Part shown: piece by piece, positions 1 through 64,000 of the stretch
Numbering within the stretch: position 1 is the first letter of the stretch
Layout: each line of letters opens with the position of its first letter
Source of the DNA: Pseudomonadota bacterium
GTDB taxonomy: Bacteria > Desulfobacterota > Desulfobulbia > Desulfobulbales > SURF-16
Assembly (NCBI GenBank): GCA_018822545.1
Contig: JAHJKA010000022.1
Coordinates: 62,001-126,000 of the forward strand
DNA: 64,000 nt
Direction of reading: 5' to 3'
Program-made: the position numbers and the translations under genes
Notes under the pieces: model-generated
Told to the model about the DNA's origin: nothing
Databases searched by the model: none
The model's input: only the letters and a program-made list of their open reading frames with translations

Positions 1-2
1 TC

Positions 3-788
3 GCCAATGAATATAAAAAAGAGCTGGAGATCACGGTGAGCGGTCCACGCGCCCTTATTCGCAACATGGCCAGCGAGGTTTCCCGCACCGTTGATCTTTC
101 TAACGCAACGCCAGGGCCGGTGGTTATAAAAAACGACCCCAAGGCCATTCCCGTACCCTGGGGTGTACAGGTGCTCAGAACTAAACCCCCTGAGTTTATT
201 CTGCAGCTCGACAAGCTCATTGAAAAGAAACTGCCCCTCCACGCCGTTACCACCGGCCAGGTACCCAAAGGCTATACCCTGGTGTCTGTCCTCCTTGAAC
301 CTGCTGAGATTACCATCACCGCTTCTGAGGCTATTATCGGCAAGGAAACTGTGATTAACACCCTGCCTTTAGACATCAGCGGTTTGACAAATTCAACCAT
401 GACCCACACCTCCCTTGAGCTCGCTCGGGAAATTTCCGATCTCATCGGCCACCCCGTGGTTACGGCCAGCATCATCATTGAGGAAAAACAGGTGCACCGG
501 GCCGTGAAGAATATCCCCATCACCCTGCCCAGTGCAGATAATGGAGCCAAACTCAAAATTTCACCACCCAGTGTGACCGCCCATTCTTCTATCCCCTACT
601 CTGTATCGCAGAAAATAAGTGACTACACGTCACTTTTTACTGCCACAATCACGGCAGCCGGCCTGCAGCCCGGCACCCACAAAATCAAAGTTCTTGTCAA
701 ACCCGCAGAGGGGGTTAAAATCCTTGAGATCGACCCTCCCGAAGTGACGGTGACCGTACCTACTCCTGCGCCTCCTGTGCAAAAGTAG
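3..788 (+). CDS. ybbR: YbbR-like domain protein, 5' end outside window
   Basis: The reading frame is open from base 3, so the gene starts upstream of the window; the GTG at 36 is an internal codon. The visible part has repeated YbbR-type beta modules, each about 80 residues and ending in patterns such as VLLEPAEITITASE and VKPAEGVKILEIDPPEVTV. It ends in a short Pro-rich tail. YbbR (CdaR in Firmicutes) is an extracytoplasmic membrane-anchored protein that regulates the diadenylate cyclase CdaA, and the classical order is cdaA-ybbR-glmM. Here glmM follows 48 bp downstream, which supports the call. The N-terminal membrane anchor is not visible. A cdaA-like gene just left of the window is expected but unseen. 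Confidence 0.85.
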   Translation, partial: ANEYKKELEITVSGPRALIRNMASEVSRTVDLSNATPGPVVIKNDPKAIPVPWGVQVLRTKPPEFILQLDKLIEKKLPLHAVTTGQVPKGYTLVSVLLEPAEITITASEAIIGKETVINTLPLDISGLTNSTMTHTSLELAREISDLIGHPVVTASIIIEEKQVHRAVKNIPITLPSADNGAKLKISPPSVTAHSSIPYSVSQKISDYTSLFTATITAAGLQPGTHKIKVLVKPAEGVKILEIDPPEVTVTVPTPAPPVQK

Positions 789-836
789 GCTTTAGCGCTT
801 TTTCATTTTCCACTTTTTTGTTACAGGTTTTTTTAT

Positions 837-2189
837 ATGCGTAAATTATTTGGTACAGACGGCATCCGAGGTGTTGCCAATATCCATCCCATGACCACCG
901 AGATCGCCATGCAGGTTGGCCGCGCCATTGCCTTTCAGGTCAAGGATATGCGCCAGGGCCACCGCATCGTCATCGGCAAAGACACCCGTATCTCCGGCTA
1001 CATGCTGGAAAATGCCCTGGCCGCTGGCATCTGCTCCATGGGCGTCGATGTCATGCTGCTTGGCCCCATGCCCACTCCGGGCATTGCCTTTATCACAACC
1101 AGCATGCGGGCTGATGCCGGTGTGGTCATCTCCGCCTCCCATAATCCCTTTCAGGATAACGGCATCAAAATCTTCTCCCGGGACGGCTATAAGCTGCCTG
1201 ACCAGAAAGAGACGGATATTGAGGACCTCATTTTCTCCCAGAAGATGGAGGCCCTGCGCCCGGTGGCTGAAGATGTCGGCAAGGCTTTTCGCATTGATGA
1301 TGCCAAGGGCCGCTATATTGTTTTTCTAAAAAACACCTTTCCAAAGCAATACAGCCTGGATGCCTTCCACATCGTTCTCGACTGTGCCCACGGCGCCACC
1401 TACGGCGTTGCCCCCCATGTCTTCGAGGAGCTTGGCGCCAAGGTCACCGCCATCGGCGTTAAGCCGGACGGCAAGAATATCAATAAGGATTGTGGCGCCC
1501 TTCACCCCGAGGTCATGGCCGCCAAGGTCAAGGAACTGGGAGCTGATATCGGTATTGCCCTTGATGGCGACGGCGATCGCCTCATTGTCTGTGACGAGCA
1601 AGGCCGCATCGTGGACGGTGACCACATCATGGCCATCTGCGCCAAAGAGCTGCTAGCCACCAAGAAGCTCAATAAAAAAACTTTGGTCACCACGGTGATG
1701 AGCAATATGGGCCTGGAAATTGCCATGGCTGGTATGGGCGGTAAAATGCTGCGCACCGCGGTGGGCGACCGCTATGTCGTGGAGGAGATGCGTAAAAACA
1801 AATACTCCTTTGGCGGTGAACAATCAGGCCATCTCATCTTTCTTGACCATAACACCACCGGTGACGGCATCTTAGCCGCCCTGCAGCTTCTGGCCGTGAT
1901 GATCAAGCACGGCAAGCCCATCTCTGAACTTGCTTCGATCATGACCTCCTATCCCCAGGTGTTAAAAAATGTCCGCACCGCCCAGAAAATGAACCTCGAC
2001 CTGGTGCCCGACTTTAACAAGACGGTGGCCAAGATGGAAAAAAAGATGGGCAGCGATGGACGCATCCTGGTCCGCCATTCTGGAACCGAACCGGTTGTCC
2101 GGGTTATGCTTGAAGGTAAGCATCAAGACACCATCAACACCATGGCTGACGAGCTCTGTGAGCTGATCCGCAAGGCGGATGTCTCCTGA
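837..2189 (+). CDS. glmM: Phosphoglucosamine mutase
   Basis: GlmM converts glucosamine-6-phosphate to glucosamine-1-phosphate in the cytoplasm, on the route to UDP-GlcNAc for peptidoglycan and LPS. The 450 residues match the family length. The N-terminal [12 protein letters not shown] is diagnostic. The phosphoserine loop ISASHNP (Ser about 101), the metal loop DGDGDR (243-248), the sugar-binding GGEQSGH (326-332) and the C-terminal phosphate-binding RHSGTEP are all intact. It lies directly after ybbR and is probably co-transcribed with it. Confidence 0.97.
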
Positions 2190-2222
2190 GTCGGCAAGCA
2201 AGAACATCGGTTTTAAAACAAT

Positions 2223-2312
2223 TTGCCACGAAATCCACGGGAGGCCCGGCAGAAATTCTTTTTGGTTTTCCGTGGATTCCGTGGATTCCGTGGATTCCGT
2301 GGATTCCGTGGC
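2223..2312. repeat. Inverted repeat with 9-bp tandem expansion (GTGGATTCC)
   Basis: The left arm TTGCCACGAAATCCACGG (from 2223) is complementary to the right side, which ends CGTGGCAAAA at about 2313. The right arm has expanded into four consecutive GTGGATTCC units (2272-2307) followed by GTGGC. A related element is at 44201-44253. Frames through it give only low-complexity dipeptide-like repeats, so it is not coding. It occupies most of the glmM-tlyA spacer. Confidence 0.8.
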
Positions 2313-2397
2313 AAAATCAAAAGAAAACAAACCTCTCCGGCGCCTTCCCTTCGGGCCAGACGATTCTGGTTGCTAACCAAGACATCCTTATCATTTC

Positions 2398-3135
2398 ATG
2401 AAAATACGTCTCGACAAATTATTGGTAGCACGCGGCCTGGTTGAAAGCAGACAAAAGGCCCAGGCTATTATCGGCAGTGGCCAGGTCCTGGTGGCGGGAC
2501 ACATGGTGGACAAGGTCGGCAGCCAGGTGGATGAAAATCAGGAAATTATCATCAAGGGTAAAGCCTGCCCCTTTGTCAGCCGGGGCGGCCTGAAATTGGC
2601 CAAAGGCCTTGAGTTTTTCCACCTTGATCCATGCGATCTCATCTGCGCTGACATTGGCGCCTCCACCGGCGGCTTCACCGACTGTCTTCTCCAAAACGGC
2701 GCCACCCTGGTTTATGCCGTGGATGTCGGCTACGGCCAGCTCGACTGGAAGCTGCGCCAAGACCCCAGGGTGGTAGTTCTTGAAAGAACCAATGCCCGCT
2801 ATCTGACCCACGAGCAGATTCCCCAGGCCCTTGACCTGGCGGTTATTGATGCCGCTTTTATCTCCATCAAGCTTCTCATTCCAGCCCTTCTCCCGCTCTT
2901 TGCGGGTAAGCCCGTCAGTATTCTATCGCTGATCAAGCCCCAGTTTGAAGTGGGCAAGGGGAAGGTAGGCAAGGGCGGCGTGGTCAGTGATCCCGCCCTC
3001 CATAACGAGGTTGTGGAATCCATCAAAGAATTTATCACCTCCCTGGGGCTTACCCATAACGGGGTAACCGATTCACCCATCCTGGGCCCAAAAGGCAACA
3101 AGGAATTTCTGATTCATATTGTCAGCAAAGAATAA
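2398..3135 (+). CDS. tlyA: TlyA family rRNA methyltransferase / hemolysin-like
   Basis: The 245-residue protein has an N-terminal S4 RNA-binding domain (about 1-62: MKIRLDKLLVARGLVESRQK) followed by an FtsJ-like Rossmann methyltransferase domain. The SAM motif DIGASTGGFTDCLL is near residue 82 and VDVGYGQLDWKLR follows. TlyA proteins 2'-O-methylate cytidines in 16S and 23S rRNA; the hemolysin name is historical. The gene converges on the minus-strand cluster, with 15 bp between stops. Confidence 0.93.
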   Translation: MKIRLDKLLVARGLVESRQKAQAIIGSGQVLVAGHMVDKVGSQVDENQEIIIKGKACPFVSRGGLKLAKGLEFFHLDPCDLICADIGASTGGFTDCLLQNGATLVYAVDVGYGQLDWKLRQDPRVVVLERTNARYLTHEQIPQALDLAVIDAAFISIKLLIPALLPLFAGKPVSILSLIKPQFEVGKGKVGKGGVVSDPALHNEVVESIKEFITSLGLTHNGVTDSPILGPKGNKEFLIHIVSKE

Positions 3136-3150
3136 AAAAAACCACCTTTG

Positions 3151-3876
3151 TCATCTGTCCTGGCCCGCCAGTACTTCTACAAAACTCTCCAGGAGTTGGT
3201 GTTGTAATCGCAGCCAATCTTCCTTCATGCCAAGAGGGTACATCTGGTTTATCTCAAGCTCTATGCCCACATAACGCTGTTTAGAAAAAATTTTACGTAA
3301 TGCGGGGACAAATCCATCGCTTACGCCACGATAGGGATAATTTCTCCGCAGACGCCACTGCCCTTCTTTACTCTTCAGGCGGAAGAGCCATTCCCCACAA
3401 ATCTCTTTTTCCCTGGCACGGCTCGGATCATAAAGATATCCAACATCCGCTGTCCTGCGGGCACCATCAAGCACCGGGGTGAAAGAATGGATGGACAGAT
3501 GCAAAACAGTTTTTTCTTGGCGCAGACAACGCGTAATGGCCTCTTCAACCTGGCGGCGATAGGGATGATAATAATGGGCAAGGAGTTCTTCTTTTAAGAC
3601 AACGGGAAAATCATTTCGAGACGAAATCGGCGGCGAACGATGATTGGTGAGGGAACGATTCAGATCCACCAGCAGGCGGGAAACCTTGCCTGCAAAAAGT
3701 GGCACAGAAAGCCGGGCAGCAAGCAGGCTGGCAAAATCATAAGCACCCGGATCGTATCCTTTATGGGTATCGAGCGTATCAAGAGACTCAGCTAGAAGAG
3801 GCCGATATTGGTCGGGAACATGATGAGTCGCATGTTCACAACTGAGAATAAGGGCCGGGGTTGTCGATGTGGTCAT
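3151..3876 (-). CDS. N-formylglutamate amidohydrolase family protein
   Basis: The 241-residue protein has family features ILSCEHATHHVP near the N-terminus, SRLLVDLNRSL in the middle and HLSIHSFTP with conserved His residues. These make up the Zn-dependent amidase fold that removes formyl or related acyl groups from glutamate-like amines. It is the last gene of a four-gene minus-strand set; 87 bp separate it from the GCS2-like gene. No histidine-degradation genes are nearby, so classical formylglutamate hydrolysis is unlikely. By context it probably cleaves an amide made by the neighbouring ligases. The exact substrate is unknown. Confidence 0.85.
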   Translation of the reverse strand: MTTSTTPALILSCEHATHHVPDQYRPLLAESLDTLDTHKGYDPGAYDFASLLAARLSVPLFAGKVSRLLVDLNRSLTNHRSPPISSRNDFPVVLKEELLAHYYHPYRRQVEEAITRCLRQEKTVLHLSIHSFTPVLDGARRTADVGYLYDPSRAREKEICGEWLFRLKSKEGQWRLRRNYPYRGVSDGFVPALRKIFSKQRYVGIELEINQMYPLGMKEDWLRLQHQLLESFVEVLAGQDR

Positions 3877-3963
3877 TGTTGTGGAGGCCTATCCGTCAAG
3901 GGGGAAAGGTGAGCTGGTTTTAACCTTGCCTGCCGGTCCATTTTACCAGAGCACGTCCATTAT

Positions 3964-5208
3964 TTAAGCCGTGAACATGTCACCTTGGGCCAAGCAATCA
4001 CACAGCCGGCCATAAACGCTCTTTAAGGCAGGTCTCGACACATCATTATTAAGCACCCTGACAATCCTGCTTGCCAGGGTGCCCTGTTGGGTAATGAGAG
4101 ATAGCGGTTCAAGAAAAACCTCATGAAGGGGATAATGACTTTGCATTTCCTGAAGGATATGGCACCAGAGATCTCTGGTGGTCATCTCTCCTTTCGCCCT
4201 GAGACCAAAGATATTCAAATAATCGCCATTACTGATCGTATTGTGCTCTGCGGTCTTGACCGTTTCAAAAAGGATCTCTGCCAGGGCATCTGTCCGCCAT
4301 TTTTTCAAGTGGCCAGGATCAGACCACAGACCATCCGCCAAGGCCTTCAGGGTATTAATGATCAACGAGGCAACGGCCAGATCGGCCAGAGGACATTCCT
4401 GGACATCCAGTATACGGATTTCGATGGCGGAACGATCAAAACGGGCAATAGCACCTCTGGAATTGAGCCATTCATCCTGCAGAATGGTATCTGGATCATA
4501 GGGTTTGATGTCGCGATACATGGGCTGAAAGATCTGGGTGTCATACTCGGCAGCGGTGAAAACCGGCTCTGGAATAACATTGCCGGTCAAAGACGGAATT
4601 TTTTTGGAATTGGTCCGGTAGACCTCCATCCGATAATCAAGAAAATCCTGGCAACGGCCATCGACAATCGGGGTACTGGCAGCCAGGGCCGGTAAAATGG
4701 GTAACAGTACACGGATAGCAGCGTGGAGCCTGCCAAACTCGTCATCGTTACCAAAAGGCAAATTCAGATGGGCACTCTGCAAATTTGACCAACCGTGACC
4801 GCGGCAATCAAATATTTTATTATACGATTCGTAAATGGCGCTGTAATGGTGGGGCCACAATTTTGTTTCTGTGAAGGGGTCCATCCAGGGATGGGCGCCG
4901 CTGGGCATAAGTCTGGCATTGAAATCCTTAAGGATAGTGTTGATCTGGCCGACATCCTGCTGAAAAAGATGTGTAAAATCAGCAAGAGCCGGAGTCGGCA
5001 TGCCGGTTTTCAGCTCAATGACGTGCAGGGCCAGTTCGTTGGACCAGCACACCCCAGGTTTTTCATAATTTTCATAGTAGGAACCATTAACCGCCTTCAA
5101 GACCTCATCGGCGAGAGGTTTTACGTCGAGGCTGTCGGCATCGACGATCATGTACTCCAGCTCAACGCCGGCGCCGCCAAAAATATGTAAGGTTGAGGAA
5201 TGTGTCAT
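3964..5208 (-). CDS. GCS2-like carboxylate-amine ligase
   Basis: The 414-residue protein belongs to the glutamate-cysteine ligase GCS2 group within the glutamine-synthetase-like fold. Visible marks are GVELEYMIVD near residue 14, the ELALHVIELKTG strand and WSNLQSAHLNLPFGND around residue 145. These enzymes activate a carboxylate with ATP and couple it to an amine. Its start overlaps the stop of the ATP-grasp gene by 4 bp, so the two are translationally coupled. No gshB or other glutathione gene is adjacent, so a gamma-glutamyl or similar amide in a specialised metabolite is more likely than glutathione. Confidence 0.85.
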   Translation of the reverse strand: MTHSSTLHIFGGAGVELEYMIVDADSLDVKPLADEVLKAVNGSYYENYEKPGVCWSNELALHVIELKTGMPTPALADFTHLFQQDVGQINTILKDFNARLMPSGAHPWMDPFTETKLWPHHYSAIYESYNKIFDCRGHGWSNLQSAHLNLPFGNDDEFGRLHAAIRVLLPILPALAASTPIVDGRCQDFLDYRMEVYRTNSKKIPSLTGNVIPEPVFTAAEYDTQIFQPMYRDIKPYDPDTILQDEWLNSRGAIARFDRSAIEIRILDVQECPLADLAVASLIINTLKALADGLWSDPGHLKKWRTDALAEILFETVKTAEHNTISNGDYLNIFGLRAKGEMTTRDLWCHILQEMQSHYPLHEVFLEPLSLITQQGTLASRIVRVLNNDVSRPALKSVYGRLCDCLAQGDMFTA

Positions 5209-6674
5209 ATCTGGTGTTGCAGCCTCTTTCTGCGTTCTATACGGGCCAAAAAGGAGGCCATGATCGTGGTGTAGAGTTCCTCTTTTAAACAGGCGTCCTC
5301 AACCCCGGCATCGAGATTGGGGTTATCGTTTACCTCAATAAGATAGACCTTGCCATCGATCTCTTTGAGATCAACGCCGTACAGGCCGTCGCCGATGAGA
5401 TTGGCCGCCTTCACCGCGGTACTGAGCACCTTTTCCGGCACATCTTCCAGGCGGAAGGTTTCAAAATTCCCCTCCTTCTTTTTGCCGTCTACGGTGCGCT
5501 GGATGATCTGCCAGTGGTCCTTGGCCATGAAATACTTGCAGGCAAAGAGTGGCTTTTTATCCAACACCCCGATGCGCCAGTCAAAGGGGGAGGGCAAAAA
5601 CTGCTGGGCAATGATCAGCTCCGAATCGTTAAGGAGCTCCCGGCCATACCGTATGAGTTCTTCACTGGTTTTCGCCTTGTTGACTCCCTGGGAAAACGAG
5701 CTGTCCGGTTTCTTGAGGATGCAGGGCAGGCCAAGGGCTGCTTCAACATGGACAAGGTTGTCGCGGTGGACGACCATGGTTTTCGGGGTACGAATTTTAT
5801 GACGCTCCAGGAGTTCGGCCAAAAAAACCTTGTTGGTGCAGCGCAGGATGGATTCGGGATCATCGAGCACCACCAAGCCTTCAACAGCGGCCCGCCGGGC
5901 GAAGCGATAGGTATAATGATGGACGTTGGTGGTCTCCCGGATAAAGAGGGCATCAAACTCGGAAAGCCTGCCGTAATCCTCCTTGGTGATCAATTCCGCC
6001 TCGATATTTAAGGCCGCCGCCGCCTTGATGAACTTTTTCAAAGCCCGGTCGTTGGAAGGGGCGTCCTTGGCCCCGGGGTTGTACAAAATAGCGAGATCAA
6101 AACGGTTGTCGCTTTTTTTGGGCCTCGTGTAATACTGCCTGGCAAAAAAAGCGTTGGCCACCTCCAAAACAAAGGGGCGGTGGCTGTCAGGGATATCATT
6201 GCCGGCAATGGGCGAGATATTCTGGAGAATCCATTTTTTTTGAAAGACAAAATTTGCCCGCAGAAAGGGCGCATAAAACATATCAAACAGCCGGGCGCTC
6301 AGGCGATCATAACGCTTGGCCAGGTTCTTGCCGAAATAGATGGAGAGGTCGAAACGTTCCGACTGGAGAGGGGCAAGACTGCTCTGGATGAGCTCATCAA
6401 GGTCGGCGGAGACGAAGCGGATAATGGTGGGCAGCTTCATGTCCTGAATAGTCCATATCGACGGAATGGGCTTGTGCCCCCTGGCTTCGGCAAGAAGGGA
6501 GACATAATAACCGGCAGCCTGATAGCGATACGACTTGCACATATTAAAAACTTTGGTGCGCCGGAGATTATTGTAATAGGGGTCCGTCAGATAGACGCGG
6601 GAGGGGACAATCTCCACGCCTTTCAGATCCAGGGGCCAGTTCTTGGGGTTATCGACAACAATCAGGGTGCTCAT
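5205..6674 (-). CDS. RimK-type ATP-grasp ligase with RLAN N-terminal domain
   Basis: The 489-residue protein has an N-terminal alpha/beta region (about 1-180) of the RLAN type, which precedes RimK-like ATP-grasp domains. The C-terminal ATP-grasp domain has the ATP-binding segment CILKKPDSSFSQGVNKAK, a VDLKEIDGKVYLIEVNDNPN metal/ATP motif near residue 435 and GVEDACLKEE. Family members form peptide-like amide bonds by way of an acyl-phosphate. The gene overlaps both neighbours by 4 bp. From memory of published amidoligase surveys, RLAN-RimK genes tend to sit with peptidase-like and GCS2 genes, as here. The substrate is unknown. Confidence 0.88.
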   Translation of the reverse strand: MSTLIVVDNPKNWPLDLKGVEIVPSRVYLTDPYYNNLRRTKVFNMCKSYRYQAAGYYVSLLAEARGHKPIPSIWTIQDMKLPTIIRFVSADLDELIQSSLAPLQSERFDLSIYFGKNLAKRYDRLSARLFDMFYAPFLRANFVFQKKWILQNISPIAGNDIPDSHRPFVLEVANAFFARQYYTRPKKSDNRFDLAILYNPGAKDAPSNDRALKKFIKAAAALNIEAELITKEDYGRLSEFDALFIRETTNVHHYTYRFARRAAVEGLVVLDDPESILRCTNKVFLAELLERHKIRTPKTMVVHRDNLVHVEAALGLPCILKKPDSSFSQGVNKAKTSEELIRYGRELLNDSELIIAQQFLPSPFDWRIGVLDKKPLFACKYFMAKDHWQIIQRTVDGKKKEGNFETFRLEDVPEKVLSTAVKAANLIGDGLYGVDLKEIDGKVYLIEVNDNPNLDAGVEDACLKEELYTTIMASFLARIERRKRLQHQI

Positions 6675-7396
6675 TTCACCTCCTTACCGGTGGCAGGTGG
6701 GGGGTCGAGGATCAACAGATTAGCATCGTAGGTGAGGATGCCCAGTAGTATGGAACCGACCAGGCGATCAATCTTGACATCGTAGAGCTGGCCTTTACCG
6801 GATGGGTTCTGCAGCAAGGGATCGGCAACGAGGACATGGCGGGTATTAAAATCATAGCCACACAGAATCACAAAATGGCCGGTGGCCACTCCCCTGATAT
6901 CATCATAGTCCTGATTGGGACCGAACTCCCGGGCACAATGATAGAGATAGGTGGAGGACAGCCCACACAGGATCGGTCTGTCCTGTTTGAGATATTTACG
7001 CAACAGAGCGGTGGTAAGATCGCGAAAATACAGTTTACCGCCCAGGGCCAGAAATTCGAGATAGGCCTTGGTGGCGACATGCAGCTTTTTGCTACTCTTG
7101 ACCTTGATCTGCTCTTTGAGCTTAGCACTGACATCAATGCCCGGGTTCTCAAACCAGGTGGGATCAAAAACCTGCAGGTTATAGGTGTAGATGATGGCCC
7201 GATAGCCGCGTCGCAAGGCATGGCAGGCCAGGAGAACCTCAAGGGTGCCGCCACCCTCAATGAGGTGGACCTCATCAACCACCTGTTTTAATGAAATATC
7301 GTCACCATGATAACGGTAGACGGCATGTAAACAGGTGGGGCCGCAGGTGGTTTCATCGGGCTGCGAGAGTATATCTAGGGCAATGCGGGCTTTCAT
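6671..7396 (-). CDS. C39-like (papain-fold) cysteine peptidase domain protein
   Basis: The 241-residue protein has a papain-like C39 arrangement: Cys18 in ETTCGPTCLHAV, His174 in GHFVILCGYD and Asp192 in VLVADPLL. It has no signal peptide and no ABC-transporter fusion, so it is probably cytoplasmic and not a bacteriocin exporter. It is the first gene of the amidoligase cluster, overlaps the ATP-grasp gene by 4 bp, and probably trims or transacylates the cluster product. C39-like domains with a different role, such as transglutaminase-like chemistry, cannot be excluded. Confidence 0.82.
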   Translation of the reverse strand: MKARIALDILSQPDETTCGPTCLHAVYRYHGDDISLKQVVDEVHLIEGGGTLEVLLACHALRRGYRAIIYTYNLQVFDPTWFENPGIDVSAKLKEQIKVKSSKKLHVATKAYLEFLALGGKLYFRDLTTALLRKYLKQDRPILCGLSSTYLYHCAREFGPNQDYDDIRGVATGHFVILCGYDFNTRHVLVADPLLQNPSGKGQLYDVKIDRLVGSILLGILTYDANLLILDPPPATGKEVK

Positions 7397-7871
7397 TTAG
7401 AGGTTACTTTTCTCCAATATTTTTTTTTGACGTTCACATGCCAGTCAATGCTTCCGCCGCAAAAGATCCCAAAGTGACGGATAAAACTTGCATTGATACT
7501 TATCGCTTAGAAACACTTTGCCACGAAGCGTGGGGTGCCTGCAAACAAGTTCTCTTTGCAAGAGATGAAAAAACTCTATAAAATCAGCCCGTCTTAGAAA
7601 ATGTTATCAATTCGAATGCTTCCTCAGACCTGTAAAAACCTATCGCACCGGACCCACTCTTTTTCTTATCACCACAAGTAAGGGAACAAAATCACGGCAC
7701 AGGGTTCCCTTTTAATGAATACCATCACAAACAGCGTCCGCAGCAAAGACACACTCCGCATAGCGTATTGACTTGCGGGCGACAGGATGCTATTTTGTAA
7801 GACGTTAGCGTTAAAAATCAACATTTACACATTGTTACGAATCATCATTTATGACGGAGCTGTTCACCATC
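7397..7871. other. Divergent intergenic region
   Basis: About 475 bp lie between the divergent amidoligase cluster and the SH3 gene. It holds a stem AAGGGAAC / GTTCCCTT (7680-7687 with 7704-7711) followed by four T, which looks like a weak terminator or regulatory hairpin. A sigma-70-like promoter follows at 7768-7796. No convincing coding sequence was seen. Confidence 0.6.
7768..7796 (+). promoter_or_regulatory. Predicted sigma-70 promoter for the SH3 gene
   Basis: TTGACT at 7768-7773 and TATTTT at 7791-7796 are separated by exactly 17 bp, about 75 bp upstream of the SH3-protein start. The -35 box is strong and the -10 box is weak. Confidence 0.5.
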
Positions 7872-8333
7872 ATGAAATTTTTAAAGAAACTATCACCTTT
7901 TGTCCTTGTCGTACTGCTTGTACTTGCAGTATCTGCTCAGGGCCGGACCTCCCAGGCTGATGAATATGTCACCGTGGTCAAGGATGGAGTCAATGTCCGT
8001 TCAGCCCCTTCCAACACCGCCGAGATCCACTGGGAGGTGTTTAAAAACTTCCCCCTCAAGGTCATTGGCCGCAAGGGCGAATGGGTAAAAACTGAAGATT
8101 TTGAGGGCGATACCGGCTGGATTTATGGCTCCCTCCTGCAGAAGGATCGACAGGTCATCGTCAAGGTAAAAAAAGCGAATTTGCGCGTTGGTCCTGGCAA
8201 AAATTATGAGATATCAGCCACTGCTCTGTACGGCGTGGTCTTCACCCCGGGCCGCAAGGATGACAGCTGGGTCCAGGTAACCCACCAGGATGGCACCAGG
8301 GGCTGGCTCCACGAATCCCTGATCTGGCCTTAA
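7872..8333 (+). CDS. Secreted bacterial SH3-domain protein
   Basis: The 153-residue protein has a signal peptide (MKFLKKLSPFVLVVLLVLAV, cleavage before the ADEYV region) and two bacterial SH3 (SH3b) repeats. The first is about residues 30-95 (VTVVKDGVNVRSAPSN...GWIYGSLL). The second is about 98-153 (VKKANLRVGPGKNYE...GWLHESLI). SH3b domains usually bind peptidoglycan, so a cell-wall-associated periplasmic role is likely. The ATG at 7872 is preferred over the in-frame ATG at 7851 because it puts the signal peptide at the N-terminus and has GGAG upstream. It is monocistronic, with a terminator just downstream. Confidence 0.85.
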   Translation: MKFLKKLSPFVLVVLLVLAVSAQGRTSQADEYVTVVKDGVNVRSAPSNTAEIHWEVFKNFPLKVIGRKGEWVKTEDFEGDTGWIYGSLLQKDRQVIVKVKKANLRVGPGKNYEISATALYGVVFTPGRKDDSWVQVTHQDGTRGWLHESLIWP

Positions 8334-8357
8334 ATTTCTGGCCAATTTTCGTCACAC

Positions 8358-8385
8358 AAGGAGCCTTTTCAGGCTCCTTTTTTTT
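8358..8385 (+). terminator. Rho-independent terminator after SH3 gene
   Basis: The 8-bp stem AAGGAGCC / GGCTCCTT with a 6-nt loop merges into a run of T (8378-8385), 24 bp after the stop codon. Confidence 0.9.
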
Positions 8386-8474
8386 ATTGCCGCTCAGCCC
8401 ACCAACCAGTCTTTTTTCTTCTCCTTTGCACTTTCTCCTTGCTTCACAGCTCCATTCAGTCATAAAGTTTTCAA

Positions 8475-8993
8475 ATGAGCATTGCCCTCCCCCCTATCAT
8501 CCTTCTTGTCGCCATGGCCGAAAATCGCGTCATCGGCAAAAACGGTGCCATCCCCTGGCATATCCCCGAGGAGGTTGCCTTCTTCAAACGAACCACCATG
8601 GGCCACACCCTTGTTATGGGCCGCAAGACCTATGACTCCATCGGCCGGCCCTTGCCGGGCCGCACCAATATTGTTATCACCAGCCAGCCAAACCTAGTCA
8701 TCGAGGGCTGTACCCTGGCCTCCAGCCTGCAAGAGGCTATAGATATTGCCAGACCCCTTAACAAAAAAATCTTTATCATCGGCGGCGGGGAGATTTTCAA
8801 GCAATCCATGATCCTGGCCGACAGCATCTACCTCTCTGTCATCCACCGACCTGTGGCCGGGGATGTTTTGTTCCCTACCTTTTCAAATACGGAATTCATA
8901 AAAAAATCTTCAGAATATGTCGAGGCCTCTGAGCCTTACACTGTTGAGATATATGAACGCCCAGCCCCACTGAAAACTCAAAAATCTATTTGA
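8475..8993 (+). CDS. folA: Dihydrofolate reductase
   Basis: DHFR reduces dihydrofolate to tetrahydrofolate with NADPH. The 172-residue protein has LVAMAENRVIGKNGAIPWHIPEE near the N-terminus, which includes the active-site WHIPEE carboxylate. The NADPH site is in LVMGRKTYDSIGRPLPGR and the C-terminal IIGGGEIFKQ follows. A predicted promoter for the hydrogenase operon overlaps its stop codon. No thyA is adjacent. Confidence 0.95.
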   Translation: MSIALPPIILLVAMAENRVIGKNGAIPWHIPEEVAFFKRTTMGHTLVMGRKTYDSIGRPLPGRTNIVITSQPNLVIEGCTLASSLQEAIDIARPLNKKIFIIGGGEIFKQSMILADSIYLSVIHRPVAGDVLFPTFSNTEFIKKSSEYVEASEPYTVEIYERPAPLKTQKSI

Positions 8994-9018
8994 CAGCTCC
9001 ATGCTCATCCTCTAGTAT
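8990..9018 (+). promoter_or_regulatory. Predicted sigma-70 promoter of the hydrogenase operon
   Basis: A perfect TTGACA box at 8990-8995 is followed 17 bp later by TAGTAT (9013-9018); TATAAA at 9016 is an alternative -10. The predicted start site falls at the edge of the palindrome 9025-9048. The -35 box overlaps the folA stop codon. Confidence 0.55.
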
Positions 9019-9024
9019 AAAAAA

Positions 9025-9048
9025 ACACTAGGTATTACTACCTAGTGT
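9025..9048. promoter_or_regulatory. Perfect 10-bp palindrome at the hydrogenase promoter (candidate operator)
   Basis: The arms ACACTAGGTA and TACCTAGTGT are exact reverse complements around the spacer TTAC. The palindrome sits directly after the predicted -10 box and about 55 bp before hybO, where a repressor operator would be. On the plus strand it has no T-run. On the minus strand it is followed by seven T, so it could also block antisense transcription. Confidence 0.6.
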
Positions 9049-9102
9049 GATGCCTTTAAGTCCGCCACCATTTCACAAACATAAATTGCGATGAGGGAGA
9101 CA

Positions 9103-10206
9103 ATGTCAGACAGAGACGTGACCATTTCCAGACTCGGAATCAACCGCCGTGACTTCATGAAATACTGCACGGCGACCGCAACGGCCATGGGGCTCTCCAC
9201 CTCCGTTGCTCCCCGCATTGCCGCTGCCATCACCTCGCCAAACAGACCGCCGGTGATCTGGCTTCATGGCCAGGAATGCACAGGGTGCACCGAGTCCCTG
9301 CTGCGCCCCTCTCATCCCACCCTTGATCATCTTATTCTTGATCTCATTTCCCTGGATTACCATGAGACCTTGTCGGCCGGGGCCGGGCATCAGGCCGAGC
9401 ATTTTCTCCAGGAATCGGTCAAGGCCAATAAGGGTAAATTCATCCTTGTCATCGAAGGTGCGGTGCCGGTCAAAGATGGCGGCATATACTGTCAGGTGGG
9501 AGGCAAACCATTCTTAGACACCGTCAAGGAGCTTGGCCCCCAAGCAGCGGCAGTCATTGCCATCGGCTCCTGCGCCTCCTGGGGCGGCATCCAGTCCGCG
9601 CCACCAAACCCAACCGGCGCAACCGGCGTACCCGCGGTGCTGAAAGATATCCCGGTGGTCACCATTCCCGGCTGCCCGCCCCATCCGCAAAATTTCCTGT
9701 CCACCGTCATCCATTTCCTGACCTTCAAAAAACTGCCTGCCTTGGATGACAAAGGTCGTCCCCTCTTTGCCTATGGTCGCCTCATTCATGAAAATTGTGA
9801 ACGACGCCCCCATTTCGATGCCGGTCGTTTCGCCACCAGCTTTGGCAGTGAAGGGCATCGCCTGGGTTACTGCCTCTTTAAACTCGGCTGCAAAGGCCCT
9901 ATCACCCACGCCAACTGCCCGAGCATCCTCTTTTGCGAGGTAGGCTCCGGGGCCTGGCCCGTAGGTACAGGCCACCCCTGTTTTGGTTGCGTTGAAGAGG
10001 ATGTCGCCTTCAAGGTGCCCCTCTTCACGCAGGCGTATATCAATAATCCCACCCCAGCCGCCGGGCAACCGTCGGTGGTGCAGGAAAGAGAAAGTGGTGT
10101 AACCACAGGTGGGGCAGCCCTGGCCGGCGCCGCCGTCGGCATTGCCGTGGGCGCCTCCATGATGGCCGGCAAAAAGGCGGCCGACAGACAGGACGACGAG
10201 GAATAG
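9103..10206 (+). CDS. hybO: [NiFe] hydrogenase small subunit, Hyb type
   Basis: This is the electron-transferring Fe-S subunit of a periplasmic uptake hydrogenase. A Tat signal carries NRRDFMK (Arg-Arg at 15-16) followed by a short Ala-rich hydrophobic stretch. Cluster ligands are visible: CTGC near 59-62, GSCASWGG, PGCPPHPQN, the YCLFKLGCKGP region and HPCFGCVEEDV. A C-terminal Ala/Gly-rich hydrophobic segment (ALAGAAVGIAVGASMMAG) would anchor it in the inner membrane. The ATG at 9103 is chosen over 9091 because GAGGGAG lies just upstream and the Tat motif is then near the N-terminus. It is the first gene of hybOABCD-hypCDE. The large subunit must be co-exported with it through Tat. Confidence 0.95.
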   Translation: MSDRDVTISRLGINRRDFMKYCTATATAMGLSTSVAPRIAAAITSPNRPPVIWLHGQECTGCTESLLRPSHPTLDHLILDLISLDYHETLSAGAGHQAEHFLQESVKANKGKFILVIEGAVPVKDGGIYCQVGGKPFLDTVKELGPQAAAVIAIGSCASWGGIQSAPPNPTGATGVPAVLKDIPVVTIPGCPPHPQNFLSTVIHFLTFKKLPALDDKGRPLFAYGRLIHENCERRPHFDAGRFATSFGSEGHRLGYCLFKLGCKGPITHANCPSILFCEVGSGAWPVGTGHPCFGCVEEDVAFKVPLFTQAYINNPTPAAGQPSVVQERESGVTTGGAALAGAAVGIAVGASMMAGKKAADRQDDEE

Positions 10207-10209
10207 GCC

Positions 10210-11169
10210 ATGGCAATCACCAGAAGAAATCTCTTAAAGGCCTCGGCCTGCGGAGGGGCATTACTGGCCTGCGGTAGTTCGGCCCAGGCGGCCCGGAAGG
10301 TGGAATTGGCACCGGGTGCTCTGGGCATCCTCTACGACTCCACTCTTTGCATAGGTTGCCAGGCCTGCATGGTTGGCTGCAAACAGGCCAACAACATGGA
10401 GCCTGATCCAACCGACAACAACCCCACCTGGGACAACCCCCGCGACCTCTCCTCCCGCACCCTGACCGTTATCCAGAAATATGAAGAGGGCACCGGTCGC
10501 CAGCGCAACCAGGAGAAGGACGGTTTCGCCTTTATCAAGCTGCAATGCATGCATTGCGCCGATCCGGCCTGTGTCTCGGCCTGTCCGGTCTCAGCCATGA
10601 CCAAGGACAAGACAACCGGCATTGTCTCTTATAATAAAAAGGCCTGTATCGGCTGCCGCTACTGTCAGGTTGCCTGCCCCTACAATATCCCTAAATTCCA
10701 ATGGGACAAGCCGCTGCCCCAGATTGTCAAATGCCAGCTCTGCGGGCATCTTATTGAAAAAGGTGGCATCTCCGCCTGCTGTGCATTCTGCCCCACGGGT
10801 GCCTCCCTCTTTGGTCCGGTGGAACTGCTTAAGCAGGAGGCCCACAGACGCCTGTTGTATACCCCAGGGGAAAGCTACGAGTTCCCCATCCACGATATTC
10901 GGACCGGCAGGACCGTCTCCCACCAGGCGGCCCAGTATAAAAATCACCTCTTTGGGGAAAAAGAGCTGAACGGCAGCCAGGTCATGATGCTTGCCGCTGT
11001 TGATTTCCAGAAGCTTGGCATGCCGGAACTGCCGGACGAGTCCTACGCCAGCATGACGGAAAATATCCAGCACACCCTGTACAAGGGGATGTTCCTGCCC
11101 ATTGCCCTGCTTGGCGGCCTTGTCTATTTCGTTAAGAAAAATGCGGAGAAACACCACAATGACGAGTGA
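10210..11169 (+). CDS. hybA: Hydrogenase 4Fe-4S ferredoxin subunit HybA
   Basis: The 319-residue protein has a Tat-like leader (TRRNLLKASACGGALLACG). Four Cys clusters follow: CIGCQACMVGCKQ, CMHCADPACVSACP, CIGCRYCQVACPYN and CQLCGHLIEKGG with CCAFCPTGA. A C-terminal membrane helix (MFLPIALLGGLVYFV) completes it. HybA relays electrons from the small subunit to the HybB membrane protein. It starts 3 bp after hybO and overlaps hybB by 11 bp. Confidence 0.95.
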   Translation: MAITRRNLLKASACGGALLACGSSAQAARKVELAPGALGILYDSTLCIGCQACMVGCKQANNMEPDPTDNNPTWDNPRDLSSRTLTVIQKYEEGTGRQRNQEKDGFAFIKLQCMHCADPACVSACPVSAMTKDKTTGIVSYNKKACIGCRYCQVACPYNIPKFQWDKPLPQIVKCQLCGHLIEKGGISACCAFCPTGASLFGPVELLKQEAHRRLLYTPGESYEFPIHDIRTGRTVSHQAAQYKNHLFGEKELNGSQVMMLAAVDFQKLGMPELPDESYASMTENIQHTLYKGMFLPIALLGGLVYFVKKNAEKHHNDE

Positions 11170-12310
11170 GAACGCAAAGCCTCTGGGCTCAAAAATCTTA
11201 AGCTGGCAATTTCTGGTTCTCCTGGGCATCTTTTGTCTCAGCACCTTTTTTATCGCCAAACGTTTTATGCTGGGTTTGGGCGCAGTAACAAACATGAATG
11301 ACGGCTATCCTTTCGGGATCTGGATTGCCATTGATGTGGTGGTGGGTACTGCCTTTGCCTGCGGCGGCTATACCATGGCCCTTCTGGTCTATGTGGCGAA
11401 CCGGGGCAAATATCACCCTTTGGTACGACCGGCCTTAATGGCCTCGGTGTTCGGCTACACCCTGGCCGGCGTCTCGGTATTCATTGACATTGGCCGCTAC
11501 TGGCAGATGTACAATATGTTTCTCCCCAAATTTGCCAACCCCAACTCAGTCATGCTTGAGGTCGGTCTCTGCATTGCCACCTATACCTTGGTACTGTGGA
11601 TCGAATTTTCTCCGGTTTTTCTTGAAAAATTCGGGGCAAAGAAGGCGGAGGCGACCTTACACAAGGTTCTGTTTTTCTTTATCGCCTTAGGCGTTCTCCT
11701 GCCCACCATGCACCAGTCCTCCTTAGGGACCCTCATGGTCATTGCCGGTTACAAGCTCTCACCCCTCTGGCATACCGAGCTGCTCCCCCTGCTCTTCCTG
11801 CTCTCCGCCATTTCCATGGGGTACGGGGTCGTCATTTTTGAAGGCACCATTGCCCACAGTGAGTTCAACACCCCCAAAGAGACCCGCATCCTGAGCCAGG
11901 TTGCCTATGTCATGGATATTTCCCTGGCCATCTTCCTGGTCATCCGTTTCGGCGACCTCCTCCAACGGGGTGCTCTATCCCTGGCCTTTAAGGGTGATCT
12001 GGTCAGTAATATGTTCCTCCTGGAAAACGCCCTGCTCATTGCAGCAGCGATCCTCCTCTTTTCTACAAAACTACGGGTCACCGCCTATGGTCAGTATATC
12101 GGCGCGGTGCTCCTTTTGACCGGCTCCGCCCTTTTTCGCTACAACACCTATATAATTGGTTTTGACCCTGGTACCGGCCACCATTATTTCCCAGCTGTAG
12201 GTGAGATCATGATTACCCTGGGTATTATTTCCCTGGAACTCATGGCCTATCTGATATTCATCAAAACCCTGCCGGTTCTGCCTTCGCGAAGCAAAGTGAC
12301 GGCAGGCTGA
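11159..12310 (+). CDS. hybB: Hydrogenase membrane subunit HybB (NrfD family)
   Basis: The 383-residue polytopic membrane protein has roughly nine or ten hydrophobic helices of the NrfD/PsrC type. It would pass electrons from HybA to menaquinone. The ATG at 11159 (MTSENAKPLG) is used because it lies inside the hybA terminus (11-bp overlap) and begins just before the first helix. The pattern GLGAVTNMNDGYPFGIW near the first helices and YNTYIIGFDPGTGHHYFP near the end are typical of HybB. Confidence 0.93.
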   Translation: MTSENAKPLGSKILSWQFLVLLGIFCLSTFFIAKRFMLGLGAVTNMNDGYPFGIWIAIDVVVGTAFACGGYTMALLVYVANRGKYHPLVRPALMASVFGYTLAGVSVFIDIGRYWQMYNMFLPKFANPNSVMLEVGLCIATYTLVLWIEFSPVFLEKFGAKKAEATLHKVLFFFIALGVLLPTMHQSSLGTLMVIAGYKLSPLWHTELLPLLFLLSAISMGYGVVIFEGTIAHSEFNTPKETRILSQVAYVMDISLAIFLVIRFGDLLQRGALSLAFKGDLVSNMFLLENALLIAAAILLFSTKLRVTAYGQYIGAVLLLTGSALFRYNTYIIGFDPGTGHHYFPAVGEIMITLGIISLELMAYLIFIKTLPVLPSRSKVTAG

Positions 12311-12378
12311 TTTTAAAAAAAAGATGCCTAAGCATTATTAAACGCCTACTCGGCATGCAGCCCTAAGGAGTATTTTCC

Positions 12379-14082
12379 ATGGCTAAACGAATCGTCGTTG
12401 ACCCCATCACCAGAATTGAAGGCCATTTACGCATTGAGTGTGAAATCGACAAGGGCCATGTCAGCAAGGCCTGGTCTTCCGGCACCATGTGGCGTGGTAT
12501 CGAGCTCATCCTTAAGGACAAAGACCCTCGGGAAGCCTGGATCTTCACCCAGCGTATCTGCGGGGTGTGTACCACCGTGCATGCCATCGCCTCGGTGCGG
12601 GCTGTGGAAAACGCCTTGAAACTCGAGATACCGATGAATGCCCAGCATATCCGCAATATCATTATTGCCGCGCACAGCATCTTCGATCATATCGTTCATT
12701 TCTATCATCTCTCCGCCCTGGACTGGGTGGACATTGTTTCAGCAACTAAGGCCAACCCCAAGGCCGCAGCCGATCTGGCCGCCAAACTCTCACCCTGGCC
12801 GAATAACTCGGCCCAGGAACTCAAGGCAGTCCAGGATCGCCTGAAGAAATTTGTAGCCAGTGGCCAGCTCGGCGTCTTTGCCAGCGGCTACTGGGGGCAT
12901 CCGGCCATGAAGCTGAGCCCCGAGGTGAACCTGCTGGCCACCAGCCATTATTTTCAGGCCCTGGACTATCAGCGTAAAATAAACAAGGTAGTCGCTATCC
13001 TGGGCAGCAAAACCCCTCATATCCAGAATCTGGCCGTGGGCGGCGTGGCTAATCCCATCAACCCGGACAGCCAGTCCACCCTCACGGTGGAGCGGCTCTA
13101 CTTCATCAAGACCCTTATTGATGAAATCGGCGACTTCATTAACCACGTCTACCAAGTTGATGTGGCCGCTGTGGGCGCCTTTTATGCCGAGTGGACAGGT
13201 TATGGCGCCGGGGTAACCAACTACCTGTCAGCACCGGAATTCCCCCAGGACACCAAAGGCGACTCCTTTGCTCTGCCCGGTGGCTACATCCCCAACAAGG
13301 ACATCGCAGCCTTCAAACCCATCACCTCCTTCAACGATCCCTTTTTCATCAAAAACGTCAAAGAAAGCGTCAAACACTCCTACTACAAGGGCGATGACAA
13401 CCTCCACCCCTGGCAGGGTGAGACGGATCCGAACTTCACCGGCTTTGAGGATGACGGTAAATACTCCTGGGTCAAGGCCCCCACCTTCCTTGATAAACCG
13501 GCCCAGGTCGGCCCCCTGGCCAATGTTCTGGCCATGTATGCCGCAGGCCATGAACCCACGATCAGACACGCTAATAACCTCCTGGCCCAAGCCGGGTCTC
13601 TGGCCGGCACCAAGCTTGGCCTTGGCACCCTCCATTCCACCATTGGCCGTCATGCCGCCCGTGCCGTGCGCACCGGTGTCCTCCATGAAGTCATTAATAC
13701 TGAGTGGGCTGCCCTGATGGCCAATATCGGCAAGGGCGATTACACCACCTTTAACGAACCGGTTTTCCCAAAAGGGGAGATTCAGGGTGTCGGCTTCCAC
13801 GAAGCCCCCAGAGGTATCCTTTCCCACTGGGTTGTCATTGAAAACGCCAAGATCAAAAATTACCAATGCGTAGTGCCCTCAACCTGGAATGCCGGTCCCC
13901 GCAACGACAAGGACGAAATGGGCCCCTATGAGGCATCGCTTATGGGTAATCCGGTGGCTGATCCGGAAAACCCCTTGGAGGTTTTGCGCACCATCCATTC
14001 CTTTGACCCGTGTCTGGCCTGCGCCATTCATCTTTTCGACCCTGAACGTCGGGAGCTTATCAAGGTTCACACCCATGTCTGA
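12379..14082 (+). CDS. hybC: [NiFe] hydrogenase large subunit
   Basis: The 567-residue catalytic subunit has the N-terminal VDPITRIEGHLRIE, the L1 motif RICGVCTTVHAIASV and the L2 motif DPCLACAIH. All four Cys that bind the Ni-Fe(CN)2CO centre are present. After L2 comes a 14-residue tail (LFDPERRELIKVHT...) that the HybD protease should remove after His. SD AAGGAG lies upstream of the ATG. It overlaps hybD by 8 bp. Confidence 0.97.
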   Translation: MAKRIVVDPITRIEGHLRIECEIDKGHVSKAWSSGTMWRGIELILKDKDPREAWIFTQRICGVCTTVHAIASVRAVENALKLEIPMNAQHIRNIIIAAHSIFDHIVHFYHLSALDWVDIVSATKANPKAAADLAAKLSPWPNNSAQELKAVQDRLKKFVASGQLGVFASGYWGHPAMKLSPEVNLLATSHYFQALDYQRKINKVVAILGSKTPHIQNLAVGGVANPINPDSQSTLTVERLYFIKTLIDEIGDFINHVYQVDVAAVGAFYAEWTGYGAGVTNYLSAPEFPQDTKGDSFALPGGYIPNKDIAAFKPITSFNDPFFIKNVKESVKHSYYKGDDNLHPWQGETDPNFTGFEDDGKYSWVKAPTFLDKPAQVGPLANVLAMYAAGHEPTIRHANNLLAQAGSLAGTKLGLGTLHSTIGRHAARAVRTGVLHEVINTEWAALMANIGKGDYTTFNEPVFPKGEIQGVGFHEAPRGILSHWVVIENAKIKNYQCVVPSTWNAGPRNDKDEMGPYEASLMGNPVADPENPLEVLRTIHSFDPCLACAIHLFDPERRELIKVHTHV

Positions 14083-14578
14083 ACCGAGCATCCTCGTTCT
14101 TGGTGTCGGCAATATCCTCCTCGGTGACGAGGGGGCCGGGGTACGGGCTGTTGAGCTTCTGCAGGAACGTTACCGCTTCTCTCATGAAGTTGAATTTATT
14201 GACGGCGGCACAGCAGGTTTGGAACTCCTCGGCTTTCTGGATGACAAAAAGCATCTCATCATTATTGATGCCATCATCGGCAAGGAGCCGGCGGGAACCG
14301 TCAAGAGAATGATCCTTGACGACCCGCCCGCTTTTTTCCAGAATCGGATCTCCCCCCACCAGCTTGGTCTCTCCGAGATGCTGTCCTGCGCGGCCATGAC
14401 CGACAGTCTTCCCGCCCATATCAGTCTGTACGGCATCATCCCCGAGTCCCTGGAAACAGGCCTGGCGCTTTCAAAAACAGTGGCTGCCGCGGTTGAAGAT
14501 ATCAGCCGGCAGGTTATTGCCGACCTAAAGGCCTTTGGAGTTGAAATCACAAGAAACATGGAGTCCGTTCCTGCCTGA
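14075..14578 (+). CDS. hybD: Hydrogenase maturation endopeptidase HybD
   Basis: The 167-residue protein has ILVLGVGNILLGDEGAGVRAVE at the N-terminus, with the nickel-sensing Glu/Asp of the M52 peptidase family, and a conserved His in ISPHQLGLSE. It removes the C-terminal tail of HybC after nickel insertion. The ATG at 14075 lies within the last codons of hybC. Confidence 0.93.
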   Translation: MSEPSILVLGVGNILLGDEGAGVRAVELLQERYRFSHEVEFIDGGTAGLELLGFLDDKKHLIIIDAIIGKEPAGTVKRMILDDPPAFFQNRISPHQLGLSEMLSCAAMTDSLPAHISLYGIIPESLETGLALSKTVAAAVEDISRQVIADLKAFGVEITRNMESVPA

Positions 14579-14679
14579 ACAGTTTAGATCGCCTTGAATA
14601 ATTGTCTTTCCCTGCCATTCCAGGTAATCTGGTTTTATGTGGAGTATCCCCCCTGCAATTCAACTCTTCCCTCACCCCT

Positions 14680-14919
14680 ATGTGCCTGGCTGTTCCCGGA
14701 AAATTGATCGAAATATTTGAAGAGGCCAGCCTGAAGATGGGCCGCCTCGACTATGGCGGCACCATCAACAAGGCGTGTCTTGAGTATGTGCCCGAGGCTA
14801 AAGTTGGCCAATATGCCTTGGTCCATGCCGGCTTTGCCATCTCGGTGCTTGACGAAGAAGAGGCCCAAAAATCTCTGGCTGCCTGGCAGGAACTGCGGGA
14901 GAAGATGGGGGCTCTGTGA
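14680..14919 (+). CDS. hypC: Hydrogenase assembly chaperone HypC
   Basis: The 79-residue protein has the invariant N-terminus MCLAVPGKLIEI; Cys2 binds the Fe(CN)2CO precursor. The start is fixed by that motif, not by the longer upstream frame. It carries Fe between HypD and the large-subunit precursor. Its TGA overlaps the GTG start of hypD (GTGA). Confidence 0.95.
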   Translation: MCLAVPGKLIEIFEEASLKMGRLDYGGTINKACLEYVPEAKVGQYALVHAGFAISVLDEEEAQKSLAAWQELREKMGAL

Positions 14920-16004
14920 AATATCTTTCGGAATTTCGTGATCCATCCCTGGCCAAGGCCCTGCTCGCCGAAATCCACACCACGGTCACCAGACCCTGGA
15001 CCCTGATGGAGGTCTGCGGCGGCCAGACCCATGCCATTGTCAGAAGCGGCATTGACCAGCTCCTGCCCTCCTCTCTCCACCTAGTCCACGGCCCCGGCTG
15101 TCCGGTGTGCGTCACCCCTATTTCCTTCATTGATAAGGCCATCAATCTCGCGGCTCGACCAGAGATTATCCTCACCACCTTTGGCGACATGATGCGGGTG
15201 CCGGGCAGCATCGGCAACCTCCTTGAGGCCAAGAGCCGTGGCAACGATGTCCGCATGGTCTATTCGGTGCTTGAGGCCATCAGCCTGGCCCAGGAAAATC
15301 CACACAGCCAGATCGTCTTTTTCGGAGTGGGTTTTGAGACCACAGCGCCGGGCAATGCCATGGCCATCCTCCAGGCCCAGCGCCTGGGTTTAGACAACTT
15401 CAGCATCCTTGCCTGCCACGTTCTGGTGCCGCCGGCCCTGCGCGCCCTGCTGGACAATAAAGAGAACAAAGTTGACGGCTATCTTGCCGCCGGTAATGTC
15501 TGCACCATAATGGGGCTTGAGGAGTATCAGGAAATTGTAGATGACTATAAGGTGCCCATTGTCGCCACCGGTCTTGAGCCCGTCGATATCCTGGCTGGCA
15601 TTCTTGACGCCGTTAGACAGCTTGAAAAAGGCGAATACCGCCTGGAAAACGAATACAAGCGCTCCGTAACCCCAACCGGCAATCTCCACGCCCGCAAGAT
15701 TATTGACCAGATATTCAGGCGCTGCGATCGCAACTGGCGCGGCATCGGCGTTCTTTCCCAAAGCGGCCTTGCCATTCGCGATCAGTTCGCCGCCTTTGAT
15801 GCTGAGCACAAATTCCAGCCCCAGGCCGCTGAAGAAACCGATAACGGCTGTATGGCCGGCCAGGTTCTTCAGGGTCTCCTTAAGCCACCGAGTTGCCCTT
15901 TCTTCGGCAATCGCTGCAAACCAGAACACCCCCTTGGCGCCACCATGGTTTCCGGGGAGGGGGCCTGTGCCGCCTATTACAAGTATCACAGACTGACTAC
16001 ATAA
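14916..16004 (+). CDS. hypD: Hydrogenase maturation factor HypD
   Basis: The 362-residue protein starts at GTG within the hypC stop. Signature segments are MEVCGGQTHAIVRSGI, HGPGCPVCVTP, FGVGFETTAPGNA and the C-terminal 4Fe-4S Cys group near CPFFGNRCKPEHPLGACM-like positions. HypD with HypC and HypE assembles the Fe(CN)2CO unit. Confidence 0.95.
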   Translation: MKYLSEFRDPSLAKALLAEIHTTVTRPWTLMEVCGGQTHAIVRSGIDQLLPSSLHLVHGPGCPVCVTPISFIDKAINLAARPEIILTTFGDMMRVPGSIGNLLEAKSRGNDVRMVYSVLEAISLAQENPHSQIVFFGVGFETTAPGNAMAILQAQRLGLDNFSILACHVLVPPALRALLDNKENKVDGYLAAGNVCTIMGLEEYQEIVDDYKVPIVATGLEPVDILAGILDAVRQLEKGEYRLENEYKRSVTPTGNLHARKIIDQIFRRCDRNWRGIGVLSQSGLAIRDQFAAFDAEHKFQPQAAEETDNGCMAGQVLQGLLKPPSCPFFGNRCKPEHPLGATMVSGEGACAAYYKYHRLTT

Positions 16005-16013
16005 GGATGCAGA

Positions 16014-17063
16014 ATGAAGGATGAAATGAACCGGGGCTACCCCAATCCCATAGCAAAACAGGACGTTGTTACTCTGGCCCACGGCAACGGTGGCAAATTC
16101 TCCGCCGAACTTATTGAGCGCTTCATGCTGCCTCGTTTTGCCAATGAACATCTTAACCGTCTGGAAGATCAGGCCACCCTGGCCATAAGCAGTGGACGCA
16201 TCGCCTTTTCCACTGACTCCTATGTGGTGTCACCCATCTTTTTTCCTGGCGGCGATATTGGTGATCTTGCCGTCAACGGCACGGTAAACGATGTTGCCAT
16301 GTCCGGGGCCAGGCCCCTGTATCTCAGCCTGGCCCTGATTATTGAAGAGGGCCTGCCCTTTGTTGATCTCGAACGCATCCTCGACTCCATCCAAAAGGCG
16401 GCTCGGCTTGCCGGGGTCGCCATTGTCACCGGCGACACCAAGGTGGTTGAACGGGGAAGCTGTGATAAAATTTTCATCAATACCAGCGGCATTGGCATCC
16501 TCGCTGACAATATCCGTTTGGGGGCCGACCGAATCCAGGCCGGTGACAAAATCATCATCTCCGGCACCCTGGCAGATCACGGCATGACCATCCTCACCAC
16601 CCGCAACAAACTCTCCTTTGAAAATTCATTGCAGAGTGACACCGCCCCCCTGGCCGATCTGGTTCAGACCATGCTGAGCGCCGCCCCCAATATTCACGCC
16701 CTGCGCGACCCCACCCGCGGCGGGGTGGCGATGACCTTAAATGAATTTGCCCAGCAGACCGGGCTTGGCTTTGCCCTTGAGGAAGCGGCCCTACCCATCA
16801 ACGATTCAGTCCGGGGCGCCTGTGAAATTCTCGGGATTGACCCTCTCTATGTGGCCAATGAGGGCAAGTTGATTGCCGTGGTGCGCGCTCAGGAGGCTGA
16901 CAGCCTGCTTACGGCAATGCGTAACCATCCGCTGGGACAACAGGCGGCAATCATCGGCGAAGTAAACGCCGAAACCTCAAAACTGGTCACCCTCACCACC
17001 CTCCTTGGAGCAACCAGGGTTGTCGATATTCCAGTGGCCGAACAACTGCCGAGAATCTGCTAA
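16014..17063 (+). CDS. hypE: Hydrogenase maturation factor HypE
   Basis: The 349-residue protein of the PurM-like fold has VTLAHGNGGKFS at the N-terminus, the ATP loop VNGTVNDVAMSGA and GDTKVVERG. It ends exactly in PRIC, the C-terminal Cys that becomes thiocyanate during cyanide synthesis. SD AAGGA is 8 bp before the ATG. hypA, hypB and hypF are not in the window and must be elsewhere. Confidence 0.97.
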   Translation: MKDEMNRGYPNPIAKQDVVTLAHGNGGKFSAELIERFMLPRFANEHLNRLEDQATLAISSGRIAFSTDSYVVSPIFFPGGDIGDLAVNGTVNDVAMSGARPLYLSLALIIEEGLPFVDLERILDSIQKAARLAGVAIVTGDTKVVERGSCDKIFINTSGIGILADNIRLGADRIQAGDKIIISGTLADHGMTILTTRNKLSFENSLQSDTAPLADLVQTMLSAAPNIHALRDPTRGGVAMTLNEFAQQTGLGFALEEAALPINDSVRGACEILGIDPLYVANEGKLIAVVRAQEADSLLTAMRNHPLGQQAAIIGEVNAETSKLVTLTTLLGATRVVDIPVAEQLPRIC

Positions 17064-17070
17064 AAAACAG

Positions 17071-17436
17071 CTAGCGCAGGCTGGCAAGGGAAGTCACAAC
17101 AACATCCAGGGCGCGAGCCAGCTCGCCGATCAATGTTTTTATCTCCTCGACCCCTCTTTGCTCTTCAATAGCCATCTCCACAGCCTGGCAAGCCTCCTCC
17201 AAAGGCATCGCGCCAATGGTTGCCGCCGTCCCCTTCAAGGTATGAACCAACGCACTGAGACCCTGCAGGTCTCCTTGAGATGCTAGCACATACATCTCTT
17301 GAGCTTTTGCCCTGTTTTTCTCAGAAAACTTGAGGAGAATCTTCTTGAAGATTTCCTCTGGAATCCCAGTCTGCTCCAAGGTTAAAGCAAAATTTATCCC
17401 GGGCAATTCAACCGGCAACAATTTTTTATTTGTCAT
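17071..17436 (-). CDS. Hpt (histidine phosphotransfer) domain protein
   Basis: The 121-residue protein is a single four-helix Hpt module. The phosphoacceptor His lies in LVHTLKGTAATIGA. It would shuttle phosphate between hybrid kinases and response regulators in the cytoplasm; no partner kinase is adjacent. The start MTNKKLLPVELPG at 17436 fits the domain edge; a longer frame begins at 17505 and has no added recognisable domain. It is convergent with hypE (7-bp gap). Confidence 0.8.
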   Translation of the reverse strand: MTNKKLLPVELPGINFALTLEQTGIPEEIFKKILLKFSEKNRAKAQEMYVLASQGDLQGLSALVHTLKGTAATIGAMPLEEACQAVEMAIEEQRGVEEIKTLIGELARALDVVVTSLASLR

Positions 17437-17554
17437 TGGCACCCCATACCTCTGCTTAGACCTCTTCGTGCTGCTTTCAGGGTAAATAAAAAACCAAATC
17501 GCCACCTGACCGTGGCTGAATTATAAAAATAACACATGTCATTATTCCTTAAAA

Positions 17555-20497
17555 TCAAATAGTTAAAATATGTTCATCACCCTGCCCCTCCTTGTTACAC
17601 TGCGGAATGGTTAAGGCAAGGGGGCAGCGCACAGTCTGACCGGCCTTATTTTGAAAAAGAAGATACCTGTTTTCCAAGGCAAAAAGAAAGAGATCGCGGG
17701 TTATTTCCACATCATGGCGGCAATAGGTGATGATCTTGTCGATACGCCCTTCTTTATACCATTTGAGGGCCTGCAGACCATCAGCGCTTTTTGCGACCTC
17801 AAGGGTCTTTGCCGCCAAGCGGTCAAGACTTAAGCGGTAGCCCAGACGGCTCTTGACCTCCTCCAGGAGATCGATGGTGGGCAGGAGATGGAGTTTGGCA
17901 TCGCCATAAGCCGATAACACCTGATTATCAAAACGTTTATTATTGAAGCCCACCACCAGTTCCCGACTGCAGAGATAGTCGAGAAGCTCCACCATCTCTC
18001 CCTCCCGAAAGACGAGAAAATCATCAAGCTCACCGTCATAAACCACGGCCACTGATACTCCCATGCGCTCGGCGTGGTGCCAGCCGCCCACCTCAGCAGC
18101 GGAACGCTGGGTCTCCACATCAAACACCGCCCATTTCCGGGGCAGGACCGTTGTAACAATCTCGCCCTCTGGAGCTGTGGCAAGGGGCAGGACCTCTTCC
18201 TGGTCTTGATGGATCGCCTTGCGCACCACATCGCCAGCCAGCAGTGCCTCCAGAACAATTCGGGCCGCCTCCTTGTCGATGGGCCGATTGCCGGAACCGC
18301 ATTTAGGCGAGTGAACACACGACGGGCACCCCGTCTCGCAGGGGCAAGAGACAATGGCCGTGTGGGCGGCCAGCAGCAGTTCGTCGATGCGGCTGAAGGC
18401 CTCACGGCACAGGCCAATGCCACCGGGGTAGCCGTCATAGATAAAAATGGCCGAGCATTGCAGTTGGGGGTGAAAGGGATAGGAGATGCCGCCAATATCG
18501 TTGCGATCACACAGCACGGTGAGCGGAAAAACACCGATGGCAGCATGTTCCACGGCATGGATACCGCCCATAAAATGGGCCCTATCGGCCTGCATGCAGG
18601 CCTCAAGGCCTTCTGGGATCTCAAACCAGAGACCATGGGTCTCAAAGACCTGGGGCGGCAAGTCCAGGCTTTCGCTGCTCATGGTCTTCTGACCGCGAAT
18701 GAGCTTGCGCTGAAAACCGGTAACCTGATCGGTCACCTTGAGCCGCCCGAAACAGGCCTTGATATTGCGCACCTCCACCTCAGAAAAAACCTCAAGAATC
18801 TCGGTTTCCTTGGTGGCCATGGCCCGGGTAAAATAATTGGCCTCTTTGCGCCGCACCAGAACCTGACCGCCATCCAGATCAAGCTCCACCACCTCCCAGG
18901 TCTCGCCATGATGAAGATAGAGGGCGCCGGGATGGCATTCCTTAAAACACCGTCCCGAATCAATATCACCGAGACGTTCGTTGCCACCGATCTTCCTGAT
19001 CACAAAGGGCTGGCCGCTGCCGCGCAGATCCACCTGACGGTGAGGATATTTTCGGGCCGTGAAAAAGCGTTTGCCAGTTTTGGCCTGCAGGAGCTGGCCC
19101 CCGGCACACAGCGCATCAACCGCCTTTTTTACCGCAGGCATTGCCAGCAAGGGTTCATCCCTGTGCAGAGGCAACTCAGCCGCGGCACAGATCAAGTGTC
19201 GGGCGCTGATCTCCTCATTATCGGGATTAAGAACAGCCGCCTCCACCTTCCGCCGAAAAAACTCCTGGGGGTTCTTGAGAAAATAGTGATCCAGGGCATC
19301 CTCCTGCCCCACCATGATAATCAGGCTTTCCTGCTGCCTGCGTCCCACCCGACCACCGCGCTGCCAGGTGGACATGATGGAGCCGGGATAACCCACCATG
19401 ATGCAGATATCAAGAGATCCGATATCAATGCCAAGCTCCAGGGCCGAGGTGGTCACCACCCCGTAAAGCTCGCCGCTTGCCAGCTTATGCTCGATCTCCC
19501 GGCGCTCCTCAGGCAAAAAACCAGCCCGGTAGGCCGTGAGCTTATTTTTCAAGTCCCCCAAGCGTTCAGCCGTCCACATGGCCACCAGTTCGGTGATCTT
19601 GCGCGACTGGGTATAAACGATGGTGCGCAGGCCGCGCTTTAAGGCCGCCTCCAGCATCTGACTGGCAGCAAGAGCCGCCCCATCCCAGGGATTAAAAAAG
19701 ACAAAATGACGAGGGGCCTGCGGGGCGCCACTGTCGGTAATCACCCGGGGGCTGCGGCCGATAAGGCCCTGACCGAGCTCGCCTGGATTGCCGACAGTGG
19801 CCGAAAAAAGCAGAAATTGCGGGTTACTGCCATAAAGAGCACAGATGCGCAGCAGACGCCTTAACACCCAGGCCATGTGGGAACCAAAAACGCCGCGATA
19901 GGAGTGCACCTCGTCAATGACCACATAACGCAGGTTGCTGAAAAATTCCGCCCATTTCTCATGGTAGCCTAAGAAGGAGAGATGGAGCATCTCCGGGTTG
20001 GAGATGATGATGTTGGCTGGGTTTTCGCGCAACTTCTTGCGCCGATAGCTTGAGGTGTCGCCATCACAGCCCGCCGCCGTAAAACTTCTGCCCTCGGGCA
20101 GTTGGGCGGCAATCTCTGCCAAGCGCCGGAGCTGATCCTGGGCCAAGGCCTTTAAAGGAAAGAGATAAAGGGCCCGGGTGGCAGGTTCCTTCATGATCTT
20201 TTCAATCACCGGCATATTATAGATCAAACTCTTGCCGCTGGCCGTGGGGGTCGCCACCAGAACATCCTCACCCTGGCGGATGAAATCCATGGCCCGGGCC
20301 TGATGGCTGTACAGCCTCGCCGCCCCTTCTTGGGCCATGATCACGACCAGTTCGGCAGACAGAGGCTGGACCAACTCTCTATACTCAGCCTCCTGGCCAG
20401 CCAGAAACTCATGGTGCACCACCTGCGGCCCGAAACGCTCGGAACCCTTGAGGGCGTCCAGATACTCGGCGACATTATGTTGGTTGGCTTGACTCAT
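17555..20497 (-). CDS. MrfA-like DEAD/DEAH helicase fused to a DnaQ-like exonuclease
   Basis: The 980-residue protein begins with a superfamily 2 helicase. Walker A is ATPTASGKS (82-90), DEVH is at 195-198, FSATVGNP is motif III and GRVGRR is motif VI. A DUF1998-type Zn-binding Cys group follows (CPCETGCPSCVHSPKCGSGN, about 715-735). The last 190 residues form a DnaQ-like 3'-5' exonuclease: DVE near 790, Asp in NNKRFDNQ and YCRHD near 927 (YxxxD). In Bacillus the helicase MrfA (YprA) and exonuclease MrfB (YprB) are separate partners in repairing mitomycin-type DNA damage. This single polypeptide looks like their fusion. Repair of interstrand or bulky adducts is the inferred role. Confidence 0.88.
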   Translation of the reverse strand: MSQANQHNVAEYLDALKGSERFGPQVVHHEFLAGQEAEYRELVQPLSAELVVIMAQEGAARLYSHQARAMDFIRQGEDVLVATPTASGKSLIYNMPVIEKIMKEPATRALYLFPLKALAQDQLRRLAEIAAQLPEGRSFTAAGCDGDTSSYRRKKLRENPANIIISNPEMLHLSFLGYHEKWAEFFSNLRYVVIDEVHSYRGVFGSHMAWVLRRLLRICALYGSNPQFLLFSATVGNPGELGQGLIGRSPRVITDSGAPQAPRHFVFFNPWDGAALAASQMLEAALKRGLRTIVYTQSRKITELVAMWTAERLGDLKNKLTAYRAGFLPEERREIEHKLASGELYGVVTTSALELGIDIGSLDICIMVGYPGSIMSTWQRGGRVGRRQQESLIIMVGQEDALDHYFLKNPQEFFRRKVEAAVLNPDNEEISARHLICAAAELPLHRDEPLLAMPAVKKAVDALCAGGQLLQAKTGKRFFTARKYPHRQVDLRGSGQPFVIRKIGGNERLGDIDSGRCFKECHPGALYLHHGETWEVVELDLDGGQVLVRRKEANYFTRAMATKETEILEVFSEVEVRNIKACFGRLKVTDQVTGFQRKLIRGQKTMSSESLDLPPQVFETHGLWFEIPEGLEACMQADRAHFMGGIHAVEHAAIGVFPLTVLCDRNDIGGISYPFHPQLQCSAIFIYDGYPGGIGLCREAFSRIDELLLAAHTAIVSCPCETGCPSCVHSPKCGSGNRPIDKEAARIVLEALLAGDVVRKAIHQDQEEVLPLATAPEGEIVTTVLPRKWAVFDVETQRSAAEVGGWHHAERMGVSVAVVYDGELDDFLVFREGEMVELLDYLCSRELVVGFNNKRFDNQVLSAYGDAKLHLLPTIDLLEEVKSRLGYRLSLDRLAAKTLEVAKSADGLQALKWYKEGRIDKIITYCRHDVEITRDLFLFALENRYLLFQNKAGQTVRCPLALTIPQCNKEGQGDEHILTI

Positions 20498-20622
20498 CTA
20501 CACCTTAAATAGCACAAGAGAAAGGACACTCTCCTCCCTTACCATATTCACCCCGCCCGGCAAAGAGCGGCGGCGACCAAAAGAGACGCCCCACTTTTTT
20601 CTTGCCAAGCTCCCTGTTTTCG

Positions 20623-21573
20623 ATGATCAATAAAATCATGAATGATAGCAAAAACTTCAGCCCTTCTCCCACTGCTTGCCTTGCCATTGACGGCAGCAAA
20701 ATAAAATCGATCCGGGAAATGAAGAAACTCACCCAGCTTTACGTTGCCACCTGCCTGGGGGTGACGGTGGATACCATTTCACGCTGGGAGAATGGCCGAT
20801 CCCCTAATATCAAGTTCGAGAATGCCGAAAAGCTGGCCGAGGTGCTGGAGATCAGCCTGTCTGACATCGAGGACAAGACTGGCAAAGAAGCTTACCAGAT
20901 CCCCACCCCCGAGCCGACTGCGCCAGCACTCGCCTCCCAGAGACTAAAATCGTGGTGGCCCCTCCTCCCGGTGGGCCTCCTCCTGATCCTGACCTATTTC
21001 CAGTTTTCCGCCCCCCACGACACCACCCCCCAGCTCAGTGCCGTCCGCCTCCTGCCCCAGCATGCCTCGGCCCACCAGCCCTTCCCGGTGCTGATCAAGG
21101 TCCAGGCCACGAGCCCGCTGCCGCTGTCGTTCATCGTGAAGGAATTTCTGCCGCCGGGCTGTCAGGTTCTGGCCAGCCAACCCGCCCTGGTCGCCTCGCA
21201 GCAGGCAAGGGAGGCCATCAAATGGCTGAGCAGCGCCGAGGACGACACCCCCCTCTTTTTTGCCTACCTGGCCCGCACCGCCCCAGACCTGGCCGAGGGC
21301 GAGCAGCTCCTCTTCCAGGGCGAGGTCATGGTCCAGGGCCAGCAGACGAGGCGCCTGGCCATCACCGGCAACAACACCTTGGCCATCACCAATTTCCACT
21401 GGGCCGACAGCAACCAAGACCAGCGCATTGATGATGCGGAAATCCTCACCATCTTCAACTCCTTTGCGGCCCTCCAGGCCCTGGGCGTCGATATTGACGA
21501 AATCCGCCAGATATGGGCCGGCCAGGGCTATCGCTGGGACAGTGACGCCGCAAAATTTGTCGTGGTCCCGTAA
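20623..21573 (+). CDS. Membrane-anchored HTH regulator with periplasmic domain and EF-hand
   Basis: The 316-residue protein has an N-terminal XRE/Cro-type helix-turn-helix (about 25-80: TQLYVATCLGVTVDTISRWE). Then come a Pro-rich linker, one membrane helix (WWPLLPVGLLLILTYF, about 105-122) and a periplasmic beta domain with FLPPGCQVLASQPAL and IKWLSS. It ends in a dockerin/EF-hand-like loop DSNQDQRIDDAE. It would be a one-component regulator linking a periplasmic signal, perhaps Ca2+, to DNA binding. The periplasmic domain resembles the protein encoded 24 bp downstream. There is no clear SD; ATG at 20638 or a TTG at 20602 are alternatives. It is divergent from the helicase gene. Confidence 0.75.
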   Translation: MINKIMNDSKNFSPSPTACLAIDGSKIKSIREMKKLTQLYVATCLGVTVDTISRWENGRSPNIKFENAEKLAEVLEISLSDIEDKTGKEAYQIPTPEPTAPALASQRLKSWWPLLPVGLLLILTYFQFSAPHDTTPQLSAVRLLPQHASAHQPFPVLIKVQATSPLPLSFIVKEFLPPGCQVLASQPALVASQQAREAIKWLSSAEDDTPLFFAYLARTAPDLAEGEQLLFQGEVMVQGQQTRRLAITGNNTLAITNFHWADSNQDQRIDDAEILTIFNSFAALQALGVDIDEIRQIWAGQGYRWDSDAAKFVVVP

Positions 21574-21597
21574 CGATTTTTTTAGGAGAATACCGCC

Positions 21598-22035
21598 ATG
21601 AACCGCCTGCCCATCCGCTCCCTCCTCTGCCTCACCCTCTTTCTCCTGGCCCTGCCCTGCCAGACCAGCCTGGGCGCCGGCCAGGAGATCGCGGCCCGCT
21701 ACAGCCAACCGCGCGGCACCCAGATCAGCTGGCAGATCACCATTCCCTCGCCACCGCCAGCCGCGGTCATTGTCAGCCAATCCATCCCGCCGGGCACGGT
21801 GATCAAAAAGTCCTCACCCGCTTACAATAGTTACGACCAAAGCACCGGCACGGCCAAATGGCTGCTCACCAATGTCCAGGCCGGCACCTTCAAGATGTCC
21901 ATGGAGCTTGCCACCCCCATCCGCAAAAAAGGGGAAATCCACGGCAAAATCATCTTCCAAGACCAACGCGCCCAAGCCATTGCCGAGGGCTTCATGACCC
22001 AGCAGAGCAAAAAAAAGGCCATTGAGGGCTGTTAA
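21598..22035 (+). CDS. Secreted protein with regulator-like beta domain, C-terminal EGC
   Basis: The 145-residue protein has a signal peptide (MNRLPIRSLLCLTLFLLALP, cleavage after LGA). One beta domain follows, with SQSIPPGTVIKKSSPAY and AKWLLTNVQAGTFKMS. The spacing of PPG, SxPA and KWL matches the periplasmic domain of the upstream regulator. The C-terminus is KKKAIEGC, and the next three proteins also end in EGC. SD TTAGGAG lies before the ATG. Function unknown; it may be a ligand or competitor of the regulator. Confidence 0.75.
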   Translation: MNRLPIRSLLCLTLFLLALPCQTSLGAGQEIAARYSQPRGTQISWQITIPSPPPAAVIVSQSIPPGTVIKKSSPAYNSYDQSTGTAKWLLTNVQAGTFKMSMELATPIRKKGEIHGKIIFQDQRAQAIAEGFMTQQSKKKAIEGC

Positions 22036-22097
22036 GCAACCCTCCCCTCCCGCCACCATCCCTGCCATTTTTCCCTGCCCCACCACCATGTCTATCC

Positions 22098-22255
22098 GAT
22101 ACCGGGTAGATACCAGCGCGTCATCCCACCCGATACCAGTCGATGTCCTCTATTATCTTTTGGCGAAAGTCCTATCTTGAAGTCAGAAGCACGAAGCAGT
22201 CACCCCACGATTAAAAAATTACGGGGTGCCGCCCTGCTGCCCGCCTTAAGCGGGC
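22098..22255 (+). promoter_or_regulatory. Leader of the small EGC genes: GATACC repeats and two hairpins
   Basis: The 250-bp gap upstream of 22286 holds three GATACC copies (22098, 22109, 22132), at 11- and 23-bp offsets that put them on one helix face. A stem CACCCC / GGGGTG spans 22201-22228. A stem GCCCGC / GCGGGC with loop CTTAA spans 22239-22255. These could be operators and a structured 5' UTR. No known riboswitch was recognised. Confidence 0.35.
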
Positions 22256-22285
22256 GGTACATCTTCCATCAAGAGGAGTGACGTC

Positions 22286-22510
22286 ATGAAGAAATTGATA
22301 AGCACAGTAACCGCAGTAACCTTTATTCTTGCCCTGACCCTGGCCACTCAAGCCGCCACCGAGGTCGAATGCGAGGTCATGGCAAGCAAGGAAAACGCGG
22401 TGGTAATGAACTGTGGCGACCAGGCCACCACCATGGATGTGGGCACCAAGATCACCCTGCAGGCCCCGGTCAACACCAAGAAAAAGGCAATGGTAATCGA
22501 AGGCTGCTAG
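22286..22510 (+). CDS. Small secreted EGC-terminal protein (paralog 1)
   Basis: The 74-residue protein has a signal peptide (MKKLISTVTAVTFILALTLA, cleavage after ATQA). A compact beta domain follows, with two Cys in ECEVMASKENAVVMNCG and a VGTKITLQ strand. The end is KKKAMVIEGC. It is paralogous to the next protein; spacing between the two Cys (14 residues) and the strand pattern are conserved. SD AGAGGAG is present. A small OB- or SH3-like barrel is plausible. Function unknown. Confidence 0.75.
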   Translation: MKKLISTVTAVTFILALTLATQAATEVECEVMASKENAVVMNCGDQATTMDVGTKITLQAPVNTKKKAMVIEGC

Positions 22511-22592
22511 TCTGCCATCCAGGCCCTGAAATAAATACCATGCGGCCGACTAACCAGTCTGGCGGCCCATCATATCGACGAGGAGTGATGAC

Positions 22593-22790
22593 ATGAAAAA
22601 ACTGATAACTACTTTTGCAACACTGACATTTGTCATCGGCCTGAGCCTGACAACGGCTGCGGCCAAAACCATCGACTGCGAGATCATCAGTTCCAAGGGA
22701 GATACCGTGACCCTAAATTGCGGCAAAAAGGCAAATACCTTCAAGGTAGGCGATTCAGTCCAGGTTAAAAAGAAGCCCGAAGGCTGCTAG
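22593..22790 (+). CDS. Small secreted EGC-terminal protein (paralog 2)
   Basis: The 65-residue protein has a signal peptide (MKKLITTFATLTFVIGLSLT). The mature part has DCEIISSKGDTVTLNCG and FKVGDSVQVKKKPEGC, aligning residue by residue with the preceding protein. SD GAGGAG lies before the ATG. Three Cys are in the mature protein: two internal and one C-terminal. Function unknown. The pair looks like a local duplication. Confidence 0.75.
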   Translation: MKKLITTFATLTFVIGLSLTTAAAKTIDCEIISSKGDTVTLNCGKKANTFKVGDSVQVKKKPEGC

Positions 22791-22899
22791 CCTTGGCCAA
22801 CCCGTCGTCGTCGTATTCGAGCGACGGCGGGCAGGCTCTCTCGCCCTGCCCTACCAGCACAAGGGGCACCTCTCCATACAACCACCTTAGAGGTACACC

Positions 22900-24276
22900 A
22901 TGAAACTCAGACTGTGTTACAAACCAACAAGGCCAACCCTTTCAACGTTTATGGCCAAACTTCTTCTCTTGACTGCCTTTCTCCCCATGGTAGTCCTCAA
23001 CAACCCGGCACTGGCCAGCACCGGTCTGAGCATGACCACCGGCTTTGACAACAACCTCATTCACGCCACCCGACCAGACTCCCGTTATCTGGAGATTCTG
23101 GTCACCACCCCTGATCTCGACAGCTTCCACCGCCAGCAACAGCGTCTGCCCCTGAACGTTGCCCTGGTGCTTGACCGTTCCGGCTCCATGGCCCATCAGG
23201 ACAAGCTGCGCCATGTCAAGAAAGCTGCCCTGGCCATTCTAGATAAACTGCGGCCGGGCGATCGTTTTTCCCTTATAACCTATGACGATTACGCCACGGT
23301 TCTCATTGCCTCGCAGCCGGTGGAGGGTCTCTCCCACGCCCGCTCGTTGATCAACTCCATCCACCCCGGCGGCAGCACCAACATGCAGGCCGGCCTCGAG
23401 GAGGGCTACCGGCAACTCCGCCGTTACAGCTCACCCCGTTCCACCAACCGTGTCCTGCTCTTTTCTGACGGCCAGGCCAATGTCGGCATCACCTCTCCAC
23501 AACGCCTGGGGAATATTGCCCTTGATGAGGCTGGGAACAGCATCTCGCTCAGCACCTTTGGTGTTGGTTGCGACTTTAATGAGAACCTGATGGCTGCCCT
23601 GGCAGAAAATGGCTTGGGCATGTATTACTTCATCGATTCCTCAGGCAGCATTGCCGAAATCCTGGCCCGTGAGTTCAGAGCGGTGGAGCAGGTGGTGGCC
23701 ACCGACATCAGAATCGAGGTGCAGTTTGCTGACGATATCAACATCGCTCAGGTGATGGCCAACCGCTATGAAATAAAAAAGAACAGAGTCATCATGTATG
23801 GCGGCGACCTCTCCGCTGGTGAGCGACGCCGCTTCCAGATTCGCATTCACCCCCCCGCCCATAAGAGCGGCAATTTTGAGGCTGGCGGCGTCAAGATGTC
23901 GTATCGGCCGGCAGGCCAGGATTATCTCGAGTGCCGCCAGGAGCCCATGCAACTCCGCTATCTGACCGATGCCCGCACCATCGAAAACGGGCGCAATGAC
24001 GCCATCAGCGAACGCTCCAGCATCTTTGAGGCCCATCACGCCCGCAGTCAGGCCGCAGATGCTGTGGACCGCGGCGATCTGCGTAAGGCCCAGGCCATTC
24101 TCGCCCAGGCCCAACAAGACATGGACCACAAAGCCAAAAACAGCAAGCGCCTGCAAAAAGAGCTCTCCGAGATCGACAGCTATGCCGCCGCCCTGCGGAA
24201 ACCCCTGAATAACATGGAACGCGGCCGCATCCAGAAATCTGTGAAATATGACAGCTATGTTCTGGAAGGCTGCTGA
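22900..24276 (+). CDS. Secreted von Willebrand factor A domain protein, C-terminal EGC
   Basis: The 458-residue protein has an N-terminal signal (hydrophobic about 20-42, cleavage near ALA). A VWA domain follows (about 85-260) with an intact MIDAS DRSGSMAH, TNMQAG and FSDGQANVG. Then a beta region and an Ala/Gln-rich helical part with tetratricopeptide-like AADAVDRGDLRKAQAILAQA. It ends SVKYDSYVLEGC. VWA proteins of this build bind ligands through Mg2+ at the cell surface. It is the fourth consecutive gene whose product ends EGC, suggesting shared export or anchoring. SD AGAGGT lies before the ATG, and a strong terminator follows the stop codon. Confidence 0.88.
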   Translation: MKLRLCYKPTRPTLSTFMAKLLLLTAFLPMVVLNNPALASTGLSMTTGFDNNLIHATRPDSRYLEILVTTPDLDSFHRQQQRLPLNVALVLDRSGSMAHQDKLRHVKKAALAILDKLRPGDRFSLITYDDYATVLIASQPVEGLSHARSLINSIHPGGSTNMQAGLEEGYRQLRRYSSPRSTNRVLLFSDGQANVGITSPQRLGNIALDEAGNSISLSTFGVGCDFNENLMAALAENGLGMYYFIDSSGSIAEILAREFRAVEQVVATDIRIEVQFADDINIAQVMANRYEIKKNRVIMYGGDLSAGERRRFQIRIHPPAHKSGNFEAGGVKMSYRPAGQDYLECRQEPMQLRYLTDARTIENGRNDAISERSSIFEAHHARSQAADAVDRGDLRKAQAILAQAQQDMDHKAKNSKRLQKELSEIDSYAAALRKPLNNMERGRIQKSVKYDSYVLEGC

Positions 24277-24307
24277 ATCACGCCCCTTGCATAATCAACA
24301 ACACCAG

Positions 24308-24351
24308 ACCTGGGAAGGGCGTATTGCCAACGCTCTTCCCAGGTTTTTTTT
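24308..24351 (+). terminator. Strong Rho-independent terminator closing the EGC gene group
   Basis: A 14-bp stem, 24308-24321 with 24331-24344 and a single G-T pair, has a 9-nt loop and is followed by eight T. Confidence 0.95.
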
Positions 24352-24495
24352 ATTTTCCACGTCGCCTGTCATGCCATTTTTTCTCATCCTTGGTTCAGGG
24401 AATAGATTTTTTTCCTATGCAGATCATGTATGATAGCAATTACTATCTACATCTATTCAGGTCACTGCCAACAAACTTTAGGACATATAAAAAAT

Positions 24496-26154
24496 ATGAA
24501 AGCTGCCGAGCTCTTTGTCAAATGTCTGGAAAATGAGGGTGTGGAGTATATCTTCGGAGTGCCGGGCGAGGAGAATGCCCATTTCATGATGGCCCTGGAG
24601 GATTCGCCCATCAAGTTTGTGGTCTGCCGCCACGAGCAGGGCGCGGCCTTTATTGCCGATGCTTACGGGCGCCTCACCGGTCGGCCCGGCGTCTGCTTGG
24701 GTACTCTGGGGCCCGGGGCCACCAACCTGGTGACCGGTGTCGCCGATGCCAATATGGATCGGGTGCCGCTTATTGTTCTTACCGGCCAGGCCGACAGCCG
24801 CCGCCAGCATAAAGAGAGCCATCAGAACATGGATGTGGTGGCCATGTTCACCCCCATTACCAAATGGGCCAAACCCATCATCCACTCCGGCAATATTCCG
24901 GAGGTGGTGCGCAAGGCCTTTAAGCTGGCCGTCATGGAAAAACCAGGGGCCTGTCATATTGAACTTGCCGATGATATTGCTGCCTTTGAGACAGCAGGCG
25001 CCCCCTTACCCATCGAAAAACCACAACGCCCGGTGCCGGCCGCCAATATGATCGCGGCGGCGGTGAAGATGATTAAGACCGCCAAAAAACCGGTGATCCT
25101 GGCCGGTAACGGCGCCATCCGCCATCACGCCTCCCAGGCCCTGCGGCTGTTTACCGACCTAACCCACATCCCGGTGACCAACACCTTCATGGGCAAGGGC
25201 GCGGTGAGCCGCCAGTCCGAGCATTGCCTGTTCACCATCGGCCTGCAGTCCCAGGACCACATCCTCTGCAGCCTGCAGCAGGCCGACCTGGTCATCACCC
25301 TGGGCTACGACACCGTTGAATACGCACCCCACCTCTGGAGCCGTCATTTCAGTGATAAAAACGGCCAGAAGCTCATCCACATCGATTGTGTGCCCGCCGA
25401 GTCCGACGAATATTATGCGGTGGATCTGGAGATCGTCGGTGATGTGGCCCAGACCCTGGAACTGCTCAACAAGAAATTCACAAACCACGTTCCCCACATC
25501 AACGAGGAATATATCCACACCATCCGCTCCCGCCAGCTCGAAGACTTCATGGCTCACAAGGATGATGACACCAAGGGCACCATCCGCCCGCAGAAAATTC
25601 TCTGGGACGTGCGTCAGGTCATGGGTCCGGATGACATCCTTATTTCCGATGTCGGTGCCCACAAAATGTGGATTGCCCGTTATTACCAATGCGACGAGCC
25701 CAATACCTGCCTAATCTCCAACGGCTTTTGCTCCATGGGCTTTGCCCTGCCTGCCGCCATCGGTGCCAAGATCGTCCACCCGGAGCGTAAGGTGCTCGCC
25801 ATCTGCGGTGACGGCGGCTTTCTGATGAATGTCCAGGAACTGGAAACGGCGCGGCGCATCGGCGCCAATATCGTGGTGATGATCTGGGACGACCAGAGCT
25901 ACGGCCTCATTGAGTGGAAGCAGCAGAACACCTTTGGCCGCCACACCGACCTCCACTTCAACAACCCTGACTTTATCAAACTGGCCGAGGCCTTCGGCTG
26001 CAAGGGCATGCGGGTGGAAAACAGTGCCGACCTCCACGATGCCCTCAAGGAGGCCTTCAAACAAGACGTGCCGGTACTGCTCTCTGTACCGGTTGATTAC
26101 CGGGAGAACCTTAAGCTCACCCAACGTCTGGGCAATATCGCCTGTCCGATTTAA
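24496..26154 (+). CDS. alsS: Acetolactate synthase, catabolic AlsS-like
   Basis: This ThDP enzyme condenses two pyruvate to acetolactate. The 552-residue protein has the N-terminal GVEYIFGVPGEENAHFM with the catalytic Glu in VCRHEQGAAFIADAYGR. The middle has GQADSRRQHKESHQNMD and the C-terminal ThDP/Mg2+ motif GDGGFLMNVQELETA. The ATG at 24496 (MKAAELFVKCL) is the natural start; an upstream in-frame ATG at 24430 adds no conserved sequence. No small regulatory subunit follows, so a catabolic AlsS-type role is favoured over valine/isoleucine synthesis. No budA follows. Confidence 0.88.
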   Translation: MKAAELFVKCLENEGVEYIFGVPGEENAHFMMALEDSPIKFVVCRHEQGAAFIADAYGRLTGRPGVCLGTLGPGATNLVTGVADANMDRVPLIVLTGQADSRRQHKESHQNMDVVAMFTPITKWAKPIIHSGNIPEVVRKAFKLAVMEKPGACHIELADDIAAFETAGAPLPIEKPQRPVPAANMIAAAVKMIKTAKKPVILAGNGAIRHHASQALRLFTDLTHIPVTNTFMGKGAVSRQSEHCLFTIGLQSQDHILCSLQQADLVITLGYDTVEYAPHLWSRHFSDKNGQKLIHIDCVPAESDEYYAVDLEIVGDVAQTLELLNKKFTNHVPHINEEYIHTIRSRQLEDFMAHKDDDTKGTIRPQKILWDVRQVMGPDDILISDVGAHKMWIARYYQCDEPNTCLISNGFCSMGFALPAAIGAKIVHPERKVLAICGDGGFLMNVQELETARRIGANIVVMIWDDQSYGLIEWKQQNTFGRHTDLHFNNPDFIKLAEAFGCKGMRVENSADLHDALKEAFKQDVPVLLSVPVDYRENLKLTQRLGNIACPI

Positions 26155-26250
26155 AAATCGCCCTAACCAGCAATCCTGACGGCCTTATCCCTGGTAGCCT
26201 TCTGCGTATGCCGGGCATACAGCATGCTTTATGCCCATCAGGAAAAATAT

Positions 26251-29022
26251 TTACGAATCAATCATCTTTCTGAGAAAAACATAGGCCTCGCCACTGCTCT
26301 TCCGGTCAGAGGCGCTACAGGCCTTTAACCATTTATCTTTTGATTCCAAGGCTTCCTTAATACCATATCTGCCCAAAGCCCGATATGATTCAAATTGCTC
26401 TTCCGTGAAGAACTGATCAGCCGTAGTCTCGTGCGGAAAGTCAGAGTTCTTTTGTTTGTAATTGAGAATGGGTGAAATTTCTTTACCATTCATTGTATTT
26501 TTATAGAGGATAATCCAGTTCGGCGGATCATTCTTTTCATCTTGTTCAGGATAGACTATTTCCCCTACTGCTAATTTATCCACGGTGAAGCCCTTTTCAT
26601 CCTTCTTTCTAAGACCAGCTAACGAAATTTTTACTTTTATCCCCTCGTCCACATAAGCATTTCTCACCGAGCTGTTAAAGGAATCGAAAGAATGTTCAGG
26701 ATCACATTCTGAGTCGGACACAATCAAAACTCTGACCCGCCTTCGCAAGAGTGGAATAATACCAAGATTATCGCCACTATGCCCACCGTCACTCAGGTAA
26801 ATTTCTTTATTATCCGAGGTGGTGTATCCCACCAACTCCTGGGACATTCTTTCAGTTGCCGAATGCACAATTTTTTTTCTGAGTTTGTTTATGTTCTTTT
26901 CGCATTCATAGGTATCAGTTTTGTCAAATCCTCTTAAATCAGGAACCGTTGGAGTTAAGGTCACCACCTTCTGCTCCCCCTTCTTGATAGCGTCAAGCAC
27001 TCGTTCTTGTACCAAAACTTCACCCAGTGTCTCCTTCACCTCTTGATTCTTAAAATTTGGCAACCAGTAGCCCAAACGCACCCCAAAAATGGTGCATAGA
27101 AAAGAGGTTACAAGTGAGGTGTTCATTCCCATAACAGAAGTCACTGCCGCTCCGCTGATAGTCATGACCCGGGCCAGCTTCAATGGGCCGCCATCAACCA
27201 TATAATCTTCTGTTTGAATATATCCAGTTTCCTGGGAACCGACATAAAGGCGGGAAAAGGTGAAAATATCGGATTTGCGATTAAAAGCTTTCAGATTTTT
27301 TGATGCTGTAAGATTCAAAGTAGCATTAAGCAAGAGATAAGGTCCACAGTCCCAGCACTTATCATCTTCACCGACATCTCCATGCACCTCAGACAACTTC
27401 ATCTCCAGATTGTCTCGCTTCCAACTTTCATCGTGTGAAATGGTACACAGAAACATCTCAGCCAAGCGATCTCTATAGAAATAATGGGACGAAATTTTAT
27501 TGACGTCCACCAACCAATTAAATCCTCCTAGGACAAGGGCGGTCACAAGAAACACCCCCATAAGCCAAAGCTGTTCGTAGTCATCTAACCTTCCAGGCCA
27601 TTTGCCATCAAACAGCACTTCAGCTAAAAAATTACCTACAAAGAGTACTGCAAGAAACAAAAACAATCCGGTGGTTAACCCCAGTAATCCTTCCCTGTAT
27701 TTCGAGGGGAGAGTGAACGTCGTCTTCTCAGAAGAAATCTTGCCCTGACTTGCTATGAAATATCGCAACCCTGTGCCAATGGCGACAAGAATCAAAATCG
27801 AGTATTTGCCGACCCCTATAGTCATAAAGCCCGGAAGCACAGCCAAAATGAGGGCAAAAAACAAAGTCGCCAACAAAATTCCAGCACACACATGGGATTT
27901 AGATCGTCCTTGCCTGTGCCATGTTTCTCTTTTTAACGCGTAGTACGAGTAGAAAAACCAAAAGCCCAAAAGCGCTCCCATCACGAAGAGTGTCGGCACA
28001 ACAAGAATTGCCCCATACCTGAACTCCTTCACATCCCACAAGACGGCTCCGAATGTCCCTGCATAGAGAGCAATAATCAACCAAAATATGATTCGATAAA
28101 CAAAACTCTTATACGAAACGCTTTCTTCTCGCCCACAGCTTTCTTGTTTAAAAAAGTATCTCCGTCTTAAATACGTAAACACTACCCCCAAACAAAAAAA
28201 CACAACGATCGTTCCCCAGTACCATGACCTGCTGAGATTTTTAAATTGTGTAAAAGGAAACGCCATATATGCAGCAATTTCTCGCCCTGTTTCCTCATAG
28301 GACTTCTTGCTGAAAACACCCGGGCTCTCTTTAGGATACTCAACCTCTCCATTCTTCTTCTGGCTGACCGCTTCAATTTGATTAACCCGTGTACTTTTGT
28401 CCTGCGGCGATCCCAATTGTGGAGCCACAGATGAGACTACCATCATGTACAATGATGTTATCAGTGTAACTATGAGAGCGAACCAAAGAAGAGACATGAA
28501 GGTGGAAAGAAATACCGCGCCTATCGCCCGCATTACATTGGAACTAAAATGCAGTGCTCGTGGAGCAAGATAGCTTGCCCGCACCCGCATGTGGTGCATC
28601 TGTGCCTGCCCATACTTGTCAAAAGGCTCTTCCTTGCCACTTTCCATTCTTTCCTCACGGAAAGGAAAGTGTTCCCACTGAGTTGAAAACTGCGCCTCTT
28701 TGTTTGTGCCTGAAAACAACGAAGACAGACAGGCGCCGATATAGCCGCCCCCGGAGACAGTGCTGAGATAGTCAACCAAAGGCAGCACTCTTTTTTCTGA
28801 CAGCCCCTGCAACACTCCAATATTTGTGGTCGCCGACCTAATCCCGCCACCCGAGAGCGCTAAGCCTATCAGGTTATCACATGAGGATTGTTGATCATTA
28901 TGACAAGGAGGGAGGCCTAGCCTCTTTCTTCTCTCATTGATTACAGCCAGTTCCTTGCTTTTCACGAGTTTAAATTTTTCATGATCAATCACTGTGAGCA
29001 AAGGGCTATCGTGTACATCCAT
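26251..29022 (-). CDS. Patatin-like phospholipase with large membrane insertion
   Basis: The 923-residue protein has a patatin acyl-hydrolase core. The oxyanion loop is GLALSGGGIRSATTN near residue 55, the nucleophile is the Ser of STVSGGGYIGACL near 88, and the Asp is in YLSDGGHSGDNLG about 650 residues later. Between these lie roughly eight hydrophobic helices (about 155-520), an unusual membrane insertion. MDVHDSPLLT at 29022 is preferred because CAGGTGA precedes it; an upstream ATG is at 29058. The gene is visibly richer in A and T than its neighbours. It is preceded by a GEMM riboswitch. It probably hydrolyses membrane phospholipids. Confidence 0.85.
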   Translation of the reverse strand: MDVHDSPLLTVIDHEKFKLVKSKELAVINERRKRLGLPPCHNDQQSSCDNLIGLALSGGGIRSATTNIGVLQGLSEKRVLPLVDYLSTVSGGGYIGACLSSLFSGTNKEAQFSTQWEHFPFREERMESGKEEPFDKYGQAQMHHMRVRASYLAPRALHFSSNVMRAIGAVFLSTFMSLLWFALIVTLITSLYMMVVSSVAPQLGSPQDKSTRVNQIEAVSQKKNGEVEYPKESPGVFSKKSYEETGREIAAYMAFPFTQFKNLSRSWYWGTIVVFFCLGVVFTYLRRRYFFKQESCGREESVSYKSFVYRIIFWLIIALYAGTFGAVLWDVKEFRYGAILVVPTLFVMGALLGFWFFYSYYALKRETWHRQGRSKSHVCAGILLATLFFALILAVLPGFMTIGVGKYSILILVAIGTGLRYFIASQGKISSEKTTFTLPSKYREGLLGLTTGLFLFLAVLFVGNFLAEVLFDGKWPGRLDDYEQLWLMGVFLVTALVLGGFNWLVDVNKISSHYFYRDRLAEMFLCTISHDESWKRDNLEMKLSEVHGDVGEDDKCWDCGPYLLLNATLNLTASKNLKAFNRKSDIFTFSRLYVGSQETGYIQTEDYMVDGGPLKLARVMTISGAAVTSVMGMNTSLVTSFLCTIFGVRLGYWLPNFKNQEVKETLGEVLVQERVLDAIKKGEQKVVTLTPTVPDLRGFDKTDTYECEKNINKLRKKIVHSATERMSQELVGYTTSDNKEIYLSDGGHSGDNLGIIPLLRRRVRVLIVSDSECDPEHSFDSFNSSVRNAYVDEGIKVKISLAGLRKKDEKGFTVDKLAVGEIVYPEQDEKNDPPNWIILYKNTMNGKEISPILNYKQKNSDFPHETTADQFFTEEQFESYRALGRYGIKEALESKDKWLKACSASDRKSSGEAYVFLRKMIDS

Positions 29023-29107
29023 AATGTCACCTGCACAAGTTGTTCGAGTAAGAATCAAGGAAATCCTATCAAGTGTTGATATGTGTTCTTGCCCTCCTAA
29101 AACAACA

Positions 29108-29146
29108 AAAAAAACCGGGCAACCTTCTATTCAAAGGCAACCCGGC
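29108..29146 (-). terminator. Riboswitch expression platform terminator
   Basis: Reading the minus strand, the stem CCGGG...CCCGG continues inward as UUGCCUUU with GAAGGUUG (about 12 pairs, one U-U mismatch) and is followed by eight T. Its 5' arm (29137-29146) is also the 3' strand of the GEMM aptamer. Ligand binding should therefore disrupt the terminator and switch the patatin gene on. Confidence 0.8.
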
Positions 29147-29207
29147 TATTTCTCATGAAACCCGTGGCTTTCCGTCCCTACCTCACGATAGGTTTGGCTT
29201 TTTGTGA
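29137..29207 (-). promoter_or_regulatory. GEMM-I cyclic dinucleotide riboswitch (locus 1)
   Basis: The minus strand reads GCCAAACCTATC, a GUGA tetraloop, GGTAGGGACGGAAAGCCACGG and GCCGGGTTGCC. This is the GEMM-I pattern: a first helix capped by a GNRA loop, the conserved GGAAAGCC joining strand and the terminal GCCGGGUUGCC. GEMM-I RNAs bind c-di-GMP or 3',3'-cGAMP; which one cannot be told by eye. The 3' end overlaps a terminator 115 bp before the patatin start. An almost identical copy is at 54913-54981. Confidence 0.85.
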
Positions 29208-29447
29208 CCAAAGATTGTTGTCAATTTCTCCTCTGCTCGTGCAGCAGTCGGAGAAGAACTCGTATTGCAAACAAAACCAGAACCTAGAAAAAGCATGCCG
29301 TTAAAAAAACCTTTTGTCAAGACGGCGCACTGTCACACCAGGCCCCACGAATATTTTTTACGGATTACCCTACACAGGGGCCAGGATCCCTCTTACAATA
29401 TTCGTACTCATCTTCTGGCATCTCCAAACAGAGCCTTCCCAAGAAAA

Positions 29448-30071
29448 CTACCAGGACACGGCCTTGGTGCTGCCGCGTTTGCCGATCAGGGTCTCGCCCT
29501 CCCAGATGGCCAGGCCGGTCTTGATCTTGGTAATGGTCAGCTGAAAATAATATTCGGCCTGCTGCTCTTTTTTGTCCAGTCGGATATTACGCTGAATAAT
29601 CTTGCCGGACAGACTGAGATCAGGGGCCTGCAACTCACCCTTATCAGCAACAGAACCACGATCAAATTCATCATCCTTGCGCAGCTCGCGGGCCTGGAAA
29701 TTCATAGCATCCTCAGGGCCACCCGCACCCACTGCGGTGGTCACATAAACCCGACCGGAACGCAACAACTCAACGCGCACTTTCTTAATGAGCTGGTCGG
29801 TATCAAAATGCTGCATGGTGTCGTTGGTAATTCGGGAAATGGCCAGCACATAGCGTTCGCCCCGGGGGTGATCAAGGGAACCGGAACGCAAGATATCATG
29901 CACTGCCTCGCGGGCAGCATCCTGAAAATCCCGATAGTCAAGGCCCATGACATCACCGGCCTTATCATTATCAAGATCGATCTTTGTCGTTTTAACACCA
30001 CTACAGCCGGTCAAAACAACCATCATCAGCAAGGCACCCCACAAGCAGGTATGGGACATACGGATATTCAT
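29448..30071 (-). CDS. lpoB: Penicillin-binding-protein activator LpoB-like lipoprotein
   Basis: The 207-residue protein has a lipobox (VVLTGCSG, Cys about 23), so it is an outer-membrane lipoprotein. The rest matches the LpoB fold: MGLDYRDFQDAAREAVHDIL and ITNDTMQHFDTDQLIKKVR. LpoB activates PBP1b from the outer membrane. The start at 30071 uses AGGAG 8 bp upstream. It sits directly after ycfL, the same order as in Escherichia coli. Confidence 0.88.
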   Translation of the reverse strand: MNIRMSHTCLWGALLMMVVLTGCSGVKTTKIDLDNDKAGDVMGLDYRDFQDAAREAVHDILRSGSLDHPRGERYVLAISRITNDTMQHFDTDQLIKKVRVELLRSGRVYVTTAVGAGGPEDAMNFQARELRKDDEFDRGSVADKGELQAPDLSLSGKIIQRNIRLDKKEQQAEYYFQLTITKIKTGLAIWEGETLIGKRGSTKAVSW

Positions 30072-30073
30072 GA

Positions 30074-30436
30074 TCAATTCTCCTGTTTACGAATAATAAT
30101 TTTAAAATCAACCGCCCTGGGATGTGGCGCCACAGCAGTTATATAAAATTCAGCGTCATCAAAGACCGGAAAGGGCGTCCAGGTGGACAGCAGCGAATCA
30201 AGGGGGAACCCTGACTCGTCAAACCAGACAATCCGGTATTCGGATTTGAAATATTTCCCTGCATCGTTATCGCCGCGGATGTGCACCTCCAGAAACCCGG
30301 CATGATTACGCTGCATCTTCACCTCGCTGACATCAAGATCGCCATCAACATTATCATTCAAAAAAACGCGCTTGTCGGCACAACCACACAGCGAAACACC
30401 AACAATCAAGAGCAGGATGCAGAACAGTTTTTTCAT
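30074..30436 (-). CDS. ycfL: YcfL-like lipoprotein
   Basis: The 120-residue protein has a lipoprotein signal (LIVGVSLCGCADK). The mature part is a small beta-sandwich with EVHIRGDNDAGKYFKSEYRIVW-like alternating strands, the DUF1425/YcfL family. It overlaps the lpoB ribosome-binding region, so the two are probably coupled. Function unknown beyond association with LpoB. Confidence 0.83.
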   Translation of the reverse strand: MKKLFCILLLIVGVSLCGCADKRVFLNDNVDGDLDVSEVKMQRNHAGFLEVHIRGDNDAGKYFKSEYRIVWFDESGFPLDSLLSTWTPFPVFDDAEFYITAVAPHPRAVDFKIIIRKQEN

Positions 30437-30448
30437 GACTCATCTCCT

Positions 30449-31891
30449 TTAAGAAAAGGGATTAAAGACAAGAACATCAATCACAGGACTGACATCTTTG
30501 TCAGGAATTGTAATATAAATAATGGCGGATTGACAGTTTGGCAATTGAATTTCCTGTTCCCGTTGACCGGGAACAAGCACGGTGAGGTGGCGATCAGCTG
30601 GCATGGCGACTCGGCCCATTTGGAAACTTGACGGCAGACCGGTCCATGAGCGCAGATCTGCCGAGGTGGTGGCGGCCTGAAAGACGGCGGTAACAATGAG
30701 CCCAGCCACACCAAGTTCCTTTTCTGCCTGGTACTGCAGGGTGGTTTTCATCATTGCCGAAAGCATGGCCCTTGTGACAATTGACCAATAAATGTCCTTG
30801 AATTCGGTGAGCATGACCCTATCCATGCTGGCAAGCGCTACAGTGGAGTTCAGCTTACCATCTCCCCGCAACCCAATATTGCGGACAGCTTCTTCCCCAC
30901 GCATAAGGATGGGCAAGGCTATCCCCGTATAGACAAGACGACGGCTCACCAGAAAAAGCGGGACATCCAGCCGTATTTCCTGGCGACGGGCAGCTCGACC
31001 GTTTTCAACAAGCAGCCACACTCCCCCGGCAATCGGCTGGCCGCGATCAAGGGCCTCTTCCACCATGGCCAGATCGGCGAGCACCAATTCATTTTCAGGG
31101 ACCATGGCTGCCGCCTCTTTCAGAAAGGATGCCGCCTTGGCGTAATCACCGGCCAGGGCAAAAAAAAGTCCGGCGCTGTAAGTGGTAAACGGATTGATAA
31201 AGTTGGGGTAGACCCCGAACTCACTAAAATTTGAATAGCGGTTGCGGGTCAGCGCGGCGATGTTGTCGCTGTCCAGGGACCGGCTAAGGTCAAAACCCTG
31301 CCCCCCATTACGCTGGTTCTCCTGTTGTTGACGCAAAGCAATGGCCTGGCGCTGCTTGGCAATGGCGCTCTGAAAACGCTCCTTGGCCCGGCGCTGCCGA
31401 TCAAGGGCTCTGTTAAACTCCACCCGGGCCTCATCAAGGCGGCGCAGGGCCAGATAATTAAAAGCCTTATAGGTGTTGACCATGACCCCTTCATATTCGG
31501 CAGGCTGATAGTCACGGGTGGAGTCATTCACCAGCATGCTGCTCAAACTTTCGGAAACCGAGCTCCCGGCATTTTTGAGATCATACTTTTTGATGAGCTC
31601 CTCAGCCTGGTCAAAAAACTGATTGCTGGCTTGATAATCATGATTCTGGCGGGCGGCCACTCCGGCCTGCAAGCTCCAGAGCAGCTGGTTGCGATTTTCT
31701 TTCTCGGCTCGTGATTCGGCAAAGCTTGTGGCCTCAGCAAAGTCACCGCTGCGCAACTTACGATCATACTTGTCCAGATCTCCTCGCATGGAGGCGCAGC
31801 CGCTGAGCACCAAAAACAAGAGTACGCAAAAAAGTTTCTGAGATAAGGAAATGATGGGGTGATTTCTCCACAGATAGAAAATTACCGACAA
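30449..31891 (-). CDS. COG3014-type outer-membrane lipoprotein with TPR-like helices
   Basis: The 480-residue protein has a lipobox LVLSGCASM. Helical repeat sequence follows (residues 40-300), with tetratricopeptide-like AGVAARQNHDYQASNQFFDQAEELI and YLALRRLDEARVEFNRALDRQ. A C-terminal beta region holds SWTGLPSSFQMGRVAMP. COG3014 proteins are commonly adjacent to lpoB/ycfL. There is no ATG near the lipobox; TTG at 31891 is the annotated start and is uncertain. The gene heads the three-gene lipoprotein operon. Confidence 0.75.
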   Translation of the reverse strand: MSVIFYLWRNHPIISLSQKLFCVLLFLVLSGCASMRGDLDKYDRKLRSGDFAEATSFAESRAEKENRNQLLWSLQAGVAARQNHDYQASNQFFDQAEELIKKYDLKNAGSSVSESLSSMLVNDSTRDYQPAEYEGVMVNTYKAFNYLALRRLDEARVEFNRALDRQRRAKERFQSAIAKQRQAIALRQQQENQRNGGQGFDLSRSLDSDNIAALTRNRYSNFSEFGVYPNFINPFTTYSAGLFFALAGDYAKAASFLKEAAAMVPENELVLADLAMVEEALDRGQPIAGGVWLLVENGRAARRQEIRLDVPLFLVSRRLVYTGIALPILMRGEEAVRNIGLRGDGKLNSTVALASMDRVMLTEFKDIYWSIVTRAMLSAMMKTTLQYQAEKELGVAGLIVTAVFQAATTSADLRSWTGLPSSFQMGRVAMPADRHLTVLVPGQREQEIQLPNCQSAIIYITIPDKDVSPVIDVLVFNPFS

Positions 31892-32176
31892 CCACTCGTA
31901 TTGTTTTATTCTTTTAGAAAAAATATATCATAGGCCCTTTGCCTTTATTTGTCATGGTCTCCATTCGCATATTTTTTTTATAAAGAAATTATCCACCGCA
32001 ATAATGATAACAGGGGCATTAACTTGGCTCATCTTGCCTGGCGGCCCCAGACATTTCAGCTCACCAAAAACACCTTCTTGCGGTTCGCGGCTTATCCCCC
32101 TTGTTCGGCCCAGCCAGCTCTGGTAAAGAAAGTGGTCGCTATATTTTAGGTAATCTGATCAGACCATGCTGGCATT

Positions 32177-32815
32177 ATGAAGAAAAGTGAATGCAAACGT
32201 TGCGGCATCTGCTGCGTAAAGGGCGGCCCGGTCCTCCATGGCGAGGATCGACCTCTCATCAAAAAAAGCATTATCCGACCAGAGCAATTGGTGGTGATAA
32301 GGAAAGGGGAACCGGCCTATAACCCCGCGTCAGACAGGGTGGAACCAGCTCCCTGTGAAATGCTGAAAATTCAGGGTAAACCTGGCAGCTGGGAATGCCT
32401 CTTCTACGATGCTGCCCAAAAAAGCTGCACCATCCATAACACCCGCCCCCTGGAGTGTCGGCTTCTCCAATGCCAGGACACCACTGCCGTATTAGCCGTT
32501 ACCGGTAAGGACTGCCTGAATCGCCTCGACATTATCACCTCTGACGATAAGATCGCTGCCTATATCCAGGCTTTTGAACACTATTCCTGGGAGAAGATCA
32601 ACTCCCTGCTGACAACCCTGAGCAGTGAATCAATCAAGGAGGCAGAAAAAATCCTCTGTACTGATCTTATCATCCGTGAACAGGCCGTCACTCAGTTACA
32701 GCTCACCCTGGCCCAGGAACTTTTTTATTTCGGGCGCCCCATGTTCCAGTCCTGGAACCATCCCGGGGTACACCTCTTCATTGAAAACGGCATGCCCAGG
32801 CTCCACCGCAGCTGA
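32177..32815 (+). CDS. YkgJ family Cys-cluster protein
   Basis: The 212-residue cytoplasmic protein starts with CKRCGICCVKGGP, the CxxCxxCC motif of the YkgJ (UPF0153-type) family. A second Cys pair lies in CTIHNTRPLECRLLQC. These Cys likely bind zinc or an Fe-S cluster. A bidirectional hairpin terminator follows. It is a single-gene unit. Function unknown. Confidence 0.8.
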   Translation: MKKSECKRCGICCVKGGPVLHGEDRPLIKKSIIRPEQLVVIRKGEPAYNPASDRVEPAPCEMLKIQGKPGSWECLFYDAAQKSCTIHNTRPLECRLLQCQDTTAVLAVTGKDCLNRLDIITSDDKIAAYIQAFEHYSWEKINSLLTTLSSESIKEAEKILCTDLIIREQAVTQLQLTLAQELFYFGRPMFQSWNHPGVHLFIENGMPRLHRS

Positions 32816-32865
32816 CATCACGCCCACCTTGACACCTTGCAAAACAGAGGCTCCTGAAACAAAAA

Positions 32866-32899
32866 AAGAGGCAACCGCCACGCGCGATCGCCTCTTTTT
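32866..32899. terminator. Hairpin terminator between convergent genes
   Basis: The stem AAGAGGC / GCCTCTT encloses 17 nt containing GCGATCGC and is followed by five T on the plus strand; A-run on the other side makes it bidirectional. It serves the YkgJ-like gene and the chemoreceptor. Confidence 0.8.
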
Positions 32900-32924
32900 C
32901 TGATGTTATAATATGTTGAATTAT

Positions 32925-34523
32925 TTAAAAATCTTCAAATTCATCTTCATCAAACGGGATTGTCTCCTCGGCTGTTTTTTCCGTGGTTTTTTTACTCTTA
33001 GCCGATGCGACGCGTACAGGAGCTGGCAGAGCGGCCATCTTGCCTTTCTTCCCGGAAGAGGCTGATCTTTCCGACTTTATCTGAGAACTGTGATGATAAC
33101 CAGCCTTGCCCCCCTTAATCAAGACAACAAGCTCTTGCACATATTGTTCAAGATAATCGGCCTGCGAGCTTAATTCTTCAGAAGCACTGGCCGCCTCCTC
33201 GGAGTTTGCCGAGGTCTGCTGGGTTACCTGATCAATCTCAACCATGGCGGAGTTGACCTCAGCCAGTCCGGAATTTTGCTCACCGGAAGCCACGGCAATC
33301 TCATTGATCAAGGTGCCAACCTTGGCAGCCCGTTCAGACACCTTGCTGAAATTTGCATTGGTCTGATGGGCAAGCCCCTCACCCTCCTTAACCTTGGCCA
33401 CCGTTCCGTCAATAAGCCCGGCAGTATCCTTGGCTGCAGCCGCAGCCCGCATGGCAAGATTACGGACCTCATCAGCCACCACCGCAAAGCCTGCACCAGC
33501 CTCACCGGCCCGGGCAGCTTCCACAGCAGCGTTCAAGGCCAGAAGATTGGTTTGAAAGGCAATCTCATCAATGGTCTTGACGATTTTCTGAGTTTCTGAA
33601 CTGGCCTTGGAAATTTCACCCATTGCCACATTCTGGGCCTCCATGGAGGCGCTGGCCTTGGCCACCACATCATTTACCTCCCGCATAAGGGAATTACACT
33701 GGGAGGCATTTTCAGCATTCCGCTTGGTCATGGACGAGACCTCTTCGAGGGACGCTGATGTCTCCTCAAGAGACGCAGCACCTCGAGAGGCGCCATCTGC
33801 CAGCTGCTGGCTGGCACCGGCCAATTGCCGTGAAGAGGCTTTTACCTGTACAGAACTGTCGTTGACTCCTTCCACGACCTTCATCACCGGCTTGATGACA
33901 AAGAGATTGAGACTGAAATAGATAGCGCCACACAAAACAAAGACGATAATACCCATGGCCAGAACAATCATCCAGCCCAGGCGCCAAGCATCCGCCTTCA
34001 GATCGGTATTGGCCTGAACCACCAGCTGGTTGATACGACCGGTCACCTCGCTTACCGCCTTGGTGACCGAGTCGAACTTCAGGCTGACCTCAACGGCGCC
34101 GATGGTCTGCCCGTCATAAACAAGATCTTTCTTGACGCTCTTGGCAGCAGCCTTGCCGCTTTTAGACTCGGCGAGTACCGTGCCATCTTTGCCGGTGTAG
34201 ACCACCCCCACAACATCAGCATCCTTGAGGGTTGCCTTGCCAAGATTCAGCAGACCTTCAAAATCATAACCAATCACCATGATGGCGCCGGTCTGGGCCA
34301 ACAGACCCGCCAGCGACTCACCTTTTCTGGTCAAACTGTCAGCCAGCAAGACCTCCTGCTGCTTCTGCTCCGATTGCAGGGTGGCAATAAAGTTATCAGC
34401 CTGCTGGCGCTGGGTCTTGTAGGCGTTGGCAATGACGACCACCGCCAACACCACCAGCAGGACCTGGGTCACCCCTGACACAGCCAGAATGAACTTAAAG
34501 GCTATACCTTTTGTATTAGACAT
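32925..34523 (-). CDS. Methyl-accepting chemotaxis protein
   Basis: The 532-residue receptor has a first membrane helix (about 10-32), a periplasmic sensing part (about 33-185) and a second helix ([20 protein letters not shown]). A short HAMP-like linker and the cytoplasmic signalling domain follow; the hairpin tip is [28 protein letters not shown]. The C-terminal acidic tail [14 protein letters not shown] is typical of this group. ATG at 34523 has AAGGGG upstream. It lies 65 bp after a PhnD-type binding-protein gene and may sense that protein. Confidence 0.95.
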
Positions 34524-34534
34524 CACGACCCCTT

Positions 34535-34581
34535 TTATACCACAAGGGTATAAGTTTCGTTTGAGCAGACAAGCTGCTCAA
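34535..34581 (-). other. Two adjacent hairpins with identical loops
   Basis: TTATACC / GGTATAA (34535-34553) and TTGAGCAG / CTGCTCAA (34561-34581) both have the five-base loop ACAAG (CTTGT on the minus strand). They fill the gap between the binding-protein stop and the chemoreceptor start. Without T-runs they may stabilise the upstream mRNA or tune the chemoreceptor level. Confidence 0.55.
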
Positions 34582-34588
34582 CTCAGCT

Positions 34589-35470
34589 TTAATTGGCAAA
34601 GACCCCATATTTGATGGCTTTCAGACAATCCCGCACCGGGGCGTAATCAGCGGCAGGGGCCCAACCAACCACCTTGGCATTCTTAGCAGCCGGCTCATCG
34701 CTAGTCATGGCCTTAAGGGCAGCGCCAACCTTGGCAGCCTTACCGGCATCAACATGGGAGAGCGCGGCCATTGGCCATTCTGGATAGAGAATGGTTGAAT
34801 GAACAAAGGGGAAAGCATCCTTCACCTGATTAATGACCCGGAAATCCGCCATATTAATCTTGCCTTCGGCAGCCATGCGCTCCAGGGTATCGGAACGGAC
34901 CGTCCCGGCATCCATCACCCCGCTTTTCACGGCCAGAACAACATTGTCGTGTTTACTCCCTTCGGCAAAGGTGGCGAAATCCTTCTGGGGATCAATGCCG
35001 TTTTCAAGAAGGAGGCGCCAGGCCATCTGGGCACCGCCAAAGGAGGAATATTTGACACACATGAATTTCTTACCCTTGATATCCGCCAGGGTCTGGATAG
35101 GGCTGTCGGCCCGCACAAAGACCACCCCGCCGAATTCCTTCAAGGCCTTGCCATCCATGGAGTTAATTATCGTGGACACCGCCTTGGCGCCATATTTTTT
35201 TTCCATCTCCACATAGAAAGCGGAGTTGGCCAACATAAAATCAATCTTACCGTCTTTAACCATGGGCTCAATGGCGACAAATTTCAAGGGGATGATCGTC
35301 ACCGGCTCACCAAGCTTTGCGGTCAAATAATCGCCGGTGGCCTGCCATTTGGCCATGGCGGTTTCAGCACCGCGCTTGGCGAGAACGCCTATTTTTATTT
35401 CGGCCTGGACAGCCCCGGCAAAAACAACCAACATGATCACCCCAAGCAATGCGACTCCAATTTTCTTCAT
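34589..35470 (-). CDS. PhnD-type periplasmic substrate-binding protein A
   Basis: The 293-residue protein has a signal peptide (MKKIGVALLGVIMLVVFAGA) and a PhnD/SsuA/transferrin-type fold: IKIGVLAKRGAETAMAKW, FMLANSAFYVEMEKKYGAKA, VRADSPIQTLADIKGKKF and DAGTVRSDTLERMA. Proteins of this group bind phosphonate, phosphite and related anions. No ABC permease or ATPase is nearby. The start at 35470 uses GAGGGA; the longer frame to 35512 is not needed. It is a close paralog of 36310-37191 and shares its promoter and leader. Confidence 0.88.
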   Translation of the reverse strand: MKKIGVALLGVIMLVVFAGAVQAEIKIGVLAKRGAETAMAKWQATGDYLTAKLGEPVTIIPLKFVAIEPMVKDGKIDFMLANSAFYVEMEKKYGAKAVSTIINSMDGKALKEFGGVVFVRADSPIQTLADIKGKKFMCVKYSSFGGAQMAWRLLLENGIDPQKDFATFAEGSKHDNVVLAVKSGVMDAGTVRSDTLERMAAEGKINMADFRVINQVKDAFPFVHSTILYPEWPMAALSHVDAGKAAKVGAALKAMTSDEPAAKNAKVVGWAPAADYAPVRDCLKAIKYGVFAN

Positions 35471-35499
35471 TTCTAATCCCTCATGGTTAGATTTTTCAT

Positions 35500-35586
35500 G
35501 ACCACTCATCACACTGGGGCTGTTTCAACCGAATCAAACACAATCTACTCGGCCCAACGGCGGCACCCCTGCCTTGCATGGTCGCC
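35500..35586 (-). promoter_or_regulatory. Structured leader A (candidate riboswitch-like RNA)
   Basis: On the minus strand the leader reads GGCGACCATG..AAGGCAGGGGTGCC ... CCCCAGTGTG ... TGGTCATG. The closing helix GACCA / TGGTC (35579-35583 with 35500-35504) surrounds a core with AAGGCAGGGGU and CCCCAGUGU. The GGGG/CCCC pair could be a pseudoknot. Copy B carries GATCAT / ATGGTC (C-G replaced by U-G), which supports pairing. No known riboswitch class was matched. Confidence 0.6.
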
Positions 35587-35595
35587 TTCTACCAA

Positions 35596-35623
35596 TTTAT
35601 ATTTATTGCGATGTTACAGTCAA
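35596..35623 (-). promoter_or_regulatory. Promoter of binding protein A
   Basis: Minus strand TTGACT, 16-bp spacer, TATAAA (-35 at 35618-35623, -10 at 35596-35601). Copy B has TTGACT-N16-TATAAG. The predicted start falls just before the structured leader. Confidence 0.7.
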
Positions 35624-36309
35624 AATTTAATTTCTGCCCCAAAGACAGGAAGACGCCGTGGAAAATAAAAAAACCACCCATTACTTATTGAATATATTAT
35701 GTTTTTTTTAAATAATTGGGGGGGGGATGAGAGGAAAAAGACTCATAAAAAAAACATCGAAATTCCTCAACTCACCAGGAAAAACTGCACATGAAAGACA
35801 GGTCGCCAGCAAGAAATACCAAAAAAAATACCCGTACCCATGTCCTCGCCTATATTGCCCTGAAAAAATTACTTTGCCGCCATCTCAGCAACCGAACAAA
35901 TCTTTTTGTTTGCTAGGTGCTGTCGTGACCAGGAATAGTCACGAACACCATTTATCTGAAAAACACATATGCTTTTTTGTGAAGATTCACCACCACAGCC
36001 ATGGTCAGTTACATGACCACAACATTTGCCCAAAAAAATCCAGTGAAGGTGACGAAGATGTCAGTCCCAACCCGGGCAACATCAAAGATGAAAAACTCAA
36101 GGGAGTCTCAAAATATGGGCGCCAATCAGGCTAGACTTGCCTCAGGCACGAAGTCTTTATCGACCCAGCTAATGAAAAAAGGTACGGGGGGGTATTAAAG
36201 ACCCGTGCCGCCTCATGATACCCTGCCCGCACCACCTTAAACTTACAGCTTCACAGCTACACCTAACACTTAACGTCGCGACCATTTTTATTAAACATGG
36301 CGTTGCTTT
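35624..36309. other. AT-rich spacer between duplicated binding-protein genes
   Basis: It begins with remnants of the duplicated upstream region (shared AAAACTGCAC and poly-T segments with 37345-37530). The rest has homopolymer runs and no convincing gene. Plus-strand frames of up to 135 codons at 35727-36134 have a His/Lys-rich composition without recognisable domains. Confidence 0.5.
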
Positions 36310-37191
36310 TTAATTGGCAAAAGCTCCATACTTGATGGCCTTCAAACAATCCCGCACCGGGCCGTAATCAGCGGCAGGGGCCCAGCCCACCAGTTGGGCA
36401 TTTTTAGCAGCCGGATCACCAGGGGTGAGGGCCTGGAGGGCAGCCCCGACCTTTGCTGCCTTATCGGCATCAACATGCGAGAGTGCAGCCATCGGCCATT
36501 CCGGATAGAGAATGGTAGAACGAACATAGGGGAAATCATCCTTTATCTCATTAATGACCCGAAAATCAGCCATGTTGATTTTTCCCTGATCGGCCATACG
36601 CTCCAGGGTATCAGTCCGCACTGTACCGGCATCCATCACCCCGCTTTTCACGGCCATAACCACATTGTCATGCTTATTCCCTTCAGCAAAGACTGCAAAA
36701 TCTTTCTGGGGATCAATGCCGTTTTCAAGAAAAAGACGCCAGGCCATCTGCAGCCCGCCAAAAGCGTTAAACTTGACACACATGAACTTCTTCCCTTTGA
36801 TATCGGTCAGGGTATGGATGGGACTATCGGCGCGGACCAAGACCACGGCACCGAATTCCTTCAAGGCCTTGCCATCCACTGAGTTAATGAGGGTCGCCAC
36901 AGCCTTGGTACCGTATTTTTTCTCCATCTCCACAAAAAAAGCGGAGTTGGCGAGCAGAAAATCAATCTTGCCGCTTTTGACGATGGGCTCGATGGCGGTG
37001 AATTTCAGGGGGATGACCACCACCGGTTCACCAAGCTTGACCGCCAGATAATCGCCGGTGGCCTTCCATTTGCTCAAGGCGATTTCAGAGCCGCTCTTGG
37101 CAAGGACACCTATTTTTATTTCAGCCTGGGCAACGCCGGCAAAGGCAACCAACATAATCACCCCGAGCACTGCAACTCCAATTTTTCTCAT
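36310..37191 (-). CDS. PhnD-type periplasmic substrate-binding protein B
   Basis: The 293-residue paralog of protein A has signal peptide MRKIGVAVLGVIMLVAFAG. Most positions match A, including FLLANSAFFVEMEKKYGTKA, VRADSPIHTLTDIKGKKF and DAGTVRTDTLERMA. Changes cluster in surface residues such as ESKSGSEIALSKW-type N-terminal positions. Its promoter and leader are also duplicated (37220-37341). No transporter genes are adjacent. It and protein A may feed ligands to the neighbouring chemoreceptor. Confidence 0.88.
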   Translation of the reverse strand: MRKIGVAVLGVIMLVAFAGVAQAEIKIGVLAKSGSEIALSKWKATGDYLAVKLGEPVVVIPLKFTAIEPIVKSGKIDFLLANSAFFVEMEKKYGTKAVATLINSVDGKALKEFGAVVLVRADSPIHTLTDIKGKKFMCVKFNAFGGLQMAWRLFLENGIDPQKDFAVFAEGNKHDNVVMAVKSGVMDAGTVRTDTLERMADQGKINMADFRVINEIKDDFPYVRSTILYPEWPMAALSHVDADKAAKVGAALQALTPGDPAAKNAQLVGWAPAADYGPVRDCLKAIKYGAFAN

Positions 37192-37219
37192 TTTTACTCC
37201 CCCGTTGTTAGTTAATTAT

Positions 37220-37305
37220 GACCATTTGCTGACACTGGGGCGATCGCAACCGAGGCAAAAAAAAATGCGCAGCTACGGCGCTACCCCTGCCTTCCATGAT
37301 CGCCT
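37220..37305 (-). promoter_or_regulatory. Structured leader B (candidate riboswitch-like RNA)
   Basis: The minus strand reads GGCGATCATGGAAGGCAGG, then GGTAGCGCC, a T-rich loop, CTCGGTTG, CGCCCCAGTGTC and ATGGTCAT. The closing helix GATCAT / ATGGTC (37296-37301 with 37220-37225) matches leader A, with one covarying pair. The core AAGGCAGGGGU and CCCCAGUGU are identical in A and B, while the connecting hairpin differs in sequence and length. Confidence 0.6.
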
Positions 37306-37313
37306 AACAACAG

Positions 37314-37341
37314 CTTATAATTTTTCCGTTATTTCAGTCAA
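37314..37341 (-). promoter_or_regulatory. Promoter of binding protein B
   Basis: Minus strand TTGACT (37336-37341), 16-bp spacer, TATAAG (37314-37319); it matches promoter A in both boxes and in the AAATTTTGACTG context. Confidence 0.7.
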
Positions 37342-37663
37342 AATTTTATTTTTCCGATTATGGCAAGGGAGAAATGCCGACAGACCGAAATGATTTTTTT
37401 TTATCCCCTGATATTTATTATATTTTTTCTATAAATGCAGAGATATACCCTGAACAAAAACCATTACAATCGACCAAACTTATCCCGAAAACTGCACAAA
37501 AAAGTCAGGCTTAACCAGAAAACCTCAGAACAACAACCTGTTGTTTTTCAGCATGGAGATGCTTCGTGGATCGTAAAAAAAGAACCAAGGAGACGGATGA
37601 TGGGGGGAGAAAACAACAAGAAACGAACAGGAGATACTTGCCTGAGCATAGGACAGGCTTGAC
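37342..37663. other. Intergenic region upstream of promoter B
   Basis: About 320 bp of AT-rich sequence whose first 190 bp resemble the region upstream of promoter A. No gene seen. It separates the binding-protein module from the TPM-domain operon. Confidence 0.5.
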
Positions 37664-38293
37664 CTAGCCGACAATAACCTTATTACTCAGCTCATTGGTG
37701 TCATTGTCTTTGATTGGAAAATGTTGGGTTAAAACCTCACCTATCCGGCGGATTTCCTGACAAAGCATGGTCACAACCGTTCCCTGCTTGATCCCCAGGG
37801 CCACTAATTGGGCATACTCCTGCAGTTCTGCCTGACTGATCTTGCCATATATGCCGGAATCAGCTAGCACCCAAACCCGATGCTCAAGAAGGGAGATAAA
37901 AAAAAGCACCCCGGTATCGTCCTTGGTCTTATACAGCCCTTTCTCATAAAAGGCCTGGAGAGCCCGCTCCTTTACCTTGGTCTCCATCCGCTGCCCGGAA
38001 CCCATCAGGCGGATGACAAAGGGCACATAGCGGCTTACTACCCCAAACAGAATTCCACCCACCACAGCAAGGGGCAGAAAGGCCCACAGGGATTCATTAA
38101 AGAATAACTCGGTAATCGCCAAAGAAGATCCGGTGCCAAAGATAATTCCTGCAAAAATTTGCGCCTCGGGATAGCTGTCGCTCTGATCCACGACCATCAC
38201 GGCCAATTCGCCTGCGGTCTGGGTTTCAACCTCGCTGATGGCTTTCTCAATGTCGCCATGATCCTGATCAGAAAAAAAAGTCTCCGCCTTCAT
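37664..38293 (-). CDS. TPM domain membrane protein
   Basis: The 209-residue protein has a TPM domain (SDQDHGDIEKAISEVETQTAGELAVMVVDQ), then two membrane helices (residues 55-105) and a C-terminal second half with RALQAFYEKGLYKTKDDTGVLFFISLLEHRVWVLAD. MKAETFFSDQ at 38293 follows a strong AGGAGG and starts 2 bp from the previous stop. It is the third gene of lemA-ygcG-TPM. Function unknown; TPM proteins are linked to membrane repair or phosphatase-like roles. Confidence 0.82.
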   Translation of the reverse strand: MKAETFFSDQDHGDIEKAISEVETQTAGELAVMVVDQSDSYPEAQIFAGIIFGTGSSLAITELFFNESLWAFLPLAVVGGILFGVVSRYVPFVIRLMGSGQRMETKVKERALQAFYEKGLYKTKDDTGVLFFISLLEHRVWVLADSGIYGKISQAELQEYAQLVALGIKQGTVVTMLCQEIRRIGEVLTQHFPIKDNDTNELSNKVIVG

Positions 38294-38294
38294 A

Positions 38295-39176
38295 TCACCA
38301 CCCTCCTGAGGCGCCGCCGCCACCGAAACCACCACCGCCAAAGCCACCAAATCCGCCACCACCGCCGCCAAAGCCGCCACCACTGCGGCCACCATAACCA
38401 CCATAATAGGAACGGCCACTGCCGATAGCACTTAAGATGAAGGGCAGAAGCAAGCCCGCCACGGCTCCCAGCGGCAAGAGTATGAGCAGCAGCAAAAAAC
38501 CTACGGCTGGCAAACCTGCCCAAGCCACAAAGGGCAAAAGCAACGCCCCAGTAAGTACACCCGCTCGCCGCGATGCACTGCCCACGAAAGCAACAAAGAT
38601 AGCCGCCAGAAAGATGTAAGAAGCCACAGGCGGTGGGCCGTCATTATTGACGCGCCGCCTGTCAGCGACAAACTCGCCACGCACAGTCTGCACGATAGCC
38701 ACGATGCCATCCTTAAAACCCTCATCAAAACGGGCCTGTTTAAACTGGGGGGTAATAATCTGATCAATGATCCGGCCGGCCTTAAGATCCGTCATAACAC
38801 CTTCCAAGCCCCGGCCCACCTCGATGCGGACCTTACGCTCCTGCTTGGACACCAGGAGAAGCAGCCCATTATCACTCCCCTTCTGCCCGATCTTCCAGCT
38901 GTCCACCACCCTGATACTGAAACCTTCGATATCCTCACCCTCCAGGGACGGAATGGTGAGGATGGCGATCTGGGTGGAGTCTGTTTGATCAATGGACTGC
39001 AGGACCCGGGTCAACTGTTGTTCAGTGGCCGGAGAGATCATATTGGCGAGATCGGTGATATAACCGGTATTAGCCGGCACCTCCATAGCCTCGGCCTGGC
39101 TGAACACTCCCAACCAGAGCAGCGCAGTCAGTACCAGGCGCACAACAATCTGCTTTTCAGAATGGACACATTGCAA
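38295..39176 (-). CDS. YgcG-type TPM domain protein with Gly-rich tail
   Basis: The 293-residue protein has an N-terminal signal, a periplasmic TPM domain (TGYITDLANMISPATEQQLTRVL, DNGLLLLVSKQERKVRIEVG), membrane helices and a Gly-rich C-terminus (GGGFGGGGGGFGGFGGG). This is the classic YgcG/LemA partner. The start is TTG at 39176, with AGGAG 7 bp upstream; no ATG is available before the signal. The gene lies 18 bp after lemA. Confidence 0.85.
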   Translation of the reverse strand: MQCVHSEKQIVVRLVLTALLWLGVFSQAEAMEVPANTGYITDLANMISPATEQQLTRVLQSIDQTDSTQIAILTIPSLEGEDIEGFSIRVVDSWKIGQKGSDNGLLLLVSKQERKVRIEVGRGLEGVMTDLKAGRIIDQIITPQFKQARFDEGFKDGIVAIVQTVRGEFVADRRRVNNDGPPPVASYIFLAAIFVAFVGSASRRAGVLTGALLLPFVAWAGLPAVGFLLLLILLPLGAVAGLLLPFILSAIGSGRSYYGGYGGRSGGGFGGGGGGFGGFGGGGFGGGGASGGW

Positions 39177-39194
39177 AATTATTCTCCTGGACTA

Positions 39195-39776
39195 TCAGAA
39201 ATTGACGGCGGGAGCTTTTTCGGCCCCGGCTTCAGCCTTGAATGCTTCACGGCGCGGCAGCTTGAGCAAAAAGTTATTGGTCAGATTATTGGGGAAGGTG
39301 CGAATGGAGGTATTATAGATACGCACGGCTTCATTGTACCGTACCCGCGCCACATTAATCCTGTTCTCCGTACCTTCCAACTGGTGCTGGAGATCCGCGA
39401 AATTCTGGTTAGCCTTTAAATCAGGATATTTTTCCACCACCACCATGAGGCGCGACAGGGCTGAACTCAAACCGCCTTGGGCACTTTGAAACTGGGCCAT
39501 GGCCTGGGGATTATTAAGGACATCGGCACCAAGCTTTACCTGGCTCACCTTTGACCGGGCCTCAACAACCGCAGTAAGGGTTTCCTTCTCATGCGCGGCA
39601 TAGGCCTTGACAGTTTCCACCAGATTGGGAATCAGATCGGCCCGGCGCTGGTACGAGGCCTCGACATCACCCCAGGCAGCAATCACGGCCTCGTCATTTT
39701 TCTGAATACTATTATAGCCGCAGCCGGAAAGGCCAAAAAGTAGGATAAGGAACAACAAACCTGTTTTTTGATGCAT
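39195..39776 (-). CDS. lemA: LemA family protein
   Basis: The 193-residue protein has an N-terminal lipobox-like segment ([11 protein letters not shown]) and the LemA helical bundle: [30 protein letters not shown], with [30 protein letters not shown] near the end. ATG at 39776 keeps a normal gap after AGGAG; ATG at 39782 is too close. It is the first gene of the lemA-ygcG-TPM operon. Membrane-associated function is unknown. Confidence 0.9.
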
Positions 39777-40141
39777 GGACATGCTCCTGTTAAAAAAAAA
39801 TTGAAAGAATATTCTAGATTACAAACGACGGCGATGTCACCAAGCTTACTTGCAAACTATCAAGATCAATGCCCCATGACAATGGTATTTACTCATCATC
39901 GCGAGAAATAATGTGCATGTTTAAGCAATCTTTGCCGTAGTCTCTATATGGTAATCAGGAAAAAAATACATGCAACCAAACTCTCGTTTAGGCATTATCC
40001 TCGCCATGTTGCACATCCCCATAAAAGACTGGTACTATTTGTAAGATCGCTTCACCTTCGTGACCAAATTCAGTATCCATTTATAATGACGAAAAACTCC
40101 TTTTTTTAGTTTACTCACCCATCTTGCTGCAGGTACCCATC
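39777..40141. other. Intergenic region before the aldehyde dehydrogenase gene
   Basis: About 365 bp between divergent genes. Nothing beyond AT-rich promoter-like sequence was recognised; no coding sequence or strong hairpin was seen. Confidence 0.5.
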
Positions 40142-41572
40142 ATGCCGAAAATGTACCCCTATTACCTGGCTAACGAGGCTGTTTTTGCCAATGAAGACCT
40201 TGACGTTACCGACAAATTCACCGGCGAGATAGCTTATAAAGTGGCCATGGCCGATGAAGCTGCCATTGATCAGGCCATTACCCAGGCCGTGGCCGCCGAG
40301 AAAGCTATGGCAGCAATGCCGGCCTGGCAACGTCAGGAAATCCTGGAGCATTGCGTACGGCGTTTCCAGGAACGGGCCGAGGAACTGGCCCAGGCCCTGT
40401 GTGTAGAGGCCGGCAAACCCATTAAAGACAGCCGGGGTGAGGTCACCCGCCTCATCGAGACCTTTAAGATCGCCGCAGAAGAGGCCGTGCGTTTCGGCGG
40501 CGAGTACATGCCTCTTGACCGCAGCCCCCGCACCACGGGCTACACATCCATCACCAAACGGGTACCGGTGGGGGCCTGCTCCTTTATCTCGCCCTTCAAC
40601 TTCCCCCTGAATCTTGCCGCCCATAAGGTGGCACCGGCCCTGGCCGCCGGCTGTCCCTTTGTCCTTAAACCGGCCAGCCTCACCCCCATCGGGGCGCTGA
40701 TCATCGGCGAGACCCTGGCTGAGTGCAACCTGCCCAAGGGCGCCTTTTCCATCCTGCCCTGTAGGCGTGACGGGGCCCGGCTTTTTACTGAGGATGAACG
40801 CCTCAAACTCCTCTCTTTTACGGGTTCACCTCAGGTGGGTTGGGAACTTAAGGCCAAGGCCGGTAAAAAAAAGGTGGTGCTGGAACTGGGCGGCAATGCC
40901 GCCTGCCTGGTGGACGAGGATGCTGATCTGGACGATGCCGTCAAGCGCATCGTCATCGGTGCTTTTTACCAGTCGGGCCAGAGCTGTATCGGCGTCCAGC
41001 GCATTTTAATCCATGAAAAAATCTATGCCACCTTCCGCGATAAGCTGGTGGCCGTCACCAGGAAGCTTGTCATGGGTGACCCCCGAGAGGAAAAAACCTT
41101 TATCGGTCCCTTGATCTCTGAAAAAGAGGCCTTGCGCCTGGAAGAATGGATCGCCTCGGCCATCAACACGGGCGCCACCCTTCTTTGCGGCGGTAAACGC
41201 GAAGGTGCATTGCTTGCGGCCACCCTCCTTGAAAATGTGGCCAAGGATGAAAACATCTGCCGCCTTGAGGCCTTTGGGCCGGTGGCTGTCCTCACTTCAT
41301 TCAGCGATTTCAAGGAGGCCTTGGCTGAGATCAATGACAGCAGCTTTGGCCTGCAGGCCGGCATCTTCACCCGCGACATCTACAAGGCGCAGTTCGCCTG
41401 GGACACCTTAGAAGTGGGCGGCGTGATCATCGGCGACATCCCCTCCTGGCGGGCAGACCAGATGCCCTACGGCGGTGTCAAGGACTCAGGCTTAGGGCGT
41501 GAAGGCATCCGCTATGCCATGGAGGATATGAGCGAGATCAGGTTACTGGTTATCCGCACTCTGCCGGTATAA
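40142..41572 (+). CDS. NAD(P)-dependent aldehyde dehydrogenase
   Basis: The 476-residue protein has the ALDH core: catalytic Cys in QSGQSCIGVQRI, general-base Glu in VLELGGNAACLV, and cofactor loop FTGSPQVGWELKAKAGKK. The C-terminal PYGGVKDSGLGREG is conserved. ATG at 40142 (MPKMYPYYLA) is used; 40124 is an alternative. Substrate is unclear; nearest groups include lactaldehyde and glyceraldehyde-3-phosphate types. It stands alone. Confidence 0.9.
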   Translation: MPKMYPYYLANEAVFANEDLDVTDKFTGEIAYKVAMADEAAIDQAITQAVAAEKAMAAMPAWQRQEILEHCVRRFQERAEELAQALCVEAGKPIKDSRGEVTRLIETFKIAAEEAVRFGGEYMPLDRSPRTTGYTSITKRVPVGACSFISPFNFPLNLAAHKVAPALAAGCPFVLKPASLTPIGALIIGETLAECNLPKGAFSILPCRRDGARLFTEDERLKLLSFTGSPQVGWELKAKAGKKKVVLELGGNAACLVDEDADLDDAVKRIVIGAFYQSGQSCIGVQRILIHEKIYATFRDKLVAVTRKLVMGDPREEKTFIGPLISEKEALRLEEWIASAINTGATLLCGGKREGALLAATLLENVAKDENICRLEAFGPVAVLTSFSDFKEALAEINDSSFGLQAGIFTRDIYKAQFAWDTLEVGGVIIGDIPSWRADQMPYGGVKDSGLGREGIRYAMEDMSEIRLLVIRTLPV

Positions 41573-41600
41573 ACAAAGTTAACCACCCGCTTCGCTCAAG

Positions 41601-41678
41601 ACACAAAGACACAGAGTTTTACCGACCAACAGGCTGCAAACTAACAACAAACCTCTGTGTCTCTGTGCCTTTGTGGTG
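41601..41678. repeat. Dispersed inverted repeat (CACAAAGACACAGAG family)
   Basis: ACACAAAGACACAGAGTTT (41601) faces CTCTGTGTCTCTGTGCC (about 41653), ending in TTTGTGGTG. A relative is at 63882-63940. It is a noncoding spacer element. Confidence 0.75.
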
Positions 41679-41819
41679 AAAACAGTAAATCTGAAACCCT
41701 TTCTATCTTGACCTAAGGGCTAGAAACCACTACATAACAATGGTTAACGAGCAATTTTATTTTTAGGTAGAGGCACACGCGCTCCGCCATTTTTCATACA
41801 TGACCAAAACAGACCAACC

Positions 41820-43499
41820 ATGACAACGATCGGTATCATCGGCCCCCAGGGCTCCAACACCTGGCAGGCGGCCAGCGCTTATAACCCGGACGCACAACTC
41901 CTGAGTTTCCCCCATCATACCGCCCTGGCCCGTGCCTTTGCCGACAGCCGGGTGGCGATGATGATCCTGCCGGTCTACAACACCCGCATGGGCGGCGTGC
42001 TGAAATCCTTCCAGGTCATGGAGAGGATGAAGAACGGTCACTGGATCGACAATATCGTCCAGCCCATCCATCTCTCCCTGGGCACCTTAAACGGCAGCGA
42101 CCGGCTGAAGGTCATCCTCGGCACCATCCAGGTCATCCACCAGTGCGAAGACTTCCTCACCGACACCTACCCGGACATCTCCCTGCTCACCGTCACCAAT
42201 CTTGATCAGGCCCTGGAGGACATCAAGGCCAATAACCGTCTTGATTACGGGGTCATTGAAGCGGAAGAGCTGCTGAAGGGCCATGGCCTGACCATCCGCG
42301 AACGGGAAATTGCCCCCCATAACAAGACGCGCTACGCCGTTATCGGCCGCACCCCGCACCCGGCCACGGGTTACGACGCCACCTCCATCCTCACCGTGCC
42401 GTTGAAAGACCGGGTGGGCATGCTCTTTGATACCCTGGGCGCCTTTACCCAGCGCGGCATCAATATCCTCGACATGCGGGCCGAATCAGACGCCAAGACC
42501 CAGGAGCTGCAGATCTTCATCGAGGCGGAGGGCCATTTCCAGGACCAGATCCTCAAAGAGGCCCTGGCCAGCATTGAGCACCATGTTGTCCAGGAACACG
42601 ACTGCCTGAAGGTGCTCGGTTCTTACCCCCGGGTGGACATGCGGATCAAACGCATCAAAACCTTCGGTTTCATCGGCACCGGCGACATGTCCACCTGGTT
42701 TGCCAGGAAACTGGAAAACGAGGGCTACCACACCCTGCTCAGCGGCCGCTCCACCAAGCTGCGGCCCGAAGAGATGATCGGCCAGGTGGATGTGGTGATG
42801 GTCTGCGTGCCCATCAGCCATACCTCGGCCACCGTTGCCCAGTACGGCAAACACCTGCGTGACGGCCAGGCCCTGATCCTGCTGGCCGGCGAGGCGGAAG
42901 ACACCCTGAACACCGCCATGACCCACACCAGCGAGGGTGTTGAGCTCATGCTGGTCCATAATCTCTGGGGCCCTGCCGCCCTCACCATGAAGGACAAGAA
43001 CGCCTCGGTGGTGCGCACCCCGCGCAGCGGTGCCCTGTGCTCCGAGTTCGAGGCCTTTCTCTACAAGCATGGCGCCGCCATCCACCATGACTCGCCCCAG
43101 AAACATGACCTGCTCATGGGCGTGGGCCAGAAGCTGCCCACCACCATCTCGGTGGCCCTGGCCATGGCCCTGGCCGATAACGGCATTCAGATGACCGACA
43201 TCCCCAGCCACGCCACCCTCACCTCGCTCTACTCCATCCTGGCCATGGCCCGTGTCCATAACCAGAACCCGCGCACCTACGCCGAGATTATGTCCACCAA
43301 GGGCGAGGGCCGCAAGATCGTGCGCAGCTTTGCCGAGAATGTGCTGAAGATCATGGAGATGGCCGAGAAGGAGGAGATCAACGCCCTCTGCGCGCAGATC
43401 GACAAAAGCAGCACCTATCTGACTAAAGACTTCCTCGACGCCTCCATGAAACAGTCCCTGGCGGTGGATAAGGTGCTCGGCAAAATGGTGAAGTCGTAG
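41820..43499 (+). CDS. Fused prephenate dehydratase-ACT-prephenate dehydrogenase
   Basis: The 559-residue protein joins three domains. Residues 1-175 match prephenate dehydratase (MTTIGIIGPQGSNTWQAA, LPVYNTRMGG). Residues about 185-260 form an ACT domain (DRVGMLFDTLGAFTQRGINI). Residues about 272-559 form a Rossmann prephenate dehydrogenase (FGFIGTGDMSTWFARKLENE, MLVHNLWGPAALT). It would make phenylpyruvate and 4-hydroxyphenylpyruvate, with allosteric control by aromatic amino acids. The order dehydratase-ACT-dehydrogenase is unusual. No chorismate mutase domain is seen. Confidence 0.8.
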   Translation: MTTIGIIGPQGSNTWQAASAYNPDAQLLSFPHHTALARAFADSRVAMMILPVYNTRMGGVLKSFQVMERMKNGHWIDNIVQPIHLSLGTLNGSDRLKVILGTIQVIHQCEDFLTDTYPDISLLTVTNLDQALEDIKANNRLDYGVIEAEELLKGHGLTIREREIAPHNKTRYAVIGRTPHPATGYDATSILTVPLKDRVGMLFDTLGAFTQRGINILDMRAESDAKTQELQIFIEAEGHFQDQILKEALASIEHHVVQEHDCLKVLGSYPRVDMRIKRIKTFGFIGTGDMSTWFARKLENEGYHTLLSGRSTKLRPEEMIGQVDVVMVCVPISHTSATVAQYGKHLRDGQALILLAGEAEDTLNTAMTHTSEGVELMLVHNLWGPAALTMKDKNASVVRTPRSGALCSEFEAFLYKHGAAIHHDSPQKHDLLMGVGQKLPTTISVALAMALADNGIQMTDIPSHATLTSLYSILAMARVHNQNPRTYAEIMSTKGEGRKIVRSFAENVLKIMEMAEKEEINALCAQIDKSSTYLTKDFLDASMKQSLAVDKVLGKMVKS

Positions 43500-43523
43500 A
43501 TTGGGATATCTCAAATTTCTAGG

Positions 43524-43549
43524 TCATTCTCACGCCGGCGTGGGAATGA
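43524..43549. repeat. Short palindromic dispersed repeat
   Basis: TCATTCTCACGCCGGCGTGG and its continuation to GGAATGA form a 26-bp palindrome with one mismatched pair, between two genes. It resembles the short interspersed palindromes of many genomes. Confidence 0.7.
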
Positions 43550-43579
43550 GGCGGCCCAACGAACACAAAAGAGGATCAA

Positions 43580-44185
43580 ATGTCTGACCATATCGACTTC
43601 GAAGAACGCTACCAGACAGGCAACACGCCCTGGGAGATCCACCGCCCTGATCAGAGCCTGATCGATTTCATCGACAGCAGCCGGCTGGCCCCCTGCCGAG
43701 TCATTGATATCGGCTGCGGCACCGGCAGCAATGTCATCTGGCTGGCCTCCCAGAAGTTCCAGGCCACCGGCTATGACCTTTCACCCCTGGCCATCAAAAC
43801 CGCCCGGGAAAAGGCCGCTGCTGCCCGGGTGAACTGCACCTTTGTGAACCACGATTTTCTTCTTGATGCCATTGATGATACATCCTTTAATTTTGCCTTT
43901 GACCGCGGCTGCTTTCACCATTTCCGTGACCCGGATTCTCGCCTGGCCTTTGCCGAAAAGATTGGCAAGATTCTCAGCCCGGACGGTATCTGGCTGTCGC
44001 TCATCGGCAACAGAGATGAAACCAGGGAGGGGCCGGGGCCGCCCAAGCTATCGGCCCGCGAGATCAGCACGGCCGTGGAACCCTTCTTCCGCATCCTCTC
44101 ACTGACCGCCCATCATTTTGATTTCGACCATGAAGGCATCCCGGCCATGAACTGGGTTTGTCAAATGAAGAAGAGACCTGTGTGA
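43580..44185 (+). CDS. Class I SAM-dependent methyltransferase (TPMT/thiol-like)
   Basis: The 201-residue protein has ERYQTGNTPWEIHRPDQ at the N-terminus, the SAM motif VIDIGCGTGSNVIWLA, DLSPLAI after strand 2 and FDRGCFHHF in the middle. The TGxTPWE start recalls thiopurine S-methyltransferase relatives. SD AGAGGAT lies upstream. Substrate unknown. Confidence 0.85.
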   Translation: MSDHIDFEERYQTGNTPWEIHRPDQSLIDFIDSSRLAPCRVIDIGCGTGSNVIWLASQKFQATGYDLSPLAIKTAREKAAAARVNCTFVNHDFLLDAIDDTSFNFAFDRGCFHHFRDPDSRLAFAEKIGKILSPDGIWLSLIGNRDETREGPGPPKLSAREISTAVEPFFRILSLTAHHFDFDHEGIPAMNWVCQMKKRPV

Positions 44186-44200
44186 CAAAAGTGAACGACC

Positions 44201-44253
44201 GCCACGGAATCCACTGAACAAAAAACATTAAACTTTTCCGTGGATTTCGTGGC
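44201..44253. repeat. Dispersed inverted repeat (CCACGGAATCCAC family)
   Basis: GCCACGGAATCCACT (44201) pairs with TTCCGTGGATTTCGTGGCA (44236). It is a relative of the element at 2223-2312 without the 9-bp expansion. Confidence 0.75.
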
Positions 44254-44330
44254 AAATAAATATCCTGCTTCAGATCATAACCACATAACGTGAACCCCAC
44301 CCCAGCAGCCTGACTTAAAGCGAAGAAAAT

Positions 44331-45914
44331 ATGCCCTCACCACTTGTTTATCTTGCCCCGCCTGCCCTTGGCGCCTTTATCGGCTACATGACCAATTATG
44401 TAGCCATCAAGATGCTTTTTCGGCCCTTAAAGCCCTGGAAAATTCTTGGGATGCGAGTACCGATGACCCCCGGCGTCATCCCCTCAAAACGCCATGATCT
44501 GGCCGTCAATATCGGCGAAATGGTGGGCTCCCATCTGCTGACCTCCGGCGATATCGGTAAGGCCATTTCCAGTCCGAGCTTTCAAGGCGAACTGGCCACC
44601 CTGATCAACAGCCGTCTTGACGATGTCCTGCAAAAAGACCTGGGCCCCATCACCGAGATCATCCCCCAGCGCTTCAACTCCTATTTCCTGGCCACGGTCA
44701 AGGTGCTGCGCTGGCGTTTTATCGATCAGCTTCACCAATATCTCGAAGGCGATGAGTTCAGCTCCACCATCTCCGCCACCCTCAGAGACCGGATGGATGC
44801 ATTGCTGAAATCCAGCCTGAGCCAGGCCTTCCCTGAGAGCAACCGCGAACATCTCTACGCCTTCCTGGAACAGACCGCCACCAAGATTCTGTCCCATCCC
44901 CGCCTGGAAGAATGGCTGCGCGACCTGATCAACACCAAGATTGATGATTTTATCAAGACCGGCAAAGCGCCCGCCGACCTCATCCCTGATGATATCATTG
45001 ATTATATCTGTAGTCGCCTGCAGCAGGAGGCCCCGGCCATCTTGAGCAAGCTGGCCGGCGTGGTGCAGGAACCCGTGCTGCAACAGCGCATTGCCTCATC
45101 CATATGCGAGGCCATCGGCAGCTTCACCGCCTCCCTGGGGCCCCTGGCCGCCATGGTCAGCGGCTTCTTAAGCCCGGAACTGATCCAGAACAAGGTGTGC
45201 ACCTTTCTCACCGACAAGGGTGATGAAATTGGCCAGTGGCTGGCCAACGACGCCCTGCAGGATCGGGTGTCGCTGATCTTGACCGACAAGGTTCGCGAAT
45301 TTCTGGCCACTCCCTTTTCCCAGTTCCTGGCCGGGGTCAGCGAGGAGAAGAAAGACCAACTCAGGGAAGATCTGCTCACCCAGCTGGTCGCCCTCCTCCA
45401 CCATCCCAAAACCGCCGAAAGCCTCACGGCCCTTCTCAAAGAGGCCCTGGCCAGCCAGGATGAACGCACCATTGAAGAGATGCTGCTTGAGATTTTCGGC
45501 ACGGATGGCCTGGAAAACAGCAAGGAATGGCTGGCCGACAAGGTCATCAGTACCATGCGCTCGGCCCGGGTAAAAAAGCTCATCGACACCCTGATCATCG
45601 AGCATGTGGAGAAAAAGCTGCTGGGTCACCCCATCGGCAAACTCACCGACATCCTCTCCCCCGAGGTTCTGGAATCCATCGGCGAGTACGCCCGCGGCCA
45701 GATCAGCGACCTGCTCATCCGCGAGGTCCCCGGCCTGGTGGATCTCCTCAACATCAAGGAACTGGTGACCCGCAAGGTGGACGGCCTTGATCTCATGCGC
45801 CTGGAAAACCTGCTCATGTCCATCATGGAAGAGCAGTTCAAGTACATCAACCTCTTCGGCGCCCTGCTTGGCTTTATCATCGGCATGCTCAACCTGCTGG
45901 TGATGGGTTTGTAG
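44331..45914 (+). CDS. DUF445 membrane protein
   Basis: The 527-residue protein has an N-terminal membrane helix followed by GYMTNYVAIKMLFRP and GVIPSKRHDLA, the DUF445 (YheB-like) signature. A long helical middle has repeated segments such as SLTALLKEALASQDERTIEE. A C-terminal membrane helix (FGALLGFIIGMLNLLVMGL) closes it. A truncated copy of its last 52 codons lies at 55303-55458. Function unknown. Confidence 0.88.
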   Translation: MPSPLVYLAPPALGAFIGYMTNYVAIKMLFRPLKPWKILGMRVPMTPGVIPSKRHDLAVNIGEMVGSHLLTSGDIGKAISSPSFQGELATLINSRLDDVLQKDLGPITEIIPQRFNSYFLATVKVLRWRFIDQLHQYLEGDEFSSTISATLRDRMDALLKSSLSQAFPESNREHLYAFLEQTATKILSHPRLEEWLRDLINTKIDDFIKTGKAPADLIPDDIIDYICSRLQQEAPAILSKLAGVVQEPVLQQRIASSICEAIGSFTASLGPLAAMVSGFLSPELIQNKVCTFLTDKGDEIGQWLANDALQDRVSLILTDKVREFLATPFSQFLAGVSEEKKDQLREDLLTQLVALLHHPKTAESLTALLKEALASQDERTIEEMLLEIFGTDGLENSKEWLADKVISTMRSARVKKLIDTLIIEHVEKKLLGHPIGKLTDILSPEVLESIGEYARGQISDLLIREVPGLVDLLNIKELVTRKVDGLDLMRLENLLMSIMEEQFKYINLFGALLGFIIGMLNLLVMGL

Positions 45915-46008
45915 CGCCTGCAGAAGGGACAGCAAGAAATAATATTCTCCTTTTGTGGTGATTAACACCAAAGGCTCGGTTGTCGCCCTCTTTAACTGCA
46001 CACGGAAT

Positions 46009-49000
46009 CTATCGCGCAAAAACAGTGACGGCAGTGCCGGCCGCCGGTGCCCAATCTTGCAGGCCGGGGACATTTACCGCCCCATTAATGTCGAACACCT
46101 TTGTCCAATTACCGGTCGGCAAATGGACCCAATACGTATTGCCGGAATTGTAGACCACGACGATATTGTCCCAGGGGTCTCCATTTTGTCCGGAATCGAT
46201 CACGGAAACGACCACATTGCCGTCTATTGAACTGGTCATCAAGGTATTGATTTCATCCCAGGTGTTTAAGCGAAAGCCGGGATGGCCCTTGCGAAGTGCG
46301 ATCAGATCCTTGAAATAGTGAAAAATCTCGGCGTTTTCAACCTTCCAGTTCCAGCGGATAGCGTTGTACTTATCCGGGGCATTATAGCTGTTTTTTGCGT
46401 AGTTCCAGTCGCCATCAACCACCTTACTCCGGAGCATCTCATCGCCGGCATGGATAAAGGGAATACCTTGGGAGGTCAGGACAATCCCCATGCCGAATCG
46501 GACAATTCGCTTACCGTACTCATTATCCTCCCCACTGAATTTAATCTTGTCCCAGAGGCAGAGGTTGTCGTGGGCCGAAATATAATTTATTGATTGCTCC
46601 GGGTCATAGGCAAACATGGGATCCCATAAATTCGGTAACGGATCGACACCTTTTTGGTAGCGAATTCCCCCTCTGCTGCCCATCCTGATATCATTGCCAT
46701 TCTGCATGGCATTAAACATGTACCCCCGCCCATTACTGTCATTGTCGCCCTTGATCGCTTCCCTGAATTTACTATTAAACACCCCAAAATGTCCTGTGGA
46801 GAGAGCCGCAGCATTGCCTAACCGAACTTTTTGGGCCTCAATTGGATCGGCAAAATAACCGTTCCACGGTTCACCGTAGAGCAGTAAATTCCGTCCTGGA
46901 AAACGCTGGTTGTTCAGGTATGCACCCCATTCTTTAACCTCATGATACGGAAAGACCCCCAACAGGTCAAAGCGGAAGCCGTCGATTCCGTAATTTTCGA
47001 CTAAAAACTCCAGGGAATCCCGAATCATTCGACTTACCATCGGCTCGCCCGCATTGATTCCGTTGCCGGTGCCAGAATCGTTGTTGCCGGTGTAATATTT
47101 CCTGGAAATATTCTCAAACATCTCATCGCCTGTCGTATGGTTGTAAACCACATCCATAATCACTCGAATGCCGTTGCGATGGAATTCGTTAACCATGGTT
47201 TGCAGCTCACGGACCCGGTTTTCATAGTTATCGGGCGTCATCGCATACTGCTCTTCCGGGATGTTATAATTTGCCGGATCATACCCCCAATTATATTGCG
47301 AAGAGGAAAAGTCGTAGAACGGTAAGATTTGGACATGGGTCACCCCAAGTTCCTTTAAATGATCGATACCGGTGCTGACTCCGTTATAGGTGGTTCCGGT
47401 TTCCACCATCCCGAGGAACTTGCCACGCTTTTCAGGTGAAACTCCGGAGGTTTCGTCCCAGGTGAAGTCACGGATATGAACCTCGTAGATAATCGAGTCT
47501 TCACGTTCCGGCAGCGGCGGAGCCGGCAGCCAACCGCCCACCGGTTGAAGCGAAGCCATGTCCATGACAATGTTACGATTGGTCCCTGGCTTCACCATCG
47601 TTCCGTAGGGATCCCTTACGGTAATGCCATTGATGTTGAAGCTGTATTCCTTGAGTTTATGATCACCCGGAACTCGAACAGCGTAAATGTTGGTATAGCC
47701 ATCAAAGTCCTTGATCTTGCCACAAACATGCTCGGTTCCATCCAGATTAAGCGTGACATCCCCGCTATCGGGCGACCAAATAGCAAAGGTTGTTGCTGTT
47801 GGCAAATACTCGACACCCAGCTTGTGGACGGTCAACGCCGAGGTGGTGGAGTCATCAGGCGATGAAATCCTTCCGACATTTTTCAAAAAGGCAATGAGAC
47901 TTTGATAGGAGTTGGAGGCCGGGGGATTGACGACATTGTCAAGCCGAAGAATAGTAAGCGCATCATAAGGCCCCCAGAGAATCGCATTTTTTATGTTATC
48001 CCAGAATCGATTTGAATCCATGCCGCCGGGCAAGGCATTTTCACCTCCGACATGGAGACCGATTTTTTGGGCGCCCTGGGCAATCCAAAAAACCAAGTCC
48101 TGGGCCAAGGATGTGCTGTCCGCCTGGTGGTTATTCATCTCCAGGCAGGTGAAATGGAGACGGGCGGAGCTCTCTTTCACCATCGCCAACAGCGGCCCAT
48201 AGCCATGGTCATTGGTCCGGGCCAGATCGGTATTGATAAGCCCGGCACTCATTTCGGCGGAGCGCGGCTGGTGGGTATTGGTCATTTGCCAGTGAACCCC
48301 GGGGATTTTGATCCCGAGGGGGATAGCATCCATCGCCCCGTTGAAGGCCTGATGACCATAACCAAGCATCCGTTTGCCATGGGCAATGAGGGCGGCATTA
48401 TACCAACCGATAAAATCCTTACCGTATTGTTCAGTGAGGTATCTCCCTTGGTCGGCAAAAAAGAAATCGGGCCCCGTCGGACCGGTAGGCGGCAGAATAG
48501 AATCTTCGCTCGTCAATGTCGCGGACCAAGCCTGATTCAACCGGGCCAGGGTGCCATATTTTTGAAGGACAAAATTTCGGAAGTCCTGCTTCGCGAGCGC
48601 TGAGTAACATTGCAAATAACCCCGGTGCGGAAAGACCCATTGATCATGCTCATTGTAGGAGGGATATCGGAGTTCGCCAGCCGGACCGCCACTGATATTC
48701 ACCTCGCTAATCGTCTCGGCGTAAAGCGCAAAATGATCCTCAAAATCATTCATGAGATCGATATATTCCTCGGCGATGAGCGCATCAAGCCACAAAGCGA
48801 GATAGCCGTCATAGTCGTTGCCGCGTTCGCTGCGATACTTCATGTCGCTTGCGGTTAAAGTGATTGACCCCAAGCGCTTGGAGGCATATTTGTGCCACAC
48901 CCAAGAAGGGAGAGGGATAGTAATATCATCACCGACATTCCCGCCACATTTATGGAAGGACATAATCGGCATAATCTTAAGACCGTTCGCCTTTATGGTA

Positions 49001-49251
49001 GCAAACAGGGTGTCGTAATAACTCCAGTCAAATTGATTATCGCCTTGTTTTTCGACAGCCCCCCACCAGACATCAACACTAACGGCTTTGATCCCAAGTG
49101 CGCGGGCCTTCTGCAATTCCCCATTAAAGGCAGCCATGTCTTTGACCTGCAGGGGCGCCATGACCTGCGCTGAAAAATCCTGAGCCCAGAGTGGTGAAAC
49201 AAGCAATAAAACAAACAAGAAATTGACAAGTAGCTGCCGGAGATTTTTCAT
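46009..49251 (-). CDS. Beta-amylase (GH14) fused to type I pullulanase (GH13)
   Basis: The 1080-residue secreted protein has signal peptide MKNLRQLLVNFLFVLLLVS. Residues 30-440 are a GH14 beta-amylase with both catalytic Glu: E193 in GPAGELRYPSY and E371 in FTCLEMNNH. Residues about 475-570 are a CBM48-like starch-binding domain. Residues about 575-1080 are GH13 pullulanase: YNWGYDP (653-659), nucleophile D762 in DGFRFDLLG, acid E794 in GEPWNG, and SAHDN. Beta-amylase and debranching in one chain would convert starch or glycogen to maltose. AT-rich relative to the backbone, suggesting transfer. SD AAAGGAG. Confidence 0.9.
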   Translation of the reverse strand: MKNLRQLLVNFLFVLLLVSPLWAQDFSAQVMAPLQVKDMAAFNGELQKARALGIKAVSVDVWWGAVEKQGDNQFDWSYYDTLFATIKANGLKIMPIMSFHKCGGNVGDDITIPLPSWVWHKYASKRLGSITLTASDMKYRSERGNDYDGYLALWLDALIAEEYIDLMNDFEDHFALYAETISEVNISGGPAGELRYPSYNEHDQWVFPHRGYLQCYSALAKQDFRNFVLQKYGTLARLNQAWSATLTSEDSILPPTGPTGPDFFFADQGRYLTEQYGKDFIGWYNAALIAHGKRMLGYGHQAFNGAMDAIPLGIKIPGVHWQMTNTHQPRSAEMSAGLINTDLARTNDHGYGPLLAMVKESSARLHFTCLEMNNHQADSTSLAQDLVFWIAQGAQKIGLHVGGENALPGGMDSNRFWDNIKNAILWGPYDALTILRLDNVVNPPASNSYQSLIAFLKNVGRISSPDDSTTSALTVHKLGVEYLPTATTFAIWSPDSGDVTLNLDGTEHVCGKIKDFDGYTNIYAVRVPGDHKLKEYSFNINGITVRDPYGTMVKPGTNRNIVMDMASLQPVGGWLPAPPLPEREDSIIYEVHIRDFTWDETSGVSPEKRGKFLGMVETGTTYNGVSTGIDHLKELGVTHVQILPFYDFSSSQYNWGYDPANYNIPEEQYAMTPDNYENRVRELQTMVNEFHRNGIRVIMDVVYNHTTGDEMFENISRKYYTGNNDSGTGNGINAGEPMVSRMIRDSLEFLVENYGIDGFRFDLLGVFPYHEVKEWGAYLNNQRFPGRNLLLYGEPWNGYFADPIEAQKVRLGNAAALSTGHFGVFNSKFREAIKGDNDSNGRGYMFNAMQNGNDIRMGSRGGIRYQKGVDPLPNLWDPMFAYDPEQSINYISAHDNLCLWDKIKFSGEDNEYGKRIVRFGMGIVLTSQGIPFIHAGDEMLRSKVVDGDWNYAKNSYNAPDKYNAIRWNWKVENAEIFHYFKDLIALRKGHPGFRLNTWDEINTLMTSSIDGNVVVSVIDSGQNGDPWDNIVVVYNSGNTYWVHLPTGNWTKVFDINGAVNVPGLQDWAPAAGTAVTVFAR

Positions 49252-49452
49252 GACATACTCCTTTGTTCTTTCCTTAACAAAAGGTGCTGAGCGATGATGA
49301 GCTATTCGTTTTTTTTACGGTTATGCATGAAAACGACAACATAGCGGCATAGCCCTGACCACTGCCTCCAGATATCGGTTCTGGGGCCATGGGAGTCTAT
49401 ACCGGTCGCAGAGCGGACTGCCGGGTCTTCTTGCCAGGCGCCCTGCCCCCCT

Positions 49453-50088
49453 TTAGGAACATTCCATAGCAACATTTCCAACCGTCGCGAGAATTGCTTG
49501 CCAGTAGGCTTCAATATCGGCAAAGGATCGAGCGGTTACCAGATCCGTATCAACAACAACATGGTTTTTTGCGGGAACATATGTCGCTCCGGCATTGATA
49601 ATATCGGCCAAGACCACCGTGTGGCAGATCACTTTACGGCCTTTTAACAATTGTGGATTTGGCGTTAGCAGCCAGAGGGCATGGCACAATGCCCCCTTGA
49701 CAATTTTAGGATTCAGCATGGCATCGGCAAAAAATTTTACGGCGGGAGCCGTGTTGACTTCACTTGGGGAGCCCAGGTTGCCCATCGGCGGTATCTCACG
49801 TAAACGCACCGCCACATAGTTTGCTGCACATAAAACAATGTCGTAATCGTTTACGTCGACTTGGGTTACGCATCGGTCCACCGTAAGCGCATGGAGACTC
49901 GTGACTGGCCGGTCCGGGCTATCGCAATCGTTAATGAATGTTTTACTTTTTTGGCCCCACAAATAGGTGAGCATGTGAAGTTCACCGCCTTGGGCTGCGA
50001 CCTGTTCTTTGTAATAGACAACTTCGTCGTAGATGTATTCTGTTTCAAGTAGCAATGCGACTTTCTTGCCTCTTAATAATTGCGCCAT
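49453..50088 (-). CDS. DJ-1/PfpI family protein
   Basis: The 211-residue protein has the flavodoxin-like PfpI fold: VALLLETEYIYDEVVYYKEQ, DYDIVLCAANYVAV and the nucleophile-elbow Cys in GALCHALWLLTPNPQLLKGRK. SD AAGAGGAG precedes the ATG. It lies between the amylase fusion and an AGE-family gene. Glyoxalase, chaperone or amidotransferase roles are all possible. Confidence 0.83.
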   Translation of the reverse strand: MAQLLRGKKVALLLETEYIYDEVVYYKEQVAAQGGELHMLTYLWGQKSKTFINDCDSPDRPVTSLHALTVDRCVTQVDVNDYDIVLCAANYVAVRLREIPPMGNLGSPSEVNTAPAVKFFADAMLNPKIVKGALCHALWLLTPNPQLLKGRKVICHTVVLADIINAGATYVPAKNHVVVDTDLVTARSFADIEAYWQAILATVGNVAMECS

Positions 50089-50254
50089 GGTTTGTCTCCT
50101 CTTCGGCTTTCAAGCCACTATGTCTTGAAAGCGTTGATCAGTGTAAGTGGTATCGGCGATAGCCCAGGGGGTTACTTACGGAGGAGTAACAAATAAACAG
50201 CCCGCCGACACGTGAACCAGCAATTCAAATCAACCTTTTCGTTCTTGCGGCCTC

Positions 50255-51826
50255 CTAACGTAGGGATACGAATGTCACCGTGGTGGGGATATAGCCGGCA
50301 AGCGCCTTGCTGTAAAAAGCTTCCCCATGTTTCTTGGCCACAATTTCACCAAAAAAAAGATACGGGTGAATCTCAGAGTCAACGACATCTTGTTTAAACG
50401 CGTAGTAAAGTGTCATTTGTTTGTCGTGCAACTGTTGGCTGGTAAGATATCCAACTAAGGCATGTTCAAATACGTGAAAGGCGTTTTTCCAAGAATGTTG
50501 TTTCGGTATCGACAAATCAGGTTTGTTGTCGTCAGCGTTTACCATGTGCCAAACCCCGCCGTGTTCGTGATCTACCATATATTCAAACCAGTAATCGTAG
50601 GTTTGCGGCAATACACGCGCGAATGTTGGATCGACCAATGCCAAGGTAGCCGATGCTTGATCCAATTCGGCTAGGCTCCACCACTCTTTGTTGTTGTCCC
50701 GTACCCAGCTCTTACTGTTTGGGGCGCCGGGCTTGAAGCCACGGGCCCAGGAGCCGGTTTCTTCGATGTAGGCCCGTTCGATAATATTTTGCATGCGGGG
50801 CAGAGCGAAATTCACTAAAGAACTGTCTTCGGTTAAAAGGCCGATGCGGTAGGTGAGCCACAAAGTTTTTATACTGTGTCCAAAGTCCGTATGGGGGTTT
50901 TCTTTATTGGCGAAATCTGCAATGTTTCGGTGTTTCATATCGGTGATTGCCCCCCAGTACAATCCGTAGGTATCACTGAAGAACTGATTGCGCATGGCAA
51001 CTGCGAGATATTGAAGATCAGCGAGCCATTCTTGTTTCAGCTTGCCTTCGGGCAAGGCCATTGTGGTCCACAACATGTAGCCGTACACCTGGTCAAGTTG
51101 CGACACCAATTCTTTCTGATCAATTTTATCTCCGTCAGCATTGGCCTCCTTAACCCAGCGCAACAAACCCCAATCTGGATCAAAATAGGTGCTGAAAATA
51201 TAATTTTTCAACACTATTACAGCGCTAAGGTATTTGTCGTCATGGGTGAGATAGTATAAAAAACCTAACCCGGAAACCGCATACGCCATATCCTGGCTGG
51301 TACGTTGCAATTTTAGCGGTTGTGGTTGCCCGTCTTTAAACCAACTTGCGGCACCATAAGCATCAATTGCATTGTCCAATAGCCAATCGCCTCCCGCTTT
51401 GGCATATACTAAATATTTTTCTTCTCCCGTTAGGTGGTAGCTGATTCCGTATGCAAATACTTGCCGGCTTTTTGCACGTGTATAATCACGGTCAAGTTTC
51501 ACAATGCCAGGATCAGCATGTTCCAGTTCCGGGCATCTATTATTCCCGTCGTATAACGTGCCGTCATTGCAGCGATACGTCGGGAAATTCCCGAGTGGCT
51601 CACCGGTAGCTGTTTTCATATCCCAGAACTTTAACAAGTCATCGTTAAGATGGCGGAGCCAACGATCACCTGTGGGCAAGGCTTCGATGATGGATCTCAC
51701 ATCAACGACTTGGATCGTATGAGTGTTATCAACAAAGGGAGATGCGACTTTATTTTTAGCACAGCCGCACATAAATATTGGCCCACTTAGCAAAGATACC
51801 ATCACGAAAAATATCTTTTTGTTCAT
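50255..51826 (-). CDS. AGE-family (N-acylglucosamine 2-epimerase-like) lipoprotein
   Basis: The 523-residue protein has a lipobox (MCGCAKN) after MNKKIFFVMVSLLSGP. It then forms an alpha/alpha toroid typical of AGE/cellobiose 2-epimerase: RQVFAYGISYHLTGEEKYL, DFGHSIKTLWLTYRIGLL, WARGFKP and HVFEHALVGYL. Catalytic His pairs are visible in HTDFGHS and FHVFEH. ATG at 51826 follows AAAGGAGGT. As a lipoprotein near an amylase, it may isomerise released sugars in the envelope. Exact substrate unknown. Confidence 0.78.
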   Translation of the reverse strand: MNKKIFFVMVSLLSGPIFMCGCAKNKVASPFVDNTHTIQVVDVRSIIEALPTGDRWLRHLNDDLLKFWDMKTATGEPLGNFPTYRCNDGTLYDGNNRCPELEHADPGIVKLDRDYTRAKSRQVFAYGISYHLTGEEKYLVYAKAGGDWLLDNAIDAYGAASWFKDGQPQPLKLQRTSQDMAYAVSGLGFLYYLTHDDKYLSAVIVLKNYIFSTYFDPDWGLLRWVKEANADGDKIDQKELVSQLDQVYGYMLWTTMALPEGKLKQEWLADLQYLAVAMRNQFFSDTYGLYWGAITDMKHRNIADFANKENPHTDFGHSIKTLWLTYRIGLLTEDSSLVNFALPRMQNIIERAYIEETGSWARGFKPGAPNSKSWVRDNNKEWWSLAELDQASATLALVDPTFARVLPQTYDYWFEYMVDHEHGGVWHMVNADDNKPDLSIPKQHSWKNAFHVFEHALVGYLTSQQLHDKQMTLYYAFKQDVVDSEIHPYLFFGEIVAKKHGEAFYSKALAGYIPTTVTFVSLR

Positions 51827-52179
51827 TGCAGATACCTCCTTTAGTAATTTAATCTCCCCAACAGGGCGCAAATCGTTATGCTCCAAACTTCAAGGGGACC
51901 ACTGTATCAACGAGGATCAGTTTTTAAAAAATCAATCCGGCGCAAAACCCTTGGGCGTGACGAATGTCAGTTCATCCTCAGCTTCTTCCAGTTTCAGCAG
52001 TGGTCAGGTCAACTCCGCTCCCCGGGTTACCAATGAAGGTTGCGGCCCACACCTATGGTGAATTTTCCAGCCTGGCAATGATAAACTTTGTGTTCAAAGT
52101 CCCTCATGATCAATACGCTGCTTCTCTCTATGATTTCCCCGATTGACTCCTGCCTTGCTTTTCCGGTTATCGTTTTTGA
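51827..52179. other. Intergenic region
   Basis: About 350 bp between AGE and patatin genes. Frames give short Ser/Pro-rich fragments (near 51960-52060) without domain. No known element recognised; may hold decayed sequence. Confidence 0.4.
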
Positions 52180-53598
52180 TCATTTCCCTTCATGGTTTTG
52201 CGAGAGCGTTTGCAACAAATCTTCAAATTCATGTGATTCGCCAAGAAGACTTTTGCCTGTATCAATAAGGAGTTGAACCTCTTTAGGCTTGAGGGAAAAG
52301 TTTGTTGGCAAGGCAAGTAATTTCTTCCTGAGCGCTGCATCTTTGACCTGTAAAAAATTCAACTCTATGAAATGGACATCGAAGTTATGGCCGGTTTCCG
52401 GAATCCTGTAGCCGTCGCTGCCATGCGTATCCAAAATTTTCTGGCAGGCAGCTACGTTTTGGCCTGCCTTGATGCTGTTTGACAGAAGTTCTTTTGCTGC
52501 CTGCACCGTCTCAAAACTGTAATTATCCATGCTGACGGTGGCCGTTTTATAGGCGACATCCATGAGGCCCGGCGGCTTCTCATGCCGATCAAGGGATTCC
52601 AGCGGTTGAGTCTTGGCGTTAACTACGATGACCACCAGGTGCTGCATGGCGGCTTTGCGCTGGAAAAGCAGCCCAGAGGCACATTCATATTCATCAATAA
52701 TGTAGCGCAGACCGAGATTATCTGACAGGCCACCATCCATCAGGTGGATATAGGGGTGCCCCGCCTTGTTGTTTTGATATTCAGCCCGATTTAATGCCCA
52801 AAAATAACGCCGGTTGTTGATGCCGAAATCTTTCAGGCCGTTTACTACATCCAGCGGCAATGCATATTGATCGGGAGAGGGGTGGTTAAGAAGCGACACC
52901 GGCGAGAGAAGAAACGGGAATGCCGATGAAGCTGCCACCGCCCTGCCCACTGTAAATTGCCCCAGGTCAGAGCCGACAATGTCAAACTGGGGCTGAGTAA
53001 AGGTGAATTGGGCTCCGGTTGTCATGTTCGTGGCATTTAGGGCAATAAAAGGATGACGCCCTTCCTGGACAAGATTTTCGAAAACTGCGCTGTTAAATAC
53101 GGTTTTATCATAAAGCTCTTGGGCCAGGTCAATGCGACTGTAATAGGGTGAGGCAAGCTTGAACCAGTTCACAGGGTTGTAGAGCTTGCGCATGAGCTCA
53201 CCCTGAATATCTCGATGTAAGAATCGGGACTCAAAATCCTTAAAAATTTCTTTATGAAACAGTCCATAATAGGCAGCGGTGAAAGAACCGCCTGACACTG
53301 ATGAGATAAGGTCAACTTCATCAAGGAGTGTAAAACCAGGGTTTCCAGGCAAAGGTGTTGCGTTAAGCTCCTTCAAAACACCATAGGAAAGCGCCGCCGC
53401 CCTGGTACCACCCCCTGAAAATGCCAGGGCGATAAAAAGTTTATCCTGCTCCTGTGTTTCGAGCGGAGCAGGATACATGTAACCGCTATCAGGCTGGTAT
53501 GTGTGGAGCGGGACATTTTCAGCATAATGGGCGCATGCTGTCAGCATGAAAAACAACAGCCCTGACAGGATCCGTGTGAAAGATTTATTTTTTCGCAA
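52180..53598 (-). CDS. Patatin-like phospholipase lipoprotein
   Basis: The 472-residue protein has a lipobox (FMLTACAHYA). Patatin motifs: IALAFSGGGTRAAALS (oxyanion), Ser in ISSVSGGSFTAAYYG (GxSxG-like) and Asp in LMDGGLSDNLGLR. It would be a membrane-anchored esterase or phospholipase on the periplasmic side. The start TTG at 53598 has GGAGGT upstream and overlaps the preceding gene by 14 bp in another frame (coupled). Third gene behind riboswitch 2. AT-richer than backbone. Confidence 0.87.
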   Translation of the reverse strand: MRKNKSFTRILSGLLFFMLTACAHYAENVPLHTYQPDSGYMYPAPLETQEQDKLFIALAFSGGGTRAAALSYGVLKELNATPLPGNPGFTLLDEVDLISSVSGGSFTAAYYGLFHKEIFKDFESRFLHRDIQGELMRKLYNPVNWFKLASPYYSRIDLAQELYDKTVFNSAVFENLVQEGRHPFIALNATNMTTGAQFTFTQPQFDIVGSDLGQFTVGRAVAASSAFPFLLSPVSLLNHPSPDQYALPLDVVNGLKDFGINNRRYFWALNRAEYQNNKAGHPYIHLMDGGLSDNLGLRYIIDEYECASGLLFQRKAAMQHLVVIVVNAKTQPLESLDRHEKPPGLMDVAYKTATVSMDNYSFETVQAAKELLSNSIKAGQNVAACQKILDTHGSDGYRIPETGHNFDVHFIELNFLQVKDAALRKKLLALPTNFSLKPKEVQLLIDTGKSLLGESHEFEDLLQTLSQNHEGK

Positions 53599-53800
53599 AA
53601 CCTACCTCCAGAGGATTAAGCACTGTACTGTTTTGCAGGACAACGGACTTTATTTCCGGCATAAAATCCTTCGGGCCGGAAAGTGTTATGTCATGATGTC
53701 CAGCTTCCAGTTCAATGACTTCGTCCGTATGCTGACCGGTATCCACCTCATCGATAATGACACGTCTTTTATCGGCAAATACTACAAGTAGGTATTCCAT
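53585..53800 (-). CDS. Small PEGA-like protein
   Basis: The 71-residue protein has only beta-strand-like sequence: YLLVVFADKRRVIIDEVDTG, ELEAGHHDITLSGPKDFMP and VVLQNSTVLNPLEVGF. It recalls PEGA domains, which add small beta modules to envelope proteins. AAAGGAGGT precedes ATG at 53800. No signal peptide. It overlaps the downstream patatin gene. Function unknown. Confidence 0.65.
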   Translation of the reverse strand: MEYLLVVFADKRRVIIDEVDTGQHTDEVIELEAGHHDITLSGPKDFMPEIKSVVLQNSTVLNPLEVGFAKK

Positions 53801-53823
53801 CCCCACCTCCTTTCATGGACTTT

Positions 53824-54846
53824 TTAATCCTTCATATCCACCGTCAAGTTAGGGTTCTCTTCAAAAGGCAGAAGATTCTGCACTATCCTGTCAATATTTT
53901 TCCTCACTTCATCTGGTACTTCTGACGAATTGATGAATTGCTGCAGGCGCAGCAATTGGGTAGCAATGGCTGCCCTTTTTTCAATCTTTTGCTCGGCAAA
54001 ACGAACTTCAGCCTCACGTAAACTAGATTTGATCAAATCTTCCGTGCCACCCCGGACCAGGCTTTCTACCGCACTCACCAAACTATTGAGAATCCGGTAA
54101 ACAGCTGACGAAGAAAACCCGCCCAACAGGGCAAGGATGGGCCTGCTCAGGACTTCTAAGGAGCCACCGGTATCAAGGGGGATCAGTTCTGCAAGGATGA
54201 GTCCGGCAATAAGCCCCAAAACAAACCGCGTCCAATAGGAGGGCTCATACTTTGGGTCATACGTGCCTTCAACAATATAACGATTCACCTTGAAGAGGGC
54301 GGCAAAAGAGGCGCCAATTCCTGCGGCAGATAGAAAGAAAAGTTCATTGTACAGTAACTGCAGTCCACTGGACGTCAGGACATTCCCTGCTTCGGGACTG
54401 GCATCTACCATAGAAGAGAGACTTATGAGGATAAAAGCAAGCGTTGACAGAAGAGCGGTCATCATCATTTGCCGGACAAAGGGTAACGGCCCGAGAATGT
54501 GTAAGAAACTACGATTTGTGGCCGCTTCCTCTAACAACATGACAGAACTGGGTTTGGCAGGTTTAATAATCTGCGAAAGGCGCCAGTGGACAGTGGCTAA
54601 TTTTGCGATGTCAGTTTCGTAAGGCGGATGAAGCGTTTCGTGATGATCTGTTTTCTTTTGCCTTTGAGGCGGCGCCGAATATTCACCTAAGTCTGAAGAT
54701 CCCATTTGGCAGCAACTCATTTTTTCAAGAAACTGGACAAGTACTCCATCAACCTGCAGGCCGGATGAAAAAGCATATTTGGCCATTGCCAAACATTGCG
54801 CAAACATATGCTCATACAACTGTTGAGACAAATCGCCACTCTTCAT
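53824..54846 (-). CDS. Membrane protein heading the second patatin operon
   Basis: The 340-residue protein has about four membrane helices (residues about 120-230: LSTLAFILISLSSMV, LFFLSAAGIGASFAALF, FVLGLIAGLILAEL, and ILALLGGFSSSAVYRIL). Flanking parts are helical; the last 80 residues (LREAEVRFAEQKIEKRAAIATQ) look coiled-coil. MKSGDLSQ at 54846 is chosen because GGAG precedes it by 6 bp. No family recognised. Behind the GEMM riboswitch, so presumably part of a cyclic-dinucleotide response. Confidence 0.72.
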   Translation of the reverse strand: MKSGDLSQQLYEHMFAQCLAMAKYAFSSGLQVDGVLVQFLEKMSCCQMGSSDLGEYSAPPQRQKKTDHHETLHPPYETDIAKLATVHWRLSQIIKPAKPSSVMLLEEAATNRSFLHILGPLPFVRQMMMTALLSTLAFILISLSSMVDASPEAGNVLTSSGLQLLYNELFFLSAAGIGASFAALFKVNRYIVEGTYDPKYEPSYWTRFVLGLIAGLILAELIPLDTGGSLEVLSRPILALLGGFSSSAVYRILNSLVSAVESLVRGGTEDLIKSSLREAEVRFAEQKIEKRAAIATQLLRLQQFINSSEVPDEVRKNIDRIVQNLLPFEENPNLTVDMKD

Positions 54847-54884
54847 AAACATCTCCGGTTTTCACTCGGCATTGCGTCCAATAA

Positions 54885-54929
54885 GAAATAGCCGTGCTAC
54901 CACAATAATAATGGCAACCCGGCTATTTC
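54885..54929 (-). promoter_or_regulatory. Alternative hairpin of riboswitch 2
   Basis: On the minus strand GAAATAGCCG (54929-54920) within the aptamer is perfectly complementary to CGGCTATTTC (54894-54885) after a 25-nt loop. The hairpin competes with the aptamer's final strand, so ligand state could decide its formation. It lacks a long T-run, unlike platform 1. Confidence 0.7.
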
Positions 54930-54981
54930 TTTTTGAAACCCGTGGCTTTCCGTCCCTATCTCACGATAGGTTTGGCTTTAT
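54913..54981 (-). promoter_or_regulatory. GEMM-I cyclic dinucleotide riboswitch (locus 2)
   Basis: The minus strand has the same GCCAAACCTATC, GUGA loop, GATAGGGACGGAAAGCC, ACGGG and GCCGGGTTGCC as the aptamer at 29137-29207. The single change G to A in the first helix converts a G-U to an A-U pair, supporting the fold. It lies about 70 bp upstream of the membrane-protein start. Confidence 0.85.
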
Positions 54982-55302
54982 TTTTTTTGTCAGAAACGAA
55001 CTGTCATGATGTAAATTTCAACTTTCCGCCACACACACCTAACCCTTATGCACAGCCTACCCATAATTGATCACGCATGTCAATTATGTATAAATAAAAT
55101 CCCCACCAAAACTCTTCGGTTTATTTTATACGCAATAAAGTATGAACAGCCGCCAATTTAGAATTTTAAACAAAGTGAGGACTTCACCGAGACCCCCTAC
55201 CCTTAAAAATATATTAAACCTTCAGGTCAGACAGTGGTGCGAACACAGAAACAGATTGCTCGTGATGTCTCTCCCGGACAAACTCCGTCTCAAAAACGAA
55301 TC

Positions 55303-55458
55303 AGAACTGGTGACCCGCAAGGTGGACGGCCTCGCCCTCATGCTCCTTGAGGTCTGCTCATGTCCATCATGGAAGAGCAGTTCAAGTACATTAACCTCTT
55401 CGGCACCTTGCTTGGCTTTATCATCGGCCTGCTCAACTTACTGGTGATGGTAATCTAA
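55303..55458 (+). pseudogene. Fragment of DUF445 gene 3' end
   Basis: From GAACTGGTGACCCGCAAGG to the stop TAA at 55456-55458 it matches 45759-45914 closely, including TCCATCATGGAAGAGCAG. A frameshift near 55350 breaks the reading frame. It is a remnant of a duplication or of a lost second copy. Confidence 0.8.
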
Positions 55459-55521
55459 GATCAACACGGGTACCTCAAGGTCAGACTGATGGCCCGGTCG
55501 GGTTGGGGTGCCTTACCGAGT

Positions 55522-55570
55522 GCCATAAAAAAACCGCCGCCCCCTCAAGGGCCTGGCGGTTTTTTTATGG
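55522..55570. terminator. Bidirectional terminator
   Basis: CCATAAAAAAACCGCC pairs with GGCGGTTTTTTTATGG around a short GC-rich loop. A-run on one side and T-run on the other let it stop transcription from both directions, including the TusA-like gene. Confidence 0.9.
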
Positions 55571-55597
55571 CAAGTGCCTGCGGTGCCTGTTTCGAGT

Positions 55598-55840
55598 CTA
55601 GCCTTTCCGGATAAAGAACCTGAAAAAACCATTGCCCTCTTTATCGCCGAGAAATACATGCCCGGAACGGTCGCACCAGTTTGGCAGATCGTTTTTGGAG
55701 CCAGGGTCAGTCCCCCATACTTCTAAAATTTGCCCTGAGTTGAGAGAGCTCATTGCTTTTTTGGTTTTGAGCAGCGGCATGGGGCAGCTCAATCCTTTTG
55801 TGTCCAGGATTTGATCCGGAGTGATGCTTTCAATATCCAT
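55598..55840 (-). CDS. TusA-like sulfur carrier protein
   Basis: The 80-residue protein has the TusA/SirA motif LDTKGLSCPMPLLKTKKAM with the active Cys in CPMP. MDIESITPDQ at 55840 follows GGGAGGT; a longer frame to 55885 is not needed. TusA-type proteins carry persulfide sulfur for tRNA thiolation, Moco synthesis or dissimilatory sulfur metabolism. A terminator follows. Confidence 0.88.
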   Translation of the reverse strand: MDIESITPDQILDTKGLSCPMPLLKTKKAMSSLNSGQILEVWGTDPGSKNDLPNWCDRSGHVFLGDKEGNGFFRFFIRKG

Positions 55841-56219
55841 TCGCGACCTCCCAACTTTCTTGATAGGGTTCTCTAAAAGTGACACGCCTCAGCCTTGTTG
55901 CAAGCAAAATCATGGCCACCAGTAAACGGAAGGCCTTTTCTGACTGTTCTGCTAAGAAATCCAGGGGGATATCACCTCTCTTTGTTGTAAGCAATGGATT
56001 CCTCCGACGCCAGACTTGGGTATTTCACCGTTATTTGGCCGGGTAAATCCCCAATATATGGTGAGGAAGCCCTAACAAGCATGTAGCAAAGCTGAGGAAA
56101 AACCTCGGGGAACAGAAGGTCACCAGGCTCTTTCGCCTTGCCTGGTGCGCTCTTTTTCTGTAGCATAGACCTTGATACTTTCGTGGTGAGGATGGTCAAC
56201 CTGTCAGACAAGGACATCC
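55841..56219. other. Intergenic region
   Basis: About 380 bp. A minus-strand frame of 81 codons (55972-56217) has no start context or domain and is not accepted as a gene. Nothing else recognised. Confidence 0.45.
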
Positions 56220-56681
56220 ATGTACACTGAGAAATACACTAATGGCAGTCGTTTCTCCACGGTCTCAGTTTCTCTTTTCCTCTGTCTTTTCCTGTGGGCA
56301 ACTCCAGCATGGGCAGTCCAGACTCATGGCGGTTCTGAGGGCCTGGTCTCCCATCAACTCGGCCACATCCTTTTTTTTATCGGTATGCTCATCTTGTTAG
56401 CGCGCCAATACCGCCGGCAATTAAAAGGCCCTGGCTGGTGTGAATTCAAGGTATTCCTCTGGTTGGTTATCCTGTGGAACGTTCTGACCTTCAGCGGCCA
56501 CTGGTTGCATGAAGTTGTGCCCACGGATAAATTCATCCAAAGCAACAGTCATACCACCGGCTTTCAGGCCACAACCGCCTTTGACTTTATCTTCTATGTG
56601 ACCAGACTAGACCACATCGTCCTGGTACCAGCCTTTTTCTTCTTGCTTATGGCTCTAAAAAGATGGGACCAGGCCCCATGA
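56220..56681 (+). CDS. His-containing inner-membrane protein
   Basis: The 153-residue protein has a signal peptide (LFLCLFLWATPAWA). About three membrane helices follow. His residues lie beside them: HGGSEGLVSHQLGHILFF, SGHWLHEVV, RLDHIVLVPAFFFLL. This pattern suits heme or metal binding. SD AAGGA precedes the ATG. It overlaps the next gene by 19 bp, so the pair is coupled. Confidence 0.7.
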   Translation: MYTEKYTNGSRFSTVSVSLFLCLFLWATPAWAVQTHGGSEGLVSHQLGHILFFIGMLILLARQYRRQLKGPGWCEFKVFLWLVILWNVLTFSGHWLHEVVPTDKFIQSNSHTTGFQATTAFDFIFYVTRLDHIVLVPAFFFLLMALKRWDQAP

Positions 56682-57301
56682 CCTTATCCTGGCTTCCTGT
56701 CATATGGATCGATATTGTAGGATCTTCCGCAACCCTTGTCCTTGCCCTCCTCTGCCCCAGATACGCATGGCATTGGGCCACAAAGAAACGGGATGATACC
56801 TTCCGCCACTACATCTTTTTACTGACCCTCTCTTTTGCCTTCTTTGCCGTTTCCCGTTCCTTCGGTCATCTTGTCAAACAGGTTTTGCTGTTTTATGAAA
56901 TGAATAACCTCTGGAAAGCGCTTGCCCCTTTTTCAGGGTCAATCAACACCGCCACCTTTATCACGGTGTTTGCCTTCAGCCTGTACTTCTATCGCTCGTA
57001 CATGGTGCATTTGGAACTGGAGACCCACAAGAACCACCTTGAAAAGCTGATCGAAATGCGCACTTCGGAATTAGAGGAAAAGAATGCCGAGCTGGAGAAA
57101 GCCTTATCTCAGGTCAAAATGCTCAGTGGCTTTCTGCCGATCTGCGCCTCCTGCAAAAAAATCAGGGACGATAACGGCTACTGGAATCAGATAGAATCAT
57201 ATATTCGCAATCACTCAGAGGCGGAGTTCAGCCACAGCATCTGCCCGGACTGCGCCCATAAACTCTACCCTGAGTATTTTGGCACCAAGAAGAAAAGTTA
57301 A
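56663..57301 (+). CDS. Membrane protein with coiled coil and C-terminal Zn-type Cys motif
   Basis: The 212-residue protein has about three membrane helices (residues 8-115), a coiled coil (about 120-155: LEKLIEMRTSELEEKNAELEKAL) and a terminal domain LSGFLPICASCKKIRDD ... CPDCAHKLYPE with four Cys. In Desulfobacterota this tail often ends histidine kinases and response regulators. Here no kinase is present. It overlaps the upstream gene; probably a sensor pair. Confidence 0.72.
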   Translation: MGPGPMTLSWLPVIWIDIVGSSATLVLALLCPRYAWHWATKKRDDTFRHYIFLLTLSFAFFAVSRSFGHLVKQVLLFYEMNNLWKALAPFSGSINTATFITVFAFSLYFYRSYMVHLELETHKNHLEKLIEMRTSELEEKNAELEKALSQVKMLSGFLPICASCKKIRDDNGYWNQIESYIRNHSEAEFSHSICPDCAHKLYPEYFGTKKKS

Positions 57302-57429
57302 GGGCTCAAAAGACTGCCTCCGGCATGGCCCGCACCGCTCCTGAGAGACTTGTGTATCGGTGGCGATGGGGAAAAGTCTTTTGGCAAGAACAGTCGTTCG
57401 TACGGCTCGCGCAAAAAAGCTGCCAGCTC

Positions 57430-58344
57430 TTACATGCACTGGTTATTGCGGAGGTAGCCCGCCGGATCGCGGGGGTCCTGGTGGATAATGACATCGGCCT
57501 GGGGAAAGCCGACCATGATGGCGTGCTCCACCTCTTTGGCCACCTGGTGCGCCGAAGAAAGGGGAAGCGCCTGATCAAGGTCAAGATGAAACTGGATGAG
57601 CATGATCTGGCCGGACTGGCGGGTGCGCAGATCATGGAGACCAAGCACTGTATCATGGGCAAGAATGATATCACAGATGCACTGCCGCGTTTCTTTAGGC
57701 AGCTCCCGGTCCATGAGGACCTGCATGGCCTCGTGACCGATATGGCCGGCGCTGTAGAGAATATAGATTGAAATGGCCAGGGCGCTCAAAGGGTCGAGCA
57801 GCGGCCAGCCCGCAGCGGCAAAAAAAAGGGCGGCAATGGTGGCCGAGTTGGTAAGCAGATCGGTCTTGTAATGAAGGGCATCGGCACGGATGGCCGACGA
57901 GTTGGTCTGCCGGATAACATAGCCCTGAAACGCCAGAAGCACCAAGGTGGCGGCAATGGCAAAGACCATGACCCAGAGGCCGAGATTGACCTGCTGTAAT
58001 GGTTGCGGGTGACTCAACCGCTCAAAAGCGTGGATAATCAAAAAGATGGCTGACCCGGCAATAAAACAGGCCTGACCAAGACCAGCCAAAGACTCAGCCT
58101 TGCCGTGGCCAAACTGATGGTCTTCGTCGGCTGATTTCAGCGAATAGCGCACAGCCAGGAGATTGATCAGCGAGGCGGCCGCATCCATCAGCGAATCCAC
58201 CAAAGAGGCCATAACACTCAGGGAGCCGGTCATGGACCAGGCCACCCCCTTGACAGTGATGAGCACCACTGCCGTGGCCGTGGAGGCATAGGTGGCCAGC
58301 TTCAGCAATCTGGCGGAACGGTTGGGGGTGGTTGCTTTTATCAC
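57430..58344 (-). CDS. fieF: Cation diffusion facilitator family transporter
   Basis: The 304-residue protein has six membrane helices and the metal site residues of FieF/CDF: DSLMD (Asp pair) in helix 2 and HYKTDL (His-Asp) in helix 5. A C-terminal cytoplasmic domain with HDLRTRQSGQIMLIQFHLDLD follows. It exports Zn2+ or Fe2+ by proton antiport. The start is GTG at 58344. Confidence 0.92.
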   Translation of the reverse strand: MIKATTPNRSARLLKLATYASTATAVVLITVKGVAWSMTGSLSVMASLVDSLMDAAASLINLLAVRYSLKSADEDHQFGHGKAESLAGLGQACFIAGSAIFLIIHAFERLSHPQPLQQVNLGLWVMVFAIAATLVLLAFQGYVIRQTNSSAIRADALHYKTDLLTNSATIAALFFAAAGWPLLDPLSALAISIYILYSAGHIGHEAMQVLMDRELPKETRQCICDIILAHDTVLGLHDLRTRQSGQIMLIQFHLDLDQALPLSSAHQVAKEVEHAIMVGFPQADVIIHQDPRDPAGYLRNNQCM

Positions 58345-58476
58345 GGCTTCTGTTCCTTATTTCCGGTACCCTGCCGTTGGCAGTGGCGAGCAGGTAGGCA
58401 AACTGCAGGAGAAATTTACCGCCAACATGGGCGTTTCCCACTCCAGAGTGCAACCGCACTGATTTCCCTGTCATTT

Positions 58477-58962
58477 CTAGCAAAGGCCGGAGAAAATGTC
58501 ACGGAGAACATGTTCGTCAAGACGGGCCATGAGCTGCTCTTCATACTCGTCTCTTTCCGACTCCGCGGCCGGGGCCCCCGAAAACAACTGGACTGCGTTA
58601 TTCTCCCCCCTCGGCACCGGTTCTGACTCGATCTCCTCCACATTTTCCCGATTGTTTTCGATCCAGCGCTGGCAGTCGTCATGGCTGCCAATATAGACAA
58701 AGATGAGCCGCCCCTGACGCTTGAGGCCAATAAGGCGGTAGCCGCAGGCCAGATCATACTTGCGGCACTGCTGGAGACGGAGCTCACCATATCGGGTACG
58801 CTTGCATTCTGCCTCGTCATGGAGGGGATCACGCTGCAGATCGGCGATAATCTTCGCGGCCCGGGCCGCGGCATCGCGAGCGCTCTTGTCGGCCCGCTGC
58901 ATGGCCTGCAGGGCCTTGCTGAAACGGCGGGTCTGATGGATTTCCAGGCCTGTCTCTGCCAT
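58477..58962 (-). CDS. RelE/ParE-like protein
   Basis: The 161-residue protein has a RelE-like core: LHDEAECKRTRYGELRLQQC, CGYRLIGLKRQGRLIFVYIGSHDDC and WIENNRE. No antitoxin gene is adjacent, and its start ATG overlaps the activase stop (TGATG). It might be an orphan toxin or a regulator. Translationally coupled to the activase gene. Confidence 0.6.
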   Translation of the reverse strand: MAETGLEIHQTRRFSKALQAMQRADKSARDAAARAAKIIADLQRDPLHDEAECKRTRYGELRLQQCRKYDLACGYRLIGLKRQGRLIFVYIGSHDDCQRWIENNRENVEEIESEPVPRGENNAVQLFSGAPAAESERDEYEEQLMARLDEHVLRDIFSGLC

Positions 58963-59711
58963 CAGCACACCTTGGCCGCATGGAGGGCGGCGCCCAGGGC
59001 GCCGGTGAGATCAGGATGCTTGGGCACCACCACCAGGACCTCGGGCAGTCTCTGCTGAAGCAGCGCCACCATGCAGGGGTTGCGGGCCACGCCGCCCGAA
59101 AAGGCCACCATCTCGCCATAACCCAGGCGGGCCAGCATGGCGGCCAGGCGGTCGGCCACCGAGCTGTGCACGGCCCGGGCGATGTGGGCCCTGGGAATAC
59201 CACGGTTCTTCATGGAGATCACCTCTGATTCGGCAAAAACCGTGCACATGGAGTTGATCTGCACCTCCTGCTCCGAGGCCAGGGCCGCTGCCCCGAACTC
59301 GGCCAGGGTGAAGGCCAGGGAGCCGGCCATGATCTCCAGGAAACGGCCGGTGCCGGCCGCGCATTTATCGTTCATCTGAAAATTGCTGACCTTGCCGGCC
59401 CCATTCACAGCGATAACCTTGGAGTCCTGGCCGCCGACATCGACAAGGGTGGTGCAGCCGGGGAAATGATGATAGATACCGGCGGCGTGGGCCTTGATCT
59501 CGGTGATCACGCCGTCGGCAAAATATTCGGCAGCCAGATGGCGCCCGTAACCGGTGGCCACCACCGCCGTGGGGGTAAAGGCGCTGAGCATCTTTTCCGC
59601 CTGCCGGTGCGGCTCAAAGCCGGATTCAGCAATCTGGTAATCCACCATGCGCTCGCCGTCCCACACCGCCATCTTGACGGTGCGGGAGCCGAGATCAATC
59701 CCGATATACAT
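58962..59711 (-). CDS. BadF/BcrA-type ATPase (2-hydroxyacyl-CoA dehydratase activator-like)
   Basis: The 249-residue protein has the ASKHA ATPase N-terminus MYIGIDLGSRTVKMAVWDG, LVDVGGQDSKVIA and cluster Cys in NDKCAAGTGRF and NSMCTVFAESEV. Dimers hold one 4Fe-4S cluster and inject a low-potential electron with ATP hydrolysis into a partner reductase. The partner is the gene upstream at 59824. Confidence 0.9.
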   Translation of the reverse strand: MYIGIDLGSRTVKMAVWDGERMVDYQIAESGFEPHRQAEKMLSAFTPTAVVATGYGRHLAAEYFADGVITEIKAHAAGIYHHFPGCTTLVDVGGQDSKVIAVNGAGKVSNFQMNDKCAAGTGRFLEIMAGSLAFTLAEFGAAALASEQEVQINSMCTVFAESEVISMKNRGIPRAHIARAVHSSVADRLAAMLARLGYGEMVAFSGGVARNPCMVALLQQRLPEVLVVVPKHPDLTGALGAALHAAKVC

Positions 59712-59735
59712 TGTGCTCTCTCCTCAATCCAACCC

Positions 59736-59822
59736 CCTTCGACAGGCTCAGGGAACTGCTTCGCCAAACTCAGTGCCCCTGGTTCAACAGACTGAGGTGC
59801 GGACCCTGAGCCTGGCGCAGGG
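59736..59822. repeat. Dispersed palindromic element (CTTCGACAGGCTCAGGG family)
   Basis: CCTTCGACAGGCTCAGGG (from about 59736) faces CCTGAGCCTGGCGCAGGG (ending 59822). It fills the gap between the reductase and activase genes. It resembles short repeats seen in many bacterial genomes. Confidence 0.7.
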
Positions 59823-59823
59823 C

Positions 59824-61113
59824 TTACTCGCCTATCTGCTCCAAAAAGGCCTCGACCCTGGTCTGCAGCTGGCCGATGTCCTCCGGTGAATAATCAGACT
59901 CGATAAACATATAGGGGATACCCTCCTGTTCACATGCCTGGCGAATGCGGATTTCCTCAATATTATAGGTATGACAAAACTGCAGGGAGTAATTGATGAT
60001 GCCCTGGGCCTTGGAATCACGGAACTCCTTGACCACCTGGCTGATGCGCTCATTATTGGGGGTAAAGCAGGAACAATCGATCTCCTTATAGCGATCGGTA
60101 AGCGCCGCCAGCATAGTGTCCATGCCCGTCACCGTCTCATCAACAAGGTCCTTGAAATAGCGGGTGCCGATACACGACTCCTCATTGACGATGACCGCCC
60201 CTGCCCCTTCCACCAGGTTGTGGATCTTCCAGTTGGGCAGGGCCATGGGGGTGCCGGCCACCATGACGCGGGTGGCGCCTTTACCGGGTACAGCCACCTC
60301 CTGCCTGATGCGCTCGTCAAGCTCATCGCAGAGGCTATTAACCTGGTCGGTAAAACGCACCGGCTCATCATAAAAGGCGATCTGCTCGATGAGCAGGCCA
60401 TCCTTACCGGAGATGGGGGTGGGGTTATGATGGCGCAGGGAGTTCAAGCGCTGCAAGGCGCGGCGCTTGTTATTCATCACCTTGATGGCCCCTGCCAGAT
60501 CCTCTTCGCTGATGGTCTTGCCGGCCACCGATTCCACCTTGGCCTTGAAATCCTTGACCTCTTCATTCCAGAGGGCGATGTCGCGGGGATTCTTGCACTG
60601 GGGAATCTCCATGACATAGGTGGGCACCATCGTATCCAGGATCTCCCACGTCTTCTTCTTGGCATCGCAGGTGGTTTCGCCATAGACGAAATCCACGGCC
60701 TGGAAATAAGGACAGATCCTGGCGGCCTTGAAGCCAAAGGCGGATTTCACCATGGGGCAGATATTGCGGGGCAGGATCTTTTCGGCATCCGGCACCGAGC
60801 CCTGAGAGCCGCCGCACAGGCCGACACAGATGCCGCCAGCGGCAAGGACAATCTCCTCCGGGATATAGACGCAGAAGGTGCCGATCACCGGCCGCCCCTC
60901 GGCCTTGGCGGCCAGCAGCTCCTTGACCCGGCCGCCGTGGATCTCGGCGATCATATTGTCAAAATAGGTCATAGCTGCCGGCCGGTTTGGTTGACCGAGA
61001 AAGGCCTTGGCATACATGTCGCCCATCATCAGGCGCATCTTGTCAAAGCGCGGCACATCCATATCCAGGGCCTGCCATACCTCAGGGTAGGGCTTTATTT
61101 CAAAACTGCTCAT
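59824..61113 (-). CDS. 2-hydroxyacyl-CoA dehydratase-like / double-cubane cluster protein
   Basis: The 429-residue protein is of the HgdB/YjiM family. Cys are in GTFCVYIPEEIVLAAGGICVG, LPRNICPMVKSAFGF, ARICPYFQAVDFVYGETTC and others, consistent with Fe-S ligands. With the adjacent BadF-type activase it forms a two-component ATP-dependent reductase. MSSFEIKPYP at 61113 follows AAGGAG. The substrate may be a 2-hydroxyacyl-CoA or another small molecule; family relatives with an [8Fe-9S] double cubane reduce acetylene and similar ligands. Confidence 0.83.
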   Translation of the reverse strand: MSSFEIKPYPEVWQALDMDVPRFDKMRLMMGDMYAKAFLGQPNRPAAMTYFDNMIAEIHGGRVKELLAAKAEGRPVIGTFCVYIPEEIVLAAGGICVGLCGGSQGSVPDAEKILPRNICPMVKSAFGFKAARICPYFQAVDFVYGETTCDAKKKTWEILDTMVPTYVMEIPQCKNPRDIALWNEEVKDFKAKVESVAGKTISEEDLAGAIKVMNNKRRALQRLNSLRHHNPTPISGKDGLLIEQIAFYDEPVRFTDQVNSLCDELDERIRQEVAVPGKGATRVMVAGTPMALPNWKIHNLVEGAGAVIVNEESCIGTRYFKDLVDETVTGMDTMLAALTDRYKEIDCSCFTPNNERISQVVKEFRDSKAQGIINYSLQFCHTYNIEEIRIRQACEQEGIPYMFIESDYSPEDIGQLQTRVEAFLEQIGE

Positions 61114-61165
61114 CGTTGTTCTCCTTGGTGCGCGAGGCGCTGAAGCCGTCGTCATCAATGATTAT

Positions 61166-61585
61166 TTACTTTGCCACCAGCATGTCACGGTAGGGCCACT
61201 TGGCAACGCCGCCGGTGAGGATGGTGAGTTTTTCTTCGGGCACGCCCTGGCTTTTCAGGTAGGAGTAACACCTCTTGGCACCACCGCCGCCGCGGGGACA
61301 GACCACCACCACATCATGGCCACTTTGCTGATAGGCGGCCACAGCCGGATCAATCATGTGGCGCTGGGCCTCCGTCTCCACCGGGAAGGCATTGGTCTCG
61401 ATGGCGCCTGGGAAATGGTGGGCGACAAACTCATCCTGCACCTGGATATCGACGATAATCACCGGTTTGCCGCTATCCAGCCACTCTTTGAACTGGTCGG
61501 CACCAAGGTAGTTAAAAGACTCGAACATGGCTGCCACGTTGAACAGACACAGCAATGACAGAGCAATAAGGCTTAATTTCTTCAT
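61166..61585 (-). CDS. Secreted rhodanese domain protein
   Basis: The 139-residue protein has a signal-like N-terminus (MKKLSLIALSLLCLFNVA) and a rhodanese domain: VIIVDIQVQDEFVAHHFPGA and catalytic Cys96 in VVVVCPRGGGGAKR. It handles sulfane sulfur. The gene lies between the IscA-like and reductase genes, so sulfur delivery for Fe-S cluster maturation is a possibility, but the signal peptide points to the periplasm. Confidence 0.85.
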   Translation of the reverse strand: MKKLSLIALSLLCLFNVAAMFESFNYLGADQFKEWLDSGKPVIIVDIQVQDEFVAHHFPGAIETNAFPVETEAQRHMIDPAVAAYQQSGHDVVVVCPRGGGGAKRCYSYLKSQGVPEEKLTILTGGVAKWPYRDMLVAK

Positions 61586-61621
61586 GATATTTTTTCCTTT
61601 CTCGTATTTGTTTTGATGGCA

Positions 61622-61972
61622 TCAACCACAGGAACCTGAGGAGCAGGAGCAACTGCAGCCGCCGCTACTCAAGGGCTTTTCACTGGTAATACTGAAGCCG
61701 CCACTCCCACCACAGCCACAGCCGCCGGCGCTCTTTTCGATAAAATCTACCTTTACCGTGCCGCAGGTAACAAAGAGAGACTTGTCCACCACAAAGGTGA
61801 CGCCGTCATGGTCAAAATTGTCGTCATTCTCCAGGGCCTCATCGATGGCAAGGCCCAGGGAGGGCCCGCCACAACCACCGGAGATCATGGTGATGCGGAT
61901 GGGGGAGTCGATTTTTTGCTGGCGCAGATAATCCTTGATATTGCTCAAGGCGGCAGGGGTTACTTCAAGCAT
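61622..61972 (-). CDS. IscA/HesB-type Fe-S carrier with Cys-rich tail
   Basis: The 116-residue protein has an A-type carrier domain with the three ligand Cys: Cys34 in SGGCGGPSLG and Cys85/Cys87 in AGGCGCGG. The normal fold ends there. A tail with GGCSCSCSSGSCG adds four more Cys (106, 108, 110, 115), which could bind extra metal or sulfur. SD AAGGAGG precedes ATG. First gene of the reductase-activase operon. Confidence 0.88.
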   Translation of the reverse strand: MLEVTPAALSNIKDYLRQQKIDSPIRITMISGGCGGPSLGLAIDEALENDDNFDHDGVTFVVDKSLFVTCGTVKVDFIEKSAGGCGCGGSGGFSITSEKPLSSGGCSCSCSSGSCG

Positions 61973-62645
61973 GGGATATCCTCCTTGGGAAATCTACAGG
62001 TTAAACCAGCGAATTTTCGCCCTGTGATTCTCCCTCCCGCAGAATGCGGCGGCCCGAAGGGCCGGAAAGGATCAAGTGAAGGACAAAAAACGCCGATAAT
62101 GGTGCCGACCCGAACCGGGCCGGATAGCGTTACGGCTTTCTCAGTTTAATTTTATGACGTCGAGCAGCATGGCATTTCCTTTCGTAAAGTTAAGTAAAGA
62201 CAGTCCGGCAGATTATCGAATTTACTCAATAAATCAAATAGTAAATCCCGATACAAAGGCGGCCACATATAGCTTCTCGCAAAACATGACATCCCTGCGG
62301 CAAATACTCTCGATTCAGTTTATCGCCATCCAGGACAAGAAGAGAGATGAGGAAAAGCGAGAAGGCAGCCTGAAGAGCACCGCCGGGGTCTGTCCGGCTG
62401 AGCATCTTCCCCATCTTGAAAAAATGAGGTTGCCGCCGGGGTCTGGACGCCCTGCGCCAAAAACCGCAACTTGGCTGAGGCCTTGTTCCACAGCAATATG
62501 GTCCGGGATGGCGATCCCCACTTCATTAATTTAGTATCCGAGGCCAAGGTCTTTAATTTCTAAAGAGGGCAACCAGTTTCGCGGGGCAAAGAAGAGCGCC
62601 CCTTTAAAAAAAATGGAACTCTTCTCTGGGTGGTGAGTCAAAGTG
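61973..62645. other. Long intergenic region, part 1
   Basis: About 670 bp. A plus-strand fragment ending LVSEAKVFNF at 62563 looks like the tail of a lost gene (in-frame from about 62462) but has no start. The rest shows no recognised feature. Confidence 0.4.
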
Positions 62646-62757
62646 TTTAAGACTGCATAAAAACGCATTCACTCCTTTCTTCATTTTTTTCTCTCCTCAC
62701 CTTCCTCCAAGAATGGTGAAAAAAAGCCGACGCCCCCTCCAAGCGTCGGCTTTTTTT
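62646..62757 (+). ncRNA. Putative small RNA, copy 1, with terminator
   Basis: TTTAAGACTGCATAAAA begins a segment with a short stem, then a CU-rich stretch (CTCTCCTCACCTTCCTCC) and a terminator GCCGACGC / GCGTCGGC with seven T (62726-62757). The CU-rich stretch is complementary to Shine-Dalgarno sequences. The copy at 62932-63042 is 80 percent or more alike by eye; terminator stems covary. No promoter was identified. Confidence 0.6.
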
Positions 62758-62931
62758 GTGCTTTTTCAGCACTCGGTGTGCAACGGCATCTTTTTCATGA
62801 GGACCAACCGCTCTTTCCCTTCCGGTCCCTCAGGTCAGCTTCGGTGGCAATTTAAAATTGGGCCTGGTTGAAAAAAATTACTGGTGCCCATAAAATAATT
62901 GGAACCCTTTTCGTATAGGTGCGTCTCATAA

Positions 62932-63042
62932 TTTAAGACTGCATAAAATGCATTCACTCCTTTCTTCATTTTTTTCTCTCCTCACCTTCCTCCTCGGAAG
63001 GTGGAAAAGGCCGATGCTCCTCCCAAGCATCGGCCTTTTTTT
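62932..63042 (+). ncRNA. Putative small RNA, copy 2, with terminator
   Basis: Same architecture as copy 1: TTTAAGACTGCAT, stem TGCAT / ATGCA, CU-rich CTCTCCTCACCTTCCTCC and terminator GGCCGATGC / GCATCGGCC with seven T (63009-63042). Changes in the terminator keep pairing. The pair lies upstream of adk with a 285-bp period. Confidence 0.6.
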
Positions 63043-63193
63043 GTACTTTTCGTAAGCACGCGTTCTCGCGCAGCCCTTACGACTCTTTCTTTGCTACTTT
63101 CCTTTTTTTCTGTTATATTCCTCGCCTTCCCTGGTCAGCCCAGAAAAAACAAGTAACTTCAGGCAATCTCATTATAATTTGGAGGATATCCCC

Positions 63194-63841
63194 ATGAAAA
63201 TTATTCTTTTAGGCGCACCCGGCGCAGGCAAAGGCACTGTGGCCAAAATGCTCACCAAGCTCGATGGTTCCGTTCAAATCTCCACCGGCGACATCCTGCG
63301 CGGTGCTGTTCAGGCCGGCTCTGAGCTTGGCAAAGAGGCCAAAGGCTATATGGACCGAGGTGACCTGGTTCCTGACAGCCTGATCATGGGCATCATGGGA
63401 CAGCGCCTGCTGGAAGATGACTGCAAAAAAGGTTTCCTCCTTGACGGCTTCCCACGCACCATCCCCCAGGCCGAGGCCTTAAAAGCACTCCTTACCAAAC
63501 TGGGAATAAAGCTCGACATGGTGGTCAACATCGATGTGCCCCGTGACGTTATCTTTGACCGTCTCTGCACCCGCCGCACCTGCGAGAACTCTGCCTGCCA
63601 GGCCATTTACAACATCAAGAGCATGCCCTCCAAGAAAGAGGGGATCTGTGACAAATGCGGCAGCGCCATTGTCCAGCGGGCTGACGAGACTGAAGAGGCC
63701 ATTGCCCATCGCCTTGACACCTACAACCAGAAAACCGCGCCCCTGGCCGGCTTCTACGAGAAAGAAGGCCTGCTGAAGACCATCACCGGCACCTCCAGTG
63801 ACGTTGTGGTTGCCGGTGTCAAGAAAGAGCTGGGAATCTAA
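63194..63841 (+). CDS. adk: Adenylate kinase with zinc-type LID
   Basis: The 215-residue protein has P-loop LLGAPGAGKGT, STGDILRGAV, DGFPRTIPQAE and a LID with four Cys (CTRRTCENSACQ ... GICDKCGSA). It interconverts ATP, ADP and AMP. ATG at 63194 follows GGAGG; an upstream TTG at 63179 is rejected. Confidence 0.96.
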   Translation: MKIILLGAPGAGKGTVAKMLTKLDGSVQISTGDILRGAVQAGSELGKEAKGYMDRGDLVPDSLIMGIMGQRLLEDDCKKGFLLDGFPRTIPQAEALKALLTKLGIKLDMVVNIDVPRDVIFDRLCTRRTCENSACQAIYNIKSMPSKKEGICDKCGSAIVQRADETEEAIAHRLDTYNQKTAPLAGFYEKEGLLKTITGTSSDVVVAGVKKELGI

Positions 63842-63881
63842 AAAGGCTGAAGACTGCCCCCTACTTTCCTCACATTTTTTT

Positions 63882-63940
63882 CTCACCACAAAGGCACAAT
63901 GGCACAGAGTTTTTTCTTCGTGTTTTTTGTGCCTTTGTCA
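63882..63940. repeat. Dispersed inverted repeat (CACAAAGGCACA family)
   Basis: CTCACCACAAAGGCACA (63882) faces TTTTGTGCCTTTGTCA (about 63925), with GGCACAGAG inside. It is a relative of 41601-41678. Confidence 0.75.
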
Positions 63941-63958
63941 TTTTAAGGCAGTGTACCC

Positions 63959-64000
63959 ATGACCACTTCTTCCATCACCATCATTGGCGGCGGCCTGGCT
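63959..64000 (+). CDS. FAD-binding protein, 3' end outside window
   Basis: Only 14 codons are visible: MTTSSITIIGGGLA. ITIIGGGLA is the dinucleotide-binding Rossmann start; TrmFO begins in this way, but other FAD oxidoreductases do too. AAGGCAG lies upstream. Confidence 0.5.
   Translation, partial: MTTSSITIIGGGLA

Follow-up and report, generated by a model that had tools for sequence, protein, structure and literature searches.

A lysine-rich C-terminal tail, ending in Glu-Gly-Cys, was found on at least a dozen unrelated families of exported proteins in sulfur-metabolising bacteria. The tail is predicted to be flexible and Lys/Arg-rich, ending in [A]-[I/L/V]-E-G-Cys-COOH, with the consensus KKKAIEGC. 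The best explanation of the whole is an undescribed modular tag, the thiol of which would be engaged, in each genome, by one periplasmic partner common to the tagged proteins. This explanation leads the others and is held tentatively, at somewhat below an even chance.

The gene cluster and the tails of its products

The window is the whole stretch of 64,000 nucleotides that was analysed. The features of the tagged cluster are listed below.

20602..21573, + strand: XRE-type HTH regulator with one membrane helix, a periplasmic beta domain and the EF-hand-like motif HWADSNQDQRIDDAEIL (PF01381, E 1.4e-13; helix and motif by eye)
21598..22035, + strand: exported beta-sandwich protein, 145 aa, tail SKKKAIEGC (sequence; homologues)
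22009..22032, + strand: tag KKKAIEGC of the beta protein (sequence)
22286..22510, + strand: small exported ExtJ-like protein 1, 74 aa, tail KKKAMVIEGC (NF040942, E 1.1e-8, 35.4 bits)
22478..22507, + strand: tag KKKAMVIEGC of ExtJ-like protein 1 (sequence)
22593..22790, + strand: small exported ExtJ-like protein 2, 65 aa, tail VKKKPEGC (NF040942, E 6.5e-12, 45.7 bits)
22767..22787, + strand: tag KKKPEGC of ExtJ-like protein 2 (sequence)
22900..24276, + strand: exported VWA-domain protein, 458 aa, tail KYDSYVLEGC (PF00092, E 4.1e-18)
24259..24273, + strand: tag VLEGC of the VWA protein (sequence)
24309..24356, + strand: hairpin and T-run resembling an intrinsic terminator, closing the cluster, CCTGGGAAGGGCG..CGCTCTTCCCAGGTTTTTTTT (by eye)

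The consecutive + strand open reading frames starting at 21598, 22286, 22593 and 22900 each encode an N-terminal signal-peptide-like stretch and end in Glu-Gly-Cys followed by the stop codon. This had been reported in the sequence-only reading, and the coordinates proved exact when the tails were read from the sequence. The description of the products as a beta protein, two small paralogues and a VWA protein was borne out by the beta-sandwich model, the ExtJ matches and the PF00092 match. The VWA domain scored 66.7 bits, above the Pfam cutoff of 23.8 bits; the domain search with the beta protein gave a DUF11 match only, which was sub-threshold. The two small paralogues both matched the NCBIfam ExtJ family, with scores below its curated cutoff of 52.5 bits, and the alignment of ExtJ-like protein 1 reached the last position of the NF040942 model. 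The likeness of codons at the EGC end also held: GAAGGCTGC was shared by three of the four genes, while GAGGGCTGT was present in the first. No membrane helix follows the cysteine, as had been noted, because the stop codon comes directly after it. The feature is bigger than that reading had described, since EGC is the end of a Lys-rich tail that is not limited to the cluster.

The structure of the tail was predicted for the beta protein and for ExtJ. The beta protein was modelled as a beta sandwich with a pLDDT of about 80–92 in the core; residues 124–145 were almost all below 50, suggesting a disordered tail. Its fold had no confident match in the PDB (best E 0.011, TM about 0.4). The ExtJ model was weak, with a mean pLDDT of 60, and its last residues were below 50. 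A PDB sequence search with the ExtJ profile gave weak matches only, mostly to antibody signal peptides.

The cluster is flanked by the XRE regulator, directly upstream with a 24 bp gap, and by an acetolactate synthase gene. On the − strand of the window, a large DEAD-box helicase gene lies at 17555-20497, the C-terminal part of its product resembling an RNase H-like nuclease by eye. Also on the − strand, 26251-29058 encodes a 935-aa protein with a patatin-like GGGIRSA motif, an STVSGGG serine motif and several membrane helices (by eye).

Occurrence and conservation of the tail

Tail patterns were scanned in the own genome, in relatives and in GTDB, with reversed-pattern searches as chance controls. 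The pattern GARGGNTGYTRR (EGC plus a stop-like triplet) gave 24 matches in the own genome against 7 for the reversed pattern; 5 of the 24 were TGG and not stops. Outside the cluster, 15 EGC ends had a true stop, and three of these belonged to convincing exported proteins, all ending in AIEGC. One is a triheme cytochrome c7 (..HPAKKKAIEGC), the gene of which follows adjacent ResB/CcsA cytochrome-maturation genes. The others are two ExtJ proteins: the gene of one (..KAKAIEGC) lies directly behind a TlpA-like thioredoxin gene, and that of the other (..TQKKAIEGC) lies near a second XRE regulator, of the family found at the cluster. These three proteins indicated that an ending like KKKAIEGC reaches beyond the cluster. 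One own-genome ExtJ copy (C27) scored 60 bits on NF040942.

In 58 relatives, KAIEGC-stop occurred 35 times and its reversed control once. An exact scan of 84,980 species genomes (GTDB) for KKAIEGC-stop gave 89 stretches, almost all from Desulfobulbaceae, other Desulfobacterota, Nitrospirota (Thermodesulfovibrionales) and Thermodesulfatator. The ending sat almost only on exported proteins. The few matches in Massilia, Puia, Sulfurimonas and Verrucomicrobia were short or non-exported frames, at about chance level. The reversed-pattern controls ruled out chance as the source of the ending.

The ExtJ family was surveyed in 297 genomes of the phylum with the family model rather than the tail pattern. 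All 25 strong matches read (L157-L181) ended in [LVIMP]-[EQ]-G-C, and the terminal cysteine was invariant, although no Cys pattern was used for selection. The model itself contains the tail, which biases the survey matches somewhat; the exceptions are L168, L173 and L180, where the model match ends before the tail, so the tail did not draw those proteins in. A tagged cytochrome matched the last positions of the model, which are its tail part, and the weaker, non-ExtJ matches L184 and L185 ended otherwise. In Nitrospirota, the terminal cysteine is often the sole cysteine of ExtJ, so that no internal disulfide is possible in those proteins.

The cargos of the tag include ExtJ, c7 and class III (c3) cytochromes, and SoxA/TsdA-type cytochromes. 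The tag was also read on FKBP, on Lys-rich disordered proteins and on the beta protein, on BON proteins and BON lipoproteins, and on coiled-coil lipoproteins, of which some have a c7 domain. A further cargo is the SbtA precursor (TIGR04081), the gene of which is read through at in-frame TGA codons. The SbtA-family gene at L114:717-1085 has two in-frame TGA codons in GSG-TGA-GG repeats and a KKAIEGC tail, and similar genes were observed in L118 and L128.

Homologues in relatives might have ended differently at random, which had been named as an outcome that would speak against the sequence-only reading. The opposite was seen: the ending is kept in homologues of ExtJ, the beta protein, the VWA protein and the cytochromes, and it is present on exported families unrelated to these. 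The beta-protein homologues in L090, L145 and L152 keep KKAIEGC in proteins that are 61-65% identical, and the one in L214 ends in KRRGLEGC. The VWA homologue in the genome G329 (L214) ends in KYRKYLLEGC.

E-G-C-stop was written in 31 codon spellings among 144 proteins, which indicates conservation at the protein level. Coincidence, or one DNA end spread by gene conversion within the cluster, could be argued from the paralogy of two of the four products and from the end shared by three genes; recurrence across families and two phyla, the 31 spellings and lineage-specific variants contradict it. Refuted by the control counts in relatives, the GTDB scan and the ExtJ survey, this explanation retains hardly any probability.

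Agreement within genomes was examined at position −4, which was left free by scanning for [FLIMV]EGC, or for any EGC in the own genome. This residue was shared with the ExtJ of the same genome by 26 of 29 other tagged proteins (Fisher p 1.3e-6), and the agreement persisted after collapse to genus × cargo (p 0.005). Position −4 is Ile in most families and Leu in genus g19. In G329 (L226; another family), the module of the window recurs as XRE regulator, beta protein, ExtJ-like protein and VWA protein, and every tail is LEGC. Tagged cargos end in KKIEGC in G054 and in RKIEGC in G182. Such agreement is what a shared reader would produce. The independent switches are few, chiefly that of genus g19, so the agreement was treated as good and not conclusive evidence. 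The breadth of cargos, the ExtJ survey, the agreement at position −4 and the LEGC module together argue that the tag is a real modular feature under protein-level selection.

Gene neighbours and possible role of the terminal thiol

A TlpA-like gene lies directly upstream of tagged ExtJ on the same strand at 25 loci in three Desulfobulbales families. At nine loci in Nitrospirota, a gene for a TsuA-type thiosulfate transporter lies directly upstream of a tagged gene, and several of these loci have DsrE-like genes nearby. At these TsuA loci the body of the tagged protein is swapped, being ExtJ or a Lys-rich disordered protein, while the tail stays. In many lineages the neighbours of ExtJ are unrelated housekeeping genes; no single neighbour is therefore universal, and the adjacency of TlpA and TsuA to ExtJ may have causes that do not involve the tail. 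Neither the gene neighbours nor PF04143 co-occurrence in the 58 genomes identified a dedicated reader or enzyme for the tag. Transporters of the PF04143 (YeeE/TsuA) type were present in 57 of the 58, which makes their co-occurrence uninformative as evidence for a partner.

In some Nitrospirota transporters of the TsuA/YeeE type (L081:2143-3240 and matching stretches in L082, L104, L125 and L149), two Cys positions are occupied by in-frame TGA codons, LQRGRY-TGA-MNSAF and AVAGG-TGA-TVGH. In the counterpart in L121 the first site, at least, is Cys (QRGRYCMNSAF), with the frame open throughout. The stretches with two TGA codons probably encode a double-selenocysteine transporter.

The regulator of the window forms a family with homologues in L009, L074, L090, L117, L142, L145, L152 and L226; these XRE regulators span the membrane and combine a periplasmic beta domain with the EF-hand-like motif HWADxNxDxxIxDxEIL. 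Members of this family repeatedly adjoin tagged genes, as in L090, L145, L152, L117, L142 and L226. Compared by hhalign, the periplasmic domain of the regulator resembled the tagged beta protein with a probability of 82.6 and an E of 1e-5. The regulator probably controls the cluster in response to the state of its own envelope products.

What the partner is, how the thiol reacts and what the regulator does are proposed from sequence evidence. After Sec export, the tail would hang off a folded domain or an N-terminally lipidated protein, with its terminal thiol free. A periplasmic partner common to the tagged proteins of each genome would recognise the last residues and engage the thiol. The most likely route would be an exchange of thiol or persulfide with either a TlpA-type thioredoxin or a sulfur-transfer apparatus. 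The tagged proteins would be docked on this partner, or charged by it with sulfur or selenium. This common-partner thiol tail is favoured by the modular, flexible and basic nature of the tail, the free thiol, the kept peptide motif and the thiol/sulfur neighbours. The FKBP, BON and disordered cargos, which have no obvious sulfur role, speak against this explanation. A shared export step, which the sequence-only reading had offered beside a common modification or crosslink, is unlikely: a Sec-type signal peptide is present on every one of these proteins, and several of the tagged proteins (L131, L144, L110, L207, L240 and L259) are in addition lipoproteins at their N-terminus.

The nearest rival is a sulfur- or selenium-carrier arm on each protein, in which the terminal Cys would carry a persulfide as in SoxY and the Lys run would draw anionic sulfur, with no shared docking partner. 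It is consistent with the TsuA and DsrE-like genes that adjoin tagged ExtJ in Nitrospirota, with the SoxA/TsdA-type cytochromes among the cargos and with the sulfur-metabolising lineages that carry the tag. The ext operons also point this way: ExtJ occurs there with ExtH, a rhodanese-like lipoprotein (PMC6148476), and extI, in the same cluster as extJ, is required for selenite/tellurite reduction (PMC5877670). The carrier arm leaves unexplained the strict A-I-E-G and the tag on a peptidyl-prolyl isomerase, BON lipoproteins and disordered proteins. A C-terminal selenocysteine form of the tag had 9 matches in 297 genomes, and none was on an exported protein among the 8 loci read, which also counts against this rival. 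On balance it is unlikely. A Gly-Cys end was also read, in two ext operons, on the product of the gene that occupies the place of ExtH, which counts in favour of the common-partner explanation; these genes (L186:4016-6538 and L188:10062-11429) encode a lipoprotein signal and end in GDAVVGC and SSGGGGC.

The spread of the tag over unrelated exported cargos, as with known sorting tags, could instead reflect covalent anchoring, the terminal Cys being lipidated or joined to the envelope and the Lys run lying at the anionic membrane, similar to a polybasic-plus-prenyl-Cys end or a processed MYXO-CTERM. The lipobox-like [ILV]-x-G-C and the polybasic run before it fit this explanation. It is weakened by E or Q at position −3, before Gly, unlike in lipoboxes, and by the cargos that are already N-terminal lipoproteins; a membrane helix is also missing. 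Anchoring was judged less likely still than the carrier arm. Cytochromes and ExtJ are prominent cargos, so the thiol and Lys run might bind a metal ion, heme or mineral surface on redox proteins. Many cargos are not redox proteins, and metal binding would not need a strict A-I-E-G; such a ligand role is improbable.

Comparison with known systems and implications

The tag was compared with known systems. ExtJ (NF040942) is known from the extHIJKLMNOPQS selenite/tellurite cluster of Geobacter, and the two small window proteins and their paralogues are ExtJ-like. The window copies have the signal peptide, the small beta domain and the [EQ]GC end of all strong members; they lie outside an ext cluster, with no ext genes alongside, as do several other ExtJ genes. 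The difference is that the tail is not ExtJ's own and is present on many unrelated families. In the MYXO-CTERM/myxosortase system (PMC11980579), the Cys has to be followed by a membrane helix and an Arg-rich end. Like MYXO-CTERM, the tag is a short signature at the C-terminus of diverse exported proteins and has an invariant Cys, but its Cys is the last residue and the basic run comes before it. With the stop following directly, in place of a transmembrane helix and Arg-rich cluster, membership of MYXO-CTERM was rejected.

SoxY has a C-terminal GGCGG sulfur-carrier arm with a reactive Cys that serves periplasmic sulfur chemistry. The tag is likewise predicted to be a flexible C-terminal arm with a Cys, and I-G-G-C of SoxY is close to I-E-G-C of the tag. 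SoxY is one family with its own partners and a GGCGG end, whereas the tag is on many folds, ends in EGC and stops at the Cys. KDEL-type retention peptides consist of the last four residues with a free carboxylate on unrelated exported proteins, in the eukaryotic ER and with no Cys. The tag is likewise a short end with a free carboxylate on unrelated exported proteins, but it has a Cys and is bacterial. Bacterial lipoproteins have an N-terminal lipobox, [LVI][ASTVI][GAS]C; in the tag the Cys is last, with E or Q standing two positions ahead of it. Some cargos do possess a lipobox, separately, at their N-terminus.

An EG-Cys end on proteins with a signal peptide is reminiscent of motifs in exported MNIO products, and some cargos are SbtA precursors; a RiPP-like modification of the terminal Cys in the cytoplasm before export was considered on these grounds. 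MNIO RiPPs such as bufferins and TglA (TglA: PMC9016710) are ribosomal peptides in which the modified Cys stands in an EG-x-C setting or the Cys is C-terminal. The MNIO enzyme PF05114 was absent from all 58 relatives, where positive controls were detected, and MNIO/RiPP modification was rejected for these genomes. The cargos are large and folded, and no radical-SAM neighbour was seen by eye near the SbtA loci read. Such a modification is very improbable.

No mention of an EGC, IEGC or KKKAIEGC motif was found in the open-access papers searched, and no family of the tail itself was among the NCBIfam and Pfam matches of the tagged proteins scanned. The ExtJ family is known; the tail as a motif common to unrelated proteins is undescribed in the literature searched. 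The tag lacks the defining features of MYXO-CTERM, SoxY, MNIO RiPPs and lipoprotein signals, and in this sense appears to be a new class of motif. Its mechanism may prove a variant of known thiol or anchoring chemistry.

A C-terminal tag shared among exported proteins of unrelated families is usually the sign of a system for sorting or modification, and LPXTG, PEP-CTERM and MYXO-CTERM were known before their enzymes. The tag sets itself apart by having no membrane helix and a free Cys end, by its occurrence in at least two phyla, and by its presence on cytochromes, ExtJ and a selenoprotein RiPP precursor. The tag may belong to a dedicated tagging pathway of Gram-negative sulfur-metabolising bacteria, which is possible but distinctly doubtful. 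In such a pathway a Lys-rich AIEGC without a helix would be recognised in the periplasm and conjugated or docked via its thiol, one system serving cytochromes, chaperones, lipoproteins, selenoprotein precursors and ExtJ. The tag occurs in cultured Desulfobulbales, Desulfogranum for example, so tests are feasible. A single-Cys mutation would be a simple handle on ExtJ function and on extracytoplasmic thiol/sulfur handling in these anaerobes.
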